In this document: positions 1-64,000 of the stretch, in pieces
How the letters are laid out: each line of letters begins with the position of its first letter
Numbering within the stretch: the stretch's first letter is position 1
Source of the DNA: Methylotenera sp. RIFCSPLOWO2_02_FULL_45_14
GTDB taxonomy: Bacteria > Pseudomonadota > Gammaproteobacteria > Burkholderiales > Methylophilaceae
Direction of reading: 5' to 3'
Assembly (NCBI GenBank): GCA_001803395.1
Contig: MHBU01000007.1
Coordinates: forward strand, 102,801 to 166,800
Length of the DNA stretch: 64,000 nt
The notes under the pieces: model-generated
The model's database searches: none
What the model was told of the DNA's origin: nothing
The model's input: the letters and a program-made list of their open reading frames with translations, nothing else
Translations under genes and position numbers: made by a program

Positions 1-1
1 T

Positions 2-784
2 GATTTTTTCGAAACCCGCCACCGCGGCAAGAATGGTACCTTAGTGGGGGTCGAAACCAGTGTGAACCATCTTGCCGTCAGCGATAAATTCTTCTGCTTC
101 ATCCGCGACATCAGCGAGCGCAAACAGGCTGAGCAGCAACGGCTGCTGGGGGTGGAACGACAGCGTGATAACCTCGTGCGTGAAGTGCACCACCGCATCA
201 AGAACAGCTTGCAAGGCATGATCGGGCTACTTGATCTCCAGGCCAACGAGCACCCTGAACTTGCGCCGCTGATCGAGGACATCAATTCCAGAATCATGTC
301 GCTTGCGATCGTGTTCGGTTTGCTGGGCAAACGTGAACAAAACCACGTTCAGCTATGCGAGGTGACCTCCGAAATCTGCAAGTTCGCCAGTCAGGTGGCG
401 AACGTTATTATCGACCCCACCGTAGAAGTGAAACAGACGCAGTCTGTCCTGCTAGACAAAGACATGGCTGTTCCTATCGCACTGATTGTTAATGAACTGA
501 TCACTAATGCACTTAAGCACGGCAAAACTGAGGATGGTTGGCATAAGATCGGCGTGAGCATTGACATTGAAGGCCATTCGGCCATTCTCAAAGTGCGCAA
601 CAAATGCACGGCCATGCCTCCAGCGTTAAATTTCGAATTTGGTACAGGGCTGGGCACCGGGCTTACCCTGGTGCATTCCATGTTGCCGAGCAAGGGGGCT
701 AAGCTGACATTGATTTTTGACAATAATACAATGACAGCAAGGTTGTTATTGACCTCACCCACCGTTACCATTTTGACTCAATGA
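2..784 (+). CDS. PAS-HisKA_2 sensor histidine kinase, 5' end outside window
   Basis: The reading frame is open from base 2, so the gene is cut by the window edge. The first residues look like the end of a PAS domain, with a FETRHRGKNGTLVGVE-type strand and a PAC-like FCFIRDISERKQAE. Next comes a HisKA_2-type dimerisation and phosphoacceptor region, HHRIKNSLQGM, with the His codons at 188-193. The HATPase domain follows, with N-box VNELITNALKHG and glycine-rich GTGLGTGLTLV. The family autophosphorylates and passes phosphate to a receiver domain. The response regulator starts 15 bases downstream, so the two probably form a pair in one operon. No membrane segment is visible in this part. The signal sensed cannot be told because the N-terminus is missing. 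Confidence 0.9.
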   Translation, partial: DFFETRHRGKNGTLVGVETSVNHLAVSDKFFCFIRDISERKQAEQQRLLGVERQRDNLVREVHHRIKNSLQGMIGLLDLQANEHPELAPLIEDINSRIMSLAIVFGLLGKREQNHVQLCEVTSEICKFASQVANVIIDPTVEVKQTQSVLLDKDMAVPIALIVNELITNALKHGKTEDGWHKIGVSIDIEGHSAILKVRNKCTAMPPALNFEFGTGLGTGLTLVHSMLPSKGAKLTLIFDNNTMTARLLLTSPTVTILTQ

Positions 785-799
785 AGAGATATTGATCTT

Positions 800-1378
800 A
801 TGCAAAAAATTCTGGTAGTAGACGATGACCTTGTAGTGTTGGCCACAATTAGTATGGGGTTGCGCCAGGCTGGCTATCAGGTATTACAAGTGGACAGCGG
901 CGAACTTGCCGTGCAGATATGCAAACGTGAAAACCCAGATCTGGCAATTCTCGACATCCGCATGCCAGGGATGAGCGGTTTTGAAGTGGCAGAAGTTCTG
1001 AGGAGAGTATCCAAGACACCATTCATTTTTCTTTCTGCCTACAGTGACGAAGAAAGCGTGCAATCGGCAAAAGAGTTGGGTGCATTAGGTTATCTGGTCA
1101 AACCAGTCGAAATCAGGCGTCTGGTGCCTGCCATTGAAATTGCACTAGCCAGAGCTGAAGATATGGAGAAACTGGAAGATATCAATTCCAATCTTGTAGT
1201 AGCAATGGAAGGTAGCCGTGAAATTGATGTGGCCATCGGGATCATTATGCAATGTCATCGGCTTAGCCGGGCGGATGCATTCAAAACATTGCGTACCTAT
1301 GCCCGTAGTCAGAGAGTCAAAATTAATGCTGTGGCACAACGCGTGATTTCTGGAGAAGATATTCTACTGAGATGTTGA
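800..1378 (+). CDS. Response regulator with ANTAR RNA-binding output domain
   Basis: A CheY-like receiver occupies about residues 1-120: acidic VVDDD near the N-terminus, phosphoacceptor Asp in LAILDIRMPG, conserved Ser/Thr in FIFLSAY, and Lys in YLVKPV. A short linker leads to an ANTAR domain (about 130-188: REIDVAIGIIMQCHRLSRADAF and the following helices). ANTAR proteins such as AmiR, NasT and EutV bind paired hairpins in nascent mRNA and prevent termination. The partner is most likely the HisKA_2 kinase ending 15 bases upstream, the same kinase class that pairs with EutV. No obvious ANTAR hairpin target was found next to the gene. Length (192 aa) is normal. Family assignment is firm; the target is unknown. 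Confidence 0.92.
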   Translation: MQKILVVDDDLVVLATISMGLRQAGYQVLQVDSGELAVQICKRENPDLAILDIRMPGMSGFEVAEVLRRVSKTPFIFLSAYSDEESVQSAKELGALGYLVKPVEIRRLVPAIEIALARAEDMEKLEDINSNLVVAMEGSREIDVAIGIIMQCHRLSRADAFKTLRTYARSQRVKINAVAQRVISGEDILLRC

Positions 1379-1467
1379 TTTTTTTATCGTATTGGTATTT
1401 AATCCGAAATAAGTGACCCGAACCCCGTTGCCTGCTTGCCATTAATGGCTAATAACGGAGAAAGTAT

Positions 1468-4400
1468 TTGAAACTGGACGCTTGCACCATCACCATCATC
1501 GCGCAGGAACTCGGCATTGATGATGCCGAAATAGCCCGCCGAAAATCCTTTCTTGAATTTACCGATGCCGATGTTGAACTGCTGCGACAGTTACATGTAC
1601 ACATGTTGGAGGCCGGTGAAGACTTTGCCGTCGCTTTCTACGATCATGTGCTCAGATTTTCGGAGATGTCTGCCTTGGTTCCGAATGCCGAAACGCTGGA
1701 ACGTCTGAAAAAATCCCAGGCAGCCCACTTCAGCCAACTCAGCGGCGGCGAATACGGCGAACAATACGTGCAACAGCGCTTGCGGGTTGGGGTAGTGCAT
1801 CAGCAGGTGGGGCTTGATCCGAAATGGTACATCGGCGCCTACTGCAAATACCTGTCTTTCTTTCTGCCTTTACTATTGCGGGTGGCTGGCAATGATGTCG
1901 AGAAATTCTCCGCCAACTATGGTGCGCTACTGAAAATAGTCATGTTCGACATGGGATTTGCGATCGAGACCTATATCCATGCCGATAAGCGCAAGATTAC
2001 ACAGCTTGAGCACGTTCAGCGCAACCTGATAGAAGGTATCGACGCCATTGTGTGGGAGGCCGACCCCACAACGTTGCAGTTCACCTTCGTCAGCTCGCAG
2101 GCACTGACCATGCTCGGCTACCCGCTGGAGCGCTGGACACAGAAACCCAATTTTATGCGCGAGATTATCCTGCCTGAAGACCGCGAGTTTACCGTTGAGT
2201 TCTGTCTGCAGGAAACTGCGGCAGGTCGCGATCATGATATGGAATACCGGCTGCTTGCAGCCGACGGGCGCACACTCTGGATACATGAGCGCGTCAGCGT
2301 AACGTCTGGCACGGATGGTCAGGCACCTTCGCTGCGTGGGCTGATGGTGGATATTACCGCGCGGAAAGAATCCGAAATAAAGCTTATTTATCAGGCCTCT
2401 CATGACGAATTGACCGGTCTGCCTAATCGCACCCTGTTGCAGGACCGCATGCAACAGGGTATAGCGCATGCCGATCGCGAAGGCAACATGATGGCGATTC
2501 TCTTTATTGATCTCGACCGCTTTAAGATCGTTAACGACAGTCTCGGGCATGATGTCGGCGACACTGTACTGCAAACTGCCGCCGGACGACTGACTGGGTG
2601 CATCCGTGAAGTAGATACCGTTGCCCGCTTGGGCGGCGATGAATTCGTACTCATGCTGACTGGCATCAACAGAGCGGAAAATATTGCTAGTGTAGCGGAT
2701 AAGGCACTGGAAAGCTTGGCCAGAACTTACACCATAGGAGAACACGAGCTTATACTTACAGCCAGCATAGGGATCAGCGTTTATCCGAAAGACGGCGTTG
2801 ACGTTCAAACCCTGCTTAAAAACGCCGATATTGCTATGTATCGTGCCAAGGAAGGCGGCAAAAACCGTCTGGAGTTTTTTACCGACGAGATGAATACTGC
2901 TGTACTGCGCCGCATGCATCTGGAAAATCAGCTGCGCCATGCGCTCGAAAAAAACGAATTCGTACTGCATTACCAGCCTCAGGCCGACCTTATAACCGGC
3001 CGTATCATTGGCGTCGAAGCGCTGTTACGTTGGATGCAGCCGCAACTGGGCATGGTTTCACCAGCTGAATTTATTCCGATTGCTGAGGAAACTGGCCTCA
3101 TCGTACAGATAGGTGAGTGGGTGCTGGAGACTGCCTGCCGCCAGGCAGTGGCTTGGCAAGGAGATGGACTACCGCCGTTGCGCATGGGGGTTAACCTATC
3201 GGTACGTCAGTTCATGCAGAACGATATTGTCGATGTAGTGACGAGAATACTACGTGAGGCAAAACTCGATCCCAACCTGCTCGAACTTGAGTTAACTGAG
3301 AGTCTGCTCATGGGCGGAGGTGAGGAAATCGTTACTACTCTGAATGCCCTGCGTAAGATGGGTATTGGCTTGTCGGTGGATGATTTCGGTACTGGTTATT
3401 CCTCGCTCAGTTATCTAAAGCGTTTCCCGGTAACAGCAGTCAAAATCGACCAGTCTTTCGTACGAGAAATTATTGCCGATCCTGATGCCGCTGCCTTGGC
3501 GCGCTCCATTATCAGCATGGCACATGAACTGCGACTGAGTGTAATTGCCGAGGGGGTTGAAACGGAAGGACAACTAGGCTACCTCGTTAGACATGATTGC
3601 GACGAAATTCAGGGTTACTTTCTAAGTCGGCCGATACCTCCTGATGAATTTTCGCAGCTTTTACGGGCATTCTCTGGCTTGCCAATTCACCGCCAAGTAG
3701 GGGAGCACGTGCAACGGACGTTACTTCTGGTGGACGACGAGGCGAATATTGTCGCATCGTTAAAACATTTACTGCGTAGTGAAGGCTATTGTATTCTCAC
3801 TGCGAGTAGTGGGTTGGAAGGGCTGGAATTGCTAGCCACCAACCCCGTGGGGGTTATTATTTCCGACCAGCATATGCCAGAAATGACTGGTGTCGATTTT
3901 CTGAGACGAGTCAAGAATCTTTATCCAGACACCGTGCGCATCGTGCTATCCGGCTACACTGAGTTAAGGTCGGTCACAGACGCCATCAACGAGGGTGCCG
4001 TTTATAAGTTCCTCACCAAGCCGTGGGAAGATGAACAGCTTCGCGAGCATGTACGTGAAGCATTCCAACGCTACGAGCTGAAGCAGGAAAACGTCCGTCT
4101 CAGCCGTGAGATCGAACGCGCCAACAGCGAACTGTCCGAGAGCAACCTCGACCTGGAGCGGCGCGTGGCGGAAAAGACCCAGGAAATCTGCCACAACATC
4201 AGCGCACTGCAGGTCTCACAAGAAGTGCTGGAGCATCTACCCGCGGCCGTCATCGGCATCGATGAAGATGGCCTTATCGTTATGGCTAATCATCAGGCGG
4301 ATGCGCTGTTTGATGAAGATGGATCGCTGCTGGGGTGCAAGGTCCTCGATCGGCTACCGACGGTGGTTACCGACTGTATGGAGGGGGTTAATAGCGGCAC

Positions 4401-4512
4401 ACATGTTGCACTGACCGATGGCCGGAGTCTGCGCGTGGTCTGCCACCGCATGGGCGAGATGTGCAGGTCGAAAGGTACCATAATGGTGATTTCGCCGGTT
4501 GAGAATGTATAG
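1468..4512 (+). CDS. Globin-coupled PAS-GGDEF-EAL-receiver protein (cyclic-di-GMP turnover)
   Basis: This 1014-residue multidomain signalling protein starts at TTG, with GGAG at 1457-1460 as ribosome site. Domains in order: globin-coupled sensor (about 10-165) with candidate proximal haem ligand His111 in RVGVVHQQVGL; PAS/PAC (about 180-300); GGDEF with intact GGDEF at 389-393 and an inhibitory I-site RxxD at 380-383; EAL with EALLRW at 517-522, DDFGTGYSSL and AEGVET; receiver with DD at 756-757 and phospho-Asp800; a coiled coil; and a C-terminal PAS-like segment (HLPAAVIGIDEDG). Both catalytic signatures look intact, so it could make or degrade c-di-GMP. The haem suggests O2 control, as in DosC. 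A receiver C-terminal to GGDEF-EAL is unusual and suggests dual input from gas and a kinase, possibly the one at the window start. Confidence 0.93.
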   Translation: MKLDACTITIIAQELGIDDAEIARRKSFLEFTDADVELLRQLHVHMLEAGEDFAVAFYDHVLRFSEMSALVPNAETLERLKKSQAAHFSQLSGGEYGEQYVQQRLRVGVVHQQVGLDPKWYIGAYCKYLSFFLPLLLRVAGNDVEKFSANYGALLKIVMFDMGFAIETYIHADKRKITQLEHVQRNLIEGIDAIVWEADPTTLQFTFVSSQALTMLGYPLERWTQKPNFMREIILPEDREFTVEFCLQETAAGRDHDMEYRLLAADGRTLWIHERVSVTSGTDGQAPSLRGLMVDITARKESEIKLIYQASHDELTGLPNRTLLQDRMQQGIAHADREGNMMAILFIDLDRFKIVNDSLGHDVGDTVLQTAAGRLTGCIREVDTVARLGGDEFVLMLTGINRAENIASVADKALESLARTYTIGEHELILTASIGISVYPKDGVDVQTLLKNADIAMYRAKEGGKNRLEFFTDEMNTAVLRRMHLENQLRHALEKNEFVLHYQPQADLITGRIIGVEALLRWMQPQLGMVSPAEFIPIAEETGLIVQIGEWVLETACRQAVAWQGDGLPPLRMGVNLSVRQFMQNDIVDVVTRILREAKLDPNLLELELTESLLMGGGEEIVTTLNALRKMGIGLSVDDFGTGYSSLSYLKRFPVTAVKIDQSFVREIIADPDAAALARSIISMAHELRLSVIAEGVETEGQLGYLVRHDCDEIQGYFLSRPIPPDEFSQLLRAFSGLPIHRQVGEHVQRTLLLVDDEANIVASLKHLLRSEGYCILTASSGLEGLELLATNPVGVIISDQHMPEMTGVDFLRRVKNLYPDTVRIVLSGYTELRSVTDAINEGAVYKFLTKPWEDEQLREHVREAFQRYELKQENVRLSREIERANSELSESNLDLERRVAEKTQEICHNISALQVSQEVLEHLPAAVIGIDEDGLIVMANHQADALFDEDGSLLGCKVLDRLPTVVTDCMEGVNSGTHVALTDGRSLRVVCHRMGEMCRSKGTIMVISPVENV

Positions 4513-4640
4513 TCCCAATTTCCGCGATTGAATTTCCAGAAGCGCCGGCGCGGTAAATTTTGACATATTTTGCCGAGATTGAAGTGGCCTTGGTAGTGTA
4601 CACGTGCTCCCAATGTTATTTACGACCCATGGCTTGGTTC

Positions 4641-4961
4641 CTAAAAGCTCAATACCCTGTCTGAATCGCGAATTAGCGCGTGCAAATCCTGCATTGTCGA
4701 TATTGGGCAAATATCAGATCCTTCAGACTGACGAATTTTAAGACAGGTACCACAAGCTAAAATCGAACCGCCAGCCTCCAAGAAGCTGCGCATTTGTCCA
4801 ACGACATTAAACTTATCACTAATCAATGACTCAGCTTCTACACCCATGCCGAGTAGAAAAACTGAAACTGTATCACCTTGTTTGCAAGAGAATACGCCTA
4901 ATCGAAATGCGTTCCAAACCGTTTCGGATTCATTTGAATATATGATTATTCCAAGTTTCAT
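4641..4961 (-). CDS. DsrE/YchN-like small sulfurtransferase-family protein
   Basis: The 106-residue product has a DsrE-type fold signature: a first strand KLGIIIYSNESETVWNAFRLG, a central FLLGMGVEAE turn, and a cysteine pair in GSILACGTCLKIR, where the second Cys matches the position that carries sulfur in active DsrE/TusD members. The last part (ISTMQDLHALIRDSDRVLSF) is typical of the family. It is cytoplasmic, with no signal peptide. The ATG is preceded by AAAGGAGCGGG, a strong ribosome site. The broken DUF3147 frame lies directly upstream on the same strand. No sulfur-oxidation operon is near, so a role in sulfur relay is only a family-level guess. Confidence 0.82.
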   Translation of the reverse strand: MKLGIIIYSNESETVWNAFRLGVFSCKQGDTVSVFLLGMGVEAESLISDKFNVVGQMRSFLEAGGSILACGTCLKIRQSEGSDICPISTMQDLHALIRDSDRVLSF

Positions 4962-4998
4962 AACACCCGCTCCTTTGTAACTTTTTCTATTAGCAGTT

Positions 4999-5127
4999 TT
5001 ATAGCAGATCTAAGCCAAAGCTAGTAGCGTGACCATAGGCAGTGCAGCTGCCACTATGTCTGGTGAGTTCTGAAACAAGCACAACGGCGGCAGCGGTTAG
5101 TGAATATTTGGTAATTAGCCAAAGCAT
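4999..5127 (-). pseudogene. Truncated, frameshifted DUF3147-like membrane protein remnant
   Basis: An ATG at 5127 follows a good ribosome site (GAAGGGA on the minus strand) and opens with MLWLITKYSLTAAAVVLVSE, which resembles the first helix of DUF3147 membrane proteins as I remember that family. The frame then reads LTRHSGSC and stops after 42 codons. In a shifted frame the same DNA reads VAAALPMVTLLALA and then stops, which resembles the next DUF3147 helix (typically a GALLAALPLVT-like stretch). About six residues between the two blocks seem to be missing, as is the rest of a roughly 115-residue protein. I read it as a decayed gene just ahead of the dsrE-like gene. The comparison is from memory. 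Confidence 0.55.
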
Positions 5128-5247
5128 GATAATCCCTTCGCTAACATAGTATAACCATAGTGTAATCGTGAATGCTTATCAACATAATAGTCAAATGAAC
5201 TATTTTCTGCCATGATTCTTCATCAACTAATTTATGATGATTCCAAT

Positions 5248-5859
5248 ATGGCTGATTGTTGCGAAAATAAATCCTGTGCGATTGATGCACTGAGAGTTCG
5301 GCAAAGTTCGACCTTAAAGGTCGTGCTGTGTATCAATGCTGTGATGTTTGTGATTGAAATTGTCGCGGGAATCATGTCGGGTTCAACAGCGTTGTTATCA
5401 GACTCACTCGATAATCTAGGTGATGCCCTTACTTATGGGCTTAGTCTCTATGCGATTGCTAGCGCCCCACGTTCAAAGGCCAAGATTGCCTTGTTCAAAG
5501 GCATTTTGATATTGATAGCAGGAATATTCGTTTTATCTCAGGTTGTATATCGAATCATGTTTCCGATCATTCCAACCTATGAAACCATGGGGCTAATTAG
5601 CTTATTGGCACTGCTGGCGAACGGCACATGTCTTATACTGCTCTGGAAACACCGCAAAGAAGACATCAACATGAGTTCTGTCTGGGAGTGTTCACGCAAT
5701 GACGTTGCTTCCAATATTTCAGTTTTTGTAGCGGCTGGGGGCGTTTGGTTAATGCACTCTGGTTGGCCAGATATTATTGTTGGGTCGGTGCTTGCACTGC
5801 TGTTTCTAAAATCTTCTTCAAAAGTTATAAGAGGTGCAATTTCTGAGCTGAACCATTAG
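5248..5859 (+). CDS. CDF-type cation transporter
   Basis: The 203-residue protein starts at the ATG giving MADCCENKSC; an in-frame ATG at 5212 adds 12 residues but has no better ribosome site. The N-terminal CC and C motif is followed by the CDF signature: a first helix VVLCINAVMFVIEIVAG, then SGSTALLSDSLDNLGDALTYG, in which the paired Asp residues and Ser match the transport metal site. Further helices are at about 75-95, 107-125 and 145-190, with a second Asp-containing motif SRNDVASNISV in the penultimate helix. The family exports divalent metals (Zn, Co, Cd, Fe, Mn) with proton antiport. There is no long C-terminal cytoplasmic domain, so this is a short CDF form. The exact metal cannot be told. 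Confidence 0.85.
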   Translation: MADCCENKSCAIDALRVRQSSTLKVVLCINAVMFVIEIVAGIMSGSTALLSDSLDNLGDALTYGLSLYAIASAPRSKAKIALFKGILILIAGIFVLSQVVYRIMFPIIPTYETMGLISLLALLANGTCLILLWKHRKEDINMSSVWECSRNDVASNISVFVAAGGVWLMHSGWPDIIVGSVLALLFLKSSSKVIRGAISELNH

Positions 5860-6010
5860 CCCTCAATCAGACGTGTCAAACAGTGACTAAACAAATTAAG
5901 TTAAGCTAAGTCAATTTATTGGCCTTTTTGGGTCCTTTTCTTTTTATTACATCAGGTAATATAGTACGTAAGTGACTATTGGCTAACACTAATTCTGAAA
6001 AGGAACCGGC

Positions 6011-6667
6011 TTGCGTATACTGTCTTCAGGTCCCAAACGTGATCAATCGCAACCAGAAGAATTTGCGAATAGCCTTAGTCACGGTATAGGGCTAATTGCA
6101 GCAATTGTCGGAGCTCCATTTCTCATCATTCATGCAATGCGTCATGGAGACACTAAATTCATTGTTGGCACTAGTGTTTTCGCCGTGGTCACTATTCTTC
6201 TTTACCTGGCATCTACTCTCTATCACATGCTACCAATCGGCAAAATAAAACGCGTTTTTAACGTTATCGACCATTCCATTATTTTTCTTCTTATCGCAGG
6301 TACATATACTCCATTCACACTAGGAGTACTTCGTGGAGCATGGGGATGGACGCTTTTGGGAATCGTTTGGGGACTTGCTTTAGTAGGTGTAACACTGAAG
6401 GCCTTCAATAAGGCCTCACACCCAATACTATCTACTGGCCTTTATTTGTTGATGGGATGGATTGTGGTAATCGCAATCCATCCGCTGGTTACTAGAATGC
6501 CCACTGCGGGACTGCTCTGGTTGGTTGCTGGAGGCTTATTCTACACCGCCGGCGTAGCCTTTTACGCAACCGATTCTCGACTGCAGTATGGTCACCTAAT
6601 CTGGCATTTATTTGTTCTGGCTGGAACTGCATGTCATTACTTTGCAGTCCTGTGGTATGCAGCCTAA
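6011..6667 (+). CDS. trhA: Hemolysin III family membrane protein (TrhA/YqfA type)
   Basis: The 218-residue integral membrane protein of the PAQR/hemolysin III superfamily starts at TTG with AAGGA seven bases upstream. Seven hydrophobic segments are visible. The conserved metal-binding positions of the family are present: Ser and His in ASTLYHML, Asp in NVIDHSIIFLLIAGTYTPF, and the C-terminal His pair in HLIWHLFVLAGTACHYFAV. TrhA homologues affect membrane energetics and fatty-acid homeostasis in other bacteria; haemolytic activity should not be inferred from the family name. It stands alone, 151 bases after the CDF gene, with its own upstream region. Confidence 0.9.
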   Translation: MRILSSGPKRDQSQPEEFANSLSHGIGLIAAIVGAPFLIIHAMRHGDTKFIVGTSVFAVVTILLYLASTLYHMLPIGKIKRVFNVIDHSIIFLLIAGTYTPFTLGVLRGAWGWTLLGIVWGLALVGVTLKAFNKASHPILSTGLYLLMGWIVVIAIHPLVTRMPTAGLLWLVAGGLFYTAGVAFYATDSRLQYGHLIWHLFVLAGTACHYFAVLWYAA

Positions 6668-6729
6668 GCAGACAAAATTTAAATTACTAAACCAGATTAG
6701 ACAACTGCAAATGATCTGCGAACGAAAAT

Positions 6730-6761
6730 AACCTTACCTATTGGCAGAAACCGGTAGGGTT
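6730..6761 (-). terminator. Weak hairpin terminator candidate after the lipoprotein gene
   Basis: Read on the minus strand, AACCCTACC pairs with GGTAAGGTT (one mismatch) and is followed by ATTTTC. It lies just past the stop of the minus-strand lipoprotein gene. The T-run is short, so confidence is low. Confidence 0.35.
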
Positions 6762-6765
6762 CAGG

Positions 6766-7086
6766 CTATCTCCGATCATGACGATCATTATCTTGGTTTC
6801 CACCTCGTCCACCAGCGCGGCCTTTGAACTTGGTCTCTTTAGGGTAGTGACTCCTGGGGAGATCCGTCCAAGGACCAGATCTTGACTGTGAGTAGCGCCA
6901 GCTATCATTGTCGTAGAAATAGTAATACCCGCCTTGATAGTAATATGGCTCTACATCTAATTCCACAATTACCGGTAGTGCTGGGACCACAACCATTCCA
7001 TGACCGCGGCCGTGGCCCGCGGGTGACACTACGCACGCGTTGAGTAGAAGCGCCGTAAGTGGTACAACGATTAGCATTCTATACAT
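6766..7086 (-). CDS. Small Tyr/Gly-rich lipoprotein of unknown function
   Basis: The start is set at 7086 (MYRMLIVVP), because AGGAG lies about six bases upstream; an upstream in-frame codon at 7119 lacks such a site. The product has 106 residues: a lipoprotein signal peptide with lipobox LLNAC, a short Gly/His segment (GHGRGHG), a hydrophobic strand MVVVPALPVIVELD, an aromatic stretch PYYYQGGYYYFYDNDSWRYS that resembles YXXW-type periplasmic lipoproteins, and a charged tail ending in NDRHDRR. The tail is highly basic and Gly-rich. It is probably anchored in the outer membrane or periplasm. An FNR-type palindrome lies about 150 bases upstream. Function unknown. Confidence 0.72.
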   Translation of the reverse strand: MYRMLIVVPLTALLLNACVVSPAGHGRGHGMVVVPALPVIVELDVEPYYYQGGYYYFYDNDSWRYSQSRSGPWTDLPRSHYPKETKFKGRAGGRGGNQDNDRHDRR

Positions 7087-7528
7087 TTTATTCTCCTGAA
7101 TGAAAGGCGCATAAATCAATGATCGCTGGTCCTGCGCCCACCAGTACCCGCAATCTGCAAGCTACATCTATACCAGTACAATTACATACTAGGTGCCCGT
7201 TTGCAAGCGGTCTGTACGATAGCGAACATAACAATTGATCCTGATCAATAGGTTCGTTTGAATGTCCGGAGAGGGTCGATTCTATTGAGAAATTCTTTTC
7301 TGAGGAGCAAGAATTATTTTAAGCCTCTTCTGCATATTTTCATTAAAAATAGGTACAGAGAGGGTCTTAGTGATGACTGATAGTTTGATACCGAAGCGCT
7401 GAAGTACCTTGCCGATTTAATTTAAAACCGTTTCCAATATTTAATCTTAATTTGGCGAAATTTTAGAACTCCTCAAAAAAGAGTTTTTCAACAGAATCGG
7501 TCAAATTGAGGCCTATGTTGTGACTCCA
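7087..7528. other. Gene-poor stretch between lipoprotein and rsmE
   Basis: This 442-base AT-rich region has no credible gene in any frame. It holds the FNR-like palindrome at 7235-7248 and, near 7469-7490, a small AACTC...GAGTT hairpin with a following T-run that could end transcription. Nothing else was recognised. Confidence 0.6.
7235..7248. promoter_or_regulatory. FNR/ANR-type binding site candidate
   Basis: The bases TTGATCCTGATCAA match the FNR/ANR consensus TTGAT-N4-ATCAA perfectly on both half-sites. The site lies about 150 bases upstream of the minus-strand lipoprotein gene and 260 bases after the stop codon of rsmE. No clear -10 hexamer sits at the classic distance (centre at -41.5) on either strand, so the regulated promoter is not assigned. 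Confidence 0.5.
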
Positions 7529-8263
7529 CTAAAAATCTCCCCACGCAGATTGCATCACTGAAATGGCAGTTAAAGCCGCAGTTTCAGTACGTAAAATGCG
7601 AGGACCCAATACCATTGACTGAAACCCATGCGCGCTTGCAAGGTCAATTTCGCCTTGGCTGAACCCACCTTCTGCGCCAATCAGTAATTGAATATCTGTT
7701 GCTGGCTTTTGAATTTCTGCTAAGCGCTTTGCGCCGGTGGGGTTAAGTAATATGCGGGTTGCATTGGCAATAGGGTTGCGACTTAGCCAGTTTTCAAGTG
7801 ACATCGGTGGAAATACTTTGGGAATGAATGCCCGGCCAGATTGCTCACAAGCGGAAATCGCCACATTCTGCCAATGCTCCGTACGCTTTTCTGCGCGCTC
7901 AGCCGACAACTTCACCACGCTACGTTGGCTGGTGATGGGTTGGATACAGATTACACCAAGCTCTACGGCTTTTTGAATGGTAAAGTCCATGCGGTCACCA
8001 CTGGAAACAGCTTGTAATAGAGTGATATTAAGTGGCGACTCATTGTTCACTTTTCTTGCATTGGTAATTTTAACTATCACTTCATTTTTTTTGATTGAAT
8101 TTAATTCGCAGTCATAATCAAAGCCATCACCATTAAACACCACGGCATTGTCGCCAACATTTAAACGTAACGCACGTGTGGCATGTGCAGCTGCGCTCTC
8201 TGAGAGTTGCACAGATGCATTTAAAGCCAGTGGTGAATTTGTAAAAAAACGCAGATTAGACAT
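7529..8263 (-). CDS. rsmE: 16S rRNA (uracil-1498-N3)-methyltransferase
   Basis: The 244-residue protein matches RsmE in length and layout. An N-terminal PUA-like region (about 1-70: HATRALRLNVGDNAVVFNGDG) is followed by a SPOUT methyltransferase domain with LLQAVSSGDRMDFTIQKAVELGV, the family signature SACEQSGRAFIPKV, and the knot region LLIGAEGGFSQGEIDLA and LGPRILRTETAALTAISV. It methylates U1498 of 16S rRNA in the 30S subunit using S-adenosylmethionine. It is divergent from the thioredoxin-fold gene, with 128 bases between them. ATG start; identification is firm. Confidence 0.95.
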   Translation of the reverse strand: MSNLRFFTNSPLALNASVQLSESAAAHATRALRLNVGDNAVVFNGDGFDYDCELNSIKKNEVIVKITNARKVNNESPLNITLLQAVSSGDRMDFTIQKAVELGVICIQPITSQRSVVKLSAERAEKRTEHWQNVAISACEQSGRAFIPKVFPPMSLENWLSRNPIANATRILLNPTGAKRLAEIQKPATDIQLLIGAEGGFSQGEIDLASAHGFQSMVLGPRILRTETAALTAISVMQSAWGDF

Positions 8264-8391
8264 AAGATTTAACCATTAAAATTGAGTTGTTAAAAAGCCG
8301 ACTCTAAAAGAAAGCAAAATTGAAAACAATAGTGATAATATAAACATCAACGTTGTCACATCAATAAGTATAACGAAATAAGGAGAAAAAA

Positions 8392-8958
8392 ATGGTTAGC
8401 CTAAATCCCCCAGTATGTAATTTTGGTCAGCGCGCCGCTGATTTTGATTTGTTAGGTGTTGATGGTAAGCGTTATACCTTGGCGAATAGCGCAGGTAAAA
8501 ATGGGTTGTTAATCATGTTTATCTGCAACCACTGCCCGTATGTGAAAGCCATTAAAACGCGCTTGGTAGCTGATTGTCGTGAGTTGTTGCAATATGGTAT
8601 TAACACCATCGCTATTCAAAGTAATGATACTGAAAATTACCCTGAAGATTCTTACGAGCGCATGATGGAGGAATCGAAGCTGTTTAATTTTTCTTTTCCC
8701 TATGTATTAGATGATACGCAAGAGGTGGCAAAAGCTTATGGTGCAGTTTGCACGCCAGACTTTTTTGGCTTTAACGCTAATTTAGAGTTGCAATATCGTG
8801 GTCGATTTGATGCGGCAGGTCGTCGCGTGGCTGATCAGAACATCCCACGAGATTTGTTTAACGCCATGAAACAGATTGCTGAAACTGGAGAGGGTCCTAG
8901 AGAGCAGACGCCAAGTATTGGCTGTAGCATTAAATGGTTCGCACAAGAATCCATTTAA
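8392..8958 (+). CDS. Thioredoxin-fold (AhpC/TSA-like) protein with CNHC motif
   Basis: The 188-residue protein has an AhpC/TSA-type thioredoxin fold. GQRAADFDLLGVDGKRYTL is the typical entry, and the redox motif is CNHCPYV. A cis-Pro region follows at AVCTPDFFGFN, then a strand LQYRGRFD. There is no signal peptide, so it is cytoplasmic, unlike TlpA and ResA. Members of this CNHCP group are widespread, annotated only as thioredoxin-family proteins, and are often placed with peroxiredoxins. The ATG is preceded by AAGGAGAAAAAA. The acyl-CoA synthetase starts nine bases after its stop, so the two are probably co-transcribed. Substrate unknown. Confidence 0.85.
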   Translation: MVSLNPPVCNFGQRAADFDLLGVDGKRYTLANSAGKNGLLIMFICNHCPYVKAIKTRLVADCRELLQYGINTIAIQSNDTENYPEDSYERMMEESKLFNFSFPYVLDDTQEVAKAYGAVCTPDFFGFNANLELQYRGRFDAAGRRVADQNIPRDLFNAMKQIAETGEGPREQTPSIGCSIKWFAQESI

Positions 8959-8967
8959 GGTTGGGTA

Positions 8968-10788
8968 ATGAAAGCGCAGCAAACGGATTTTATCACCCCT
9001 GAGTTTGCAACCACTTTAGATAGTATGTTCCATGAGCGGGCAAGGCGCACACCAGATGGTGTTGCCTATCGCTATTTTGATGATCAAACGTGCGAATGGC
9101 GCGAGATGACATGGCAGGCCGCCATGTACGGAATTGTAAATTGGCAAGCTGCCTTGTTGCGTGAGCATTTGCAGCTGGGCGACCGCGTAGCAGTCATGCT
9201 CAAAAACTGCCCAAGTTGGGTATTGTTTGATCAAGCTGCGCTTGGGTTGGGCTTGGTGACCGTGCCATTATATGTGTCTGACCGCCCTGAGAATGCCGCC
9301 CATGTATTGCAGGATTCTGGCGCAAAATTACTACTAATCGATAGCGCGGAAAATTGGCATCCCATCCATGAGGTTGGTGCGGGGCTGGTTGAGCTGCAGC
9401 GTGTTGTCACATTTAAAACGCCCCCCGAAGGTGATGGCGACGATCGAATTCGCGGTATAGATGAATGGTTGCCAAGTTCAGGCGACTCAGGTGAGTTTCA
9501 GCATCGAGTATCTGATGCTGATGCCTTAGCGACCATTGTTTACACCTCAGGTACCACAGGTAAACCTAAAGGTGTCATGCTCACCCATCGCAACTTAATC
9601 AGTAATGCCTGGGGTGCTTTACATGTGTTTTCTATTTATCCAAACGATATATTCCTGTCATTTTTACCGTTATCTCATGCTTTAGAACGCATGGCTGGCT
9701 GTTGCATTCCCATTATGTCGGGTGCCAGTGTTGCTTTTTCTCGATCTATACAACAGTTGCAAGAAGATCTGGTCAAAGTGCAACCAACGATTATGGTCAC
9801 AGTGCCACGCATTTTTGAGCGCATTCAGTCAGGGCTGCGCAATAAGTTAGAAAAAGGCCCTGTCTATGCGCGCTATTTGTTTGAGTTGGCAGTAAAAGTA
9901 GGTTATAGCCGTTTTGAGTATGAGCAAGGGCGTGGCAAGTGGCATTGGCAACATTTGCTATGGCCATTATTAAAAAAACTGGTGGCAGATAAGCTGCAAG
10001 CGCGTTTAGGCGGCAGGTTGCGTTTAGCTGTTGCGGGAGGTGCCGCGCTGGCTGCAGATAACGCACGTACCTTTATTGCGCTGGGTGTGCCAATTATTCA
10101 AGGTTATGGCTTAACCGAAACCAGCCCCATCATTAGTGTGAATTGGGTAGAAAGTAATGTGCCGAGTAGCGTGGGGCAAACAATTCAAGGTGTAGAGGTG
10201 CGGATAGGTGAGGCCGATGGTTTAGAAGTACGTGGTGCTAATGTCATGCAAGGCTACTGGAATAATGAAGCAGCTACCAAAGCTATTTTCACGGGTGATG
10301 GCTGGCTTAAAACTGGTGATGTGGTAAAGATAGATGCGTTTGGTCGCATCACAATCACCGGGCGTATTAAAGAAATCATCGTGCTCTCTAACGGTGAAAA
10401 AGTACCGCCAGGGGATGTAGAGTCTGCGATACAGCGTGACCCACTTTTTGAACAAGTGATGGTGGTGGGGGAAGGTAAGGCGTATTTAAGTGTGTTAGCG
10501 GTAGTCAATTATGAGCGTTGGGTGGAGGCTGTGAAAGAGCGCGATTTGCCAAATGATTGGCCATCTGGCTTGGCGCAACCGCAAGCACGTGCTTTTGCAC
10601 TTAACCGCGTGGCACAACAAATGAAATCTTTTCCAGGCTATACAAAAGTCAGAAAAATTGCGCTGTTGCATGACCCTTGGACCATAGAGAATGGTTTGTT
10701 AACGCCCACACTCAAAATTAAACGCAATGTAGTTTTGCAGCGCAATATAGCGGAGTATGAAAAGCTTTACGAAGGATTTAAGCGCTAG
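8968..10788 (+). CDS. Long-chain acyl-CoA synthetase (AMP-forming)
   Basis: The 606-residue ANL-superfamily enzyme activates a fatty acid with ATP to acyl-AMP and then forms the CoA thioester. Motifs: the phosphate loop YTSGTTGKPKGVMLTHRN from about residue 191, FLSFLPLSHALERM, the adenine-binding GYGLTETSPIISVN, the TGDVVKID Asp that holds ribose, and the KEIIVLSNGEKV hinge with the catalytic C-terminal domain behind it. Length and the LEKGPVYARYLFELA insert fit the FadD15/long-chain group. There is no membrane anchor. A FadL-type porin gene, although frameshifted, follows 78 bases later, which fits uptake and activation of long-chain fatty acids or other hydrophobic compounds. Confidence 0.92.
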   Translation: MKAQQTDFITPEFATTLDSMFHERARRTPDGVAYRYFDDQTCEWREMTWQAAMYGIVNWQAALLREHLQLGDRVAVMLKNCPSWVLFDQAALGLGLVTVPLYVSDRPENAAHVLQDSGAKLLLIDSAENWHPIHEVGAGLVELQRVVTFKTPPEGDGDDRIRGIDEWLPSSGDSGEFQHRVSDADALATIVYTSGTTGKPKGVMLTHRNLISNAWGALHVFSIYPNDIFLSFLPLSHALERMAGCCIPIMSGASVAFSRSIQQLQEDLVKVQPTIMVTVPRIFERIQSGLRNKLEKGPVYARYLFELAVKVGYSRFEYEQGRGKWHWQHLLWPLLKKLVADKLQARLGGRLRLAVAGGAALAADNARTFIALGVPIIQGYGLTETSPIISVNWVESNVPSSVGQTIQGVEVRIGEADGLEVRGANVMQGYWNNEAATKAIFTGDGWLKTGDVVKIDAFGRITITGRIKEIIVLSNGEKVPPGDVESAIQRDPLFEQVMVVGEGKAYLSVLAVVNYERWVEAVKERDLPNDWPSGLAQPQARAFALNRVAQQMKSFPGYTKVRKIALLHDPWTIENGLLTPTLKIKRNVVLQRNIAEYEKLYEGFKR

Positions 10789-10866
10789 CGATTAGAATTA
10801 AGGTAGTACGTGCTTTCTTGTGAAAACTTTAAAAATACATAATAAAAATTGGGCGGAGGTTAAGTC

Positions 10867-12166
10867 ATGAGAGCAAAAGATTTTGTCAAAGGTTTGGTGA
10901 TAACTTTACTTTTGGGTGCTGCAAGTAGCGTGCAGGCTGCAGGTTTCGCTTTGATAGAGCAAAGCGGCAGTGGCATGGGGAATGCCTACGCTGGTGCAGC
11001 TGCGATAGCGGAAGATGCGAGTACGATATTTTTTAACCCGGCAGGCATGACTTAATATTGAGGGTACGCAAGCTGTGGGTGCGTTGCATTTGATTAAACC
11101 GAGTGCGGAATTTAATGATAATGGATCAGTACCTGCCAATTCTCCTCCCGCTTCTTTTAGGCCATTAGGTAATGAAGGTCCTGATGCGGGTGATTTAGCC
11201 TTCGTACCTAATTTTTATTATAAAAGAGACTTAACTGATAGCGTGAAATTTGGTTTGGGTTTAAATGCGCCATTCGGTCTTAAAACTGAGTACGATGATA
11301 AATGGATAGGTCGTTTTCAGGCAGATAAATCGGAAGTAAAAACGATTAACATCAATCCTTCAATTGCCTTTAAAGTAAATGAGAAACTTTCGCTGGGCTT
11401 TGGTGTTTCTGCCATGCGCGCAGAGGCTACGCTTACTCGGGCCGTCAATTTTGGTCCGTATGGTGAGGGTTCAGTGAAGGTGACAGGTGATGACTGGGGC
11501 TTTGGATTTAACCTTGGTGCAATTTATCAGGCAACAGCGGATACGCGCGTTGGCGTGGCTTACCGCTCCAAAGTGGAGCAGCATTTGGATGGAGATGTTA
11601 AATTTCGGAGGCCTGTTGCCTTGCCGACTCCTATTCCTACACCCAACGGTGGCGGAAAAGCGGATTTAGCATTGCCGGAGAGCTTTTCAATAAGTGCATT
11701 TAGCCGTGTAAATGATCATTGGGATGTAATGGGGGATGTGACTTGGACGCGCTGGAGCCAATTCAAGGAGTTGGCGGTTTATCGTGATAGTGGTGCGCTG
11801 TTAACTAAAATACCAGAAAACTGGGATAACACTTTACGTTATTCTCTCGGTGTCAATTACCGTTATAGCGATGTCTTAAAATTACGTGCTGGGTTGGCTT
11901 ATGATGAAGAGGCAATTAGTAATCATTACCGCACCGCCCGTATCCCAGGGAATGATAGAAAATGGTTGTCATTAGGCGCAAGCTATCAAATGACACCGGC
12001 ATCTAAATTTGATATAGGATATTCACATCTCTTTATCAGTGATGCAAAGATTGATGATGACCAAACCGCAGTAAGTGGAGCGGCGCCATTTAATAGTGGT
12101 CGTGTGCGTGGTGATTTTGAAGGCAGTGTAGATATTCTAAGTCTGCAGCTTACACATAATTTTTAA
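10867..12166 (+). pseudogene. FadL/OmpP1-family outer-membrane transporter, frameshifted
   Basis: The first frame (from 10867) gives a signal peptide ending AASSVQA, followed by AGFALIEQSGSGMGNAYAG and FFNPAGMT, the classic FadL N-terminus. It then stops at 11053. Reading on one base later (from 11054) gives NIEGTQAVGALHLIKPS, which continues the family pattern NPAGMTxLxGTQ exactly and runs open to 12166. The last residues (LSLQLTHNF) are a typical terminal beta-strand with a C-terminal Phe. A single extra T in the CTTAA run at 11051-11055 explains the break. Repaired, it would be about 432 residues, normal for the family, which moves hydrophobic compounds across the outer membrane. It could be a true mutation or a sequencing error; the rest of the frame shows no further decay. 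Confidence 0.85.
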
Positions 12167-12174
12167 TAAGGTTT

Positions 12175-13263
12175 ATGGGATATCAGATGATTGAATCTAG
12201 AAAATTACGTTGGGGTATATTAGGCGCGGCGCGCGTTAATGAGCGCTTGCTACCCGCTATTGTTGAAGCCCATAATTCTCAGTTGGTTGCCATTGCCAGC
12301 CGTCGTGCAGGCGCGGCAAAAACGACGCTAGAAAAATATGCGCCGCAAGGTTCTAATGATAAGTCTGCCAATGGCGTGCAATGTTATGACGATTTAGATG
12401 CGCTGATTGCTGATGTGAATGTAGAGGCTATTTACTGCCCGATGGCAAATAACGAGCATGCAGAATGGGCGCTTAAAGCCATCAATGCAGGTAAGCATGT
12501 CTTGATTGAAAAACCAATGGCGCTCACGGTTGCGGATATTGAAGCCATTGAAGCTGCCGCGATTAAACATAACGTAAAAGTGATGGAAGGCTTTATGTAC
12601 CGCTTTCATCCGCAACATGCCCGTGTGCAAGAAATTGTAGCTTCTGGTTTAATTGGTGATGTGCTGTCTGCCCGTGCTAGCTATTCATTTTTAATGAAGC
12701 CGGCGCGCATGTATCGCATAGCCAGCGGTTTTGAACAAGGCGGTGGCGCTATGTGGGACATTGGGCCTTACGCGATACATTCACTACGGTGGGCCATGGG
12801 TTTAAATAATAGCGCGCAAAATGGCAAACCAGCCGAACCGGTTTCAGTCGTTGCTCACGCAAAATTTAACGATGTGGGGGCAGATATTGTCACCAGCGGC
12901 ATGCTGGATTTTGGGCAAGATGAGACAGGTCGCGCGCGTTTTGGTCATTTTGATATTAGCTTTGAGCGCTCCCGTAAATCAGAATACGAAATTATAGGCA
13001 CTAAAGGCTGGGTAAAATGTCACGCCGCATGGGTGTTTCAAAATGATGTGCCTGTTATTTCCTGGGGGCTGGAAGATGGTCAATATGCCGAGGAGCATTT
13101 CGCGCCAAGTAACCATTTTAATTTAGAAATTGAGCATTTTAGTGACTGTGTGCTGAACAACAAATCGCCGTTATTAAACTTTGTCGATGCAAAAGCCAAT
13201 TGCAAGGCGATTGAAGCGGTTTTGCAGTCAGCAAGCCGACATCAACTCAAGTTGATTAAATAA
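12175..13263 (+). CDS. Gfo/Idh/MocA-family NAD(P)-dependent oxidoreductase
   Basis: The product has 362 residues. The N-terminal Rossmann domain carries WGILGAARVNERLLPAI, then AIYCPMANNEHAEWA, and the diagnostic GKHVLIEKPMALT, whose Lys-Pro pair is conserved in the family. The C-terminal alpha/beta domain includes EGFMYRFHPQHARV and GGGAMWDIGPYAIHSLRW, with the Asp and His of the active site. Such enzymes oxidise or reduce sugars and related compounds; the closest subgroup pattern is the dimeric dihydrodiol/xylose dehydrogenase type. The ATG at 12175 is used here, but an in-frame ATG at 12187 has better spaced GGGA and may be the real start. It lies eight bases after the FadL frame. Confidence 0.88.
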   Translation: MGYQMIESRKLRWGILGAARVNERLLPAIVEAHNSQLVAIASRRAGAAKTTLEKYAPQGSNDKSANGVQCYDDLDALIADVNVEAIYCPMANNEHAEWALKAINAGKHVLIEKPMALTVADIEAIEAAAIKHNVKVMEGFMYRFHPQHARVQEIVASGLIGDVLSARASYSFLMKPARMYRIASGFEQGGGAMWDIGPYAIHSLRWAMGLNNSAQNGKPAEPVSVVAHAKFNDVGADIVTSGMLDFGQDETGRARFGHFDISFERSRKSEYEIIGTKGWVKCHAAWVFQNDVPVISWGLEDGQYAEEHFAPSNHFNLEIEHFSDCVLNNKSPLLNFVDAKANCKAIEAVLQSASRHQLKLIK

Positions 13264-13677
13264 TTTGAGCTGCGGCCAGCCCGCATCGGACGCATTACGT
13301 TTATGCTAATACGCCCGACATGTGTGGGATTGACAATAAATGGCGAGTCAGTTTCATCGAGGCTGTTTAAAGTAATAAGCCAGACTGTAGGCCAGTTGTT
13401 GCTGTTGTATCATCTATCCTTTAAGAAATAATGATAAATGCTATTTTCTAACAATCAAATGCAGGCTAAGCCCTTGCCGAAAAAGGCTAATTAAGCAATA
13501 ATTTAGTCTTTGCAAAAAAGTAGTTAAAGAAACTGACTTTTTGAAGAATTCAATCAAGGTTTTAGCTGATTTTCTATAAGACTTAAATTTTGTCAAAATC
13601 ACTTATTTTGTCAAAGTTACTTAAGTTAAATCAGATTCAACTCGTAAAACATCAAGTTAATCATTAGGGAGAAAACT
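13264..13677. other. Upstream region of the tkt glycolytic cluster
   Basis: This 414-base region has no credible gene. It becomes very AT-rich towards tkt. It contains two near-identical 17-base direct repeats at 13588-13604 and 13606-13622 and ends in AGGGAGAAAACT, a strong ribosome site for tkt. Confidence 0.6.
13588..13622. repeat. Tandem 17-base direct repeats upstream of tkt
   Basis: TTTTGTCAAAATCACTT at 13588-13604 is followed after one base by TTTTGTCAAAGTTACTT at 13606-13622. The two differ at only two positions and have an 18-base period. They lie 56 to 90 bases before the tkt start codon. Two sites one and three-quarter helical turns apart suggest a regulator site or overlapping promoter elements; this is inference. 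Confidence 0.55.
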
Positions 13678-15663
13678 ATGGCAACACGTAAAGACCTAGC
13701 CAACGCTATCCGTGCGTTATCTATGGATGCGGTACAAAAAGCTAACTCTGGCCACCCAGGCGCGCCTATGGGTATGGCGGAAATCGCTGAAGAGCTTTGG
13801 AACAACCATTTAAGCCATAATCCAAAAAATCCTGAGTGGGCAAATCGTGATCGTTTTGTTCTTTCTAATGGTCACGGTTCAATGTTGATCTACTCATTGC
13901 TGCACCTTACAGGTTACGCGTTGCCGATGGATGAGTTGAAAACATTCCGTCAATTACATTCAAAATGTGCTGGCCACCCAGAATACGGCTATGCACCAGG
14001 CGTTGAAACAACCACTGGTCCATTAGGCCAAGGGATTGCAAACGGCGTTGGTTTCGCAATGGCTGAAAAATTACTAGCCGACCAATTTAACAAGCCAGGC
14101 CATAATGTTGTTGACCATAACACTTATGTGTTCCTGGGCGATGGCTGCATGATGGAAGGCGTTTCTCACGAAGCTTGTGCGCTAGCCGGTACTTGGGGCC
14201 TGGGCAAATTAACCGCATTCTGGGATGACAACGGTATTTCTATCGACGGTCATATTGAAGGCTGGTACACAGACGACACGGCTAAACGTTTTGAGTCATA
14301 CGGCTGGCATGTTCAATCTGTTGATGGCCATGATGTTCACGCAATCGGCAAAGCGATAGATGCGGCTAAAAAAGTAACAGACAAACCATCATTGATTTGC
14401 TGTAAAACCATTATTGGTAAAGGCTCACCAAACAAAGCTGGCAGCCATGATTGCCACGGTTCTGCATTAGGCGATGCTGAAGTTGCTGTCACTCGTGCAG
14501 CCATTGGTTGGAATCACCCTCCATTTGAAATTCCAGCTGACGTTTATGCCGGTTGGGATGCAACGGCTAAAGGCGCTAAATTAGAAGGCGACTGGAACGT
14601 TAAGTTTGATGCTTATGCTAAAGCATTCCCAGCAGAAGCAGCAGAATTTAAACGCCGTGTGGCAGGCGATTTGCCAGCTCACTGGAAACAAGCAACAGAT
14701 GCTTTAATTGCTGCTACCAACGAAAAAGCAGAAGGTATTGCAACTCGTAAAGCTTCGCAAAATACAATTACAGCTCTGGCTATAGTTTTACCAGAATTTT
14801 TGGGTGGTTCTGCCGACCTAACAGGTTCTAATTTGACTTCATGTCCTAGCTTTACCCATGTAGATGGCAAAAAACCAGGTAACTACATCTCTTACGGTGT
14901 ACGTGAATTCGGTATGTTTGCGATTATGAACGGTATGGCATTACATGGCGGTTTGATTCCATTCGGCGGTACATTCCACATGTTCTCTGACTATGCGAAG
15001 AGCGCATTACGCATGGCCGCATTGATGAAACAACGCTCTATTGCGGTGTTAACGCATGACTCTATCGGTCAAGGTGAAGATGGTCCTACCCATCAACCAA
15101 TCGAAAATACAGCTGGTTTACGTTTAATTCCTAATATGGATGTATGGCGTCCAGGTAACTCAACTGAAACTGCTGTGGCTTGGGTGGCTGCGGTTGAACG
15201 TAAAAATGGCCCATCTAGCTTGGTGTTAAGCCGTCAAAACGTGCCAGGCATGAAGCATGATGCTGCACAATTTGATTTAATGCGCAAAGGTGGCTATGTG
15301 TTATCTGATGTGGCTGGTAAAGCAGATGCAATTATTATTGCCAATGGTTCAGAACTTGAATTAGCGGTTAAAGCAGCGGCTGAGTTGAATGCAGCGGGTA
15401 CTAAAGTACGTGTAGTTTCAATGCCTTCAACTAACGTATTTGATCGTCAAGATAAAGCTTACAAGGACAGCGTATTAACGCCAGGTGTAGTGCGCGTGGC
15501 TGTTGAAGCGGGTGTGACTGACTTCTGGCGCAAATATGTAGGCTTGGAAGGCGCGGTTGTTGGTATCGATACATTCGGTGAATCTGCGCCTGGCGGCGTA
15601 TTGATGAAACACTTTGGTTTCACAGTTGAAAATGTAGTGGCAACTGTTAAATCGGTGCTTTAA
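13678..15663 (+). CDS. tkt: Transketolase
   Basis: The 661-residue thiamine-diphosphate enzyme transfers two-carbon ketol units between sugar phosphates. In methylotrophs it also serves the ribulose monophosphate cycle. Motifs: N-terminal [40 protein letters not shown], the ThDP/Mg motif [16 protein letters not shown] with the later DDNGISIDG, and the transketolase signature [21 protein letters not shown]. The GEDGPTHQP loop and a C-terminal domain with [14 protein letters not shown] follow. The protein is complete and of normal length. ATG start with AGGGAGAAAACT upstream. A rho-independent terminator follows at 15746, so gap is probably also transcribed from its own promoter. Confidence 0.97.
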
Positions 15664-15745
15664 TTTTGTTGGCTTAATTTAAGGCGCTGCAATTCAACTT
15701 GCGCTATTTTTAATAAGCTTAACAAGCTTAGTAAGCTAGTTTAAT

Positions 15746-15779
15746 AAGGCACCTCAGTATTGAGGTGCCTTATTTTTTT
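15746..15779 (+). terminator. Rho-independent terminator after tkt
   Basis: An 11-base perfect stem (AAGGCACCTCA at 15746-15756 with TGAGGTGCCTT at 15761-15771) and a four-base loop are followed by ATTTTTTTA. It sits 82 bases after the tkt stop. Confidence 0.9.
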
Positions 15780-15835
15780 AAGAAGCTGGTGTTAATTTAA
15801 CTGGTTTCGATTTAATTGAAAATTTAGGAATTATC

Positions 15836-16855
15836 ATGGCAATTCGAGTGGCAATTAATGGTTATGGTCGCATTGGACGCATGGTGTTGCGTGCATTGTA
15901 TGAACAAAAACGCAAAGACATTGAAATTATTGCGATTAACAGTGCAGGCTGCGATGCTGAAAGCAATGCGCATTTGACGCGTTACGATAGCGCACACGGC
16001 AGGTTCCCATTCGATGTTGGCGTGGACGGCGATGATATGATCATTGGCAGCCAAAAAATTAAAACATTTGCTACGCGTAACCCTGCCGAACTACCATGGC
16101 GTGACTTGGCAATTGATGTGGTATTGGAGTGTACAGGCGCATTTAATAGCAAAGCCAAAGCACAAGCGCATATTGATGCGGGTGCTAAAAAAGTATTGCT
16201 ATCAGCGCCAGGTGATAAAGATATTGATGCGACTGTGGTGTATGGTGTAAATCATGACATCATCAAAGCTAGCCACACGGTAATTTCTAATGCTTCTTGT
16301 ACCACTAATGGCTTAGCGCCGATGGTAAAGCCGTTGCATGAAAAAATCGGCATTGTGAATGGCTTAATGAATACTATTCACTCATACACTAATGATCAAG
16401 TGCTCACAGATTCGCATCACGCGGACATGCGCCGTGCGCGCTCTGCAACAACCTCAATGATTCCGACCAAAACCGGTGCCGCGGCCGCAGTAGGTTTGGT
16501 ACTGCCTGACCTCAACGGTAAGTTGGATGGCTTTGCGATCCGTGTGCCTACCATCAATGTTTCTATTATTGACTTAACTTTTACCGCAGCGCGCCCAACC
16601 ACAAAAGAGGAAATTAACCACATCATGCATGAGGCTGCAAGCAGTGAGGCACTTAAAGGTATTTTGTCTTACAATGAAGCGCCGCTGGTGTCCGTAGATT
16701 ACAACCACACAAGTTTCTCATCAAACTTTGATGCAACACTGACCAAAGTAACTAAAGATGGTCTGTTAGTAAAAGTTTGTGCTTGGTATGACAATGAGTG
16801 GGGTTTTAGCTGCCGTATGTTAGATAACGTCGTAGCCATGATGGCAGCAAAATAG
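15836..16855 (+). CDS. gap: Glyceraldehyde-3-phosphate dehydrogenase, type I
   Basis: The 339-residue NAD-dependent enzyme has N-terminal [19 protein letters not shown], the catalytic NASCTTN with Cys155, the His in [10 protein letters not shown], and phosphate-site residues in [18 protein letters not shown]. The C-terminus has [16 protein letters not shown]. Erythrose-4-phosphate dehydrogenase (Epd) is the main alternative, because the two are close relatives. The HSYTNDQ and [20 protein letters not shown] strings fit Gap better than Epd. It oxidises glyceraldehyde-3-phosphate to 1,3-bisphosphoglycerate, which the next gene, pgk (11 bases downstream), uses. ATG start. Confidence 0.93.
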
Positions 16856-16866
16856 GGAGATTCGCC

Positions 16867-18048
16867 ATGAATGTCATTAAAATGACCGATTTGGATTTAA
16901 ACGGCAAGCGCGTACTGATCCGTGCCGATCTTAATGTACCGGTAGCCGATGGTAAAGTGACGTCAGATGCGCGCATTATGGCATCGATGGCAACCATTGA
17001 ATATGCACTTGCTGCGGGTGCAAGCGTCATGGTGACTTCACATTTAGGCCGCCCTGAAGAGGGTGTTTATTCTGAAGAAAATTCACTGCAACCCGTTGTT
17101 GATGTGATTTCAAAAAAACTGTCAAAACCCGTTCGTTTAATCAAAGATTGGGTTGATGGTGGTTTTGATGTAGCGGTTGGTGAATTGGTGGTGTTAGAAA
17201 ACTGCCGCTTTAACAAAGGTGAGAAAAAGAGTACGGATGAATTGTCACAAAAATATGCCAAGTTATGCGATATATTTGTGATGGATGCATTTGGTACGGC
17301 ACACCGCGCCGAAGCGAGTACACATGGCGTAGCTAAGTTTGCACCTGTGGCAGCTGCAGGTATTTTATTGGTAAATGAACTTGCAGCCCTCACTAAAGCA
17401 TTACTCAGCCCAGCGCGCCCAATGGTGGCGATTGTGGGCGGTAGTAAAGTATCTACCAAGCTCACCGTGCTGGAAAGCTTATCTGAAAAGGTGGATCAAA
17501 TGGTGGTAGGTGGTGGCATTGCCAACACCTTCTTAAAAGCCGCAGGTTTTGAAGTAGGTAAATCACTGTGTGAAGATGATTTAGTGCCTGTTGCCCGCGC
17601 TTTAATGGAAAAAATGAGCCAAAGAGGCGCCGCGGTGCCGATTGCAGTCGATGTAGTCTGCGGTAAGAAATTTGATGCTAATGAGCCCGCAGTAAGTAAA
17701 GACGTGGCTGCTGTAGTTGCTGATGATATGATTTTTGATATTGGCACAAAATCTGCTAATGAATTAGCAGAGATCATTAAAAACGCAGGGACTGTGGTCT
17801 GGAATGGTCCAGTGGGCGTGTTCGAGTTTGACCAGTTTGGTGAAGGCACTAAAACCATTGCACATGCGATTGCTAATACCAAAGCATTTACTTTGGCAGG
17901 TGGTGGCGACACCATTGCCGCCATTCAGAAATATGGCATAGAAGATAAAGTAGATTATATTTCAACAGCAGGTGGTGCATTTTTAGAGTTTTTAGAAGGC
18001 AAAAAGTTACCAGCAGTAGAAATTCTAGAGTTGCGCGCTAAAAATTAG
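16867..18048 (+). CDS. pgk: Phosphoglycerate kinase
   Basis: The product has 393 residues, normal for bacterial PGK. The N-terminal domain has the signature [18 protein letters not shown], then [13 protein letters not shown] and LLENCRF-like [12 protein letters not shown]. The nucleotide domain has [32 protein letters not shown], and the C-terminal [11 protein letters not shown] and [17 protein letters not shown] motifs. It transfers phosphate from 1,3-bisphosphoglycerate to ADP. It lies 11 bases after gap, with GGGAG upstream of the ATG, and is clearly co-transcribed with it. A hairpin follows before pyk. Confidence 0.97.
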
Positions 18049-18072
18049 CAGTCTTTACTTTGAGTTCTTTTG

Positions 18073-18119
18073 AATGGGACTTTTAGAATGGGGCTGACAG
18101 TCCCATTTTAATTTTTGCT
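18073..18119 (+). terminator. Hairpin terminator candidate between pgk and pyk
   Basis: AATGGGACT at 18073-18081 pairs perfectly with AGTCCCATT at 18099-18107, enclosing a 17-base loop. An alternative inner stem (AATGGG at 18088 with CCCATT at 18102) is possible. TTTAATTTTT follows. It may attenuate read-through from gap-pgk into pyk. Confidence 0.6.
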
Positions 18120-18152
18120 TGCAAATATATTATAGAAAACAAAGGTTAGAGT

Positions 18153-19589
18153 TTGACAATACGTAAAACAAAAATTGTAGCAACACTAGGCCCCTCTTCA
18201 AGTAGTGAGGAGATGCTGGCGCGCATGATTACTGCAGGCGTAAATGTTGTGCGTTTGAATTTTTCACATGGCACAGCTGAAGATCATATCAAACGCGCCG
18301 AGATCGTGCGTAGTATTGCCGCTAAACTTGGTCGCCCAGTCGGGGTTTTGTGCGATTTGCAGGGCCCTAAAATTCGCATTGGTAAATTCGAGTTGGGAAA
18401 AATCACCTTAAAAACTGGCGATATATTTATTCTGGATGCAGATTGCGAACTAGGTAATCAATATCACGTGGGTTTAGATTATAAAACACTGCCGCAAGAA
18501 GTGACTGAGGGTGCGATTTTGTTATTAGATGACGGCCGTATTACGATGCAGGTTGACAGAGTGAAAGGCAATCAGATTCATTGCGTGGTGCTCAGTGACG
18601 GTATTTTATCCAACAATAAAGGCATCAACCGTCAAGGTGGAGGCTTATCTGCAGATGCATTGACTAAAAAAGACCGTGACGATATCAAAACAGCGGTTGC
18701 GCTCGAGGCCGATTACATTGCGATTTCTTTTCCTAAATCTGCCTTAGATGTTGAACTGGCGCGTACGTTGGTAAAAAAAGCAGGCGGTACGGCGAGTATT
18801 ATTGCCAAAATTGAACGTGCCGAGGCGATAGATAATCTGGAGGCGATTATTGAGGCATCCGACGCTATAATGGTGGCACGTGGAGATTTAGGTGTTGAAG
18901 TCGGCGATGCTGCGGTACCTGGTTTACAAAAGCGTATGATCCGCATGGCAAGAGCGCAAAATAAATTAGTGATTACCGCTACACAAATGATGGAGTCTAT
19001 GATTACCAGCCCAATTCCAACACGTGCAGAAGTGTCGGATGTGGCGAATGCGGTGTTAGATGGTACGGATGCGGTCATGTTATCAGCCGAAACCGCAGCT
19101 GGCCAGTATCCATTAGAAACAATAGAAGCGGTACATCGCGTGGTGATAGAAGCTGAAAAAGAGTATTTTAGCCAACATCACGCGCAAAAGTTAGATCAGG
19201 TATTTGTTAAAACAGATGAGGCAGTGGCCGCCGCCGCCATTTACACGGCGCGGCATTTAAAAGTTAAAGCGATTGCGGCGCTTACGCAATCTGGCAATGC
19301 GGCACAATGGTTGTCACGCGCTGATGCCGAGGTGCCAATTTATGCGTTGTCGCCTGATAAATTTGCACGCAGAAAACTTACTTTGCATCGCGGTGTTTAT
19401 CCGTATCCAATTGAACAAGCCAATAAAAATAGAGACGAAATTCTGCAAGAGATGGAACAAGTGCTATTGCAACAAAAAGTGGTGAATTCAGGAGACTTGG
19501 TGCTGCTTACTTTTGGTGAGCCGATTGGTCACCCAGGTGGGACGAATACATTAAAAATCATTAAAATTGGCGAAAATAGACAAACTTAA
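18153..19589 (+). CDS. pyk: Pyruvate kinase
   Basis: The 478-residue protein starts at TTG, with AAAGG seven bases upstream. Motifs: RKTKIVATLGPSS at the N-terminus, RLNFSHGT, LCDLQGPKIRIGKF, the signature IIAKIERAEAIDNLEAII containing the catalytic Lys, VARGDLGVEVG, the substrate loop TATQMMESMITSPIPTRAE, and a C-terminal domain ending in GHPGGTNTLKI. It converts phosphoenolpyruvate and ADP to pyruvate and ATP, closing the glycolytic cluster. It is separated from pgk by 104 bases and a hairpin, so it may have its own promoter. Confidence 0.96.
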   Translation: MTIRKTKIVATLGPSSSSEEMLARMITAGVNVVRLNFSHGTAEDHIKRAEIVRSIAAKLGRPVGVLCDLQGPKIRIGKFELGKITLKTGDIFILDADCELGNQYHVGLDYKTLPQEVTEGAILLLDDGRITMQVDRVKGNQIHCVVLSDGILSNNKGINRQGGGLSADALTKKDRDDIKTAVALEADYIAISFPKSALDVELARTLVKKAGGTASIIAKIERAEAIDNLEAIIEASDAIMVARGDLGVEVGDAAVPGLQKRMIRMARAQNKLVITATQMMESMITSPIPTRAEVSDVANAVLDGTDAVMLSAETAAGQYPLETIEAVHRVVIEAEKEYFSQHHAQKLDQVFVKTDEAVAAAAIYTARHLKVKAIAALTQSGNAAQWLSRADAEVPIYALSPDKFARRKLTLHRGVYPYPIEQANKNRDEILQEMEQVLLQQKVVNSGDLVLLTFGEPIGHPGGTNTLKIIKIGENRQT

Positions 19590-19673
19590 GAATTATTCAA
19601 AATTAAAGTGCGTTTATAATATGCTTTTCGACTGAGCAACCTAGCTTAGCGACCAATATAATAGTGAAAATCC

Positions 19674-20576
19674 ATGAATAGTCCCCTATTAGAAACCAGC
19701 ATCAAAAGCTTAAAGCGTATTCATCAAGGCAAAGTGCGCGATATCTATGATATAGACGCTAACACTATGCTGTTGGTGAGTACAGATAGGTTATCTGCAT
19801 TTGATGTGATATTGCCTACAGGCATTGCCAACAAAGGTGTCATGCTGACGCAGATGGCCAATTTCTGGTTTGAGAAACTCAAAAATGTAGTGCCTAATCA
19901 TTTGACTGGTATTGAGCCTGGTAGCGTGGTGACAGATGAGGCTGAGAAGGCGCAGTTGGCAAACCGATCAGTGGTGGTTAAAAAGCTAAAAGCTTTACCA
20001 ATAGAGGCCATTGTGCGTGGCTATTTGGTGGGTAGTGGTTGGAAAGAATATAAAGCTAAAGGAACGGTGTGCGGTATTTCATTGCCTGCTGGCCTGCAAG
20101 AGGCGTCAAAGTTACCTATACCACTTTTCACACCGTCCAGCAAAGCTGCCGTCGGTGAACATGATGAAAATATCAGCTTGGCGCAATGTGCTGAGTTGAT
20201 AGGTGCAGAGATGGCTGAACAAGTAGCAAAAGTTGCCATTGCGTTATATACGCAGGCCGCAGAGTACGCGCTTACTCGCGGCATTATCATTGCAGATACT
20301 AAGTTTGAATTTGGTTTGGATGAAAATGGTGTGCTGCACGTGATGGATGAAGTGCTCACACCAGATTCATCACGTTTCTGGCCTGCAGAGAGTTATGTAG
20401 TCGGTAAAAATCCACCAAGTTACGATAAACAATATGTGCGAGATTGGTTAGAGGCCAACGGATGGAATAAAACGCCACCAGCGCCAGCTTTACCTGCGGA
20501 CGTTGCAGCCAAAACCAGTGAAAAGTACATGGAAGCATTTGAGCGATTAACTGGGCAGCCGTTACGTATTGATTAA
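19674..20576 (+). CDS. purC: SAICAR synthase (phosphoribosylaminoimidazole-succinocarboxamide synthase)
   Basis: The 300-residue ATP-dependent purine enzyme adds aspartate to CAIR. Motifs: the nucleotide-binding start HQGKVRDIYDID and STDRLSAFDVILP, the family signature LPIEAIVRGYLVGSGWKEY, TPSSKAAVGEHDENIS and the second signature IIIADTKFEFGLDENG, and DEVLTPDSSRFWP. Length fits the longer proteobacterial/yeast-like PurC type rather than the 237-residue E. coli type. ATG start; a TATAAT hexamer lies at 19615-19620, about 54 bases upstream. The DUF1232 gene follows 12 bases later. Confidence 0.96.
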   Translation: MNSPLLETSIKSLKRIHQGKVRDIYDIDANTMLLVSTDRLSAFDVILPTGIANKGVMLTQMANFWFEKLKNVVPNHLTGIEPGSVVTDEAEKAQLANRSVVVKKLKALPIEAIVRGYLVGSGWKEYKAKGTVCGISLPAGLQEASKLPIPLFTPSSKAAVGEHDENISLAQCAELIGAEMAEQVAKVAIALYTQAAEYALTRGIIIADTKFEFGLDENGVLHVMDEVLTPDSSRFWPAESYVVGKNPPSYDKQYVRDWLEANGWNKTPPAPALPADVAAKTSEKYMEAFERLTGQPLRID

Positions 20577-20588
20577 GTTTTTTGTGAC

Positions 20589-20879
20589 ATGAGCCAATTT
20601 TTTTTTAAAAAACTGAAATCATTTACCAAGCAACTTAAGCAAGAGTTTGCGGTGTACCGCTTAGTGTTAAAGCATCCACAGACGCCATGGGTCGCTAAAT
20701 TATTTTTAGGGATGGCGGTTGGTTATTTATTATTACCGTTTGATCTCATTCCTGATTTTATTCCGATTTTAGGTCAGTTGGATGATGTCATTATCATTCC
20801 AGTGTTGTTGTATGTGGCATTGTTGTTTATCCCTAGAACTGTGATTCAAAGTTGTCGAGAACAAGCCCAGCAGGCGTAA
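20589..20879 (+). CDS. DUF1232 (YkvA-like) small membrane protein
   Basis: The 96-residue protein has the DUF1232 core: PWVAKLFLGMAVGYLLLPFDLIPDFIPILGQ is spread over two membrane segments, with the invariant P-x-D-x-I-P-D pattern and the following LDDVIIIPVLLYVALLFIP helix. Function of the family is not known. It is 12 bases after purC and probably in the same transcript. A positively charged N-terminus (FFKKLKSFTKQLKQ) precedes the membrane part, so that end is likely cytoplasmic. Confidence 0.88.
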   Translation: MSQFFFKKLKSFTKQLKQEFAVYRLVLKHPQTPWVAKLFLGMAVGYLLLPFDLIPDFIPILGQLDDVIIIPVLLYVALLFIPRTVIQSCREQAQQA

Positions 20880-20927
20880 TCTACAAATTAGTTACAACTC
20901 TTTGCTATAGCTTTTCTGTGGTCTTGC

Positions 20928-20933
20928 TATAAT
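20928..20933 (+). promoter_or_regulatory. -10 promoter element of ppa
   Basis: A perfect TATAAT preceded by TTGC (extended -10-like TGC) lies 56 bases before the ppa start codon. No good -35 lies at 17 bases; TTGCTA at 20902-20907 is too far away (20-base spacer). Confidence 0.6.
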
Positions 20934-20989
20934 TGCGCCTCAAAATTTATCGTAATTCAATTAGTAAAATTTATATTTAGGAATAAACC

Positions 20990-21538
20990 ATGTCATTAAA
21001 CCAAGTACCAACCGGTAAAGATGTTCCTAACGATTTCAATGTCATCATTGAAATTCCAATGCAGGGCGACCCAGTCAAGTATGAAGTAGATAAAGATAGC
21101 GGTGCGATTTTTGTGGACCGTTTTATGGGTACTGCCATGCAATATCCGACTAACTACGGCTATGTGCCACATACGTTGGCAGACGATGGAGATCCGGTTG
21201 ATGTGTTGGTGATGACGCCAGTAGCGCTAATTCCTGGCGTGGTCGTGCGTTGCCGTCCATTAGGTGTGTTGTTGATGGAAGATGAAGCTGGCCTGGATGC
21301 AAAGGTGCTTGCAGTGCCAGTTGAAAAAGTATGTGGCTTGTACGGGCATCTTAAAGTACATACCGATGTGTCAGAATGGCGCTTGAATATGATTGCGCAC
21401 TTTTTTGAGCATTATAAAGACTTAGACAAGGGTAAGTGGGTAAAAATTAGCGGCTGGGGTGATATTGACCAAGCAAAGAAAGAAATCTTAGAAGGCGTAG
21501 CCAATTACAATGCGGCAAAAGTGAAACCTGCGTTCTAG
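20990..21538 (+). CDS. ppa: Inorganic pyrophosphatase, soluble family I
   Basis: The 182-residue family I enzyme hydrolyses pyrophosphate to phosphate in the cytoplasm. Motifs: [39 protein letters not shown] (shown here only as the key D-D-G-D-P-x-D cluster that binds metals), and [17 protein letters not shown]. Length is usual for bacteria. It starts with ATG after TTTAGGAATAAACC. A membrane pyrophosphatase, hppA, lies 0.9 kb away on the other strand, so PPi can be used either for heat or for proton pumping. A perfect palindromic terminator follows. Confidence 0.97.
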
Positions 21539-21565
21539 TTTTGTTAACTCCGTTCGAGTGACTAC

Positions 21566-21591
21566 AAAAAGGCAGCCTAGGCTGCCTTTTT
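21566..21591. terminator. Bidirectional palindromic terminator between ppa and the VIT1-like gene
   Basis: A fully self-complementary 26-base segment has AAAAAGGCAGCC on one side and GGCTGCCTTTTT on the other. The A-tract and T-tract let it act on both strands, fitting the convergent genes on each side. Confidence 0.92.
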
Positions 21592-21601
21592 ATTTGCACA
21601 T

Positions 21602-22297
21602 CTATGCTGCAACTACACCAAATAAGCTCCCAACACCTGCCGTGGCAAGCATGGCAAGTGCGCCCCAAAAAGCTACACGTGCCGTGCCAATCCAAACGTT
21701 TGCACCTCCAGCTTTTGCAGCTAAAGCGCCGAGTGCCGCCAAAAATGCAAGTGACATGCCCGCAACATAAGTCACGGTGCTAGCTTCAGAAGCAAAGAAA
21801 GTGACTAATAGCGGTAAAGTGGCGCCAACTGCAAATGTACCTGCAGACGCAAGTGCGGCTTGGACAGGACGTGCGTTCATGGTTTCAATAATACCTAGTT
21901 CGTCTCTAGCATGTGCACCAAGTGCATCGTGTTCTGTGAGTTGTGCTGCTACTAGCTGAGCTAAGTCCAGTGTTAAACCGCGGTCAACGTAAATGCCCGT
22001 GAGCTCTTTTAATTCACTGTCATGGTCAGTGATCAGCTCTAAACGTTCGCGTGCTAAGTCAGCTGCTTCCGTATCGGCTTGCGAGTTGACTGAAACATAT
22101 TCACCTGCCGCCATCGACATGGCACCAGAGACTAAACCTGCAATCCCCGTGATTAAAATGGTATCGTGTGAAGCTCCCGCAGAGGCAACACCAATCACCA
22201 AGCTTGCAGTAGAAACAATGCCGTCATTGGCGCCCAAAACAGCGGCACGTAACCAACCAATGCGATGTGAACGATGAAATTCAGAGTGCCTCAACAT
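21602..22297 (-). CDS. VIT1/CCC1-family iron or manganese transporter
   Basis: The 231-residue membrane protein has the family start GWLRAAVLGANDGIVSTASLVIGVA, then ITGIAGLVSGAMSMAAGEYVSVNSQ. These are the first two helices, with the conserved Asp and Met/Glu residues that hold the metal. A charged cytoplasmic segment (about 75-145: [18 protein letters not shown] and AAQLTEHDALGAHARDELG) includes the Glu-rich metal-binding region. Three C-terminal helices follow. Homologues export or sequester Fe2+ and Mn2+. It is preceded on the same strand by hppA, with a terminator between them, so it is probably expressed alone. Confidence 0.9.
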   Translation of the reverse strand: MLRHSEFHRSHRIGWLRAAVLGANDGIVSTASLVIGVASAGASHDTILITGIAGLVSGAMSMAAGEYVSVNSQADTEAADLARERLELITDHDSELKELTGIYVDRGLTLDLAQLVAAQLTEHDALGAHARDELGIIETMNARPVQAALASAGTFAVGATLPLLVTFFASEASTVTYVAGMSLAFLAALGALAAKAGGANVWIGTARVAFWGALAMLATAGVGSLFGVVAA

Positions 22298-22399
22298 ACT
22301 TGCTTCAAACTATAGTTGTTTAATTTGTAACCTTAGCACCTTTTTGAGTAAAGGCGTTAGGATGGTTTTTTTGAACGTGAATGTTGTGATTGAAGATTA

Positions 22400-22428
22400 A
22401 AAAAGGCGACCTGCAAGGTCGCCTTTTT
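22400..22428 (-). terminator. Rho-independent terminator after hppA
   Basis: A 13-base perfect stem (AAAAAGGCGACCT with AGGTCGCCTTTTT) and three-base loop lie 30 bases past the hppA stop, before the VIT1-like gene. The T-tract exists on both strands. Confidence 0.9.
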
Positions 22429-22457
22429 AAGGTCGGGAAATTTATTATCAGTAAAAC

Positions 22458-24491
22458 TTAGATATGCAAGAGCGGCACAATCAGTAAGGCCACAATGTTA
22501 ATAATTTTAATCAATGGGTTAACCGCAGGGCCTGCGGTATCTTTGTACGGGTCACCAACCGTGTCGCCGGTGACGGCCGCTTTGTGAGCGTCTGAACCTT
22601 TTCCACCGTGGTTGCCATCTTCAATATACTTTTTGGCGTTATCCCAAGCGCCGCCGCCGGTACACATCGAAATTGCAACAAACAGGCCCGTTACAATCGT
22701 GCCCATCAGCATGCCACCTAACGCCACAGGACCAAGTATTAAGCCAACTGCCACAGGCACTGCCACGGGTAACAGTGATGGAATCATCATTTCTTTAATC
22801 GCGGCTGTGGTGAGTAAGTCTACAGCTTTGCCGTATTCTGGTTTGCCAGTGCCATCCATGATGCCTTTGATTTCGCGGAATTGGCGGCGTACTTCTTCAA
22901 CCACTGCGCCAGCGGCACGGCCAACAGCCTCCATCGCCATCGCAGCAAACAAGAATGGAATTAATCCGCCAATAAATAAGCCGATAATCACCATTGGGTC
23001 GCTTAGGTCAAACTTAACCGAGATACCAGCGCCTTCAAGCTTGTGGGTGTAATCGGCGAATAATACCAATGCGGCTAGGCCTGCTGAACCAATGGCGTAA
23101 CCTTTGGTGACCGCTTTTGTGGTGTTGCCAACGGCATCAAGCGGGTCGGTGACATCACGCACGCTACTTGGTAATTCTGCCATTTCTGCAATGCCACCTG
23201 CATTGTCGGTAATTGGGCCATAAGCATCTAAAGCCACCACAATACCCGCCATGCTGAGCATGGAAGTTGCTGCGATTGCAATACCATATAAACCACCTAA
23301 ATGATAAGCGGACCAAATGGCGAGACACACTGAAAGCACTGGCCAAGCGGTTGATTTCATAGAGATACCAATGCCGGCAATGATGTTGGTTGCATGGCCA
23401 GTGGTAGAGGCCTGTGCAATATGTTTCACCGGCGCGTAATCGGTACCTGTGTAGTATTCAGTAATCCACACCAACGCTGCTGTGAGTATCAAACCAACAG
23501 CACATGCGCCAAATAGTTGATTGGCTGAAATTGCTAAATCACCAGCCATTAAACCTTGCGGGAACATTTTGATGGTCACAAAATAAAATGCTGCAAGTGA
23601 TAAAGTCCCCGCTACTGCCAGCCCTTTATACAAAGCAGGCATCACGTTTTTCATACCAGGGGAAGCTTTAACAAAGAAGCAGCCAATAATTGAGGCCACA
23701 ATAGATACCGCACCTAGCATTAACGGATAAATCACTCCATTCGCACCGGCTGTAGTGATAAGCAGGCTACCCAATACCATGGTGGCAATTAAGGTTACGG
23801 CATAAGTTTCAAATAAGTCAGCTGCCATACCCGCACAATCACCCACGTTGTCGCCCACGTTATCGGCAATTACCGCAGGATTGCGCGGGTCATCTTCAGG
23901 AATGCCAGCTTCAACTTTACCGACCAGGTCAGCACCAACGTCAGCACCTTTGGTGAAAATGCCGCCGCCCAAACGTGCAAAGATAGAAATAAGAGATGAG
24001 CCAAAAGCTAAGCCAATCAGTGGATCTAAGTCTGTTGCTGCTTCGCCACCTAAAAACCAATAAAAGCCGGCAACACCTAATAAGCCTAAGCCTACGACTA
24101 GCATGCCTGTAATAGCGCCGCCTTTAAAGGCAACGTCAAGTGCTGGCCCTATACCTCTGGTTGCGGCTTGTGCAGTGCGTACATTAGCTTTGACTGAAAC
24201 ATTCATGCCAATAAAGCCACAGGCCCCGGACAGCACCGCGCCAATGACAAAGCCCATAGCGGTAGTGATGTTGAGAAAAACACTAATTAGAATCGCTAAA
24301 GTAATACCGACGACGGTGATGGTTTTATATTGACGGGCTAAATAAGCGGCTGCCCCTTGTTGAATAGCATGGGCAATTTCCTGCATACGTGCATTACCAG
24401 CGGGCAAACCTGAAATCCATTTACTCATTACTGCTCCATATAGCACCGCCAGAATCGCGGCACCAATGGCAATCATTAATTCAACTGACAT
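22458..24491 (-). CDS. hppA: K+-independent membrane proton-translocating pyrophosphatase
   Basis: The 677-residue, about 16-helix inner-membrane enzyme couples PPi hydrolysis to proton pumping. Signature residues are visible in [40 protein letters not shown] and [14 protein letters not shown], plus the C-terminal [20 protein letters not shown]. The subtype residue is Lys459 in [12 protein letters not shown], where K+-dependent enzymes have Ala, so this one should be K+-independent and H+-pumping. ATG start with AGGGAGAAAT upstream. It stands alone, with a terminator behind it. Confidence 0.96.
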
Positions 24492-24757
24492 AATTTCTCC
24501 CTATCTAAATTTTTATCAAATACGTTAGTTAAAAACTTGCTGTATTGCTTATTAAAGGGTATCTCTAATAAAGTTGCGTCAAAATAAAACTAGTGTGAAA
24601 TTGAAACCAAGCGCTAAGTGCCGATACTTAAAATTAGTTTGATGATGTAAACAATTTGTAACAGCGAGCTCATTATTGCACTAATGAGTCGGTCAAACAA
24701 CTGGTAAGCCTAGCTGGTTGTTGAGTGCAGGTAATTTTAGGCGTGGCTTAAAATTAA
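24492..24757. other. Intergenic region upstream of hppA
   Basis: No gene is seen here. At 24556-24571 the bases GGGTATCTCTAATAAA resemble the terminal repeat of the MITE-like element that starts at 24758, possibly a stray end. The promoter of hppA must lie in the first part, reading leftwards. Confidence 0.45.
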
Positions 24758-24955
24758 GGGCACCTCTAATAATTCAACTTTCGTTGCCATACATCGTTGC
24801 TCTCGAAAAATTACGCCTTACATATCAAACATATGCGGCGTCATAATTTTTCACTCGCGCCTTGCCTGACTTATCGCACCAATCTTGCAGCTTTAGCTGC
24901 TTGGATTGGTGGGGATGCCATTTACGGGTAGAAATTTGAATTATTAGTGGCACCC
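24758..24955 (+). mobile_element. MITE-like element, copy 1 (198 bp)
   Basis: The element begins GGGCACCTCTAATAATTCAA and ends TTGAATTATTAGTGGCACCC, inverted repeats matching at 17 of 20 positions. It is flanked by TTAA on both sides (24754-24757 and 24956-24959), a likely 4-base target duplication. No coding capacity. The inner part is shared with copy 2 at 56791, except for about 56 extra bases here (roughly 24877-24932) that hold a nested hairpin (CACCAATC...GATTGGTG around GCAGC/GCTGC). It lies just downstream of dciA. Confidence 0.8.
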
Positions 24956-24966
24956 TTAAGACGCGT

Positions 24967-25383
24967 TTAGTCAGCGTTTTTGGCAAGCTTTATCAGCGCA
25001 TCACCCAATGCAGTCCCAGATAGTGTTTGGCCTAGCTGTTGCAGGTGGGTTGCCGCGATTGGGCTCAGTTTTTTTAAGGATTTTAACTTGGCTTGCGGGG
25101 TAGATTTTACTTGCACTTTCACACGAATTGCAGTAACTTCACACTCTTGCTTTTCTAGCTTAATCAATAAGCTAGGTATCAAAAGTTTAATTTTTGCGGC
25201 AACTGCATTGTTGTCTGCAAACACGGTAAATTGCTGATTTTCAATGCTGGAAACATGGCTAAATTTAGCCAGGTTGTCGGGCGCAATTGCCTCCCAAATT
25301 TTTTGCGCAGTTTGAGTTTGTTGGTTACGTGCATTGAGCGCGATTAGCTCAGGTTGCCTAAGTAGTGTGTTAAATCGTTGCAT
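24967..25383 (-). CDS. DciA-family (DUF721) replicative helicase loader candidate
   Basis: The start is taken as ATG at 25383 (MQRFNTLLRQPEL), giving 138 residues; an upstream TTG at 25404 has no ribosome site. The N-terminal part (AQKIWEAIAPDNLAKFSHVSSIENQQFTVFADNNAVAAKIKLLI, seen as a KH-like module) matches DUF721. The Lys-rich tail is also typical. DciA proteins load or assist DnaB in bacteria that lack DnaC. The place next to an M23 peptidase and secA is the usual one for DUF721 genes in proteobacteria. Sequence conservation of the family is low, so the call rests on fold-like pattern plus context. Confidence 0.7.
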   Translation of the reverse strand: MQRFNTLLRQPELIALNARNQQTQTAQKIWEAIAPDNLAKFSHVSSIENQQFTVFADNNAVAAKIKLLIPSLLIKLEKQECEVTAIRVKVQVKSTPQAKLKSLKKLSPIAATHLQQLGQTLSGTALGDALIKLAKNAD

Positions 25384-25418
25384 GGCGGTAAGTGATGCTG
25401 GCAATGATGAGGGGTTTT

Positions 25419-26354
25419 ATGAATATCATCTTGGTCTCAAATAATATGGCTAAAGCAAAAACGCTTTCTGTGCTGCAAGTGAGCATGATTGTGATGGCGA
25501 TTGTGTTATTGTCACTATTGCTTGCCTTAATGCTGATTGTGCCACAGGAACGCACAACACAACAGGGGGTAAAGTCTCTGATTCCCAAGCAACTGCATTT
25601 TTCTTTTAATAATCAGCAAAAACATCTTGATGCTTACGCCGTGCAATTGGGTGAAATGCAAGCGCGTATGATGCGGTTAGATGCACAAAGTGAGCGGTTA
25701 GCAAAGTTAGCAAGCGAGAAAAAGTCGGTGCGTGATAATGCGGTTGATATAAAGTCAGAAGCGACACCTTCATCAAGTCCGGTTTTGAACAAAACACCGC
25801 CAGCTAATCGTGGTGGGCCATTGGTGCGCAGTGCGCCATTGTCTGAAGTGGAGTTGCAAAAAAAAATTGCTGAGTTAATGGCGCAAATAGAATTTAACAC
25901 TGAATATTTAAGTGATGTAGAAGCCCGGCTGTTGCAGCAAAGTGTACTAAAAAACACCTTACCCAATAGTAGTCCGGTAGAGGCGGCATTTAATTCATCC
26001 AGTTATGGATGGCGTATTGACCCATTTAACGGTAATAAAGCTTTTCATGAAGGTTTGGATTTTACTGCATCGACAGGTACGCCGATTTATGCAGCAGCGG
26101 GCGGGATTGTTTCATCAGCGGAGCAAACGCCGGATTATGGTAAAATCGTCAAAATTGATCATGGGTTCGGGTTAGAAACGCGCTATGCACATGGTTCAAA
26201 ATTGGTGGTTAAGGCTGGTCAGCGCGTTGAAAAAGGTCAGAAAATTGCTGAAGTCGGCAGTACAGGCCGCTCCACAGGGCCGCATTTGCACTACGAAATC
26301 AGGTTGAATGGCAATCCTTTGGATCCTAGAAAATATCTAAAAGCCAGCAATTAA
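25419..26354 (+). CDS. M23-family peptidoglycan endopeptidase, membrane anchored
   Basis: The ATG at 25419 is chosen because AGGGG lies four bases upstream; longer in-frame starts overlap dciA. The product has 311 residues. One N-terminal membrane helix (LSVLQVSMIVMAIVLLSLLLALMLIV) is followed by a coiled-coil periplasmic region (about 60-190, with a Ser/Pro-rich linker) and a C-terminal LytM domain with zinc ligands in FHEGLDFTA and HLHYEI, and TRYAHGSKL between them. All M23 ligands appear intact. It probably cleaves cross-links or regulates amidases. Divergent from dciA and upstream of secA, the usual proteobacterial arrangement. Confidence 0.92.
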   Translation: MNIILVSNNMAKAKTLSVLQVSMIVMAIVLLSLLLALMLIVPQERTTQQGVKSLIPKQLHFSFNNQQKHLDAYAVQLGEMQARMMRLDAQSERLAKLASEKKSVRDNAVDIKSEATPSSSPVLNKTPPANRGGPLVRSAPLSEVELQKKIAELMAQIEFNTEYLSDVEARLLQQSVLKNTLPNSSPVEAAFNSSSYGWRIDPFNGNKAFHEGLDFTASTGTPIYAAAGGIVSSAEQTPDYGKIVKIDHGFGLETRYAHGSKLVVKAGQRVEKGQKIAEVGSTGRSTGPHLHYEIRLNGNPLDPRKYLKASN

Positions 26355-26534
26355 AAGTGACTATTAAAAAAACCAGTAGTAAAGTAAAACCAGCGATTGA
26401 AAAAGTAAAAGCCAACCCCAATAAACTCGATATGTATTGTTACCTCGCCTCCATTTCAAGCTTACAATCTCACTTTCAAATTTACCAACTTAACTAATAA
26501 AGCTCTATATCCTCTAACGGAAAGTCACTCCTTC

Positions 26535-29261
26535 ATGATCTCCACGATGTTCAAAAAATTATTCGGTAGCCGTAACGACAGGCTTGTTAAACAATATGCG
26601 CAAAAAGTACAACAAATCAATGCGCTAGAACCAGCGATGCAAGCTTTGAGTGATGACGGTTTGCGTGCAAAAACAGCAGAGTTTAAACAACGCTATGCCA
26701 ATGGCGAAACGTTAGACAAACTTTTACCAGAAGCATTTGCCGTGGTGCGTGAGGGTAGTAAACGTGCTTTAGGGATGCGCCATTTTGATGTGCAGTTGAT
26801 TGGTGGCATGGTGCTCAATGCTGGAAAAATCGCTGAGATGCGTACTGGTGAGGGTAAAACATTAGTAGCAACGTTGCCTGCCTACCTCAATGCGCTCACG
26901 GGTAAAGGTGTGCACGTCATTACGGTGAATGACTACCTGGCTAAACGCGATGCTGAGTGGATGGGCAAACTCTACAACTTTTTAGGGTTGTCGATCGGGA
27001 TCAATTTATCGCAAATGCAACATGATGCTAAGCAACTGGCATACGCGGCTGATATTACTTACGGTACCAATAATGAATACGGTTTTGATTATCTGCGTGA
27101 CAACATGGTCTATACGCGTGAAGAGCGTGTGCAGCGTGGCTTGAGCTATGCGTTGATTGATGAAGTGGATTCTATTTTAATTGATGAAGCGCGTACGCCG
27201 CTGATTATTTCCGGCCAGGCAGATGACAGCATTGCGCTTTATTCGCAAATCAACGATGTTGCAGCCAAGCTGGTAGCACAAACTGAAGAGGAAGGCGAAG
27301 GCGATTTTTGGGTAGATGAAAAAGCCCAAAATGTCGTGATGTCTGAGCAAGGGCATGAACACGCCGAAGCGATTCTGACGGAAACTGGCTTGCTGGCTGA
27401 AGGTTCAAGTTTGTATGAAGCCTCGAACATCACCTTAGTACATCATTTGTACGCATCGCTACGCGCACGTAACCTTTACCATAGAGATCAACATTATGTG
27501 GTGCGCGATGGCGAAATTATCATTGTGGATGAATTTACCGGTCGCATGATGGCTGGTCGTCGCTGGTCTGATGGCTTGCATCAAGCGGTTGAAGCCAAAG
27601 AGGGCGTTGAGATTCAAAAAGAAAACCAAACGCTGGCATCAATCACCTTCCAAAACTACTTCCGCATGTACGCCAAGCTATCTGGCATGACAGGTACCGC
27701 AGATACTGAAGCTTACGAATTTAACCAGATTTATGGTTTGGAAACGGTTGTGATTCCAACGCACCGCCCTATGCAACGTAAAGATACGATGGATAAAGTC
27801 TATAGAACAGCGCGTGAAAAATACGAAGCGGTGATTTTAGACATTAAAGACTGCCAAAGTCGTGGGCAACCGGTGTTAGTGGGCACCACCTCGATTGAAA
27901 ACTCTGAGCTAATTTCTACCTTATTGACAGAGGCTAAATTAGAACATCAAGTATTGAATGCCAAACAGCATGAGCGTGAAGCACAGATTATTGTGCAAGC
28001 GGGCCGCCCAGGCGTGATTACTATTGCCACTAACATGGCGGGTCGTGGTACTGATATTGTATTAGGCGGCAACCCAGAGCCTGAAATTGCTGAAATTCAT
28101 GCCGATGCAACGCTAACCGATACGCAAAAAGAAGCGCGTATCGCTGAAATTAAAGCTGAATGGCAATTGCGCCATAATGCAGTGTTGGCTGCGGGTGGCT
28201 TGCATATTGTGGGCACTGAGCGTCACGAATCACGCCGTGTGGACAACCAATTACGCGGTCGTTCCGGGCGTCAGGGTGATGCGGGCTCTAGCCGTTTTTA
28301 TCTCTCACTAGAAGATCAGCTGTTACGTATTTTTGCATCAGACCGTGTTTCTGCCATTATGGGCAAGCTCAACATGCCCGATGGCGAAGCAATTGAACAC
28401 CCATGGGTGACACGTGCCATTGAAAATGCGCAACGTAAAGTAGAAGGCCGTAACTTTGATATTCGTAAACAATTGCTTGAATACGATGATGTGGCCAATG
28501 ATCAACGTAAAGTGATTTACGAGCAACGTAATGAGTTGTTAGAAGCGACTGATGTGGGCGAAACCATTACAGCCATGCGCGAAGACGTGCTGGTTACTGT
28601 GATTGCAAGCCATATTCCACCAGATAGCGTTGAAGAGCTGTGGGATGTGCCAGCGTTGGAGCGAGAGCTTAAAGCTGAGATGGGTTTGGAAATTCCATTG
28701 CAAAAAATGCTTGAAGATAACCCAGACCTGCATGAAGAAACCCTGCGTGAGCGCATATTGGATGCGGCAAATCAAGTCTACGCTGCAAAAGAAGAGCAGG
28801 CCAGTGCTGGCATTTTGCGTCAATTTGAACGCTCAGTGATGTTGCAAAGTATCGATAACCATTGGCGCGAGCATTTGGCCGCTTTAGATCATTTGCGCCA
28901 AGGCATTCACTTACGCTCTTATGCACAAAAAAATCCTAAGCAAGAATATAAACGTGAAGCCTTTGAACTGTTTGAAGGCTTACTGAATACAGTGAAAAGT
29001 GAAGTTACAAAAGTGACTATGCTGGTGCAAGTTAAAACGGAAGCTGATGTTGAAGCGGTTGAAAAACCAGTAGAAGTAGAAAACGTGCAGTATCAACATG
29101 CGGATTACGATGAAGCTTTAGCAAACCCAGCAGATGATGAAGTGGCACTGCTGGCTGGCGGTCAGCCAGTAGTACGTGAAGGCGTAAAAGTAGGTCGCAA
29201 TGATCCATGCCCGTGTGGATCAGGTAAAAAATATAAACAATGCCACGGTGTTTTGAGTTAA
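26535..29261 (+). CDS. secA: Preprotein translocase ATPase SecA
   Basis: The 908-residue motor pushes unfolded preproteins through SecYEG. Start [16 protein letters not shown] is typical. Motifs: Walker [23 protein letters not shown]-like box [46 protein letters not shown], and [20 protein letters not shown]. The C-terminal zinc-binding tail [17 protein letters not shown] is complete, so it can bind SecB and ribosomes. Full length for the family. It has its own 180-base leader after the M23 gene; no secM-like stalling peptide was identified there. Confidence 0.98.
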
Positions 29262-29283
29262 AAATATTTTAAGTTAAAACTTC

Positions 29284-29341
29284 AGGGGCGTGTTTGTGGC
29301 GTGATATTGCGATCAATAAATCACTCCACAACGACACCCCT
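29284..29341. repeat. Long imperfect hairpin between secA and the DUF1289 gene
   Basis: AGGGGCGTGTTTGTGG (left arm about 29284-29306) pairs imperfectly with CCACAACGACACCCCT (right arm about 29319-29341) over about 23 positions, with a 12-base loop. GGCTTTTTAAC follows, so it may end secA transcription. It could also be a dispersed repeat; no second copy was seen in this window. Confidence 0.55.
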
Positions 29342-29377
29342 ACCTTTGGCTTTTTAACAGATTAGTGATGATGAAAT

Positions 29378-29575
29378 ATGTCTGAAAATACGCAACAAGA
29401 AATTCAATCTCCCTGCATTGGGGTTTGCAGCATGGACGATACAACAGGTTATTGTCATGGTTGTTATCGTACTATTGATGAAATCAAGGCTTGGTGGGAC
29501 ATGAGTCAGGATGATCAACAAAATTTGCTAACCGCTTTAGATGAGCGGCAGGTGCAGACAGTGAACTTTGATTAG
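29378..29575 (+). CDS. DUF1289 small Cys-rich protein
   Basis: The 65-residue protein has the DUF1289 pattern: SPCIGVCSMDDTTGYCHGCYRT, with four Cys likely to bind a metal or Fe-S centre, then EIKAWWDMSQDDQQNLL, the conserved Trp-containing helix. The family is annotated only as Fe-S-binding-like. It follows secA by 116 bases with a hairpin between. ATG start; no clear partner. Confidence 0.85.
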   Translation: MSENTQQEIQSPCIGVCSMDDTTGYCHGCYRTIDEIKAWWDMSQDDQQNLLTALDERQVQTVNFD

Positions 29576-29848
29576 ATTTTAATCCTAGAGCAGCATTTAG
29601 TTATGAAGAGGGCTTGCAAAAAAGTAAGTACCTCAGGGTGATGCAAGCAAACTTCTAAGCGGGTCATGTGGCTAATCAACTCTAACAGATGAAACCGACA
29701 ATAAATTCATTTGCTTGTTTTATGCGTAGGATGCGAAGTGGGTATGACATTTTGCACCTGACCACTTTTGGTTGATTTGACAATGTCTAAAACTAAAGCT
29801 GCCGCGCAAAAATAAACAGCCAAATCTACTCTCGCATTGTAGGGGTAG

Positions 29849-30622
29849 TTAAGTGCTGATGGTTATAAATGTGCCAATAATCACGTCTTGGCTTCTTAAT
29901 TCTTCCATGATTTGTAGCCCAAACTGAATAATTTTTCCAGAATCGGTTTCTCCAAGCTCGTTAGCAAGCAATGTGAGTGCTTGCTTACCAGTGTTTGTAT
30001 TTTGTTGTAATAATGTAAGCAATCTAAAAGTAACGGGGTTTAATTCCAAGAATTTCACATGGTCTTCAGCGTTGCGGTACACCAAAAGTTGTGTGCTTTG
30101 TTGTTTAGGTTTATTGCGTGATGAAATTTTATGTACGGCATAGTCATAATGCAGTAATTGCATGGCAGGTGTAAAAATCGGGTGTTCTGTGAGTAAATTC
30201 CCTGTCGGGTTTATTTTTTCACTTGCCAAGTTAGGCGTTGCCATTGATGCTATCAGCAGTTCTATCCATTCGTAATGGCAAAGGCTAAGCAGGTAGGGCG
30301 GTAATAAAGGTTGATTATTTGAGGTTGCGGTAGCTAAAAAACTTAAAAATTCTTCAGGAATTTGTCTAAAGATTGGCGTATTGGCAGCATGTTCTCGCAA
30401 AAAAGCTTGGGTTAACTTTAGCCATGCGCGTTTGCCGATTACTTTTTGTGCAACGGGAAAGCAAGCGGATACTGATGCAAATAGATTGTTAAACACAATT
30501 TCTTTATAAACTGCCATGCGTTTAACTGGTACGCCTTGAGGTCGAGGCTGATGGAGTGGGTCGCGAATATGTGCGGTAAATGCTAATTGGTAACGTTGAA
30601 AGCTCGGTAAGTCTGCACTCAT
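29849..30622 (-). CDS. bufC: DUF2063 partner protein of the DUF692 enzyme (BufC/HvfC type)
   Basis: The 257-residue protein begins SFQRYQLAFTAHIRDP and contains RMAVYKEIVFNNLFASVSACFPVAQKVIG, the DUF2063 signature, then FLREHAANTPIFRQIPEEFLSFL and a C-terminal RRE-like domain (about 190-257). In characterised systems this protein binds the precursor leader and delivers it to the DUF692 enzyme. The start overlaps the end of the DUF692 gene by four bases (ATGA), so translation is coupled. It is the last gene of the string; no strong terminator was seen behind it. Confidence 0.88.
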   Translation of the reverse strand: MSADLPSFQRYQLAFTAHIRDPLHQPRPQGVPVKRMAVYKEIVFNNLFASVSACFPVAQKVIGKRAWLKLTQAFLREHAANTPIFRQIPEEFLSFLATATSNNQPLLPPYLLSLCHYEWIELLIASMATPNLASEKINPTGNLLTEHPIFTPAMQLLHYDYAVHKISSRNKPKQQSTQLLVYRNAEDHVKFLELNPVTFRLLTLLQQNTNTGKQALTLLANELGETDSGKIIQFGLQIMEELRSQDVIIGTFITIST

Positions 30623-31488
30623 GATATTTGTTGCTTGCTGTGAATATGCTGCAGTCTGGCAATTTTGTTGACTTCGTTCATCAAAATATTCAAAGGCGGG
30701 ATATTAGTGTCCCTTTCCAGCAGGGTTGGGAACATGCCAAACAGTTGATAGGCATCTTCTAGCAATGCCCAGACGGGATCGATGATATCCTCGCCATGCG
30801 TATCTACCAATAAATTTGGAGTTTGTTGGTAATGCCCAGCAACGTGGCTATAGGTAATACGTTCACTAGGGATGCCGCGTAAAAACTCATGCGGGTTAAA
30901 GTTGAAGTTAACGCTATTGACGTAAATGTTATTGATGTCGAGGTGGAGTAAACAATCAGCTTCATCTAATACAGCTTTTAAAAACGTAAGCTCATTCATT
31001 TCAGAAACAGGTGCTGCTACATAAAACGAGGCGTTTTCAATGCCTATGCGCTGACCTAAAATATCTTGCGTTTGACGGATGCGTTTAGCGACGTAGTGTA
31101 CCGCTTCTTCGGTAAATGGAATGGGTAGCAGGTCATACAAATAGCCTTGCTCACCTTTGTAACCGTCAGTGGAATAACTCAAATGTTCGGTATAAACGGG
31201 GATCTGATACTGATGCAGAAAGCTTTTAACTTGTTTCAAAAAGTCAGCATTGAGTGGAGCTAGTCCTCCCAGTGAGAGACATAAGCCATGACAAACGATG
31301 GGGTAACGCTCAACAAACCAATCCAGCTGCTTTGCTGATTTACCGCCAACCCCTACCCAGTTCTCAGGTGCGATTTCAACGAAATTGATATTGGCAATTT
31401 CTGGTTGCCTATAAAGCGCTTGAATCTGGGGTATGAGCTCGCGCTTTAACCCCAGACCAACACCTTGTATTTGGCTAATAGATGCCAT
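30619..31488 (-). CDS. bufB: DUF692 multinuclear iron oxidase (MNIO; BufB/HvfB type)
   Basis: The 289-residue TIM-barrel enzyme is of the MNIO family (relatives: MbnB, ChrH, TglH). Visible metal-site motifs include GLKRELIPQI, FVEIAPENWVGVGGK, CHGLCLSLGG, YTEHLSYS, IENASFYVA, LLHLDINNIYVNSVNF, ITYSHVAGHYQ, DTHGEDII and LLERDTNIPP; the His, Glu and Asp residues in these strings are the usual di- or tri-iron ligands. Relatives convert precursor cysteines to thiooxazole or oxazolone/thioamide groups. It lies 12 bases after the Cys-repeat peptide, the likely substrate. Cytoplasmic. Family call is firm; the product chemistry here is inferred. Confidence 0.93.
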   Translation of the reverse strand: MASISQIQGVGLGLKRELIPQIQALYRQPEIANINFVEIAPENWVGVGGKSAKQLDWFVERYPIVCHGLCLSLGGLAPLNADFLKQVKSFLHQYQIPVYTEHLSYSTDGYKGEQGYLYDLLPIPFTEEAVHYVAKRIRQTQDILGQRIGIENASFYVAAPVSEMNELTFLKAVLDEADCLLHLDINNIYVNSVNFNFNPHEFLRGIPSERITYSHVAGHYQQTPNLLVDTHGEDIIDPVWALLEDAYQLFGMFPTLLERDTNIPPLNILMNEVNKIARLQHIHSKQQIS

Positions 31489-31500
31489 GACTAACTAAGG

Positions 31501-31863
31501 CTATTTTTTCTCAGCGCTACATGAACCTTCTTTCATTTTTTCAGCAGAACATGAGCCTTCTTTAGCTTTATCTGTAGCGCTAGCCCCTGCTTTTTTCTCG
31601 GCGCTGCATGAACCGTCTTTCATTTTCTCGGCTGAACATGAACCTTCTTTAGCTTTATCCGCTTTTTTCATGCTGGCACCACATTTACCAGCACCGCATT
31701 TGCCATCTTTTGTTTTTGTTTCGTGGTTATCCGCTACTTGATAGCCTGAAGAGAGTGATTTAACTGCAAACGGGTTTTCTGCGGCGTTAACTGTGGTTGC
31801 AGCAATAGATAAAGCGAATGCGCTGCCGATTGCAAGTGCGATAGTTTTTTGAGTATTGTTCAT
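31501..31863 (-). CDS. bufA: Cys-repeat secreted peptide precursor (bufferin/HvfA-like RiPP)
   Basis: The start is ATG at 31863, with AAAGGA seven bases upstream; the longer frame begins at TTG without such a site. The product has 120 residues. A Sec-type signal peptide (about 1-27, ending VNA) is followed by NPFAVKSLSSGYQVAD, a stretch typical of HvfA/BufA precursors. Then come a DGKCGAGKCG pair and four GSCS units, six Cys in all. Residues from DKAKEGSCSAEKMKDGSC onward are repeated after 29 residues. The DUF692 enzyme probably modifies these cysteines before export; bufferins bind copper in the periplasm. The repeat at DNA level suggests recent unit duplication. A mature function in copper handling is inference. 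Confidence 0.88.
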   Translation of the reverse strand: MNNTQKTIALAIGSAFALSIAATTVNAAENPFAVKSLSSGYQVADNHETKTKDGKCGAGKCGASMKKADKAKEGSCSAEKMKDGSCSAEKKAGASATDKAKEGSCSAEKMKEGSCSAEKK

Positions 31864-31907
31864 GGTAAATCCTTTCAAAATTATTAAGATAACGACTAAT
31901 TTGACTG

Positions 31908-32153
31908 CTAATCTATTTCAATTGCGTGCAAAATCCTGGTTTTTGCGTCTGTTGGGAGTTGTATCGTTTGGTTATGCACAGTTTCATTTTTAAGCTGCTG
32001 TATTGCAATACGTAACTGATTTAATTGTTGCTTAAAACGGTTGCAAGCCTTGCAAATAAAAAGATGAAACCTTAATTGCACACGTTCAGACCATGATAAT
32101 GGACGATCTAAAGATTGTGAAACGAGTTGACTGGCTTGTTTACATGTAAGCAT
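31908..32153 (-). CDS. Zinc-finger anti-sigma factor (ZAS type)
   Basis: The 81-residue cytoplasmic protein has a zinc-binding anti-sigma motif: Cys4 near the start, then His30, Cys34 and Cys37 in FHLFICKACNRF (H-x3-C-x2-C). No membrane segment follows, so it is a short soluble form. It starts 21 bases after the ECF sigma factor on the same strand and should hold it inactive. A cysteine-zinc centre can respond to metal or thiol stress, fitting the copper-type peptide operon downstream. The pairing is inferred from position and motif. Confidence 0.85.
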   Translation of the reverse strand: MLTCKQASQLVSQSLDRPLSWSERVQLRFHLFICKACNRFKQQLNQLRIAIQQLKNETVHNQTIQLPTDAKTRILHAIEID

Positions 32154-32174
32154 AATGTTTTTTCACTCCACTTT

Positions 32175-32732
32175 TCATGCACCAGTCCAGTTCAATTCTA
32201 AGCACTTTCTTAAACCCATTCGAGCGCGATACAACATCACCCAAGCGTTGGTCGCTGAAATATCGAGTTCCTTACAAATGTTTTCATTGTCTGTCTCATG
32301 CACATCACGCAACATAAAAATAGACTTTAATTTTTTAGGTAACTTGTTTATGCAGTTATCTAAAACACTCAAAAACTGTTTCTGTTCCAGTGTATTGTCT
32401 GGCATGTTGAATGTTTGCGGTTTATCGAGCCAGTGGCCCGATTGATCAAAAAAATCATCCATGCTGGTGTCAGTTGCATCTAAGTCAATTAAATCAGAGA
32501 TTGATTGCTCACGAAATTGTTTGCGCTGCAGGTCTATCATTTTATGTTTGAGTATGCCAGTGAGCCAAGTACGTGCAGATGAATTACCCTCAAAGCTATT
32601 GCTTTTAATGGCGGACAGCATGGTTTCTTGTACGGCATCTTCAGCAAGGTGCGGGTCGCGTAATCTTGCCAAGGCAAAACGATATAAGTAATCGCCATGA
32701 TCGTTCAGCCAGTCATTGACATTGCTTATCAT
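32175..32732 (-). CDS. ECF RNA polymerase sigma factor
   Basis: The 185-residue protein has a sigma-70 region 2 (about 1-75: YLYRFALARLRDPHLAEDAVQETMLSAI, then ARTWLTGILKHKMIDLQRKQ) and region 4 (about 125-180: LPKKLKSIFMLRDVHETDNENICKELDISATNAWVMLYRAR). These fit the extracytoplasmic-function class. The start codon overlaps the DUF1841 stop by four bases (ATGA), so translation is coupled to the rnf-nth-FIST string. It is followed by its anti-sigma factor. It probably directs transcription of the downstream peptide and modification genes. Its target promoter was not identified by eye. Confidence 0.92.
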   Translation of the reverse strand: MISNVNDWLNDHGDYLYRFALARLRDPHLAEDAVQETMLSAIKSNSFEGNSSARTWLTGILKHKMIDLQRKQFREQSISDLIDLDATDTSMDDFFDQSGHWLDKPQTFNMPDNTLEQKQFLSVLDNCINKLPKKLKSIFMLRDVHETDNENICKELDISATNAWVMLYRARMGLRKCLELNWTGA

Positions 32733-33172
32733 GCAGTTTTCCCAACTCTCTGATTTAGAAGGCTAAGGTAATATACTGAATCTAAAGGCGTATTATTGCG
32801 CTGCGCCTGCCAAATAGTTTCAGCTAGGCACTCTAATAAATCATGTTGTGCCATGTGTTTGTCGCCATGTTTTTGTTGTAATGTAGCATAAACTTCTATG
32901 ATGCCTATTGGCTGGTTGATGCTGATTTGCTCAATCACTGATAAATGCAAGCTTAGATGTAAAAACGGGTTGGTTGCTCCCATTTCTGGAAAGTATTGCT
33001 GATGCATGTAGCGTTCTGGCGCCTCTAACATAGGTTGGTATTCAGGATGCATTTGAATCACTTCAACGGCTATTTTCTCTAAATCGGAAAGCGGTGAATG
33101 CTGTTTAAATTTAGCCCACGCATCAAATAAAAACTGACGGGCTTGGTCGCGGCTTGGGTTGTATAAACTCAT
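32729..33172 (-). CDS. DUF1841 protein
   Basis: The 147-residue protein begins SLYNPSRDQARQFLFDAWAKF, with the central GATNPFLHLSLHLSVIEQISINQPIGI, the hallmark of DUF1841, a betaproteobacterial and gammaproteobacterial family of unknown function. Note the His residues in the HLSLHLS string and in ERYMHQQY, which could bind a metal. It has no signal peptide. It sits 14 bases after the FIST gene and overlaps the sigma-factor start by four bases. No function should be read from context alone. Confidence 0.85.
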   Translation of the reverse strand: MSLYNPSRDQARQFLFDAWAKFKQHSPLSDLEKIAVEVIQMHPEYQPMLEAPERYMHQQYFPEMGATNPFLHLSLHLSVIEQISINQPIGIIEVYATLQQKHGDKHMAQHDLLECLAETIWQAQRNNTPLDSVYYLSLLNQRVGKTA

Positions 33173-33186
33173 GATGGTTTCTAAAT

Positions 33187-34278
33187 CTAATCTGCTTTCG
33201 CACTAAATAATGACAGCACTGCTGAATAAGGTAGCAATTGATTGTACCCGCTCATTGAGGCGATTTCGCCATTGCCATAAAACCCTAATAAAGGCATCTG
33301 TGGAAACTGTTGCGTAATTACTTTCAAGTCTTGATCCGTACCTTCATAAAAATAGGGGCCGCGCCCTAAGCAAGAAAATAATAAAGCGAAATCAGGTTGG
33401 CTGCCTAATTTTTCAGCTAATTGCGCGGTCATAAGCGTTATATCTGCTTTGGCTATGGCGGTGTCACGCAGACCCCAACTTAAAAATTGCCCTGGTTTAA
33501 GAGGCTGAGCGAGCGTGATGCCGCCATTGGTTTCATCATAGCTAATCACCGTGGTTTGGTTGTATTCACCTTGTTTTATAGCCTCGGCACTCTCAGCATA
33601 TATAGCCATCACTAGGTGCAAAGGCACAGGTTCATGGCTTTTGCTATGGGCTTTCCAAGCTTTCTTTAAGCTGACATAAGGGCTGGTGTGACGATCTAAT
33701 AACAGAATGTCAAATTCATTGACCTGTTGAATTTGTTGGGGCAGGGTAAGTTGGCGTAAACCATGTGAAGTCTGAGTGGCAATATTGACGCCAGAAAAAA
33801 ATGCCTCTACATAACCTGAAACTTCACCTTTGGCATTTTGCCATACAGAAAATGGACCTTGACCTATCGCATCACCCGATACACCACCAAAGCGCGCAAC
33901 GTCATTATTCAACCATGTGCTGTTAATCGCATTGGGGGCGGAGAGTGTGAGTAATGGTTGCTGTGAGTGGTTATGTCTTGCGAGTTGCAAGGTGACATCA
34001 TCGCCAAATACCATGGCCGCAGCAGCGGGGGCATCTAACACCCAGTCTTCTTCGGTAAAAATACCGGTCGCGGAACAACCCATCACCTGTGTGCAATTGG
34101 CAGTCCTTGCCGCGGCTTTAATCGCGGCTTGTGGGTTGCTGGCGAATTCAGAGGTGAGTAAAAGTAATACACTGTTTGCTACGGTAATGCCTGCTTTGTG
34201 CATGGCGTTCGTCACGGCTTCAGCCGCAAGCTCAGGCTTGGCTTCATGGCCTAATACAATGCTGGTTGCAACTTTCAT
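33187..34278 (-). CDS. FIST-domain sensor protein
   Basis: The 363-residue protein has FIST_N (about 20-220: VLLLLTSEFASNPQAAIKAAAR, CTQVMGCSATGIF) and FIST_C (about 225-350, ending LFSCLGRGPYFYEGTDQDLKVI and GFYGNGEIASMSGYN). FIST domains are proposed sensors of small ligands such as amino acids, usually linked to signalling outputs. This one has no output domain of its own. Its end is 14 bases from DUF1841, and its start overlaps the end of nth by four bases. Similar FIST proteins occur next to nth in other betaproteobacteria, to my recollection. Ligand unknown. Confidence 0.88.
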   Translation of the reverse strand: MKVATSIVLGHEAKPELAAEAVTNAMHKAGITVANSVLLLLTSEFASNPQAAIKAAARTANCTQVMGCSATGIFTEEDWVLDAPAAAAMVFGDDVTLQLARHNHSQQPLLTLSAPNAINSTWLNNDVARFGGVSGDAIGQGPFSVWQNAKGEVSGYVEAFFSGVNIATQTSHGLRQLTLPQQIQQVNEFDILLLDRHTSPYVSLKKAWKAHSKSHEPVPLHLVMAIYAESAEAIKQGEYNQTTVISYDETNGGITLAQPLKPGQFLSWGLRDTAIAKADITLMTAQLAEKLGSQPDFALLFSCLGRGPYFYEGTDQDLKVITQQFPQMPLLGFYGNGEIASMSGYNQLLPYSAVLSLFSAKAD

Positions 34279-34940
34279 GATTGACTTTTTTGGTTAGGTT
34301 TTGGTGGAGCGTATTCTTTTGCTTGGTATTCGCATAGGTCTTCTATACAACATTGGGCACATTTTGGCTTGACGGCGGTGCAAGTATAACGGCCATGCAA
34401 AATGAGTAAATGATGTGCATCTTGCATAAACTCAGGGGGAATGGTTTTGAGATATTTTTTTTCAACTTCTAATACCGTTTTACCAGGTGCCAGTTTAATG
34501 CGGTTACCTAATCGAAACAAATGTGTATCCACGGCAATCGTCGGTTCGCCAAACGCTGTATTCAAAATCACATTTGCTGTTTTGCGGCCTACGCCTGGTA
34601 GTGCTTCTAAGGCTGCCCGCGTATTGGGCACTTGCGATTGATGCTGGGCGATGAGCATTTGGCAGGTCGCGAGCACGTTTTTGGCTTTTGAGTGATATAA
34701 GCCAATGGTTCTAATGTAATCCTCTAAACCATGGATGCCAAGCGCCAAAATTGCTTCAGGCGTATTGGCGATGGCAAATAGTTTACCCGTGGCCAGATTA
34801 ACGCTTTTATCAGTCGCCTGAGCCGATAAAATGACGGCAATCAACAGTTCAAACGTGCTGCTATGTTTGAGTTCTGTTGCAGGGTTGGGGATGGCAACGC
34901 TTAAGCGCTTGAAGATTTGATAGCGTTTTTCTGCATTCAT
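34275..34940 (-). CDS. nth: Endonuclease III
   Basis: The 221-residue base-excision DNA glycosylase/AP lyase has the helix-hairpin-helix motif LEALPGVGRKTANVILN with the catalytic Lys, the catalytic Asp in VDTHLFRLGNR, and a C-terminal [4Fe-4S] loop CTAVKPKCAQCCIEDLC with C-x6-C-x2-C-x5-C spacing. It removes oxidised pyrimidines. It starts five bases after rnfE, an arrangement also found in enteric bacteria (rsxE-nth). A short 3' extension (KEYAPPKPNQKSQS) is not unusual. Confidence 0.96.
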   Translation of the reverse strand: MNAEKRYQIFKRLSVAIPNPATELKHSSTFELLIAVILSAQATDKSVNLATGKLFAIANTPEAILALGIHGLEDYIRTIGLYHSKAKNVLATCQMLIAQHQSQVPNTRAALEALPGVGRKTANVILNTAFGEPTIAVDTHLFRLGNRIKLAPGKTVLEVEKKYLKTIPPEFMQDAHHLLILHGRYTCTAVKPKCAQCCIEDLCEYQAKEYAPPKPNQKSQS

Positions 34941-34945
34941 TCGAA

Positions 34946-35629
34946 CTAATGGCTCAGTACCGGCTCACCCTGAGGAGTCTGCAAATTTTCTTTTTCGCTT
35001 CTCCTGATTTCAATCCAATTGCGCGCCGCAATTAAAGTGCCTAAGCCCAGAAAAGCGCCAGGGGGTAGTATTGCCAGTAAAAACCCATGGTAATCTGGTA
35101 TTACGGTGAACATAAATTGCTTAGCTGCAGGTCCAAACACCAGGTCCAAACCGGAAAATAATGTTCCTTTGCCCACCAATTCACGCATGGCACCCAAAAA
35201 GCCTAAAACCAAGGCTAGGCCTGTTCCCATCATAAAGCCATCAAGCATTGAAGGAACAGGTGCGTTCTTGGCAGCAAAAGACTCTACTCGAGCAAGTACA
35301 ATACAGTTCACCACAATTAACGGAATGAAGATTCCCAATACTTTATGTAGTGGCTGAGCAAATGCGTTGATCGACATATCAATGACAGTTACTAATGCAG
35401 CAATGACCAAAATAAATACAGGTACCCGTATTTCACTCGGTATGAATCTACGTACCGGTGATACCGAGCCGTTAGATGCGGCCATCACAAGCGCGGTGGC
35501 GAACCCTAAACTTAAACCGTTGACAGCGGAAGTTGTGACTGCCAAGGTTGGGCAAAGACCTAATAACTGCACTAAGCCTGAATTTTGTTTCCATAGACCA
35601 TTGATGGTGATTTCTTTATAAATGCTCAT
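34946..35629 (-). CDS. rnfE: Rnf complex subunit E
   Basis: The 227-residue integral membrane subunit has about six helices. Typical strings are LWKQNSGLVQLLGLCPTLAVTTSAVNG at the start (half-channel Cys in LGLCPTLA), RVPVFILVIAALVTVIDM, and a GMGTGL-type helix with LGFLGAMRELVGKGTLF. RnfA and RnfE are homologous inverted partners. It overlaps rnfG by four bases. The complex moves electrons between ferredoxin and NAD(H) or reduces SoxR, coupled to ion flow. The order A-B-C-D-G-E is the canonical one. Confidence 0.95.
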   Translation of the reverse strand: MSIYKEITINGLWKQNSGLVQLLGLCPTLAVTTSAVNGLSLGFATALVMAASNGSVSPVRRFIPSEIRVPVFILVIAALVTVIDMSINAFAQPLHKVLGIFIPLIVVNCIVLARVESFAAKNAPVPSMLDGFMMGTGLALVLGFLGAMRELVGKGTLFSGLDLVFGPAAKQFMFTVIPDYHGFLLAILPPGAFLGLGTLIAARNWIEIRRSEKENLQTPQGEPVLSH

Positions 35630-36345
35630 GACTTATCCTTATGCTTGGATGTCTCTTCTGCGGCTTCTTCCAGCATGTGCTGATTTTGTTCAAAAAACTG
35701 TAACGCTTTTAAAACAGCTTTTACTACCGCACGCGGTGTGATGGTTGCTCCCGCCATATAATCAAACTTACCGCCATCTTTTTTTACGTGCCATTGCTCA
35801 ACAGGTGTCTTTTCGACAGATTCCTCATTAAATAGTTTTATCCAGTCACCATGCGCTATATCGATGTAGTCGCCTAGCCCTGGGGTTTCTTTATGCGCTA
35901 ATACACGAACACCGCTAACGGTGCCATCTGCACGAATTGCAATGAGCAGTTTAATATCGCCGCTGTAGCCATCATGCGCAATCGCTTCCAGTATGACAGC
36001 TGCTAGTTTGTGGTCGTGTTTGGCGAGATACGCTTTGCTAGGGATTTTGTTTCCAAGCAAGTCATTGGGCGAAATTTCGACGATATTTTTTAATAGATTG
36101 TTATCGTTAGCTTCATAATTATCATCATCTGAATGATTTTCATGGGCTTTATTTTTAGAATCTTTGTAGTAAGCCTCATCAGAAAGAATTTGCTTGAATA
36201 AAGCTAAGCGCGCTTCTGCCTCACTCTTCTCAATTGGTTCGCGTGTGATATTGAATACGTAAGCAAGTAACGCTGTTCCTACCAAGGCAAATGCAATCAT
36301 AGTGATTGCAGTCTTTAGCGTATGTTTAATGATAGTTTCTGGCAT
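35626..36345 (-). CDS. rnfG: Rnf complex subunit G (FMN-binding)
   Basis: The 239-residue protein has one N-terminal membrane helix (TAITMIAFALVGTALLAYVFN) and a periplasmic FMN_bind domain. The covalent flavin site is the Thr in AGATITPRAVV (about residue 198), where family members usually read SGAT-x-T/S. Also present are DGYSGDIKLLIAIRADG and HKETPGLGDYI. A charged insert near residues 60-85 (KAHENHSDDDNYEANDNN) is longer than usual. It overlaps rnfE by four bases and follows rnfD by 21. Confidence 0.93.
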   Translation of the reverse strand: MPETIIKHTLKTAITMIAFALVGTALLAYVFNITREPIEKSEAEARLALFKQILSDEAYYKDSKNKAHENHSDDDNYEANDNNLLKNIVEISPNDLLGNKIPSKAYLAKHDHKLAAVILEAIAHDGYSGDIKLLIAIRADGTVSGVRVLAHKETPGLGDYIDIAHGDWIKLFNEESVEKTPVEQWHVKKDGGKFDYMAGATITPRAVVKAVLKALQFFEQNQHMLEEAAEETSKHKDKS

Positions 36346-36366
36346 AATTTATTTTTGATGACCAAG

Positions 36367-37386
36367 CTATTTTGTATGACCAAATACGCGCGGCTGTGTG
36401 TGTGCATCAATCAGCGGCACACACATATTCATAATTAATACAGCAAACGCTACGCCATCCGGGTAACCGCCATAAACACGGATTAAATAGGTGAGTACAC
36501 CAACGCCCGCCGCAAAATACAACTTACCGCGTGGTGTCGTTGGTCCGCTTATGGGGTCAGTAATAATAAAAAACGCACACAACATTGATGCGCCACTCAT
36601 TAAATGAAACAGCGGGTTGGCAAAGTGTGCAGGATCGACCGCATAAAAAGCTAGTGATATGGCTGCCAGTGCTGCTAAAAACGCGGTAGGTAGATGCCAA
36701 CTGATAATGCGTTGCTGCATTAAATACAAGCCCCCTAGCAAATAAGCACCAGTAACAAATTCACCACCTTTTGCGCCGAATATGCCGAATATAGGTGCTT
36801 GAGTAATGCTAGTGACTTCGTGTTTCAGCATGAGTTGTGTTTTTAAGTAATCAAGTGGCGTGGCGGATGTGACAGCGTCAACTTTAACGCCAGCAGGCAG
36901 AACATTGCCAAAAATGAACTGCAATTGATCCATAAACCCAAGTTTTGTTTGCGCCAACATAAGCGGTGCAGGCCATTTTGTCATGATAATCGGGAATGAA
37001 ATGAGCAGAACAGCATAACCTACCATCGCTGGGTTGAACGGGTTGTAACCTAATCCGCCGTATAGCTGTTTGGCGATAACAATCGCAAAAAACGTTCCTA
37101 CCACAACTAGCCACCAAGGCGCTAATGGAGGTAATGCCAACGCAAGTAGCCATGCAGTAACGACGGCACTTAAGTCTGTCAAATACGGGCGAATCGGACG
37201 CTGACGGATTTTAAGCAAAATAGCCTCTGAAACTAAGGCGGTGATTGTCGCTAGTGATAGGGTAACTAAAATGCCACCGCCATAGACCCACGTGTAGGCA
37301 ATGATGCCTGGCACAAGCGCGAGCAACACTTTGAGCATGATAATGCTGACGGTTGGCGCGTCGGTAATGTAGGGTGAGCGGTTCAA
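36367..37386 (-). CDS. rnfD: Rnf complex subunit D
   Basis: The 339-residue membrane protein related to NqrB has about nine helices. Near residue 170-178 lies the DAVTSATPL motif, in which the second Thr binds FMN covalently in characterised RnfD. Other hallmarks are GLGYNPFNPAMVGYAVLL and FFIITDPISGPTTPRGKL, the family signature. N-terminal SPYITDAPTVSIIM is typical. It follows rnfC by 35 bases and probably carries electrons across the membrane together with RnfG. Confidence 0.95.
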   Translation of the reverse strand: MNRSPYITDAPTVSIIMLKVLLALVPGIIAYTWVYGGGILVTLSLATITALVSEAILLKIRQRPIRPYLTDLSAVVTAWLLALALPPLAPWWLVVVGTFFAIVIAKQLYGGLGYNPFNPAMVGYAVLLISFPIIMTKWPAPLMLAQTKLGFMDQLQFIFGNVLPAGVKVDAVTSATPLDYLKTQLMLKHEVTSITQAPIFGIFGAKGGEFVTGAYLLGGLYLMQQRIISWHLPTAFLAALAAISLAFYAVDPAHFANPLFHLMSGASMLCAFFIITDPISGPTTPRGKLYFAAGVGVLTYLIRVYGGYPDGVAFAVLIMNMCVPLIDAHTQPRVFGHTK

Positions 37387-37421
37387 GTATTTTTTCCTAG
37401 TAACGTTGTCTGTTTTTGTTT

Positions 37422-39344
37422 CTAATCCGAATTTTTTGCATCAACGGTTTGCTTGACTTTCTCGCGTATAGCATCAATTTCACTGATTTCGGCTTGTACC
37501 GTAGCGCTTATATTTTCAATATTTTTAGGCGCCACACCAGCTTGCGCTGCCGCTAATTTCTGTGCTTTTGCACGCTCGATTGCGGCGGCAATCAGTGCTT
37601 GCTTATCTTTTTTTGCCTGCTCGGTTACAGCCTGTTCAACTTTGGCTTGCTCGGCCATGGCTGATTCATTGGTGTGGCTTTGAGCCTCCGCCGGTGTTGC
37701 TTTCGTTTCTTCTTGGCTATTGTTTATTTGTCCCTCAGCATGAGCTACTGCTAATTTTAACGCTTTTGCGCGTTCAACAGCTGCTGCAATGGCGGCTTTT
37801 TTTGCATCATCCGCAGCCATAGTATTTGCAGGTTTTTCGCCTTCTGTTTTTGGCTCATCTGTTTTAGCGCTGGCAGCACGTTCTGCGTGTTTTTGCGCAC
37901 GTTCTAATTTTTCACGCTCAATACGCGCTAGCCTGAATTCATTGCGCTCACGTGCGAGGTCAGCCGCTTCTTTAGCTTTATCTGCCGCAATAATTTCACT
38001 TTTTGCATAGCGATAATATTGTACGAGTGGAATATTGCTAGGGCACACATAGGTGCAGCAGCCGCATTCAATGCAGTCAAATAAATTGTAATCGCGCGCT
38101 TTTTCAAAATTATCTGACTTTGCAAACCAGTAAAGTTCTTGTGGCTGCAAGTTGACTGGGCAGGCATCTGCGCAGCGCGCGCAGCGAATGCATGGCATCG
38201 CTGGCGGAGGCGGTGCAAATAGATCGGGCGTTGCCGCAATAATGCAATTTGCAGCCTTGGTGATCGGCACATCGATGGTGGGTAAATCAAACCCCATCAT
38301 GGGGCCACCCATAATAAAATGTGTGGTGTCTGCTTTAGCGCCACCAGCCGCAGTGATTAATGACTGTAACGGTGTGCCAAATAAAACTTCAAAGTTTTGC
38401 GGCGAATTTACGCTACCAGTCATAGTCACAATACGGTTAACGGCAGGTTCGCCAAATGCGAAGTATCGATAAATCGCCAAAACTGTCGCCACGTTAAATA
38501 CTTGTACGCCAACGTCAGTTGAGCGTTTGTCATGTGGGATTTCGGTGCCTAATAGCAAATGAATCAAACGACGTGCATCACCGCTAGGGTAGAGCGTTGG
38601 CACTGCTTTTACCGATACGTTAGCAAGCGATTTGCAAGCTTCACTCATTGCAATTGTCGCTTCTGGTTTGTTGTCTTCGATGCCAATAACACAATTTTCA
38701 GCACCTAGTAGATACTGAACTATTTCTATGCCTTTAACGATTTCGTCAGCACGTTCACGCATCAGCATGTCATCACAAGTGATATACGGTTCACATTCGG
38801 CAGCGTTAATCACTAAGGTGTGCACATGAGATTTTCCATCAGCACGTACTTTGATGTGGGTAGGAAAGGTGGCGCCACCCAAGCCAACGATACCTGATAA
38901 ACGTAAGCTAGCTACCAGATCTTTTTTTGCCGTGTTACGCCAATCTACTGGCTGCAATGTAGCCCATGTGTCTTTACCGTCAGGTGTTAAGGTGATGCAC
39001 ATGTCTGGCAGACCAGAGGGGTGGGGAATCACTTCTTTACTGATGGCTGTTACCGTGCCTGAGGTCGGGGCATGGATTGCTGCTGATACACTGCCTTCAG
39101 CCTCTGCCAGCATTTGCCCTTTAAGTACATGGTCGCTAACGTGTACTTTGATTTTTGGTATATAACCAACATGCTGGCGTAACGGTAGAATGAGCTTTTC
39201 AGGGATGGCAAGTGTACCGATTGGGCGCGTCGTCGAATCGTCTTTATATCCTGGCGGATGGACGCCACCATTGAATTTATGCACATCAGTCGATGTGGAT
39301 TGACCTCGGATTAGTCTGCTGGTGAATTGAATGATTGAATTCAT
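37422..39344 (-). CDS. rnfC: Rnf complex subunit C
   Basis: The 640-residue peripheral subunit is the NADH-binding entry. It begins with a barrel-sandwich part ([15 protein letters not shown]), followed by a flavin/NADH fold with [19 protein letters not shown] and [15 protein letters not shown], and two [4Fe-4S] motifs [17 protein letters not shown] and [17 protein letters not shown]. The tail (about 460-640) is Ala/Lys/Glu-rich and repeats a [16 protein letters not shown]-like helix twice; such tails are common in proteobacterial RnfC. Translation of rnfC overlaps the end of rnfB by four bases. Confidence 0.95.
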
Positions 39345-39916
39345 AAAGGCGCATTGCTCCCAGTTGAAGGCAACGCCTTAATCGGGATGATAGGGTATTT
39401 CCACTTCCAGTTATCGGGTGTTTCAGTAATGGGCTGCATGGTGATGCAATCCACAGGGCAGGGTGCCAGACATAGCTCACACCCAGTACATTCTGAGGCG
39501 ATAATGGTGTGCATGTGTTTTGCCGCACCTAAAATAGCATCTACAGGGCAAGCCTGAATGCACAGCGTGCAGCCAATACAAGTGTTCTCATCAATAAATG
39601 CGACAGATTTAGGTTTGGGAGCGCCATGTTCAGCGTTGAGCGGTTTGTATTCCACCCCCATCAAGTCTGCCAAAGCGTGTGCGCCAGCATCGCCGCCAGG
39701 CGGGCATTGGTTAATGTCTGCCTCGCCTTTGGCAATGGCGGTCGCATAAGGTTTGCAGCCTGGGTAGCCACATTGGCCGCACTGTGTTTGTGGCAAAATC
39801 GCATCAATGCGTGCCACTAAGGGGTCACCTTCAACTTTGAATAGCAGAGCAGAAATGCCCAAAACCACGCCAAGTAGCAAGGCTAAGCCAAGCATAATAT
39901 ATAGAGCAGTTAACAT
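39341..39916 (-). CDS. rnfB: Rnf complex subunit B (ferredoxin-type)
   Basis: The 191-residue protein has one N-terminal helix ([22 protein letters not shown]), then the Fe-S domain [15 protein letters not shown] of the 4Fe-4S RnfB type, and two ferredoxin motifs [17 protein letters not shown] and [16 protein letters not shown]. It passes electrons between ferredoxin and the rest of the complex. The C-terminal tail ([17 protein letters not shown]) is typical of betaproteobacterial RnfB. It starts 23 bases after rnfA. Confidence 0.95.
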
Positions 39917-39939
39917 ATCACTAGAGTCAGTACCTAAAG

Positions 39940-40533
39940 CTAATATTTATCAAGTCCAGCAAAGCCCATAAATGCCAAACTCATGAGTGATGCGGTAATC
40001 ATGGCCATTGCAGAACCTTTAAGTACAACGGGGATGTCCGCAGCTTCTAATCTTTCGCGCATTGAAGCAAATAATATCAATACCATTGAAAAGCCAATTG
40101 CGCCACCCATGCCAAAAAGTAGGGACTCCAAAAAACTGTGACTGGCTTGCGCATTTAAGAGCGGGATGCCTAATACGGCGCAGTTGGTAGTGATGAGCGG
40201 CAGAAAAATACCTAGTGCCTGGTGTAATGAAGGAAAGTTCTTTTCCATCACCATTTCGGTAAACTGTACAACGCCGGCAATAATCACAATGAATGAGAGC
40301 GTACGTAGATATTCCAAGCCGTTTGGTTCAAGCAGATAGTGATTGATACCCCAACTGGTCATGGAACCTATGCTTAGTACAAAAGCAGTGGCACCAGCCA
40401 TGCCGATAGAGGCTTCTAGCTTTTTAGAAACACCCATGAACGGGCATAAGCCTAAAATTTTAACCAGCACGATGTTATTCACAAGTACTGTGCCAATTAA
40501 AATCATGATGTAGTGATGGAAATCAAAGGTCAT
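39940..40533 (-). CDS. rnfA: Rnf complex subunit A
   Basis: The ATG at 40533 is chosen ([18 protein letters not shown]), which aligns with known RnfA N-termini; a longer frame to 40581 begins at TTG without a ribosome site. The product has 197 residues and six helices, with [22 protein letters not shown] (half-channel Cys) and [14 protein letters not shown], both diagnostic. It is the first gene of the rnf string, and the divergent dapA starts 304 bases away. The operon promoter must lie in that gap. Confidence 0.94.
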
Positions 40534-40837
40534 ATTCAAAACTTTGTCAGAAGTATAGCTAACATCAAAAGCGGCCTGCAATCATATGATTATACAGTGT
40601 GTGTGACCGTTTTTATTGAGTAAAGTGCACTTAACGTATTTTTTTGATACAACAGTTTGATACAACAGTAAGACGAACTATCTGGCTGGAAAATTCTAAA
40701 TTGGCAGTATTTTGTACTATCTTAATATTCAAATGGTTGTTTATTCAATATTTTCTGTCAAGTTTACATCTTAGGGTGTGTTTATTTATCTGGCTTTTAA
40801 GTTAAAATACAAAATTATGAATTAGTTTAGGTTTGCT
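40534..40837. other. Divergent control region between rnfA and dapA
   Basis: This 304-base AT-rich region has no gene. It contains a perfect 13-base tandem repeat (TTTGATACAACAG) at 40643-40655 and 40656-40668, about 110-135 bases upstream of the rnfA start. Further to the right AT-rich sequence precedes dapA. Both operons must be started from here. Confidence 0.6.
40643..40668. repeat. Perfect 13-base tandem repeat upstream of rnfA
   Basis: TTTGATACAACAG occurs twice back to back. It is in the divergent promoter region of the rnf/buf string and dapA. It could be a regulator site or chance slippage. Confidence 0.6.
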
Positions 40838-41713
40838 ATGTTGCAAGGCAGTTTAGTGGCTATTGTGACGCCCATGTTTGAAGATGGGCGTTTGGATATC
40901 CCATCTTTGAAAGCGTTGATTGATTTTCATATAGATCAAGGCACGGATGGTATTGTCATTGTCGGGACAACTGGCGAGTCTCCTACAGTAGATTTCGATG
41001 AGCATTGTTTGCTGATTCAAACTGCTGTCCGTCAGGTGAATGGACGAGTTCCTGTTATTGCCGGCACCGGGGCTAACTCAACTAAAGAGGCAATCAATCT
41101 TACGCAAAAAGCTAAAGATTTGGGCGCAGACGCCTGCTTGCTGGTAGCCCCTTATTACAATAAACCGACACAAGAAGGTCTGTATCAGCATTTTAAAGCG
41201 GTCGCTGATGCAGTCAATATTCCGCAAATTCTTTACAACGTACCAGGTCGAACAGGTTGCGACATTAGCAACGACACTACCTTGCGCCTAGCGGCACATC
41301 CTAATATAGTCGGCATTAAAGATGCAACAGGGGGTATAGAGCGTGGTACAGATTTACTATTGCGCGCCCCACAAGATTTTGCAGTTTACAGCGGTGATGA
41401 TGCTACCGCGATGGCATTGATGTTGCTTGGTGGTAAAGGCGTTATTTCGGTGACGGCGAATGTGGCACCAAAACTTATGCACGAAATGTGTGTCTCAGCT
41501 ATCGCGGGTGACATTGTGACGGCGCGCGCGATAAATGCTAAGTTATTTGCCTTGCATCAAAAATTATTTGTTGAAGCTAACCCAATCCCTGTGAAATGGG
41601 TGTTGGCTGAAATGGGTTTAATTAAAACAGGTATTCGTTTGCCTATGATGAACTTATCTGCGCAGTATCATGATGCGCTGCGTAATGCCTGCGCATCTGC
41701 AGAAATTTTATAA
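40838..41713 (+). CDS. dapA: 4-hydroxy-tetrahydrodipicolinate synthase
   Basis: The 291-residue TIM-barrel aldolase of lysine and diaminopimelate synthesis condenses pyruvate with aspartate semialdehyde. Motifs: [29 protein letters not shown], the Tyr of [18 protein letters not shown], the Tyr in [12 protein letters not shown], and the Schiff-base Lys in [13 protein letters not shown]. The dimer-interface region [21 protein letters not shown] is complete. ATG start. bamC follows 68 bases later (in E. coli dapA-bamC are also adjacent), with a perfect hairpin between them. Confidence 0.97.
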
Positions 41714-41732
41714 TAAATTAACAGTCTTAACC

Positions 41733-41762
41733 CGAAGGTTTCATTCGTTAATGAAACCTTCG
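41733..41762 (+). other. Perfect 12-base-pair hairpin between dapA and bamC
   Basis: CGAAGGTTTCAT (41733-41744) pairs perfectly with ATGAAACCTTCG (41751-41762), with a six-base loop. There is no T-run after it, so it is not a standard terminator. It may limit read-through or protect the dapA message end. Confidence 0.7.
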
Positions 41763-41781
41763 ACTAAATAAAGAGGTTTGA

Positions 41782-43101
41782 ATGAAACAAGTCAACATCA
41801 TGTCAGCAAGTGTTATTTTTAAAAGCGCCAAACATTTTAAAATTGCCAAACACAAAGCACCATCTGTAATCGTGTCTTTACTGTTGTTAGCCAGTTTAAC
41901 TGCTTGCGACTCTATCCCCTTTATTGATAATAAATCAGATTACAAAGGTGCTGGCAGATCTCGCCCGTTAGAGGTGCCGCCTGATCTAACCACAAGTCCG
42001 GTGAGTGATGCTTATTCAATTCCTGGTAGCACTAGTTATTCAACTTATAGTCAGGCACAGGATGGCCAAGAGGCAGGAGTTGAAAAGGTATTGGCAACTC
42101 CTGATGGCGTACGCTTAGAAAGATCAGGTGCGCAGCGTTGGTTGGTGGTAAATGCGCCTGCTGAAAAAATCTGGCCAGTGATACGCGAGTTTTGGATTGA
42201 CATGGGCTTTGCTGTCCGCGTAGAAAATCCACAAACTGGCGTGATGGAAACTGAATGGATTGATTCCGATGCCATTAAAAAAGATGAAAAGGGTAATTTT
42301 GGCGATAAATTTGATAAATGGCTAGATAAGTTATCAGGCTTTGCGGATAAGAAGAAATTCCGCACGCGTCTGGATCATGGTACAGAACCCAATACTACTG
42401 AAATTTACATGACGCATCGCTCCGTGATGGGGGCCCCTGATGACGGGAAAAATGTAGTAACAACCCAGCTTGGTAAAATTGATACTGGTTACAAATTGGA
42501 AGACAAAGTCGCTAACAATGCAGACCCTGTCGATGCTGAGTTAGATGCGGAATTATTGCGCCGTTTAATGGTAAAACTTGGTGTTGAAGAGCAAAAGTCC
42601 AAAGCTATTGTTGCGGATGCCGTTAACATTAAGCACGCTGAAGTGGTTAAAGAGTCTGATGGTAGCGCTAGGCTGCTATTGAATGATCCGTTTGACCGCG
42701 CATGGCGTCGCGTTGGATTAGCGTTGGATAGAATCGGTTTTGTGATTGAAGATAAAGATCGCTCTAACGGCGTATTCTTTGTGCGTTATGCTGATGTCGA
42801 TATTGATGATAGCCCTAAGAAAAAGAAAGGCTTGATGGAGTCCTTGAAATTCTGGGGGGACGACGATAAAAAGGAACCAGAAACAGCCGCTAAAAAAGAA
42901 GAAAAAAGTATCATGGACAGCCTGAAGTTCTGGGGCAGCGATGATAAACAAAAAGTGAACCCTGAGAAGCAGTATCGCGTAAAAGTAGCTGATGGTGATA
43001 AAGACAATGCCGTTGTGACAGTGGTAGATAAAGATGGCGCGCGCGTACGCACCACCACGGCTAATCGCATTATTGCGCTGATGTACGAACAATTAAAATA
43101 A
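41782..43101 (+). CDS. bamC: Outer-membrane assembly lipoprotein BamC (NlpB)
   Basis: The 439-residue lipoprotein has a long N-terminus with the lipobox LTAC (VSLLLLASLTACDSIP), then the BamC signature RPLEVPPDLTTSP. Two helix-grip domains follow: the first with RWLVVNAPAEKIWPVIREFWIDMGF, the second with DPFDRAWRRVGLALDRIGFVIEDKDRSNG. The second domain carries an insert in which a SLKFWG-type unit occurs twice (LMESLKFWGDDDK and IMDSLKFWGSDDK), absent in E. coli BamC (344 residues). It belongs to the beta-barrel assembly complex. AAAGAGG lies upstream of the ATG. Confidence 0.92.
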   Translation: MKQVNIMSASVIFKSAKHFKIAKHKAPSVIVSLLLLASLTACDSIPFIDNKSDYKGAGRSRPLEVPPDLTTSPVSDAYSIPGSTSYSTYSQAQDGQEAGVEKVLATPDGVRLERSGAQRWLVVNAPAEKIWPVIREFWIDMGFAVRVENPQTGVMETEWIDSDAIKKDEKGNFGDKFDKWLDKLSGFADKKKFRTRLDHGTEPNTTEIYMTHRSVMGAPDDGKNVVTTQLGKIDTGYKLEDKVANNADPVDAELDAELLRRLMVKLGVEEQKSKAIVADAVNIKHAEVVKESDGSARLLLNDPFDRAWRRVGLALDRIGFVIEDKDRSNGVFFVRYADVDIDDSPKKKKGLMESLKFWGDDDKKEPETAAKKEEKSIMDSLKFWGSDDKQKVNPEKQYRVKVADGDKDNAVVTVVDKDGARVRTTTANRIIALMYEQLK

Positions 43102-43130
43102 TATTTTAATTCTCCCGGACAATTAGAAAC

Positions 43131-43904
43131 ATGCGCTTTGCCTCGCTAGGTAGCGGTAGTGCTGGCAATGCGCTGGTGGTTGAAGTCAAGCAAACCCGGC
43201 TGATGCTGGATTGTGGCTTTAGTGTTAAAGAAACCACGTCTAGGCTGGCGCGGTTAAATCTCACCCCCAATGACATTACTGGCATTGTGATTACGCACGA
43301 GCATGATGACCATGCGGGTGGGGCGTTTAAGCTGGCAGCCAAGCATCGTATTCCAGTGTGGCTTACCTATGGCACACTTAAGATGGTCACGCGCTACATG
43401 CCTAATCAGCATGATTTGCAACTCAATATTATGGATAGCCATACGGCGGTTGCGATTGCCGATATTGAAGTTCAACCTTATCCAGTCCCGCATGATGCGC
43501 GTGAGCCAATTCAATGTGTTTTTGTTGATGGCAACTTAAGGTTAGGGGTACTCACTGATGTAGGACGAGGTACCCCACATATTGAAGATAAATTAAGTGG
43601 CTGTAATGCATTGATGCTAGAGTGCAACCATGATGCGAATATGCTACAAAATGGCCCTTATGGCTGGCCACTGAAAAAACGAGTTGGGGGTGATTTAGGT
43701 CACTTAGAAAATCTTGATTCTGCCAATTTATTATCAAAGTTAGATAACAGTAAGTTGCAGCATATTGTGGCGGCGCATTTAAGCGCTAAAAACAATACAC
43801 CATTATTGGCTAAGTCAGCGTTAGCTAAAGTTTTAGGTTGCGAAGTAGATTGGATAGGAGTGGCAGATCAGCTGCAAGGATTTGATTGGAGAGAGGTCGT
43901 TTAA
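43131..43904 (+). CDS. MBL-fold metallo-hydrolase (YycJ/WalJ-like)
   Basis: The 257-residue metallo-beta-lactamase-fold protein has strand FASLGSGSAGNALVVE, then LMLDCGFSVKET and the metal motif THEHDDHAGGA (H-x-H-x-D-H), a later His in AYPVPHD-like PVPHDAREP, Asp in GVLTDVGRGT, and C-terminal AAHLSAKNN. YycJ-type proteins are exonucleases or affect cell-wall signalling in Gram-positives; the proteobacterial role is unclear. It follows bamC by 29 bases and may be co-transcribed. A terminator lies downstream. Confidence 0.9.
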   Translation: MRFASLGSGSAGNALVVEVKQTRLMLDCGFSVKETTSRLARLNLTPNDITGIVITHEHDDHAGGAFKLAAKHRIPVWLTYGTLKMVTRYMPNQHDLQLNIMDSHTAVAIADIEVQPYPVPHDAREPIQCVFVDGNLRLGVLTDVGRGTPHIEDKLSGCNALMLECNHDANMLQNGPYGWPLKKRVGGDLGHLENLDSANLLSKLDNSKLQHIVAAHLSAKNNTPLLAKSALAKVLGCEVDWIGVADQLQGFDWREVV

Positions 43905-43943
43905 TCAGCCATTGTAAGAAAGTTATAAAACATCACGCAAAAT

Positions 43944-43972
43944 AAAAAAGCCGACTAAAAGTCGGCTTTTTT
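43944..43972. terminator. Bidirectional terminator between MBL-fold gene and small lipoprotein
   Basis: A 13-base perfect stem (AAAAAAGCCGACT with AGTCGGCTTTTTT) with a three-base loop sits between two convergent genes, with T-tracts for both strands. Confidence 0.92.
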
Positions 43973-43987
43973 ATTACTAATAGCTAA

Positions 43988-44197
43988 TTACTTAGCAGCT
44001 TCAGCAGCAGGTGCAGCTTCAACTGGTGCAGCTTCAGCAGCAGGTGCAGCTTCAACTGGTGCAGCTTCAGCAGCAGGTGCAGCTTCAACTGGTGCTTCAA
44101 CAGCAGGCGCGTCAACAGCAGGTGCTTCAGCAGCTTTTTCGCCGCAAGCAGTAACAGCAAGAGCTAACAATGCAGCAAGTAGAATAGAACGTGACAT
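43988..44197 (-). CDS. Small Ala/Glu/Pro-repeat lipoprotein
   Basis: The 69-residue protein has a signal peptide MSRSILLAALLALAVTAC (lipobox VTAC) and a tail made of three 11-residue units of APVEAAPAAEA, preceded by a shorter APAVDAPAVEAP segment. The DNA repeats with a 33-base period, so unit number may vary between strains. GGAAAT lies upstream of the ATG. The acidic, disordered repeat suggests a surface or periplasmic spacer role; no domain is recognised. A similar class of low-complexity lipoprotein is common in Methylophilaceae, to my recollection. Confidence 0.75.
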   Translation of the reverse strand: MSRSILLAALLALAVTACGEKAAEAPAVDAPAVEAPVEAAPAAEAAPVEAAPAAEAAPVEAAPAAEAAK

Positions 44198-44600
44198 TTT
44201 AATTTCCTTAAGGGTGATAACTGGTTAAAAAACTGTTTTCGATAACGGCTTAAAACTTTTACATTGTTAGCTATACCGAGTGGCGCAAATTTTACCAGCT
44301 ATTTTGAAAAAATCCAGTATTTTTAGTGAGTTGTAGTATTTTTTATAAAAAAGTTCATATGTTATGCAGAAATTACTCAAATTTGGTCACTCCACTCAAG
44401 TTTTAAGTTGATCATTAAGTGACTGTTTGCTATTTCTCCAGCTTAAAATTGCACGGCTTACTTTATCTTTGTGTTGCATGATTAGGCAAAATATCTTCTG
44501 CAACACGATGTTGTAAAGTGATGATTTTTAATTCAGACGCTGCTAACGCGTGGAAACAATGTAAAAAAGTGTTGTTACATAAAAAATGACAGAATACAAC
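44198..44600. other. Gene-poor region between the small lipoprotein and the DUF7931-like gene
   Basis: The 403 bases are AT-rich with no convincing gene. An inverted repeat GTGTTGCA (44471-44478) and TGCAACAC (44499-44506) is present. A 27-codon frame on the minus strand starting near 44480 lacks a ribosome site and is not called. Confidence 0.55.
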
Positions 44601-45098
44601 TCATAGCCCAAGCTGCGTCATTGAAACCACGTCTTGAATTGCTTCTTTTAGCTCTTTAAATCTAGTGTCGAGTGCTTTGACGCCGGCGACATCATTAAGT
44701 GCATATTTAAAGCGCGCTTGGTCAATATGAATACGTTTAATGTAATGCTGCCCATCCGCTAATATAAAACAATCTTTGGCATGTTTTACCGATTGATTGG
44801 TCACATGCACACTCATTTTATGGCTGTAGGTATTGAGTAGATTTAAAAGACGTGGACATTTTTTAGCAAAAAAAGCAGTTTGTTGCAAAATAATGGTTAA
44901 TTGGCTGGTGATGTTTTGACTTAGAAACTGCTGAATTAAGGCGTATTTTTGCACACTGGCAAAGCCGCCATGGCTTAAATCTTGATCAAAAATTAAAAGT
45001 TCACGTTGTGCATTGGCTAAAATGATATTGATTGCATCGCTGTAAAGATGCTCACCTTCGATGATTTGGTTAGGGGCAAGTGTAGTGTTGTTGTTCAT
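44601..45098 (-). CDS. DUF7931-like protein of unknown function
   Basis: The start is put at ATG 45098 (MNNNTTLAPNQIIEG), giving 165 residues; the frame is open upstream to 45179, but that part overlaps the roxA end. The protein carries EHLYSDAINIILANAQRELLIFDQDLSHGG near the start and KDCFILADGQHYIKRIHIDQARFKYALND in the middle, reminiscent of phospholipase D-like fold fragments, without a complete HKD motif. Homologues in betaproteobacteria are hypothetical. It follows roxA by 13 bases and is probably in its operon. Confidence 0.65.
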   Translation of the reverse strand: MNNNTTLAPNQIIEGEHLYSDAINIILANAQRELLIFDQDLSHGGFASVQKYALIQQFLSQNITSQLTIILQQTAFFAKKCPRLLNLLNTYSHKMSVHVTNQSVKHAKDCFILADGQHYIKRIHIDQARFKYALNDVAGVKALDTRFKELKEAIQDVVSMTQLGL

Positions 45099-45111
45099 GG
45101 CGTTGTGAATT

Positions 45112-46314
45112 TTATATATCGAAATATAAATAACCTGCAATATACCAATCGTAAAGCTGTTGTAGCAATCGTGCGTCAATTTCTTTGTGCAGACCGTCGT
45201 TTGAGCTTATATCATTTGGCTTGAGGTGTCGATTATCGGCGAGTTTCTTGAGTAATTCCGCAGAATCTCCCGTAAATTTAGCGGCTTCACCATTCAAATA
45301 AAAACAGTTAGCTTCGAATAGCATTTGGCTTTTTAAGTCTAACCTAATGCCTAGCTTTGCAAGTTTTTCATTAAACGCGCGCATGGAAATTTTTTTGTTG
45401 GGTTCAAATACTACGTCTGCTTTAGGGTCTGAAAGATAAGTGCCTAAAAATTCTGCCACATCGCGCTCTGACCATTGGATTTTTTGTAAAATTGCACTCA
45501 CTTTGCTAATCATGGCGCTACTAATTTCAGCAGGGTGATTTTGTAAAGTTAAATCCGCATCTTGGTAGATGCCATCTAAAACCAATTGATCTTGATTCAA
45601 TCTATCCTGCATAAAGCCTAAAAATTCAGTGGCTAGTTCTTGGTTTTTTGGCGCACGAAACCCAATTGAATACGTCATGCAGTCTATAGCACCATCAGAA
45701 ACCGCAATGCCCCAATGCGCAAGATGCGGCGGTAAATACAACATGTCGCCTGCTTCTAGCAGCCATTCTTGCGCCGTATCAAAGTTTTTCAAAATGCGTA
45801 AAGGCGCACCTTCAATCAAGTCTAAGTCTGATTGTTTACTAATCCGCCACAAGCGCTTACCTTGCCCCTGTAATAAAAACACATCATAACTATCAAAATG
45901 CGGCCCCACACCACCGCCAACAGGCGCGTAACTTACCATTAAATCATCAAGCCGCGCATGTGGGATAAAGTTAAATTGCTGCAACAGCGCTGCTGCTTCT
46001 GGCAAGTAATGGTTCACGCTTTGTACTAGCAAAGTCCAGTTGTGATCTTTGGTTGGCTGCTCCGGCAGTTTTGCAAAATCTGCATCAGCAAAAGGACCAT
46101 GGCTTGCATGCCACTTTCCCTTTTTATACTCAACAATCCGCGATTGCACATCATCTTCGCAAGCTAAGCCTGCTAGCTCATCAGGGCTTAGCAATCCTTC
46201 AAAATTTGGAATTGCGTTTTTAATCAGCAAAGGCTTTTTCTGCCAGTATTCTGCTAGAAATTGAGTTGGCGTTAAGCCACCGAGTAATGGTAATGCTTGG
46301 TTTTTTGTATGCAT
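45112..46314 (-). CDS. roxA: Ribosomal protein uL16 arginine hydroxylase (RoxA/YcfD), JmjC-like
   Basis: The 400-residue cupin-fold 2-oxoglutarate/Fe(II) oxygenase has an early WQKKPLLIKNAIPNFEG, the metal motif HFDSYDVFLLQGQGKRLWRI (H-x-D), a second His in LPPHLAHWGIAVSD, and a C-terminal winged-helix part (from about 300). YcfD hydroxylates Arg81 of L16 in E. coli. This protein is slightly longer (E. coli 373). ATG start. The DUF7931-like gene follows 13 bases later. Confidence 0.9.
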   Translation of the reverse strand: MHTKNQALPLLGGLTPTQFLAEYWQKKPLLIKNAIPNFEGLLSPDELAGLACEDDVQSRIVEYKKGKWHASHGPFADADFAKLPEQPTKDHNWTLLVQSVNHYLPEAAALLQQFNFIPHARLDDLMVSYAPVGGGVGPHFDSYDVFLLQGQGKRLWRISKQSDLDLIEGAPLRILKNFDTAQEWLLEAGDMLYLPPHLAHWGIAVSDGAIDCMTYSIGFRAPKNQELATEFLGFMQDRLNQDQLVLDGIYQDADLTLQNHPAEISSAMISKVSAILQKIQWSERDVAEFLGTYLSDPKADVVFEPNKKISMRAFNEKLAKLGIRLDLKSQMLFEANCFYLNGEAAKFTGDSAELLKKLADNRHLKPNDISSNDGLHKEIDARLLQQLYDWYIAGYLYFDI

Positions 46315-46514
46315 TTGAATTTAATTGATGCGAAGAGTTTAGGTAAACATTATGCCATTGGTACGGCAGGCTTGCTACTTATGTACTGACATACGGTACT
46401 TGTGCGCAAGATAAGTCGATGTATGACAGGATAAGTTGCCAGTAGCGATATAAATTCATCTGTGTGTATCTGTGCGCATCTGTGGCTAAATAGTTTTTGC
46501 AGTAAAATACTACT

Positions 46515-47531
46515 ATGAACATTTACTCACTCGCAAAACCATTACTTTTCCAGCTTGATGCTGAAACCGCTCATGACATCACTTTAAAAAGCCTCAAGTT
46601 GGCTGAGCAATCAGGTGTATTGTCACTTTATCCAAAAGCACTCACTTGCCAGCCACGGCAGGTGATGGGTATCACCTTTCCGAACCCTGTCGGCTTGGCC
46701 GCAGGCTTAGATAAGAACGGCGCGGTGATTGATGGCATGGCGGCGTTAGGTTTTGGTTTTATTGAGATTGGCACGGTAACGCCGCGTCAGCAACCAGGCA
46801 ACCCTAAACCCCGCTTATTTAGAGTAAAAGAAGCGCAAGGCATTGTGAACCGCTTTGGCTTTAACAATTTAGGCGTTGATAACTTGGTCGAGAATGTAAA
46901 AGCGGCTAAATACAAGGGGGTGCTTGGCATTAACATAGGCAAAAATTTTGATACGCCGATGGAAAATGCAGTGGATGATTATTTGATTTGCATGCAAAAA
47001 GTGTATGCGTATGCGAGTTACATTACGGTTAATATTTCTTCACCCAACACCAAAAATCTGCGTGCCTTGCAAGAAAAAGAGGCCTTGTCGCACTTGCTGG
47101 CTATACTCAAGTTAGAACAAACTAAACTTGCAAATCAACACGGCCGTTATGTGCCAATCACCTTAAAAATAGCGCCAGACCTGGAGTGTGAGCAAATCAA
47201 TGAAATCGCTGATTTGTTAGTAGAGCATAAAATTGACGGCGTGATTGCAACTAACACCACGCTGTCGCGTGAGGCGGTACAAGGGATGGAAAATGCTAAT
47301 GAAACCGGTGGTTTATCGGGTGCACCCGTACGTGAAAAATCAACTTTAGTCATTGGTCAATTGTCGCAACGGCTACAAGGTGCAGTGCCTATTATCGGCG
47401 TGGGTGGTATTTTGAGTGGTGCAGATGCAGTTGAAAAAATTGCCGCAGGGGCCAGTTTAGTGCAGTTGTACAGTGGTTTAATCTATAAAGGGCCTAAGCT
47501 GATCCGTGATGTTTGCAAAACGCTAGGTTAG
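46515..47531 (+). CDS. pyrD: Dihydroorotate dehydrogenase (quinone)
   Basis: The 338-residue class 2 enzyme oxidises dihydroorotate to orotate and reduces membrane quinone. N-terminal membrane-associating helices ([19 protein letters not shown]) are followed by [55 protein letters not shown], catalytic [11 protein letters not shown] with Ser (class 2), and FMN-binding [17 protein letters not shown]. Length fits class 2. It is followed 18 bases later by the GST-like gene. Confidence 0.97.
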
Positions 47532-47549
47532 CCACGTTGTTATAGTGCG

Positions 47550-48164
47550 ATGAAACTGCCAGTTTTATATTCTTATCGCCGTTGTCCTTATGCTATGCGT
47601 GCTCGAATGGCACTCAAATATGCTGGAATAAATTTTGAAATCCGAGAAATCGAATTAAAGAGTAAACCTATAGAGATGTTAAAAGTGTCGCCCAAAGGCA
47701 CTGTGCCTGTGTTGGTACTACACAATGGCGCGGTGCTTGAGCAAAGCTTGGATATTATGGTTTGGGCATTGCGGCAGAATGATGCCGATGGTTGGTTGGA
47801 GGCAGATTGTGGGCAAACACAACAACTTATTGCAGAAAACGATACGGGTTTTAAGCCAGCTTTAGATCAATATAAATACGCAATACGCTTTCCTGAGCAA
47901 CCAGCTGAGGCTTATAGAACGCAAGGGGAAATCTTTTTGCAGAAGCTTGAACTGCTATTAAGCCAACATCAGTTTTTGTTGAAAGACCAAGTGAGCTTGG
48001 CTGATATTGCAATATTCCCGTTTATTCGGCAGTTTGCAGCTGTGGATAGTGTTTGGTTTGAATCTGCGCCCTATTCAAAATTAAAGGCTTGGTTGAAAGC
48101 TTTGATTGAGTCAGCATTGTTTGTTAGCGTGATGGAAAAATATAACGTTACTTTAGTTTGCTGA
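47550..48164 (+). CDS. Glutathione S-transferase-like protein
   Basis: The 204-residue protein has an N-terminal thioredoxin-like domain with YSYRRCPYAMRARMALKYAGI, cis-Pro in KGTVPVLVLHNG, and the Glu-Ser glutathione contact VLEQSLDIMVWAL. The helical C-terminal domain carries SLADIAIFPFIRQFA, with the usual N-capping Asp. It may be an omega- or glutaredoxin-2-like type, because the active-site motif is CPYA. Substrate unknown. Directly after pyrD, likely one transcript. An inverted repeat follows. Confidence 0.88.
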   Translation: MKLPVLYSYRRCPYAMRARMALKYAGINFEIREIELKSKPIEMLKVSPKGTVPVLVLHNGAVLEQSLDIMVWALRQNDADGWLEADCGQTQQLIAENDTGFKPALDQYKYAIRFPEQPAEAYRTQGEIFLQKLELLLSQHQFLLKDQVSLADIAIFPFIRQFAAVDSVWFESAPYSKLKAWLKALIESALFVSVMEKYNVTLVC

Positions 48165-48186
48165 ATGCGCGCATTCCCTAAACTGC

Positions 48187-48250
48187 CGTTCCCTGAGCCT
48201 GTCGAAGGGCTAGTTGAGTCGCACACACCCTTCGACAGGCTCAGGGAACG
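48187..48250. repeat. 23-base perfect inverted repeat (REP-like) after the GST-like gene
   Basis: The left arm at 48187-48209 (starting CGTTCCCTGAGCC and ending TCGAAGGG) and right arm at 48228-48250 are perfect inverted copies, with an 18-base loop. The arm contains TTCGACAGGCTCAGGG, a dispersed palindromic unit found in many proteobacterial genomes. It lies between convergent genes and can act as a terminator for both. Confidence 0.85.
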
Positions 48251-48259
48251 TGCTGTGTT

Positions 48260-50536
48260 CTATTCGGCAGTTGCTAGAGATGATTCTGAAGATTGCTTAT
48301 CTTCAGTAAAAGTAAGCTTCACCTCATCTTTATCGTCAATATCCACATGTACGCTACCGCCATTGGTTAATCTGCCAAATAGCAACTCATCTGCAAGGGC
48401 TTTGCGAATAGTATCTTGAATCAGCCTTGCCATTGGGCGGGCGCCCATCAGTGGGTCAAAGCCTTTTTTACCAAGGTAAGCTTTAAGGGCGTCGCTGAAA
48501 GTTGCCTCAACTTTTTTCTCATGCAATTGATCTTCAAGCTGAATTAAGAATTTATCAACCACACGGATAATAATATCTTGTGAAAGCGCAGTAAATGAAA
48601 CCGTTGCATCCAGGCGATTACGGAACTCAGGTGAGAATAAGCGTTTAATGTCGGCCTGTTCGTCTCCGGTTTGTTTAGTGGTTGTAAAGCCCATGCTTGA
48701 TTTAGACAGGCCTTCTGCACCAGCATTAGTGGTCATGATAATGGTTACATTTCTAAAGTCAGCTTTGCGGCCATTATTATCGGTGAGTGTGCCGTGATCC
48801 ATCACTTGTAGCAGGATATTAAAGATGTCCGGATGCGCTTTTTCAATTTCATCGAGTAAAAGTACGCAATACGGGTGTTTGGTAATGGCCTCTGTCATTA
48901 AACCACCTTGTTCAAACCCCACGTAGCCAGGCGGCGCGCCAATTAAGCGCGATACCGCATGACGTTCCATGTATTCACTCATATCGAAGCGAATCAATTC
49001 TATGCCCATAATGTAAGCTAGCTGTTTGGCGACTTCGGTTTTACCCACACCAGTGGGGCCGCTAAATAAGAAGCTGCCGATGGGTTTGTTACCTTGACCC
49101 AGGCCGCTACGCGCCATTTTTACAGCGGATGTAAGGGCTTCAATTGCTTTGTCTTGGCCAAATACGACGGCTTTTAAATCGCGCTCAAGTGTTTTAAGTG
49201 CACTACGGTCGTCGTTAGAGATGTTTTTTGGCGGAATCCGCGCAATTTTAGCAATAATGTCTTCAATTTCTTTATTGCCGATCGTTTTCTTCTGTTTAGA
49301 TTTTGGCAATATACGTTGTGCAGCCCCGGCTTCATCAATCACATCAATCGCTTTGTCAGGCAAGTGGCGGTCATTGATATATTTAGCTGATAATTCTGCG
49401 GCTGTAGTGAGGGCGCTAGCAGTATATTTCACGCTATGGTGTTCTTCAAAACGTGATTTTAAACCTTTAAGTATTTCTATGGTTTCGGCAACACTAGGTT
49501 CCGCCACGTCAATTTTTTGAAAGCGGCGAGATAGCGCGTGGTCTTTTTCAAATACACCGCGATATTCTTGATAAGTAGTGGCGCCTATGCATTTAAGAGA
49601 GCCATTGGAGAGTGCTGGTTTCAATAAATTGCTGGCATCTAAAGTGCCGCCACTGGCAGAGCCTGCGCCAATCAAGGTGTGAATTTCATCAATAAATAAA
49701 ATGGCATCGGGTTTTTCTGCAAGCTGCTTCATCACTGCTTTTAAGCGCTGTTCAAAATCACCACGGTATTTGGTACCAGCGAGCAATGCGCCCATATCGA
49801 GTGAATAAACAACCGCATTGGCCAATATATCTGGAATATTTTTTTCTACAATACGGCGTGCTAAACCTTCGGCAATCGCAGTTTTACCTACGCCTGCTTC
49901 ACCCACTAATAGCGGGTTATTTTTACGGCGGCGGCATAATGTTTGTACCACACGCTCTAATTCAGCGCTACGGCCAATCAGCGGGTCGATTTTGCCTGCG
50001 GCTACCTGTACGTTTAGATTGAGTGTAAAGTTTTCAAGTGCACCTGCTGGAGCTGCTTCTGCGTCCGTTTCTTGCTCTGGGCCTTCTGGTTTTGCGGTTT
50101 CGCCTACTTTAGAAACACCATGTGAGATAAAGTTAACAATATCTAAACGGGTAATGCCTTGTTGATGCAAGAAAAACACGGCATGCGAATCTTTTTCGCC
50201 GAAAATTGCAACCAATACATTGGCGCCAGTGACTTCTTTTTTGCCTGAGGACTGTACATGTAACATGGCCCGTTGGATAACGCGCTGAAAGCCCAGCGTT
50301 GGTTGCGTATCAACGTCATCCTGACCAATCACAGTTGGGGTGTGTTCTTCAATGTATTGATTGAGTTCAGTACGCAATGCTTCGAGTTTTGCCCCGCACG
50401 CGCGTAGCACCTCAGCCGCCGTTGGGTTATCAATCATGGCGAGTAATAAATGCTCAACCGTAATGAGTTCATGGCGCTTTTGTCTAGCGTCCATAAAAGC
50501 CATGTGCAGGCTAACTTCTAACTCTTGAGCAATCAT
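48260..50536 (-). CDS. clpA: ATP-dependent Clp protease ATP-binding subunit ClpA
   Basis: The 758-residue AAA+ unfoldase has two ATPase domains. The N-domain (about 1-140: [22 protein letters not shown], Clp_N repeats) is followed by the first module with Walker [16 protein letters not shown] (near 211) and [10 protein letters not shown], then the second with [15 protein letters not shown] (near 495), [27 protein letters not shown] and [17 protein letters not shown]. It delivers substrates to ClpP. ClpS lies directly upstream, the usual pair. Complete and of normal length. Confidence 0.97.
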
Positions 50537-50561
50537 TTTTTGTACCTTAATTTTGTTGTAT

Positions 50562-50873
50562 TCAAGTCATCTCTATCACGCATTGCAAAGGGTGTTGCAA
50601 TTGCCTTGCATGCTCCAGCACCTGATTCATTTTTGTTTCTGCAATATCTTGTGGATAAACTCCACATACGCCCGCGCCCTCGGTATGTACTTTGAGCATA
50701 ATTTGCGTTGCTTGTTCACGGCTTTTATTAAAAAAGCGTTCTATCGTTTCAACGACAAACTCCATCGGCGTGTAATCGTCATTTAATAGCAACACTTTAA
50801 ACATGGGGGGCAATTTTGGTTTTGCAACCTCAGGTTTAAGTGCCGTATTACTGTCTGTTGGAGTTTTAGCCAT
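50562..50873 (-). CDS. clpS: ClpS adaptor protein
   Basis: The 103-residue N-degron adaptor has the flexible N-terminus with [24 protein letters not shown], the family signature, followed by [35 protein letters not shown], and a C-terminal [14 protein letters not shown]. It recognises bulky N-terminal residues and hands proteins to ClpA, which starts 25 bases downstream on the same strand. Confidence 0.97.
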
Positions 50874-50973
50874 AATTTGAATCTATTTTGAGCCAAACTG
50901 GAAAAAATTCAAGCTTAATTTCACCAGTTGAGATGGAATAATATCTTGCAAATACATTGCTCAATTGCAAAGA

Positions 50974-52245
50974 CTAAGGGAATATCTTAACGCTTTTCAC
51001 AATTCTATCTTGAGTTTGCACAATTTCCAGTACATGCTTACCCACTTTAAAGCTGGTGCTGGATTCGGGGATGTCTTCAAAGTGTTCGAGTATTAGACCG
51101 TTGAGCGTGCGTGGACCATCAATGGGCAACTTGAGGTTTAATTTTTTATTGAGGTCACGTAGTGTGCTGCTGCCATCTACCAACCAGCTTCCATCAGCCT
51201 CTTGGCGGTAACTGCCAAGGCGGGAAGGTGATTGTGTTGTAAAGTCACCAATCACCTCTTCTAAAATGTCTTCCAGGGTTACTAAGCCTTTAAATTCACC
51301 GTATTCATCGACAACCAAGGCGATGCGTTGCTGGTTCTCTTGAAATTGTTGAATTTGTGTAAAAAGTGGTGTGCCAGAAGGAATGAAATAGGGCTCACTC
51401 ATCACTTCACGCAAGGCCTCTTTGTCTAAATCGCTGCCTTGATGCAGTGTGCGTAGCTGGCTAATGACTTTTCTTACATGCAATATGCCAATGATTTCCT
51501 CTTGCTCGCCTTGACGCACAGGCAGGCGAGTGTGGTGGCTGCTGGAAATATGTTGCAAAATTTCGTCCAGGGGTGAGTCAAAGTCAATTGATTCAACTAA
51601 TGTGTGTGCTGTCATGACGTCATCTACACTGATTTTTTCTAAATCAAATAGATTCAACAAAATAGCACGGTGTTTTTTGGGTAAAAAATGACCTGCATCG
51701 GTGACGATACTTCGCAATTCGTCCATAGTGAGTGATTGCGTAGATTCTTCAAAATTGACCCTGACGCCCAATATTTTTAACAGTGCGCCAACGAACAAGT
51801 TGACGAACCAAACTACTGGATACAGCACTTTAAGTAATGGGTAGAGTATAAAGCTGCAAAACATCGCAATTTTTTCGGGGTAGGCAGCGGCGATGACCTT
51901 AGGTGAAATTTCACTGAATACTAAAATAGCAAAAGTCACCGCCAGTGTGCCTAGCATTAGCGCCCACTCGCCTTCGCCAAAAAGCTCTACAACAATCACT
52001 GTGACTAAAGTGGCGGAAGCGGCGTTGGCAAAATTATTGCAAAGCAGAATAACGCCTAGCAGTTTATCTGTTTTAGCTAATAAGGCACTGGCTAAACGCG
52101 CTCCGCGATGGCCTTCTTTAACCAAATGCCGCAATCGGTAACGGTTAAGTGACATCAAGCTGGTTTCGGCGATTGAGAAAAAGCCGGAAATAAGTAGCAA
52201 TAAGGCAAGCGCACCTAGTTGCCAAGAAATAGGAATGTTATCCAA
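50974..52245 (-). CDS. CNNM/CorC-type membrane protein (DUF21-CBS-CBS-CorC_HlyC)
   Basis: The 423-residue protein has an N-terminal DUF21 domain (about 1-190) with four membrane segments and FSIAETSLMSLNRYRLRHL, two CBS domains (about 205-330: SVDDVMTAHTLVESI, HTRLPVRQGEQEEIIGIL, RIALVVDEYGEFKGLVTLEDILEEVIGD), and a C-terminal CorC_HlyC domain (DGSWLVDGSSTLRDLNKKL). CNNM family proteins transport or regulate Mg2+ and possibly Co2+. YfjD-like in architecture. ATG start; single gene behind secF. Confidence 0.92.
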   Translation of the reverse strand: MDNIPISWQLGALALLLLISGFFSIAETSLMSLNRYRLRHLVKEGHRGARLASALLAKTDKLLGVILLCNNFANAASATLVTVIVVELFGEGEWALMLGTLAVTFAILVFSEISPKVIAAAYPEKIAMFCSFILYPLLKVLYPVVWFVNLFVGALLKILGVRVNFEESTQSLTMDELRSIVTDAGHFLPKKHRAILLNLFDLEKISVDDVMTAHTLVESIDFDSPLDEILQHISSSHHTRLPVRQGEQEEIIGILHVRKVISQLRTLHQGSDLDKEALREVMSEPYFIPSGTPLFTQIQQFQENQQRIALVVDEYGEFKGLVTLEDILEEVIGDFTTQSPSRLGSYRQEADGSWLVDGSSTLRDLNKKLNLKLPIDGPRTLNGLILEHFEDIPESSTSFKVGKHVLEIVQTQDRIVKSVKIFP

Positions 52246-52306
52246 TGGGTGAGTTTAAGCTGTTGACGATGTAAGGAGTTTATACGTGCGCGGGGTTGTT
52301 ATCAAG

Positions 52307-52342
52307 CTGACTGTGCTTTGGCCTGCTATAAAGCACAGTCAG
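52307..52342 (-). other. 13-base-pair hairpin between secF and the CNNM-type gene
   Basis: CTGACTGTGCTTT (52307-52319) pairs perfectly with AAAGCACAGTCAG (52330-52342), with a 10-base loop. It is just past the secF stop on the minus strand. There is no T-run after it, so termination would need help. Confidence 0.7.
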
Positions 52343-52354
52343 TGCGCGAGCTGT

Positions 52355-53320
52355 TTAGGCAAATTCCGATGGATCTGGCTCGACCACTTTTTCTTCTTTG
52401 CTACCTTCTTTTTTCTCAACATCGCCAATCAAGTTAGCGCGATTAACGCCTAACCACATGGCGATTGGACAAGCGACCAATACTGAAGAATAAATGCCGA
52501 ACAAAATACCGATAGTAAGAGCTAACGCAAAGTTATGTAGCACTTCGCCGCCAAATAGCAACATTGAACCTACCATGGTTTGCGTCATCATATGCGTAAT
52601 CACAGTACGAGACATGGTGCGGGTGATTGCGTTGTCGATCACTTGCACTACGCTTGCTTTACGCATTTTGCGGAAGTTTTCGCGTACCCGGTCAAATACA
52701 ACGACAGATTCATTGACGGAGTAGCCTAATACGGCCAGCACCGCGGCGAGAACCGTGAGGTTGAATTCCCATTGGAAAAATGCAAAGAAACCTAGAATAA
52801 TGACCACGTCATGCATGTTAGCGATAATGGCCGCTACTGCAAAGCGCCATTCAAAGCGCAACCACAGGTATAGCACAATGCCTAAGCAGACAAAAAATAG
52901 TGCCAAGCCACCATTTTCATACAGTTCATCGCCGACTTGAGCGCCAACTGATTCAACACGTCGTACTTCAACCTTGGCATCAGCATTCACTAAAGCTGCT
53001 TTAACCTGTTCTGAAAGTTGCGACACTGATAAACCAGGCTTGACTGGCAAACGAATCAATACATCGCGACTTGAGCCAAAATTCTGTACGGTAGCTTCTT
53101 TTAGGCCGATACTATCCACCGCTTTGCGAACGCTATCTAAATCCGCGGCTTGCGGATAGTTCACTTCCATCACCGTGCCACCAGTAAAATCCACGCCAAA
53201 ACTTAACCCGCGTGTGGCTAAAAAGAAAATTGCCAAGATAAATGTCACCAATGAGATGGTCGTCGTGAGGCGACCATAACTCATAAAGGGAATATCGTTT
53301 TTGATTCTAAATAATTCCAT
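52355..53320 (-). CDS. secF: Protein translocase subunit SecF
   Basis: The 321-residue inner-membrane protein has six helices. Motifs: N-terminal IPFMSYGRLTTTIS, GVDFTGGTVMEVNYP, the periplasmic loop, then LGYSVNESVVVFDRVREN with the family signature, and NAITRTMSRTVITHMMT. With SecD it uses the proton gradient to pull secreted proteins. It starts 31 bases after secD. The C-terminal tail EKKEGSKEEKVVEPDPSEFA is charged. Confidence 0.97.
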   Translation of the reverse strand: MELFRIKNDIPFMSYGRLTTTISLVTFILAIFFLATRGLSFGVDFTGGTVMEVNYPQAADLDSVRKAVDSIGLKEATVQNFGSSRDVLIRLPVKPGLSVSQLSEQVKAALVNADAKVEVRRVESVGAQVGDELYENGGLALFFVCLGIVLYLWLRFEWRFAVAAIIANMHDVVIILGFFAFFQWEFNLTVLAAVLAVLGYSVNESVVVFDRVRENFRKMRKASVVQVIDNAITRTMSRTVITHMMTQTMVGSMLLFGGEVLHNFALALTIGILFGIYSSVLVACPIAMWLGVNRANLIGDVEKKEGSKEEKVVEPDPSEFA

Positions 53321-53351
53321 AATCTATACTCTAAAAGGTGTAGGTTTAAGC

Positions 53352-55196
53352 TTATGCTTTGAAAATTTGGCCGATAGACAACTTAGTTAATTTACGGCGA
53401 TAACCATAAATCAAGTTGACGAGTGCGCGTGATACCAATACCGCACTGAACATCGAAGTTAAAATGCCTAATACGTGCACTACTGCAAAGCCTTTAATTG
53501 GACCTGTACCAAACATAAATAACGCTAAACCTGCAATCATGGTGGTGACGTTTGAATCCAGAATGGTATCCCAAGCGCGGTCATAGCCCGCATGAATGCT
53601 GGCTTGCGGTGTGTTGCCATTGCGTAATTCTTCTCGTACGCGCTCGTTAATCAGTACGTTGGCATCAATCGCCATCCCCAGTGCCAATGCAATTGCGGCC
53701 AGGCCTGGTAGTGTGAGCGTGGCTTGTAGCATTGATAAAATAGCAACTAACAGCAATAAGTTGATGGCCAAGGCAGCGACTGACACCGCGCCAAACGCCA
53801 TGTAATAGATCATCATCATGACAGCGATGGCGGCAAAGCCCCACAAGGTAGAATGGACGCCGCGATTGATATTATCTTGTCCCATACTTGGGCCGACAGT
53901 ACGTTCTTCAATGATATCCATTGGTGCGGCAAGTGCACCAGCACGCAATAGTAATGAAATATCGGTGGCTTCTTGTGTGTTAGCCATGCCGGAAATCTGT
54001 ACGCGACCGCCGCCAATCTCTTCGTTAATTACTGGTGCTGTGATGACTTCAGTATTGCCTTTTTCAATCAGCAATATCGCCATGCGTTTGCCCACATTTT
54101 CACGTGTGACTTGTTGAAATATGCGCGCGCCACGTGCATCCAGTGAGACATTGACAACGGACTGTCCGTTTTGACTGTTCACACCAGGCCCCGCGTCAGT
54201 AATGTAGTCGCCAGTAAGCACTACATTCTTTTTCACTAGAATAGGACGGCCCTCACGGTCTTTATAGACCTCGTCGCCTAATGGCGCTTGGCCTTTATCT
54301 GCTTTTTCCAGTGTGGCTGCGTCAGATTTCTCTTCATCAACAAGCCTGATTTCCAGCGTAGCGGTACGACCTAAAATATCTTTTGCTTTTGCGGTATCCT
54401 GCACACCAGGAAGTTGCACCACTACACGGTCTACGCCTTGTTGTTGAATAATCGGCTCTGCTACGCCCAGCTCGTTAATACGATTATGCAGTGTTTGGAT
54501 GTTTTGTTTTAAGGCAAAGTCTTGAATACGTTTTTGTTCCACTGCATTTAATGACGCAGTGAGTAATTGACTCTCACCCTCTGCAGATTCATTAAGTGTT
54601 AAATCCGGATATTCTTTGCTGATGATTTTTTTGCCTTTTGCCAGCTCAGCCGCGTTACTAAAGCGAACTTGAACGGTTTGTCCTTCGCGCGTTACGCCAA
54701 TATATGAAACACGTTCTTTACGTAAAGCGGTTCTAAAATCACCTACAAAGCGCTCAGCGGCTTTATCTAACGCGGCTTTCATATCGACTTGCAGTAAGAA
54801 ATGTACCCCACCGCGTAAATCCAGACCCAAGTACATTGGTTTGGCACCTAAGCTGCGTAACCAGTCTGGTGAGCGGGAAAGCAAGTTGAGGGCAACGGTG
54901 TAATCTTTGCCTAAGCTTGCTTGCAACACATCTTTAGCTTTAATTTGTGTGTCGGTATTGGCAAAGCGCGCTTTAACACCGCGCGCATCTAAATAAATGC
55001 CGTCGTATTGAATTTTCTCTTGTTTGAAAACTGCCTCAACTTGACCCAGCAAGGCAGGGTCAAGTTTTGTTGTGCTCTTGGCAGGCGTCACTTGTACCGC
55101 TGGCGATTCACCAAAAAAATTGGGGATGGTATAAATCAGCCCAATTAAAATCATGACAACAACAAGAATGTTTTTCCACAATGGATAGCGGTTCAT
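53352..55196 (-). CDS. secD: Protein translocase subunit SecD
   Basis: The 614-residue protein has an N-terminal helix NILVVVMILIGLIYTIPNFFGE, the first periplasmic domain with GLDLRGGVHFLLQVDM, a large periplasmic base and head part, then GPSMGQDNINRGVHSTLWG, and C-terminal five helices with ALGMAIDANVLINERVREELRNG (conserved Asp needed for proton coupling). Length fits E. coli SecD (615). It lies between yajC and secF. Confidence 0.97.
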   Translation of the reverse strand: MNRYPLWKNILVVVMILIGLIYTIPNFFGESPAVQVTPAKSTTKLDPALLGQVEAVFKQEKIQYDGIYLDARGVKARFANTDTQIKAKDVLQASLGKDYTVALNLLSRSPDWLRSLGAKPMYLGLDLRGGVHFLLQVDMKAALDKAAERFVGDFRTALRKERVSYIGVTREGQTVQVRFSNAAELAKGKKIISKEYPDLTLNESAEGESQLLTASLNAVEQKRIQDFALKQNIQTLHNRINELGVAEPIIQQQGVDRVVVQLPGVQDTAKAKDILGRTATLEIRLVDEEKSDAATLEKADKGQAPLGDEVYKDREGRPILVKKNVVLTGDYITDAGPGVNSQNGQSVVNVSLDARGARIFQQVTRENVGKRMAILLIEKGNTEVITAPVINEEIGGGRVQISGMANTQEATDISLLLRAGALAAPMDIIEERTVGPSMGQDNINRGVHSTLWGFAAIAVMMMIYYMAFGAVSVAALAINLLLLVAILSMLQATLTLPGLAAIALALGMAIDANVLINERVREELRNGNTPQASIHAGYDRAWDTILDSNVTTMIAGLALFMFGTGPIKGFAVVHVLGILTSMFSAVLVSRALVNLIYGYRRKLTKLSIGQIFKA

Positions 55197-55252
55197 AGTT
55201 AGACTCTAGTGAATAGCGGTGTTAATTTGAGGTGGTGCGAATATGACCAGCA

Positions 55253-55567
55253 TTAAAGGCTTTTAATAGTACCTTTTGGTAGTGCGCTTTGAATGGCATG
55301 TTTTTGTACGGTAATTTCAGTGTTTGGCGCAATTTCAACGCTCACAAAACTTTCAGTGACTTTCGTCACTTTACCAATGATGCCGCCACCGGTGACTACT
55401 TCATCGCCTTTTTGCAAAGCAGCAATCATATTGCGTTGCGCTTTAGCTTGTTTCATTTGTGGGCGAATAATCATGAAGAAAAACAGTACAAAAATCACGA
55501 CAAGTGGCAAAAAACTTGTGAAATCGGTAGCAGGTGCTGCAGCGGCGTAGGCATTTGAAATAAACAC
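55253..55567 (-). CDS. yajC: Sec accessory protein YajC
   Basis: The 104-residue protein has one membrane helix (FLPLVVIFVLFFFMIIRPQMKQ, with the diagnostic IRPQMKQAK after it), then a cytoplasmic YajC domain with LQKGDEVVTGGGIIGKVTKV and AIQSALPKGTIKSL. It associates with SecDF and AcrB in E. coli. It is located 56 bases upstream of secD and 106 bases after tgt, all on the same strand. Confidence 0.96.
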   Translation of the reverse strand: MFISNAYAAAAPATDFTSFLPLVVIFVLFFFMIIRPQMKQAKAQRNMIAALQKGDEVVTGGGIIGKVTKVTESFVSVEIAPNTEITVQKHAIQSALPKGTIKSL

Positions 55568-55673
55568 GATATAACTCTCTTAAAATATAAGTGGAAATGG
55601 TCTAAAAAATTAGCTTTGAATTTTAGCACAGACTGACTTGTGTTGCAGTACTCTCAACTTTGAAGCTAAAAAG

Positions 55674-56932
<1,259 letters not shown>

Positions 56933-57075
56933 TTTATAAACAAGCGAGATATTATCACATGCCTTTGTTATACTTCATTTATGTCTGTACTTATGTCGGC
57001 TAAGTGGACTGAATTCAGCCAGCTGTGTTACGCCATAATTTTAGCTCTTGATTTATATTTATCTCATTCGCAGGT

Positions 57076-57891
57076 ATGATACGAAATATGACAGATACTA
57101 AACAACGATTTTCAAATAGCAAAACAGATAGCCCGTCATTAAGAGCGCGTGGTATTTATTTGCTGCCGAATTTATTTACCTCAGCAGCCTTGTTTGCAGG
57201 ATTTTACGCCATCGTACAGGCGATGAATGGCAATTTTGAGTATGCTGCAATTGCCATTTTTATCGCCATGGTGATGGATGGTTTAGATGGCCGCGTAGCG
57301 CGCATGACCAATACGCAAAGTGCATTCGGCGCGGAGTATGACAGCTTATCTGACATGGTGTCGTTTGGCGTTGCTCCGGCGCTCATCCTTTATGTGTGGG
57401 CACTCAAACCTTTAGGCAAATTAGGTTGGATTGCCGCTTTTATTTACTGTGCATGTGCAGCATTGCGCTTGGCGCGGTTTAATACCAAGTTAGATGACGA
57501 GCAACAAGATAAACGCTATTTTCAGGGCTTGCCTAGCCCTGCCGCTGCCGCGCTGTTAGCAGGTTTTGTGTGGGTGTCTTATGAATATGGCGTGAGTGGT
57601 CGCGATGTATTTTTTGGTGTGCTTAAAATGAAATGGATGGCTTGGGGGCTTACTGTGTTTGCAGGCGCATCAATGGTGAGTGATTTACGTTATTACAGTG
57701 GTAAAGACATTAACTTAAAACACAGTGTGCCATTTATTGTCATGTTGGGCATTGTGCTGGCTTTTGTGCTTATTTCATACAGCCCGCCAGAAGTCTTGTT
57801 TTTTGTAATGGCTGTTTATGCGCTATCAGGGTATGTAATGTGGTTGCGTGGAAAGCTTCGCGCAAAAAAGCTAAGTGACTTAAGTGACTAA
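57076..57891 (+). CDS. pssA: CDP-diacylglycerol-serine O-phosphatidyltransferase
   Basis: The 271-residue integral membrane enzyme of phosphatidylethanolamine synthesis has the CDP-alcohol phosphotransferase motif DGLDGRVARMTNTQSAFG followed by AEYDSLSD, with all Asp and Gly residues in place. About eight helices are visible, beginning YLLPNLFTSAALFAGFYAI. This is the PssA type II (Bacillus/Sinorhizobium-like) enzyme, not the E. coli phospholipase D-like one. The codon at 57076 is ATG, and an in-frame ATG at 57088 (MTDTKQRF) is an alternative. leuA follows after 327 bases. Confidence 0.94.
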   Translation: MIRNMTDTKQRFSNSKTDSPSLRARGIYLLPNLFTSAALFAGFYAIVQAMNGNFEYAAIAIFIAMVMDGLDGRVARMTNTQSAFGAEYDSLSDMVSFGVAPALILYVWALKPLGKLGWIAAFIYCACAALRLARFNTKLDDEQQDKRYFQGLPSPAAAALLAGFVWVSYEYGVSGRDVFFGVLKMKWMAWGLTVFAGASMVSDLRYYSGKDINLKHSVPFIVMLGIVLAFVLISYSPPEVLFFVMAVYALSGYVMWLRGKLRAKKLSDLSD

Positions 57892-58218
57892 GGTTGAATA
57901 CCAAGGTTAAACACTTGCAGAGTTGGCTAAAAAACATTATATTTCTATCACTATGTCGAATTTACACTTTTCAAGTACACTTTTTGCGATTTGCTTAATT
58001 GCTAGCGCATTACTCTTGCGCAAAATGTTTGCGTTACGTGCTGCTGCGCTCTGTACTGAAAACCTGCGCTAGCGCGCAAACTAAACTTCCCCCTTATGTA
58101 TTAAATGACGTTGCGTATCATCTGCAGCGAGATGCTACTATTTGAGCTCAATTTGCTTTAAGGTAAATTTACTCAGTCTCAAATTAAGCTAAAATTAAAC
58201 TGAATAAAAAGTAAGGTA
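57892..58218. other. Leader region between pssA and leuA
   Basis: The 327 bases contain a 39-codon frame at 57953-58072, rich in Leu (9 residues, with LLLR in the middle), without a clear ribosome site. The strings GCTAGCGCA near 58008 and TGCGCTAGC near 58065 are inverted and could pair. No T-run terminator is visible. It may be an attenuation-type leader or chance. Confidence 0.35.
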
Positions 58219-59775
58219 ATGACCATGAATCAAGCAACGAAACAAGATCAAATTATTATTTTTGACACCACCTTGCGTGATGGCGAGCAAAGCCCAGGCG
58301 CGGCGATGACTAAAGAAGAAAAAATCCGTATTGCGCGCCAGCTCGAAAAATTGGGCGTGAACGTGATTGAAGCAGGTTTTGCCGCAGCCAGCCCAGGCGA
58401 CTTTGATGCAATTTCAGAAATTGCCAAAATCATTAAGAACTCAACCGTATGTTCATTGGCGCGCGCGAGTGAAAATGATGTGCGCCGTGCAGGCGAGGCG
58501 ATAAAACATGCGGCAAGTGGACGCATCCACACGTTTATTGCCACCAGTAAGATCCACATGGAAAACAAACTCCGCATGACGGAAGACCAAGTGGTGGAGC
58601 GTGCGGTGCAAGCCGTGAAGTGGGCATTGGAATATACCGATGACGTAGAGTTCTCAGCCGAAGATGCGGTGCGTTCAGACATGGATTTTTTGATACGTAT
58701 ATTTGATGCGGTGATTAAAGCGGGTGCTACAACCATTAATGTACCAGATACCGTTGGCTATTCTATTCCTGCACCATGGGGCGAGCGTATGCGTGAGTTG
58801 ATTGCGCGCGTGCCCAATAGCGATAAAGTGGTATGGTCAACGCATTGTCATAATGACCTTGGCATGGCCGTAGCGAACTCATTAGCAGCCGTCATGGGCG
58901 GTGCACGTCAGGTGGAATGTACGATTAACGGCTTGGGTGAGCGCGCAGGTAACGCGAGCTTAGAAGAAGTCGTGATGGCGATTAAAACCCGTAGCGATGT
59001 TTTTAATTTGACTACACGTATTGATACCACACAAATTGTAGCCACCAGCAAATTGGTGTCATCCATTACGGGTTACCCAGTGCAGCCCAATAAAGCCATT
59101 GTAGGCGCTAATGCCTTTGCACATGAGTCTGGTATTCACCAAGATGGCGTATTGAAGCACCGCGAGACTTACGAAATTATGCGCGCTGAAGACGTGGGCT
59201 GGAATGCGAACAAATTGACTTTGGGTAAATTGTCCGGCCGCAATGCGTTTAGAACGCGCTTGAAGGAGTTGGGTATTGAGTTGCCTAGTGAAGACTTGCT
59301 GAATGCCGCATTTGCACGCTTTAAAGATTTGGCCGATAAAAAATCTGAAATTTTTGATGAAGATTTGCACGCCTTGGTGAGTGACGAGTTCGTACAAGAG
59401 GCGACTGAAAACTACAAATTGGTGTATTTGCAAGTGGCGTCACAAACAGGTGAAATACCGCATGCGTTGATTACAGTGTCTGATAATGGCACGGAGAAAA
59501 AATCTGAAGCGGATGGTGGCGGTCCAGTGGACGCGGCATTTAAAGCAATTGAGCGTATTGTAAATAGCGGTGCTGAGTTGCAATTGTATTCCGTCAACAA
59601 CATTACCAGCGGTACGGATGCACAAGGTGAGGTAACGGTGCGTTTGGCCAAAGGCGGGCGCATTGTGAATGGGCAAGGCGCTGATACTGATATTGTGGTG
59701 GCTTCAGCCAAAGCTTATTTGAATGGCTTGAATAAGTTGCATAGTAAGCTCGAACGCGCGCACCCGCAGGTTTAA
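58219..59775 (+). CDS. leuA: 2-isopropylmalate synthase
   Basis: The 518-residue enzyme is the first step of leucine synthesis: acetyl-CoA plus 2-ketoisovalerate. The catalytic TIM barrel has [54 protein letters not shown] with metal His residues, and the signature [19 protein letters not shown]. The C-terminal regulatory LeuA dimer domain (about 390-510) includes the leucine feedback site region. In-frame ATGs at 58219 and 58225 are both possible; AAGG spacing favours the second (MNQATKQDQ). Full length. Confidence 0.96.
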
Positions 59776-59784
59776 TGGATGTTT

Positions 59785-59811
59785 GTCATTCTGAGCATAG
59801 CGAAGAATGAC
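59785..59811 (+). terminator. Short hairpin after leuA (dispersed-repeat type)
   Basis: GTCATTCT (59785-59792) pairs with AGAATGAC (59804-59811) with loop GAGCATAGCGA; a short GTTTTG follows. This CATTCTGAGC...GCGAAGAATG unit occurs in many bacterial genomes as a dispersed palindrome. It may terminate leuA. Confidence 0.55.
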
Positions 59812-59935
59812 GGAGTTTTGGGAGGCGTTGAATGATGTGAAATAGCAAGGTAAGGTGTCAAATAAAATAATTTTGCATCCATTATCCGCTGAACTACTCT
59901 CAAGTGACTCATTCCATCTACAGGCAAATCGGGTA

Positions 59936-60814
59936 ATGACCAATAAAAACCAAACCCTACTTATCTTAGTGTCACTGTTTTGCACCTACTTTATCTGGGG
60001 TTCAACCTACTTAGCGATTCGCTTTGGTATTGAGAGCTTTCCGCCATTTCTCATGGCAGGCGTTCGCTTTACTATCGCGGGAGTCATTCTGTATATAGCG
60101 ATGCGTTTTTTGGGCGCGCCCAATCCAACTAAACAACAATGGTTAGGTGCGGGGGCAGTGGGTCTGTTGTTGCCGGCGTTAGGTAATGGCACCGTGTGTT
60201 ATGTACAGCAAACGGTATCTTCGAGCGTAGCGGCATTATCTATTGCTACTGCACCTATCTGGATGGCGATTTTCTCTTCTATTTGGGGGCACAAAATCAC
60301 CACTAAAGAGTGGGTGGGCATCGCAGTAGGCTTGGTGGGTATTGTCTTGCTTAATCTTGGAGGTAGTTTGCATGGCGATTTTGCCAGCGCATTTTTACTG
60401 ATATTTGCAGCAGCGAGTTGGTCATTTGGCTCTGTGTGGGGTAAGCGTTTAGCCATGCCGCAAGGCTTAATGGCCAGCGCAGCACAGATGTTGGTAGGCG
60501 GCCTAGCGTTGCTTATGATGAGTGCTGCCCAAGGTGAAGCATGGCCGCAAACCATTAGCCTAAAATCATGGGCTGCTTTATTGTTTTTAGTCGTATTAGG
60601 CTCGTTAGTCGCTTACAGCGCATACCAATATTTGCTTAAAACGGTGCGTCCATTGGTTGCAAGTAGCAATACTTTTGTAAATCCTGTGGTGGCGTTTGCG
60701 CTGGGTATATGGCTCGCGAATGAGCATGTGACTGCCGTAGAATTGATAGCACTCGGCGTGATTTTAGTTGGCGTGTATTTAGTACTTTCTGCAACTCATC
60801 ATAAAGACATTTAA
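59936..60814 (+). CDS. DMT-superfamily (EamA) exporter
   Basis: The ATG at 59936 is preferred (MTNKNQTLLILVSLFCTYFIWGSTYLAIRF), since family members start just before the first helix; a GTG at 59855 would add 27 non-hydrophobic residues. The product has 292 residues, ten helices and two EamA repeats (about 8-140 and 150-290), with GWGST-like WGSTYLAIR and the mid-repeat VGIAVGLVGIVLLNLGG. Such transporters export amino acids or other metabolites (RhtA, YedA types). Next gene starts one base after its stop, so they are co-transcribed. Confidence 0.9.
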   Translation: MTNKNQTLLILVSLFCTYFIWGSTYLAIRFGIESFPPFLMAGVRFTIAGVILYIAMRFLGAPNPTKQQWLGAGAVGLLLPALGNGTVCYVQQTVSSSVAALSIATAPIWMAIFSSIWGHKITTKEWVGIAVGLVGIVLLNLGGSLHGDFASAFLLIFAAASWSFGSVWGKRLAMPQGLMASAAQMLVGGLALLMMSAAQGEAWPQTISLKSWAALLFLVVLGSLVAYSAYQYLLKTVRPLVASSNTFVNPVVAFALGIWLANEHVTAVELIALGVILVGVYLVLSATHHKDI

Positions 60815-60815
60815 C

Positions 60816-61502
60816 ATGAAACAAGACTTAAAATTAAAACAAAATTTGGTTTTATTCGATTTAGACAATACCTTGCTCGCAGGTGATAGTGATTACAACT
60901 GGAGCCTATTTTTAATTGGTGAGGGTTTGTTGGATGCAACAACGCATCAAGAAAGTAACGAGCAGTTTTACCAAGATTATAAAAACGGCAACTTGGATAT
61001 TTATAAGTTTTTAGCGTTTCAATTAAAGCCGCTTTCGCAGCATTCTGTAAAGTTTTTGGATGAACTGCACCTCAAGTTCATGGACAAAGTGATTCGCCCG
61101 ATGATGACGCAAAAATCGCAAGATTTAGTCAACAAACACAAAGCGCAAGGTGATTTATGCTTGATTATTACCGCCACCAATAGCTTTGTAACCAAGCCGA
61201 TTGCCACGGCTTACGGCATTGAGCATTTAATTGGTACTGATCCTGAAATGGTGAATGGTGAATACACGGGCGGCGTAAGTGGCGTGCCTAGCTTTCAAGC
61301 GGGAAAAGTTACGCGCATCAATCAATGGCTGGCTGAGCGCAATCAAAAACTATCTGATTTTGAAACAAGCTATTTTTATAGCGATTCGCATAACGATTTA
61401 CCGTTAATGAAATTAGTGACAAACCCAGTGGCAGTGGATGCCGATGAGCCTTTAACTGCTTATGCAAAAGAGCGGAACTGGCCGCTCATTAGTTTAAGAT
61501 AA
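60816..61502 (+). CDS. HAD-IB family phosphatase (SerB/CicA-like)
   Basis: The 228-residue HAD hydrolase has the nucleophile motif VLFDLDNTLLAGDSDYNW, a helical cap (about 25-100), motif II CLIITATNSFVTKPIA, Lys in FQAGKVTRI, and acidic motif FYSDSHNDLPLMK. HAD-IB members dephosphorylate small molecules such as phosphoserine or lipid phosphates. The usual DxDxT is met as DLDNT. It starts one base after the EamA gene. Substrate cannot be told. Confidence 0.9.
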   Translation: MKQDLKLKQNLVLFDLDNTLLAGDSDYNWSLFLIGEGLLDATTHQESNEQFYQDYKNGNLDIYKFLAFQLKPLSQHSVKFLDELHLKFMDKVIRPMMTQKSQDLVNKHKAQGDLCLIITATNSFVTKPIATAYGIEHLIGTDPEMVNGEYTGGVSGVPSFQAGKVTRINQWLAERNQKLSDFETSYFYSDSHNDLPLMKLVTNPVAVDADEPLTAYAKERNWPLISLR

Positions 61503-61561
61503 CTCAAGCGTGCGCTAATGCTGGTAAATCAGTTCAACGTTAATATTGGTGAGCCTTAAAC

Positions 61562-62383
61562 CTATCTACCCAAAATGATTTGCGAAACAAACATACTGCC
61601 AATATAAGCCAGTAAAAGTAATACAAAGCCAGTGAGCGTCCAACGAATGGCCTTAATACCGCGCCAGCCATATTGGACTCTGCCAAACAGCAAGCCCGCG
61701 TATATAAACCAGCTGGCAATTGAAAAAATGGTTTTGTGATTAAATTGTAAGGCTTTGTTGAAAATATGCTCAGAAAACCACATACCACTGATGAGGGTGA
61801 TGGTGAGCAAAATAAATCCAAAGCCAATAATTTTAAATAGTAATGACTCCATCACCATTAAAGGCGGAAAGCTAGGTAATTTAATCCAGGTGGTTTTGTG
61901 ATGCAGGCTACGCTCAGCAATGGCCATCAATACCGCATGCAATGCCGCAAAAGTAAATAGACTGTATGCAATCATCGCAATCCAAACGTGTGCAACAAAC
62001 AGGCTATTTTCTGCTTCGGGTAGATAGTGATGACTTACACTAAATGCAGGTAACAGTGCAAAGAGTGCTGCAGGTGGCAATACAAAGGCTTGTAAACTAT
62101 GCAACTGGTGGTTGCGATCAGTGATCCAATACACCAAAACAGTTAACCAAAATATTGCCGAAATTGATTGATAAAAGCCTAAATTAAATCCAGCAGAAAA
62201 AATACTTTGATGCAGCAGCCAGCCATGGATAAGCAAACCCAAAGCAATCATGGCTGAATGTAGTTTAAGCTGTGTATTTTCAGGTGTTTTTGCAATGCGC
62301 CAATAATCAATAGCGACTGCCAAATAGATAAACACAACCACTAAATAGGGTATTAACTTTTGCATAGTGCAATTATGGCGCAA
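61562..62383 (-). CDS. YpjD/CorE-type inner-membrane protein (CcsA/cytochrome c assembly family)
   Basis: The 273-residue protein has about eight membrane helices and belongs to the CcsA/CcmC-like cytochrome c assembly family. Typical for YpjD are SLFVAHVWIAMIAYSLFTFAALHAVLM and the C-terminal WFSEHIFNKALQFNHKTIFSIASWFIYAGLLF with conserved His residues, although the WWD haem motif of CcsA is missing. E. coli YpjD is linked to cobalt tolerance. It is divergent from ffh with 64 bases between, a usual arrangement in proteobacteria. Exact role unknown. Confidence 0.88.
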   Translation of the reverse strand: MRHNCTMQKLIPYLVVVFIYLAVAIDYWRIAKTPENTQLKLHSAMIALGLLIHGWLLHQSIFSAGFNLGFYQSISAIFWLTVLVYWITDRNHQLHSLQAFVLPPAALFALLPAFSVSHHYLPEAENSLFVAHVWIAMIAYSLFTFAALHAVLMAIAERSLHHKTTWIKLPSFPPLMVMESLLFKIIGFGFILLTITLISGMWFSEHIFNKALQFNHKTIFSIASWFIYAGLLFGRVQYGWRGIKAIRWTLTGFVLLLLAYIGSMFVSQIILGR

Positions 62384-62395
62384 ATGTGCGGTAAA

Positions 62396-62401
62396 TATAA
62401 T
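62396..62401 (+). promoter_or_regulatory. -10 element candidate of ffh
   Basis: A TATAAT hexamer lies 46 bases upstream of the ffh start, inside the 64-base divergent gap with ypjD. The -35 side is weak. Confidence 0.5.
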
Positions 62402-62447
62402 AGCTTCATGTAAAATTGAGGCTTAAATCATTTGTTAAGAGTAAATA

Positions 62448-63812
62448 ATGCTAGAAAACTTAACTGGGCGCCTGCAAGGCGTCATTAAAAATTTACGCGG
62501 TCAAGCCCGGCTTACTGAAGAAAACATCGCAGACGCAATGCGTGAAGTGCGTATGGCGCTCTTGGAGGCTGATGTCGCATTGCCTGTGGTAAAAGACTTT
62601 ATCGCAGCGGTTAAACTCCGCGCGCAGGGTAAAGAGGTGTTGCAAAGCCTCACGCCTGGGCAAGCCGTGATCGAGATAGTGAATGATGAGCTGACCACTT
62701 TAATGGGTAAAGCCAATGTAGGCTTGAATTTAGCCGCAGTGCCGCCGGCAATTATTTTAATGGCAGGTTTGCAGGGTTCAGGTAAAACCACTACTTCAGC
62801 CAAGCTGGCCAAACTATTAAAAGAGCAAAAAAAGAAAGTGCTATTAGCAAGTGCGGATGTATATCGCCCAGCCGCGATTGCACAACTAAAAATACTGGCT
62901 AAGCAATTGGAGGTGGAATGTTTTGATAGCAACGCTGACCAAAAGCCGGCAGATATTGCCACGGCCACTTTAGATTTCGCAAAGCGTGGTTATTACGACG
63001 TGGTGATTTTCGATACCGCAGGTCGCTTGGGCATTGATGAAGCCATGATGGCGGAAATCAAGACCTTGCACACACAGTTAAACCCAATTGAAACCTTGTT
63101 TGTGGTCGATGCCATGCAAGGCCAAGATGCCATCAATACCGCAAAAGCTTTTGGTGAAACACTGCCGCTCACAGGCATCATACTCACCAAGCTGGATGGT
63201 GACTCGCGCGGTGGTGCGGCGTTATCTGTGCGGCATGTGACAGGTCAGCCCATTAAATTTATTGGCGTGAGCGAAAAAGTGGATGGCTTGGAGCCATTCT
63301 ACCCAGACCGCATGGCATCGCGCATACTGGGCATGGGCGACGTGCTCGGTTTAATCGAGCAAGCGCATAAAAATGTCGATATGGCAGAGGCGCAAAAACT
63401 TGCCGATAAAGTTAAGTCAGGTAAAAACTTTGATTTAGACGACTTTAAAGTGCAAATGTCACAAATGCGCAAAATGGGCGGCATGGGCGCGCTGATGGAT
63501 AAAATGCCTGCCCAAATGGCAGGCATGGCTGCAAAAATGAACCCTGATGATGCAGATAAAAGCATTCGTCGCATTGAGGGCATTATTAACAGCATGACAG
63601 CACTAGAGCGCCGTAAGCCGGAAATTATTAAAGCGACGCGTAAAAAACGCATTGCAGATGGCTCAGGCGTGCAGGTGCAAGAGGTGAATCGCTTGCTAAA
63701 ACAGTTTGAAGAAACACAAAAGATGATGAAAATGTTCGCAAAAGGCGGTATGGCCAAAATGATGCGTGGCATGGGTAGCTTAATGGGCGGTAAAATTCCG
63801 GGCATGCGCTAG
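62448..63812 (+). CDS. ffh: Signal recognition particle protein Ffh (SRP54)
   Basis: The 454-residue GTPase targets nascent membrane proteins. Domains: N (about 1-90), G (about 90-295) with GLQGSGKTTTSAKLAKLL, DVYRPAAIAQL, FDTAGRLGIDEAMM, TKLDGDSRGGAALS, and the M domain (about 300-454), rich in Met (QMRKMGGMGALMDKMPAQMAGMAAKM), that binds signal peptides and SRP RNA. C-terminal MRGMGSLMGGKIPGMR is typical. Complete. A hairpin follows at 63878. Confidence 0.98.
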   Translation: MLENLTGRLQGVIKNLRGQARLTEENIADAMREVRMALLEADVALPVVKDFIAAVKLRAQGKEVLQSLTPGQAVIEIVNDELTTLMGKANVGLNLAAVPPAIILMAGLQGSGKTTTSAKLAKLLKEQKKKVLLASADVYRPAAIAQLKILAKQLEVECFDSNADQKPADIATATLDFAKRGYYDVVIFDTAGRLGIDEAMMAEIKTLHTQLNPIETLFVVDAMQGQDAINTAKAFGETLPLTGIILTKLDGDSRGGAALSVRHVTGQPIKFIGVSEKVDGLEPFYPDRMASRILGMGDVLGLIEQAHKNVDMAEAQKLADKVKSGKNFDLDDFKVQMSQMRKMGGMGALMDKMPAQMAGMAAKMNPDDADKSIRRIEGIINSMTALERRKPEIIKATRKKRIADGSGVQVQEVNRLLKQFEETQKMMKMFAKGGMAKMMRGMGSLMGGKIPGMR

Positions 63813-63877
63813 CCGTTATTTTATTAAGCTTACTAAGGTGATAGCCAATAAAAGCTAGCAATATCATTACCCGTAGC

Positions 63878-63905
63878 ATTAAACCTAATTTAATTTAGGT
63901 TTAAT
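63878..63905 (+). terminator. AT-rich hairpin after ffh
   Basis: ATTAAACCTAA pairs perfectly with TTAGGTTTAAT with a six-base loop, and TTAATTTATTA follows. GC content of the stem is low, so its strength is doubtful. Confidence 0.45.
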
Positions 63906-63927
63906 TTAATTTATTACTAGTTTCTGG

Positions 63928-63956
63928 TTGACCAAGCCGAGAGTTTCTAGCATAAT
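63928..63956 (+). promoter_or_regulatory. Strong sigma-70 promoter candidate at window end
   Basis: TTGACC at 63928-63933 and CATAAT at 63951-63956 are separated by 17 bases. GCGCC follows, a stretch like those often seen at the start of ribosomal protein transcripts. In many betaproteobacteria ffh is followed by rpsP-rimM-trmD-rplS, which this promoter probably serves. Confidence 0.75.
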
Positions 63957-64000
63957 TGCGCCCTTTCGTGAGTGATGTAAATCAACCCTGAAAAATAAGA

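Follow-up and report, generated by a model that had tools for sequence, protein, structure and literature searches.

A captophorin-type RiPP operon of Methylotenera with an altered cysteine repeat and a putative promoter inside its sigma factor gene

What does a five-gene, sigma-associated operon of the freshwater methylotroph Methylotenera make, and how is it switched on? A first-pass annotation of the window (the whole 64-kb stretch of DNA that was analysed) had placed five consecutive minus-strand genes here as a sigma-controlled Cys-repeat RiPP system, and all five are confirmed at that place. The explanation we favour for the whole, at a probability of roughly 0.75, is that of a captophorin-type (HvfABC-like) copper-RiPP operon within an envelope-stress regulon, with an internal promoter and with Thr261 of the MNIO as a gate. 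The features, in the order of transcription, are as follows.

32729..33172, minus strand: DUF1841 protein; the end of the gene overlaps the sigma gene start
32175..32732, minus strand: sigma gene, encoding a 185-aa ECF sigma factor of the TIGR02943 family (203.4 bits, cut-off 162.2)
32251..32276, minus strand: putative sigma-dependent promoter TGTAAG-N16-CGAC at sigma codons 153-161 (constraint and recurrence)
31908..32153, minus strand: 81-aa zinc-type (ZAS) anti-sigma factor (zf-HC2 35.5 bits, cut-off 22.2; NF052368 80.6, cut-off 50)
31501..31863, minus strand: secreted RiPP precursor, 120 aa counted from ATG, with GKCGAGKCG and four GSCS units
30619..31488, minus strand: HvfB-type MNIO (NF003818 390.9 bits, cut-off 360)
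29849..30622, minus strand: HvfC-type PME1/DUF2063 partner (NF050145 259.6 bits, cut-off 142)

Gene families and class of the operon

The ECF sigma factor carries Sigma70_r2 (52.4 bits, cut-off 24) and Sigma70_r4_2 (43.5, cut-off 25.7) domains, with region 4 at residues 124-171 of 185. In translation, the anti-sigma factor has Cys4, His30, Cys34 and Cys37, an Hx3Cx2C motif plus Cys4 at the same positions as in Neisseria MseR. As annotated, the precursor begins with what by eye is a Sec-like N-terminus and contains DGKCGAGKCG, four GSCS units and six Cys in total, and the MNIO motifs DINNIYVN, DTHGE and ERDTN are found in the translation. A 125-aa form of the precursor in the list of open reading frames starts at an upstream TTG. 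The MNIO also scores 331.3 bits against the MbnB_TglH_ChrH model (cut-off 25), and the partner combines DUF2063 (80.5 bits, cut-off 27.2) with an NGO1945_C domain. The hairpin 3′ of the DUF2063 gene is weak (z -1.25). The DUF1841 gene is a neighbour in 55 of 57 loci and has no known role in RiPP systems.

The operon is an MNIO-PME1 (captophorin/oxazolin-type, HvfABC-like) RiPP system of Methylotenera: genes for MNIO, PME1 and a Cys-rich precursor adjoin, the arrangement by which a captophorin operon is recognised. From the earlier label of 'bufferin/HvfABC type' we retain only the second half, since the HvfB and HvfC models pass whereas the BufB model NF050167 gives the MNIO 262.5 bits, under its cut-off of 310. 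The Caulobacter bufferins Buf1 and Buf2 are alike in the large MNIO cluster and the secreted precursor, but differ also in the DUF2282 match, which is absent here, and in the anti-sigma factor, which here is of the zf-HC2 kind and not NrsF. The known captophorins (fontiphorin FonABC, oxazolin HvfABC and gonophorin Ngo) likewise combine MNIO, PME1 (DUF2063) and a precursor with GKCG units; unlike them, this system has four of its six Cys in GSCS, a Thr following the presumed catalytic Asp, where Phe is common, and an operon without HvfX/DoxX. The reported lack of a DoxX gene is confirmed for the neighbourhood of the five genes, and the only PF07681 match in the genome (98% complete) lies on another contig and reaches 17.1 bits against an HvfX cut-off of 80. 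Both HvfA models score the precursor below cut-off (NF050188 26.4, cut-off 95; NF050137 16.8, cut-off 19.5). The Arg pair corresponding by inferred mapping to FonB Arg15/Arg16 is Lys-Arg here (in GLKRE) and Arg-Arg in most class-wide loci. As to chemistry, the annotation had offered thiooxazole or oxazolone/thioamide; the literature has since reassigned this chemistry, that of oxazolin included, to 5-thiooxazole.

Sigma and anti-sigma genes lie ahead of the RiPP genes in 55 of the 57 named Methylophilaceae loci with more than 2.6 kb of upstream sequence. The annotation was right on the sigma and anti-sigma genes; control of such operons by a sigma/ZAS anti-sigma pair has already been reported in Neisseria and Haemophilus. 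The Neisseria sigmaE/MseR operon (NMB2140-NMB2145) shares the ECF sigma factor, the ZAS anti-sigma factor with its Cys/His positions, and similar genes, and has a DoxX-like one besides; its regulon includes methionine-sulfoxide reductase. Haemophilus RpoE2/HrsE shares the ECF sigma factor, a small cytoplasmic anti-sigma factor and control of msrAB, and RpoE2 also controls a doxX cluster of DUF2063, UPF0276 and DoxX genes. That cluster lies apart from rpoE2, whereas here the RiPP genes adjoin the sigma gene.

The core repeat and the residue after the presumed catalytic Asp

Precursor cores were compared beside related MNIOs. Of 220 loci, 25 duplicated another enzyme and were set aside, leaving 195; a further 28 were removed because no precursor with at least two Cys was found. 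The 69 Methylophilaceae comprise 30 genus loci and 39 named loci. Loci were assigned to the family from their rank among the hits together with an enzyme identity of 62-100%; of the 63 named loci assigned in this way, 11 carry a higher-rank title only. The 98 others comprise 16 named loci and 82 from a class search; since all class-search loci pass the HvfB cut-off, more distant MNIOs lie outside the sample. Of the 69 Methylophilaceae precursors, 31 contain GSCS, against none of the 98 others, and cores in the family grade from EGKCG to GSCS. The annotated 'new variant' is therefore a genuine variant core, but one that is widespread in Methylophilaceae and not peculiar to this genome.

GSCS cores accompany loss of the Phe after the presumed catalytic Asp. 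In this MNIO the presumed catalytic base is Asp260 and Thr261 follows it; Phe occupies this gate column in 90 of the 98 other enzymes and in 0 of 69 from Methylophilaceae. The Phe conserved in the captophorin Lys-Cys group (FonB Phe250, by the ERDF motif probably the gate column) is likewise replaced. A pooled, tree-corrected categorical scan ranked the gate column first of 217 (p=1.4e-10), with 0 of 500 permutations as strong. Taken alone, Methylophilaceae place it fifth (p=0.0014) and the other loci eighth (p=0.0026); in each subset another column ranks first and the association is not significant once all columns are counted. Gly follows 616 of 639 Cys under a Phe gate (others) versus 101 of 268 under T/N/L/I gates (Methylophilaceae), although the grouping {F,S,A,V} versus {T,N,L,I} was picked post hoc and the tree-corrected evidence is the categorical scan only. 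Outside the family, Ala or Ser follows a Cys in 6 of 8 non-Phe loci but in 10 of 90 with Phe (p=1.8e-4 by Fisher's test, without tree correction). There are counter-examples: Phe is kept in L097 despite Ser after 4 of 5 Cys, and in L216 and L217 despite Ala after 4 of 6; L058, L087 and L088 combine a Ser gate with Cys-Ser; and the precursors of L004 (Thr gate) and L081 (Ile gate) have no Cys with Ser directly after it. A link between the gate and position -1 (Lys) ranked third among enzyme columns (p=0.0013), and we make no claim for it. The first-pass annotation mentions neither this changed residue nor the sigma-gene element described below.

The altered repeat and one active-site residue of the MNIO seem to coevolve. 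FonB Phe250 touches substrate residues 3 and 5, and F250D broadened tolerance at position 3. On our proposal, HvfC would bind the precursor leader and the MNIO would turn Cys into 5-thiooxazoles before Sec export; with Thr261 in place of Phe, the pocket that receives the residue after Cys would be wider and would allow Cys-Ser units to be processed as well as Cys-Gly.

It is possible, though we think it the less likely outcome, that the GKCGAGKCG pair alone becomes thiooxazole and the four GSCS Cys stay as free thiols that bind metal or react with oxidants, making the peptide half captophorin and half metallothionein-like. FonBC modified a two-repeat but not a one-repeat substrate, processed Ala as the sole position-5 variant and modified a Cys-Tyr motif once. 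Whereas the tail units drift, a GKC-x-GKC-like pair persists in 68 of the 69 Methylophilaceae precursors; the tail of one precursor (L028) is free of Cys, and some tail units contain His (CSHDK, CHHDK). However, tail Cys is retained in 198 of 199 recognisable Methylophilaceae units (the search pattern favours intact units), and in the pooled set the gate covaries with the residue that follows Cys, which also speaks for processing of the tail. Somewhat less likely again is an ordinary oxazolin/captophorin operon in which GSCS arose as a redundant repeat drifted neutrally, the Phe-to-Thr change belonging to unrelated lineage history. Because Phe is missing throughout Methylophilaceae, a single early loss could carry much of the pooled signal, and the lack of corrected significance within either subset fits this; the strength of the pooled scan against its permutations and the excess of Ala/Ser in non-Phe loci outside the family do not.

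A promoter-like element within the sigma gene

The element TGTAAG-N16-CGAC in the region-4 codons has one match within the window, with 0.09 expected. Codons 153-154 read TGT AAG in all 60 distinct sigma genes, in which AAG makes up 34% of Lys codons. Neither codon has a third-base change on the tree, whereas each of the 74 remaining conserved degenerate codons has at least five (the median over all 76 is 13). At codon 160 the residue varies (A/P/T/S/K) but the third base is G in 60 of 60 genes, with 17 base-1 changes and 0 base-3 changes. Two loci without the sigma gene (L034, L081) also have no element.

A longer pattern of the element gave 48 matches in 52 genus genomes versus 0 for the reversed control, and 113 versus 4 in 150 family genomes; the -10 here, CGACCAAC, is one base away from it. 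Compared with the Neisseria sigmaE consensus GTMAGBWTT-N12/13-CGTCTAAH, the local sequence GTAAGGAAC-N12-CGACCAAC has the same spacing and four mismatches; recurrence of the element in these genomes supports a lineage variant. In Neisseria, one autoregulated transcript including sigma has been reported; in the present operon the element is internal to the sigma gene, and no further copy was found in 150,813 bases upstream of sigma from 57 loci. The raw two-block match between the msrB upstream region and the sigma gene is by itself close to chance, because other genes matched similarly, and it was retained only after the codon and recurrence tests. Two other candidates were rejected: the 44-bp gap before the precursor, where by eye only the RBS is conserved in the Methylophilaceae rows viewed, and Neisseria-consensus matches near the DUF1841 start (at two mismatches, 4 sense against 1 antisense in 66 loci). 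As far as the literature searched goes, a promoter-like element within sigma region-4 codons appears to be new.

The fixed bases might instead serve translation or coding, as an internal Shine-Dalgarno-like TAAGGA or through codon choice around the recognition helix. The stretch does encode part of region 4, TAAGGA resembles a ribosome-binding site, and the constraint weakens class-wide, where 11 of 29 sigma homologues are without the full internal element and columns 153-154 are unremarkable among the most codon-biased columns. We regard this as unlikely, since the CGAC block is kept through the changes at the first base of its codon, its spacing to the other block is that of the Neisseria consensus, and the pair of blocks is found again, equally spaced, in intergenic sequence ahead of stress genes.

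Predicted regulon, circuit and product

Apart from the sigma-gene form, 17 of 19 genus matches precede stress-type genes: msrB (6), msrP-like (5), thioredoxin-CcdA-like (2), DUF1223-like (2), BufA2 (1, in relative L294) and HvfX (1). The same sigma factor would thus activate periplasmic methionine-sulfoxide repair, through msrB/A here, and in relatives the msrP, thioredoxin-CcdA-like, bufferin A2 and HvfX genes.

In the circuit that we propose, the sigma gene would be transcribed along with its upstream neighbours, and the ZAS anti-sigma factor would restrain the sigma factor until a redox or metal signal in the envelope frees it. Freed sigma would initiate at TGTAAG-N16-CGAC within its own gene; with the element in that position, anti-sigma factor, precursor, MNIO and partner would be induced and the sigma factor would not. 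We infer that sigma in this way drives both its inhibitor and the peptide from an internal site of its own gene, an arrangement that would provide negative feedback but lack a positive loop.

The exported product is probably a modified peptide that binds copper and belongs to a known class, though its repeat is altered. That it is an unmodified secreted Cys protein, the adjoining MNIO acting on something else, is very improbable: the HvfA models do fail, but in 167 of 195 distinct loci our filter places a precursor-like ORF no more than 1.5 kb upstream of the MNIO, the leader motif is present in 67 of 69 Methylophilaceae precursors, and characterised MNIO homologues modify the product of the adjoining precursor gene. 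Judged from sequence, we consider it rather probable that the region-4 DNA is the promoter of its own sigma factor in Methylophilaceae and many class members, turning on inhibitor and output but not sigma, and that in Methylophilaceae the output is a copper peptide whose core coevolves with the gate.

If so, the same stretch of DNA would encode a protein and serve as a promoter for it, in a compact feedback circuit, and a single predicted regulon would bring copper RiPPs together with methionine-sulfoxide repair and, in relatives, with bufferin and HvfX genes. Natural variation would also yield a testable account of how an MNIO chooses its Cys, through the gate residue and the residue that follows Cys; this may bear on the design of copper-binding peptides.

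Operon composition and published relatives

The first-pass annotation had placed five consecutive genes on the minus strand, and the ORFs of the window bear this out. The regions concerned are:

29849-32732, minus strand, genes for an ECF sigma factor, a zf-HC2/ZAS anti-sigma factor, a Cys-repeat RiPP precursor, an MNIO (HvfB-type) and its DUF2063/PME1 partner (HvfC-type)
32251-32276, minus strand, TGTAAG-N16-CGAC within the sigma gene
33187-40581, minus strand, genes upstream of the operon

Family searches identified the sigma factor as ECF (TIGR02943, 203.4 bits versus a cut-off of 162.2) and the anti-sigma factor as zf-HC2, while the MNIO passes the HvfB equivalog NF003818 (390.9, cut-off 360) and its partner the HvfC equivalog NF050145 (259.6, cut-off 142). 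The N-terminus of the 120-aa precursor is Sec-like; the protein further has ENPFAVKSLSSGYQVAD as a leader stretch, GKCGAGKCG and four GSCS units, and it falls below the cut-off of both HvfA models (26.4 versus 95 and 16.8 versus 19.5). The 2.1 Mb genome has a single match to this MNIO; among named relatives, the best are from Methylotenera. Upstream lies a gene for a FIST-domain protein and, beyond it, what we take to be genes for an endonuclease III-like protein and for an Rnf-like complex. Since the gaps in this region are short and genes overlap, the arrangement suggests a long transcript running into the sigma gene.

MNIO-PME1 pairs are described as producing captophorins, and 5-thiooxazoles are reported in fontiphorin, oxazolin and gonophorin, fontiphorin losing 4 H at each repeat; fontiphorin and gonophorin were also seen to bind copper (PMC13097082). 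EGKCG clusters mostly combine RiPP, MNIO, DUF2063 and DoxX genes (PMC12452194), and bulbicupramide loses 4 H at each EGKCG cysteine (PMC12538549). Buf1 is accompanied by sigma and NrsF genes (PMC12452194). Sigma control of operons of the HvfABC kind is already known and not new: the Neisseria operon NMB2140-2145 includes sigmaE, which controls msrA/msrB, and the ZAS anti-sigma factor MseR, in which Cys4, Cys34 and Cys37 are important for function (PMC2893595); and Haemophilus RpoE2 controls msrAB and a homologous doxX cluster (PMC7907618). The GSCS unit is absent from the main texts of PMC12452194 and PMC13097082, and literature searches with Methylotenera or Methylophilaceae gave no paper on this locus among the matches listed.

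A putative promoter inside the sigma gene

We give roughly two chances in three to the reading that the region-4 DNA of the sigma gene serves, across the family and in many other members of the class, as a promoter read by the same sigma factor, and that in Methylophilaceae the copper-peptide core co-evolves with the gate, the enzyme residue after the presumed catalytic Asp260. The putative promoter, TGTAAG-N16-CGAC, was found by comparing the operon with the DNA upstream of msrB, and it occupies codons 153-161. TGT and AAG (codons 153 and 154) are invariant in 60/60 distinct Methylophilaceae sigma genes, the remaining conserved Lys columns of which favour AAA (68-77%). At codon 160, 59 of the 60 genes read xCG, versus a background of 478/2044, the encoded residue being A, P, T, S or K. 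On a tree built with codons 150-165 left out, codon 160 underwent 17 first-base and no third-base changes; third-base changes were likewise zero at codons 153 and 154, the next lowest of 76 conserved degenerate codons having 5 (median 13).

Among the 57 named loci that have sigma, 54 carry the element within its gene: 53 by direct count and L071, the hit range of which was short. None has it in antisense, and 150,813 bases upstream of sigma in 57 loci gave no such element. A looser pattern yielded one extra site, between sigma and the MNIO gene (L054). No title among the matches listed by a literature search, made mostly outside subscription journals, describes a promoter of this kind. Two loci (L034, L081) lack sigma, anti-sigma and element altogether and retain the RiPP genes behind the DUF1841 gene, a common neighbour just upstream of sigma. 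A second sigma/anti-sigma/precursor set, at L291 (genome G014), again carries the element within the sigma gene.

The class-wide set comprised 30 of 33 places examined, namely 29 sigma homologues and the window copy. GTMAG-N16-CGWC occurs within the gene in 18 of the 29 homologues, codon 160 is xCG in 25/29 (background 309/1054), TGT encodes 23/28 Cys at codon 153 (background 0.56) and AAG 18/19 Lys at codon 154 (background 0.54); columns 153 and 154 stand outside the eight most codon-biased columns listed. An Hx3Cx2C motif follows downstream in some frame at 29/30 loci, the window copy counted. On these counts the arrangement is probably older than Methylophilaceae, though the class-wide evidence is the weaker.

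The predicted regulon

TGTAAGG-N15-CGACYRAT gave 48 matches in 35/52 genomes of the genus, and its reversed control none. Judged by sequence, 29 have the sigma-gene form, one of them (L291) checked at the locus. The other 19 stand before msrB (6 genomes), msrP-like genes (5), thioredoxin with a presumed CcdA-like gene (2), genes we take to be DUF1223-like (2), BufA2, HvfX and a glucokinase-like gene (1 each), with no gene assigned to the last. MsrB of the window genome passes its own model, as do BufA2 (97.3 bits, cut-off 60) and HvfX (132.2, cut-off 80). One msrP-like product (125 versus 207) and the glucokinase-like product (143 versus 333), both scored as cut fragments, are below cut-off, as is one whole thioredoxin (55.2 versus 96.8); other copies were named by likeness. 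Seventeen of the 19 sites are clear of same-strand ORFs of at least 70 codons and two (L290, L293) touch the edge of one; the sites at L288 and L295 overlap opposite-strand ORFs of 121 and 117 codons.

Family-wide, 113 matches, unsorted by gene, occur in 75/150 genomes versus 4 reversed controls, and matches are absent from the Methylophilaceae genomes of ~0.8-1.4 Mb in genera g284 and g286. The window genome has a single exact site, located before msrB. Its sigma-gene copy departs from the longer pattern at one base, and another four sites with one mismatch are close to the control level (3).

At L294 (genome G019) a tandem pair of bufferin A2-like precursors, the first of which was tested and is above cut-off, follows the element, and a second, 40%-identical MNIO is encoded nearby; from this locus, one sigma factor may serve two copper RiPPs. 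Four other sigma/ZAS loci (L305, L313, L317, L318) carry a second element copy ~0.8 kb past the sigma start, followed by genes whose products look membrane-bound or secreted.

Precursor core, enzyme gate and role

The 220 loci with MNIO reduced to 195 distinct ones; 167 of these (69 Methylophilaceae, 98 others) encode a precursor containing two Cys or more. GSCS occurs in 31/69 Methylophilaceae precursors versus 0/98 others, and 45/69 versus 6/98 have Ser, His or Asn directly after a Cys; across the loci the cores form a gradation with EGKCG at one end, EGSCS and EGSCH at the other and EGKCS in between. The precursor of L028 (genome G042) retains KCATGQCG and has no tail cysteines; the available sequence stops shortly upstream. 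Tail units of L052, L053, L062 and L063 contain histidine (CSHDK, CHHDK, CNHDK, CSHEK), possibly as additional metal ligands.

In FonB, Phe250 adjoins the proposed catalytic base Asp249 and contacts the substrate residues either side of Cys; Ala was the sole variant tolerated after Cys, yet one Cys-Tyr motif was modified once, and F250D broadened tolerance at position 3 (PMC13097082). Thr261 of the window MNIO, which follows ERD, aligns with Phe in PDB 3BWW, and its column is by motif the putative equivalent of Phe250. The gate is Phe in 90/98 others and 0/69 Methylophilaceae. Among the others, Gly follows Cys in 616/639 cases with a Phe gate and 36/46 with non-Phe gates; in Methylophilaceae the counts are 101/268 for T/N/L/I gates and 120/134 for S/A/V gates.

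A tree-corrected scan of the pooled set ranked the gate first of 217 columns (p=1.4e-10, 0/500 permutations as strong), the second column reaching p=8.9e-5. The gate scored p=0.0014 (rank 5) in Methylophilaceae alone and p=0.0026 (rank 8) in the others alone, and in either subset significance is lost once all columns are counted; the gate-core hypothesis was recorded before residues were tabulated, and both subset p-values support it. Outside Methylophilaceae, Ala or Ser follows at least one Cys in 6/8 non-Phe versus 10/90 Phe loci (not tree-corrected). Exceptions are L004, L058, L081, L087, L088, L097, L216 and L217. These alignments make a good but not decisive case that gate and residue after Cys change together.

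From the anatomy of the locus, the sigma factor would drive the anti-sigma factor and the output, not itself. Homologues are the basis for predicting the modification of GSCS, the binding of copper and the inducing signal. The system would most likely protect the envelope from copper and oxidant stress.
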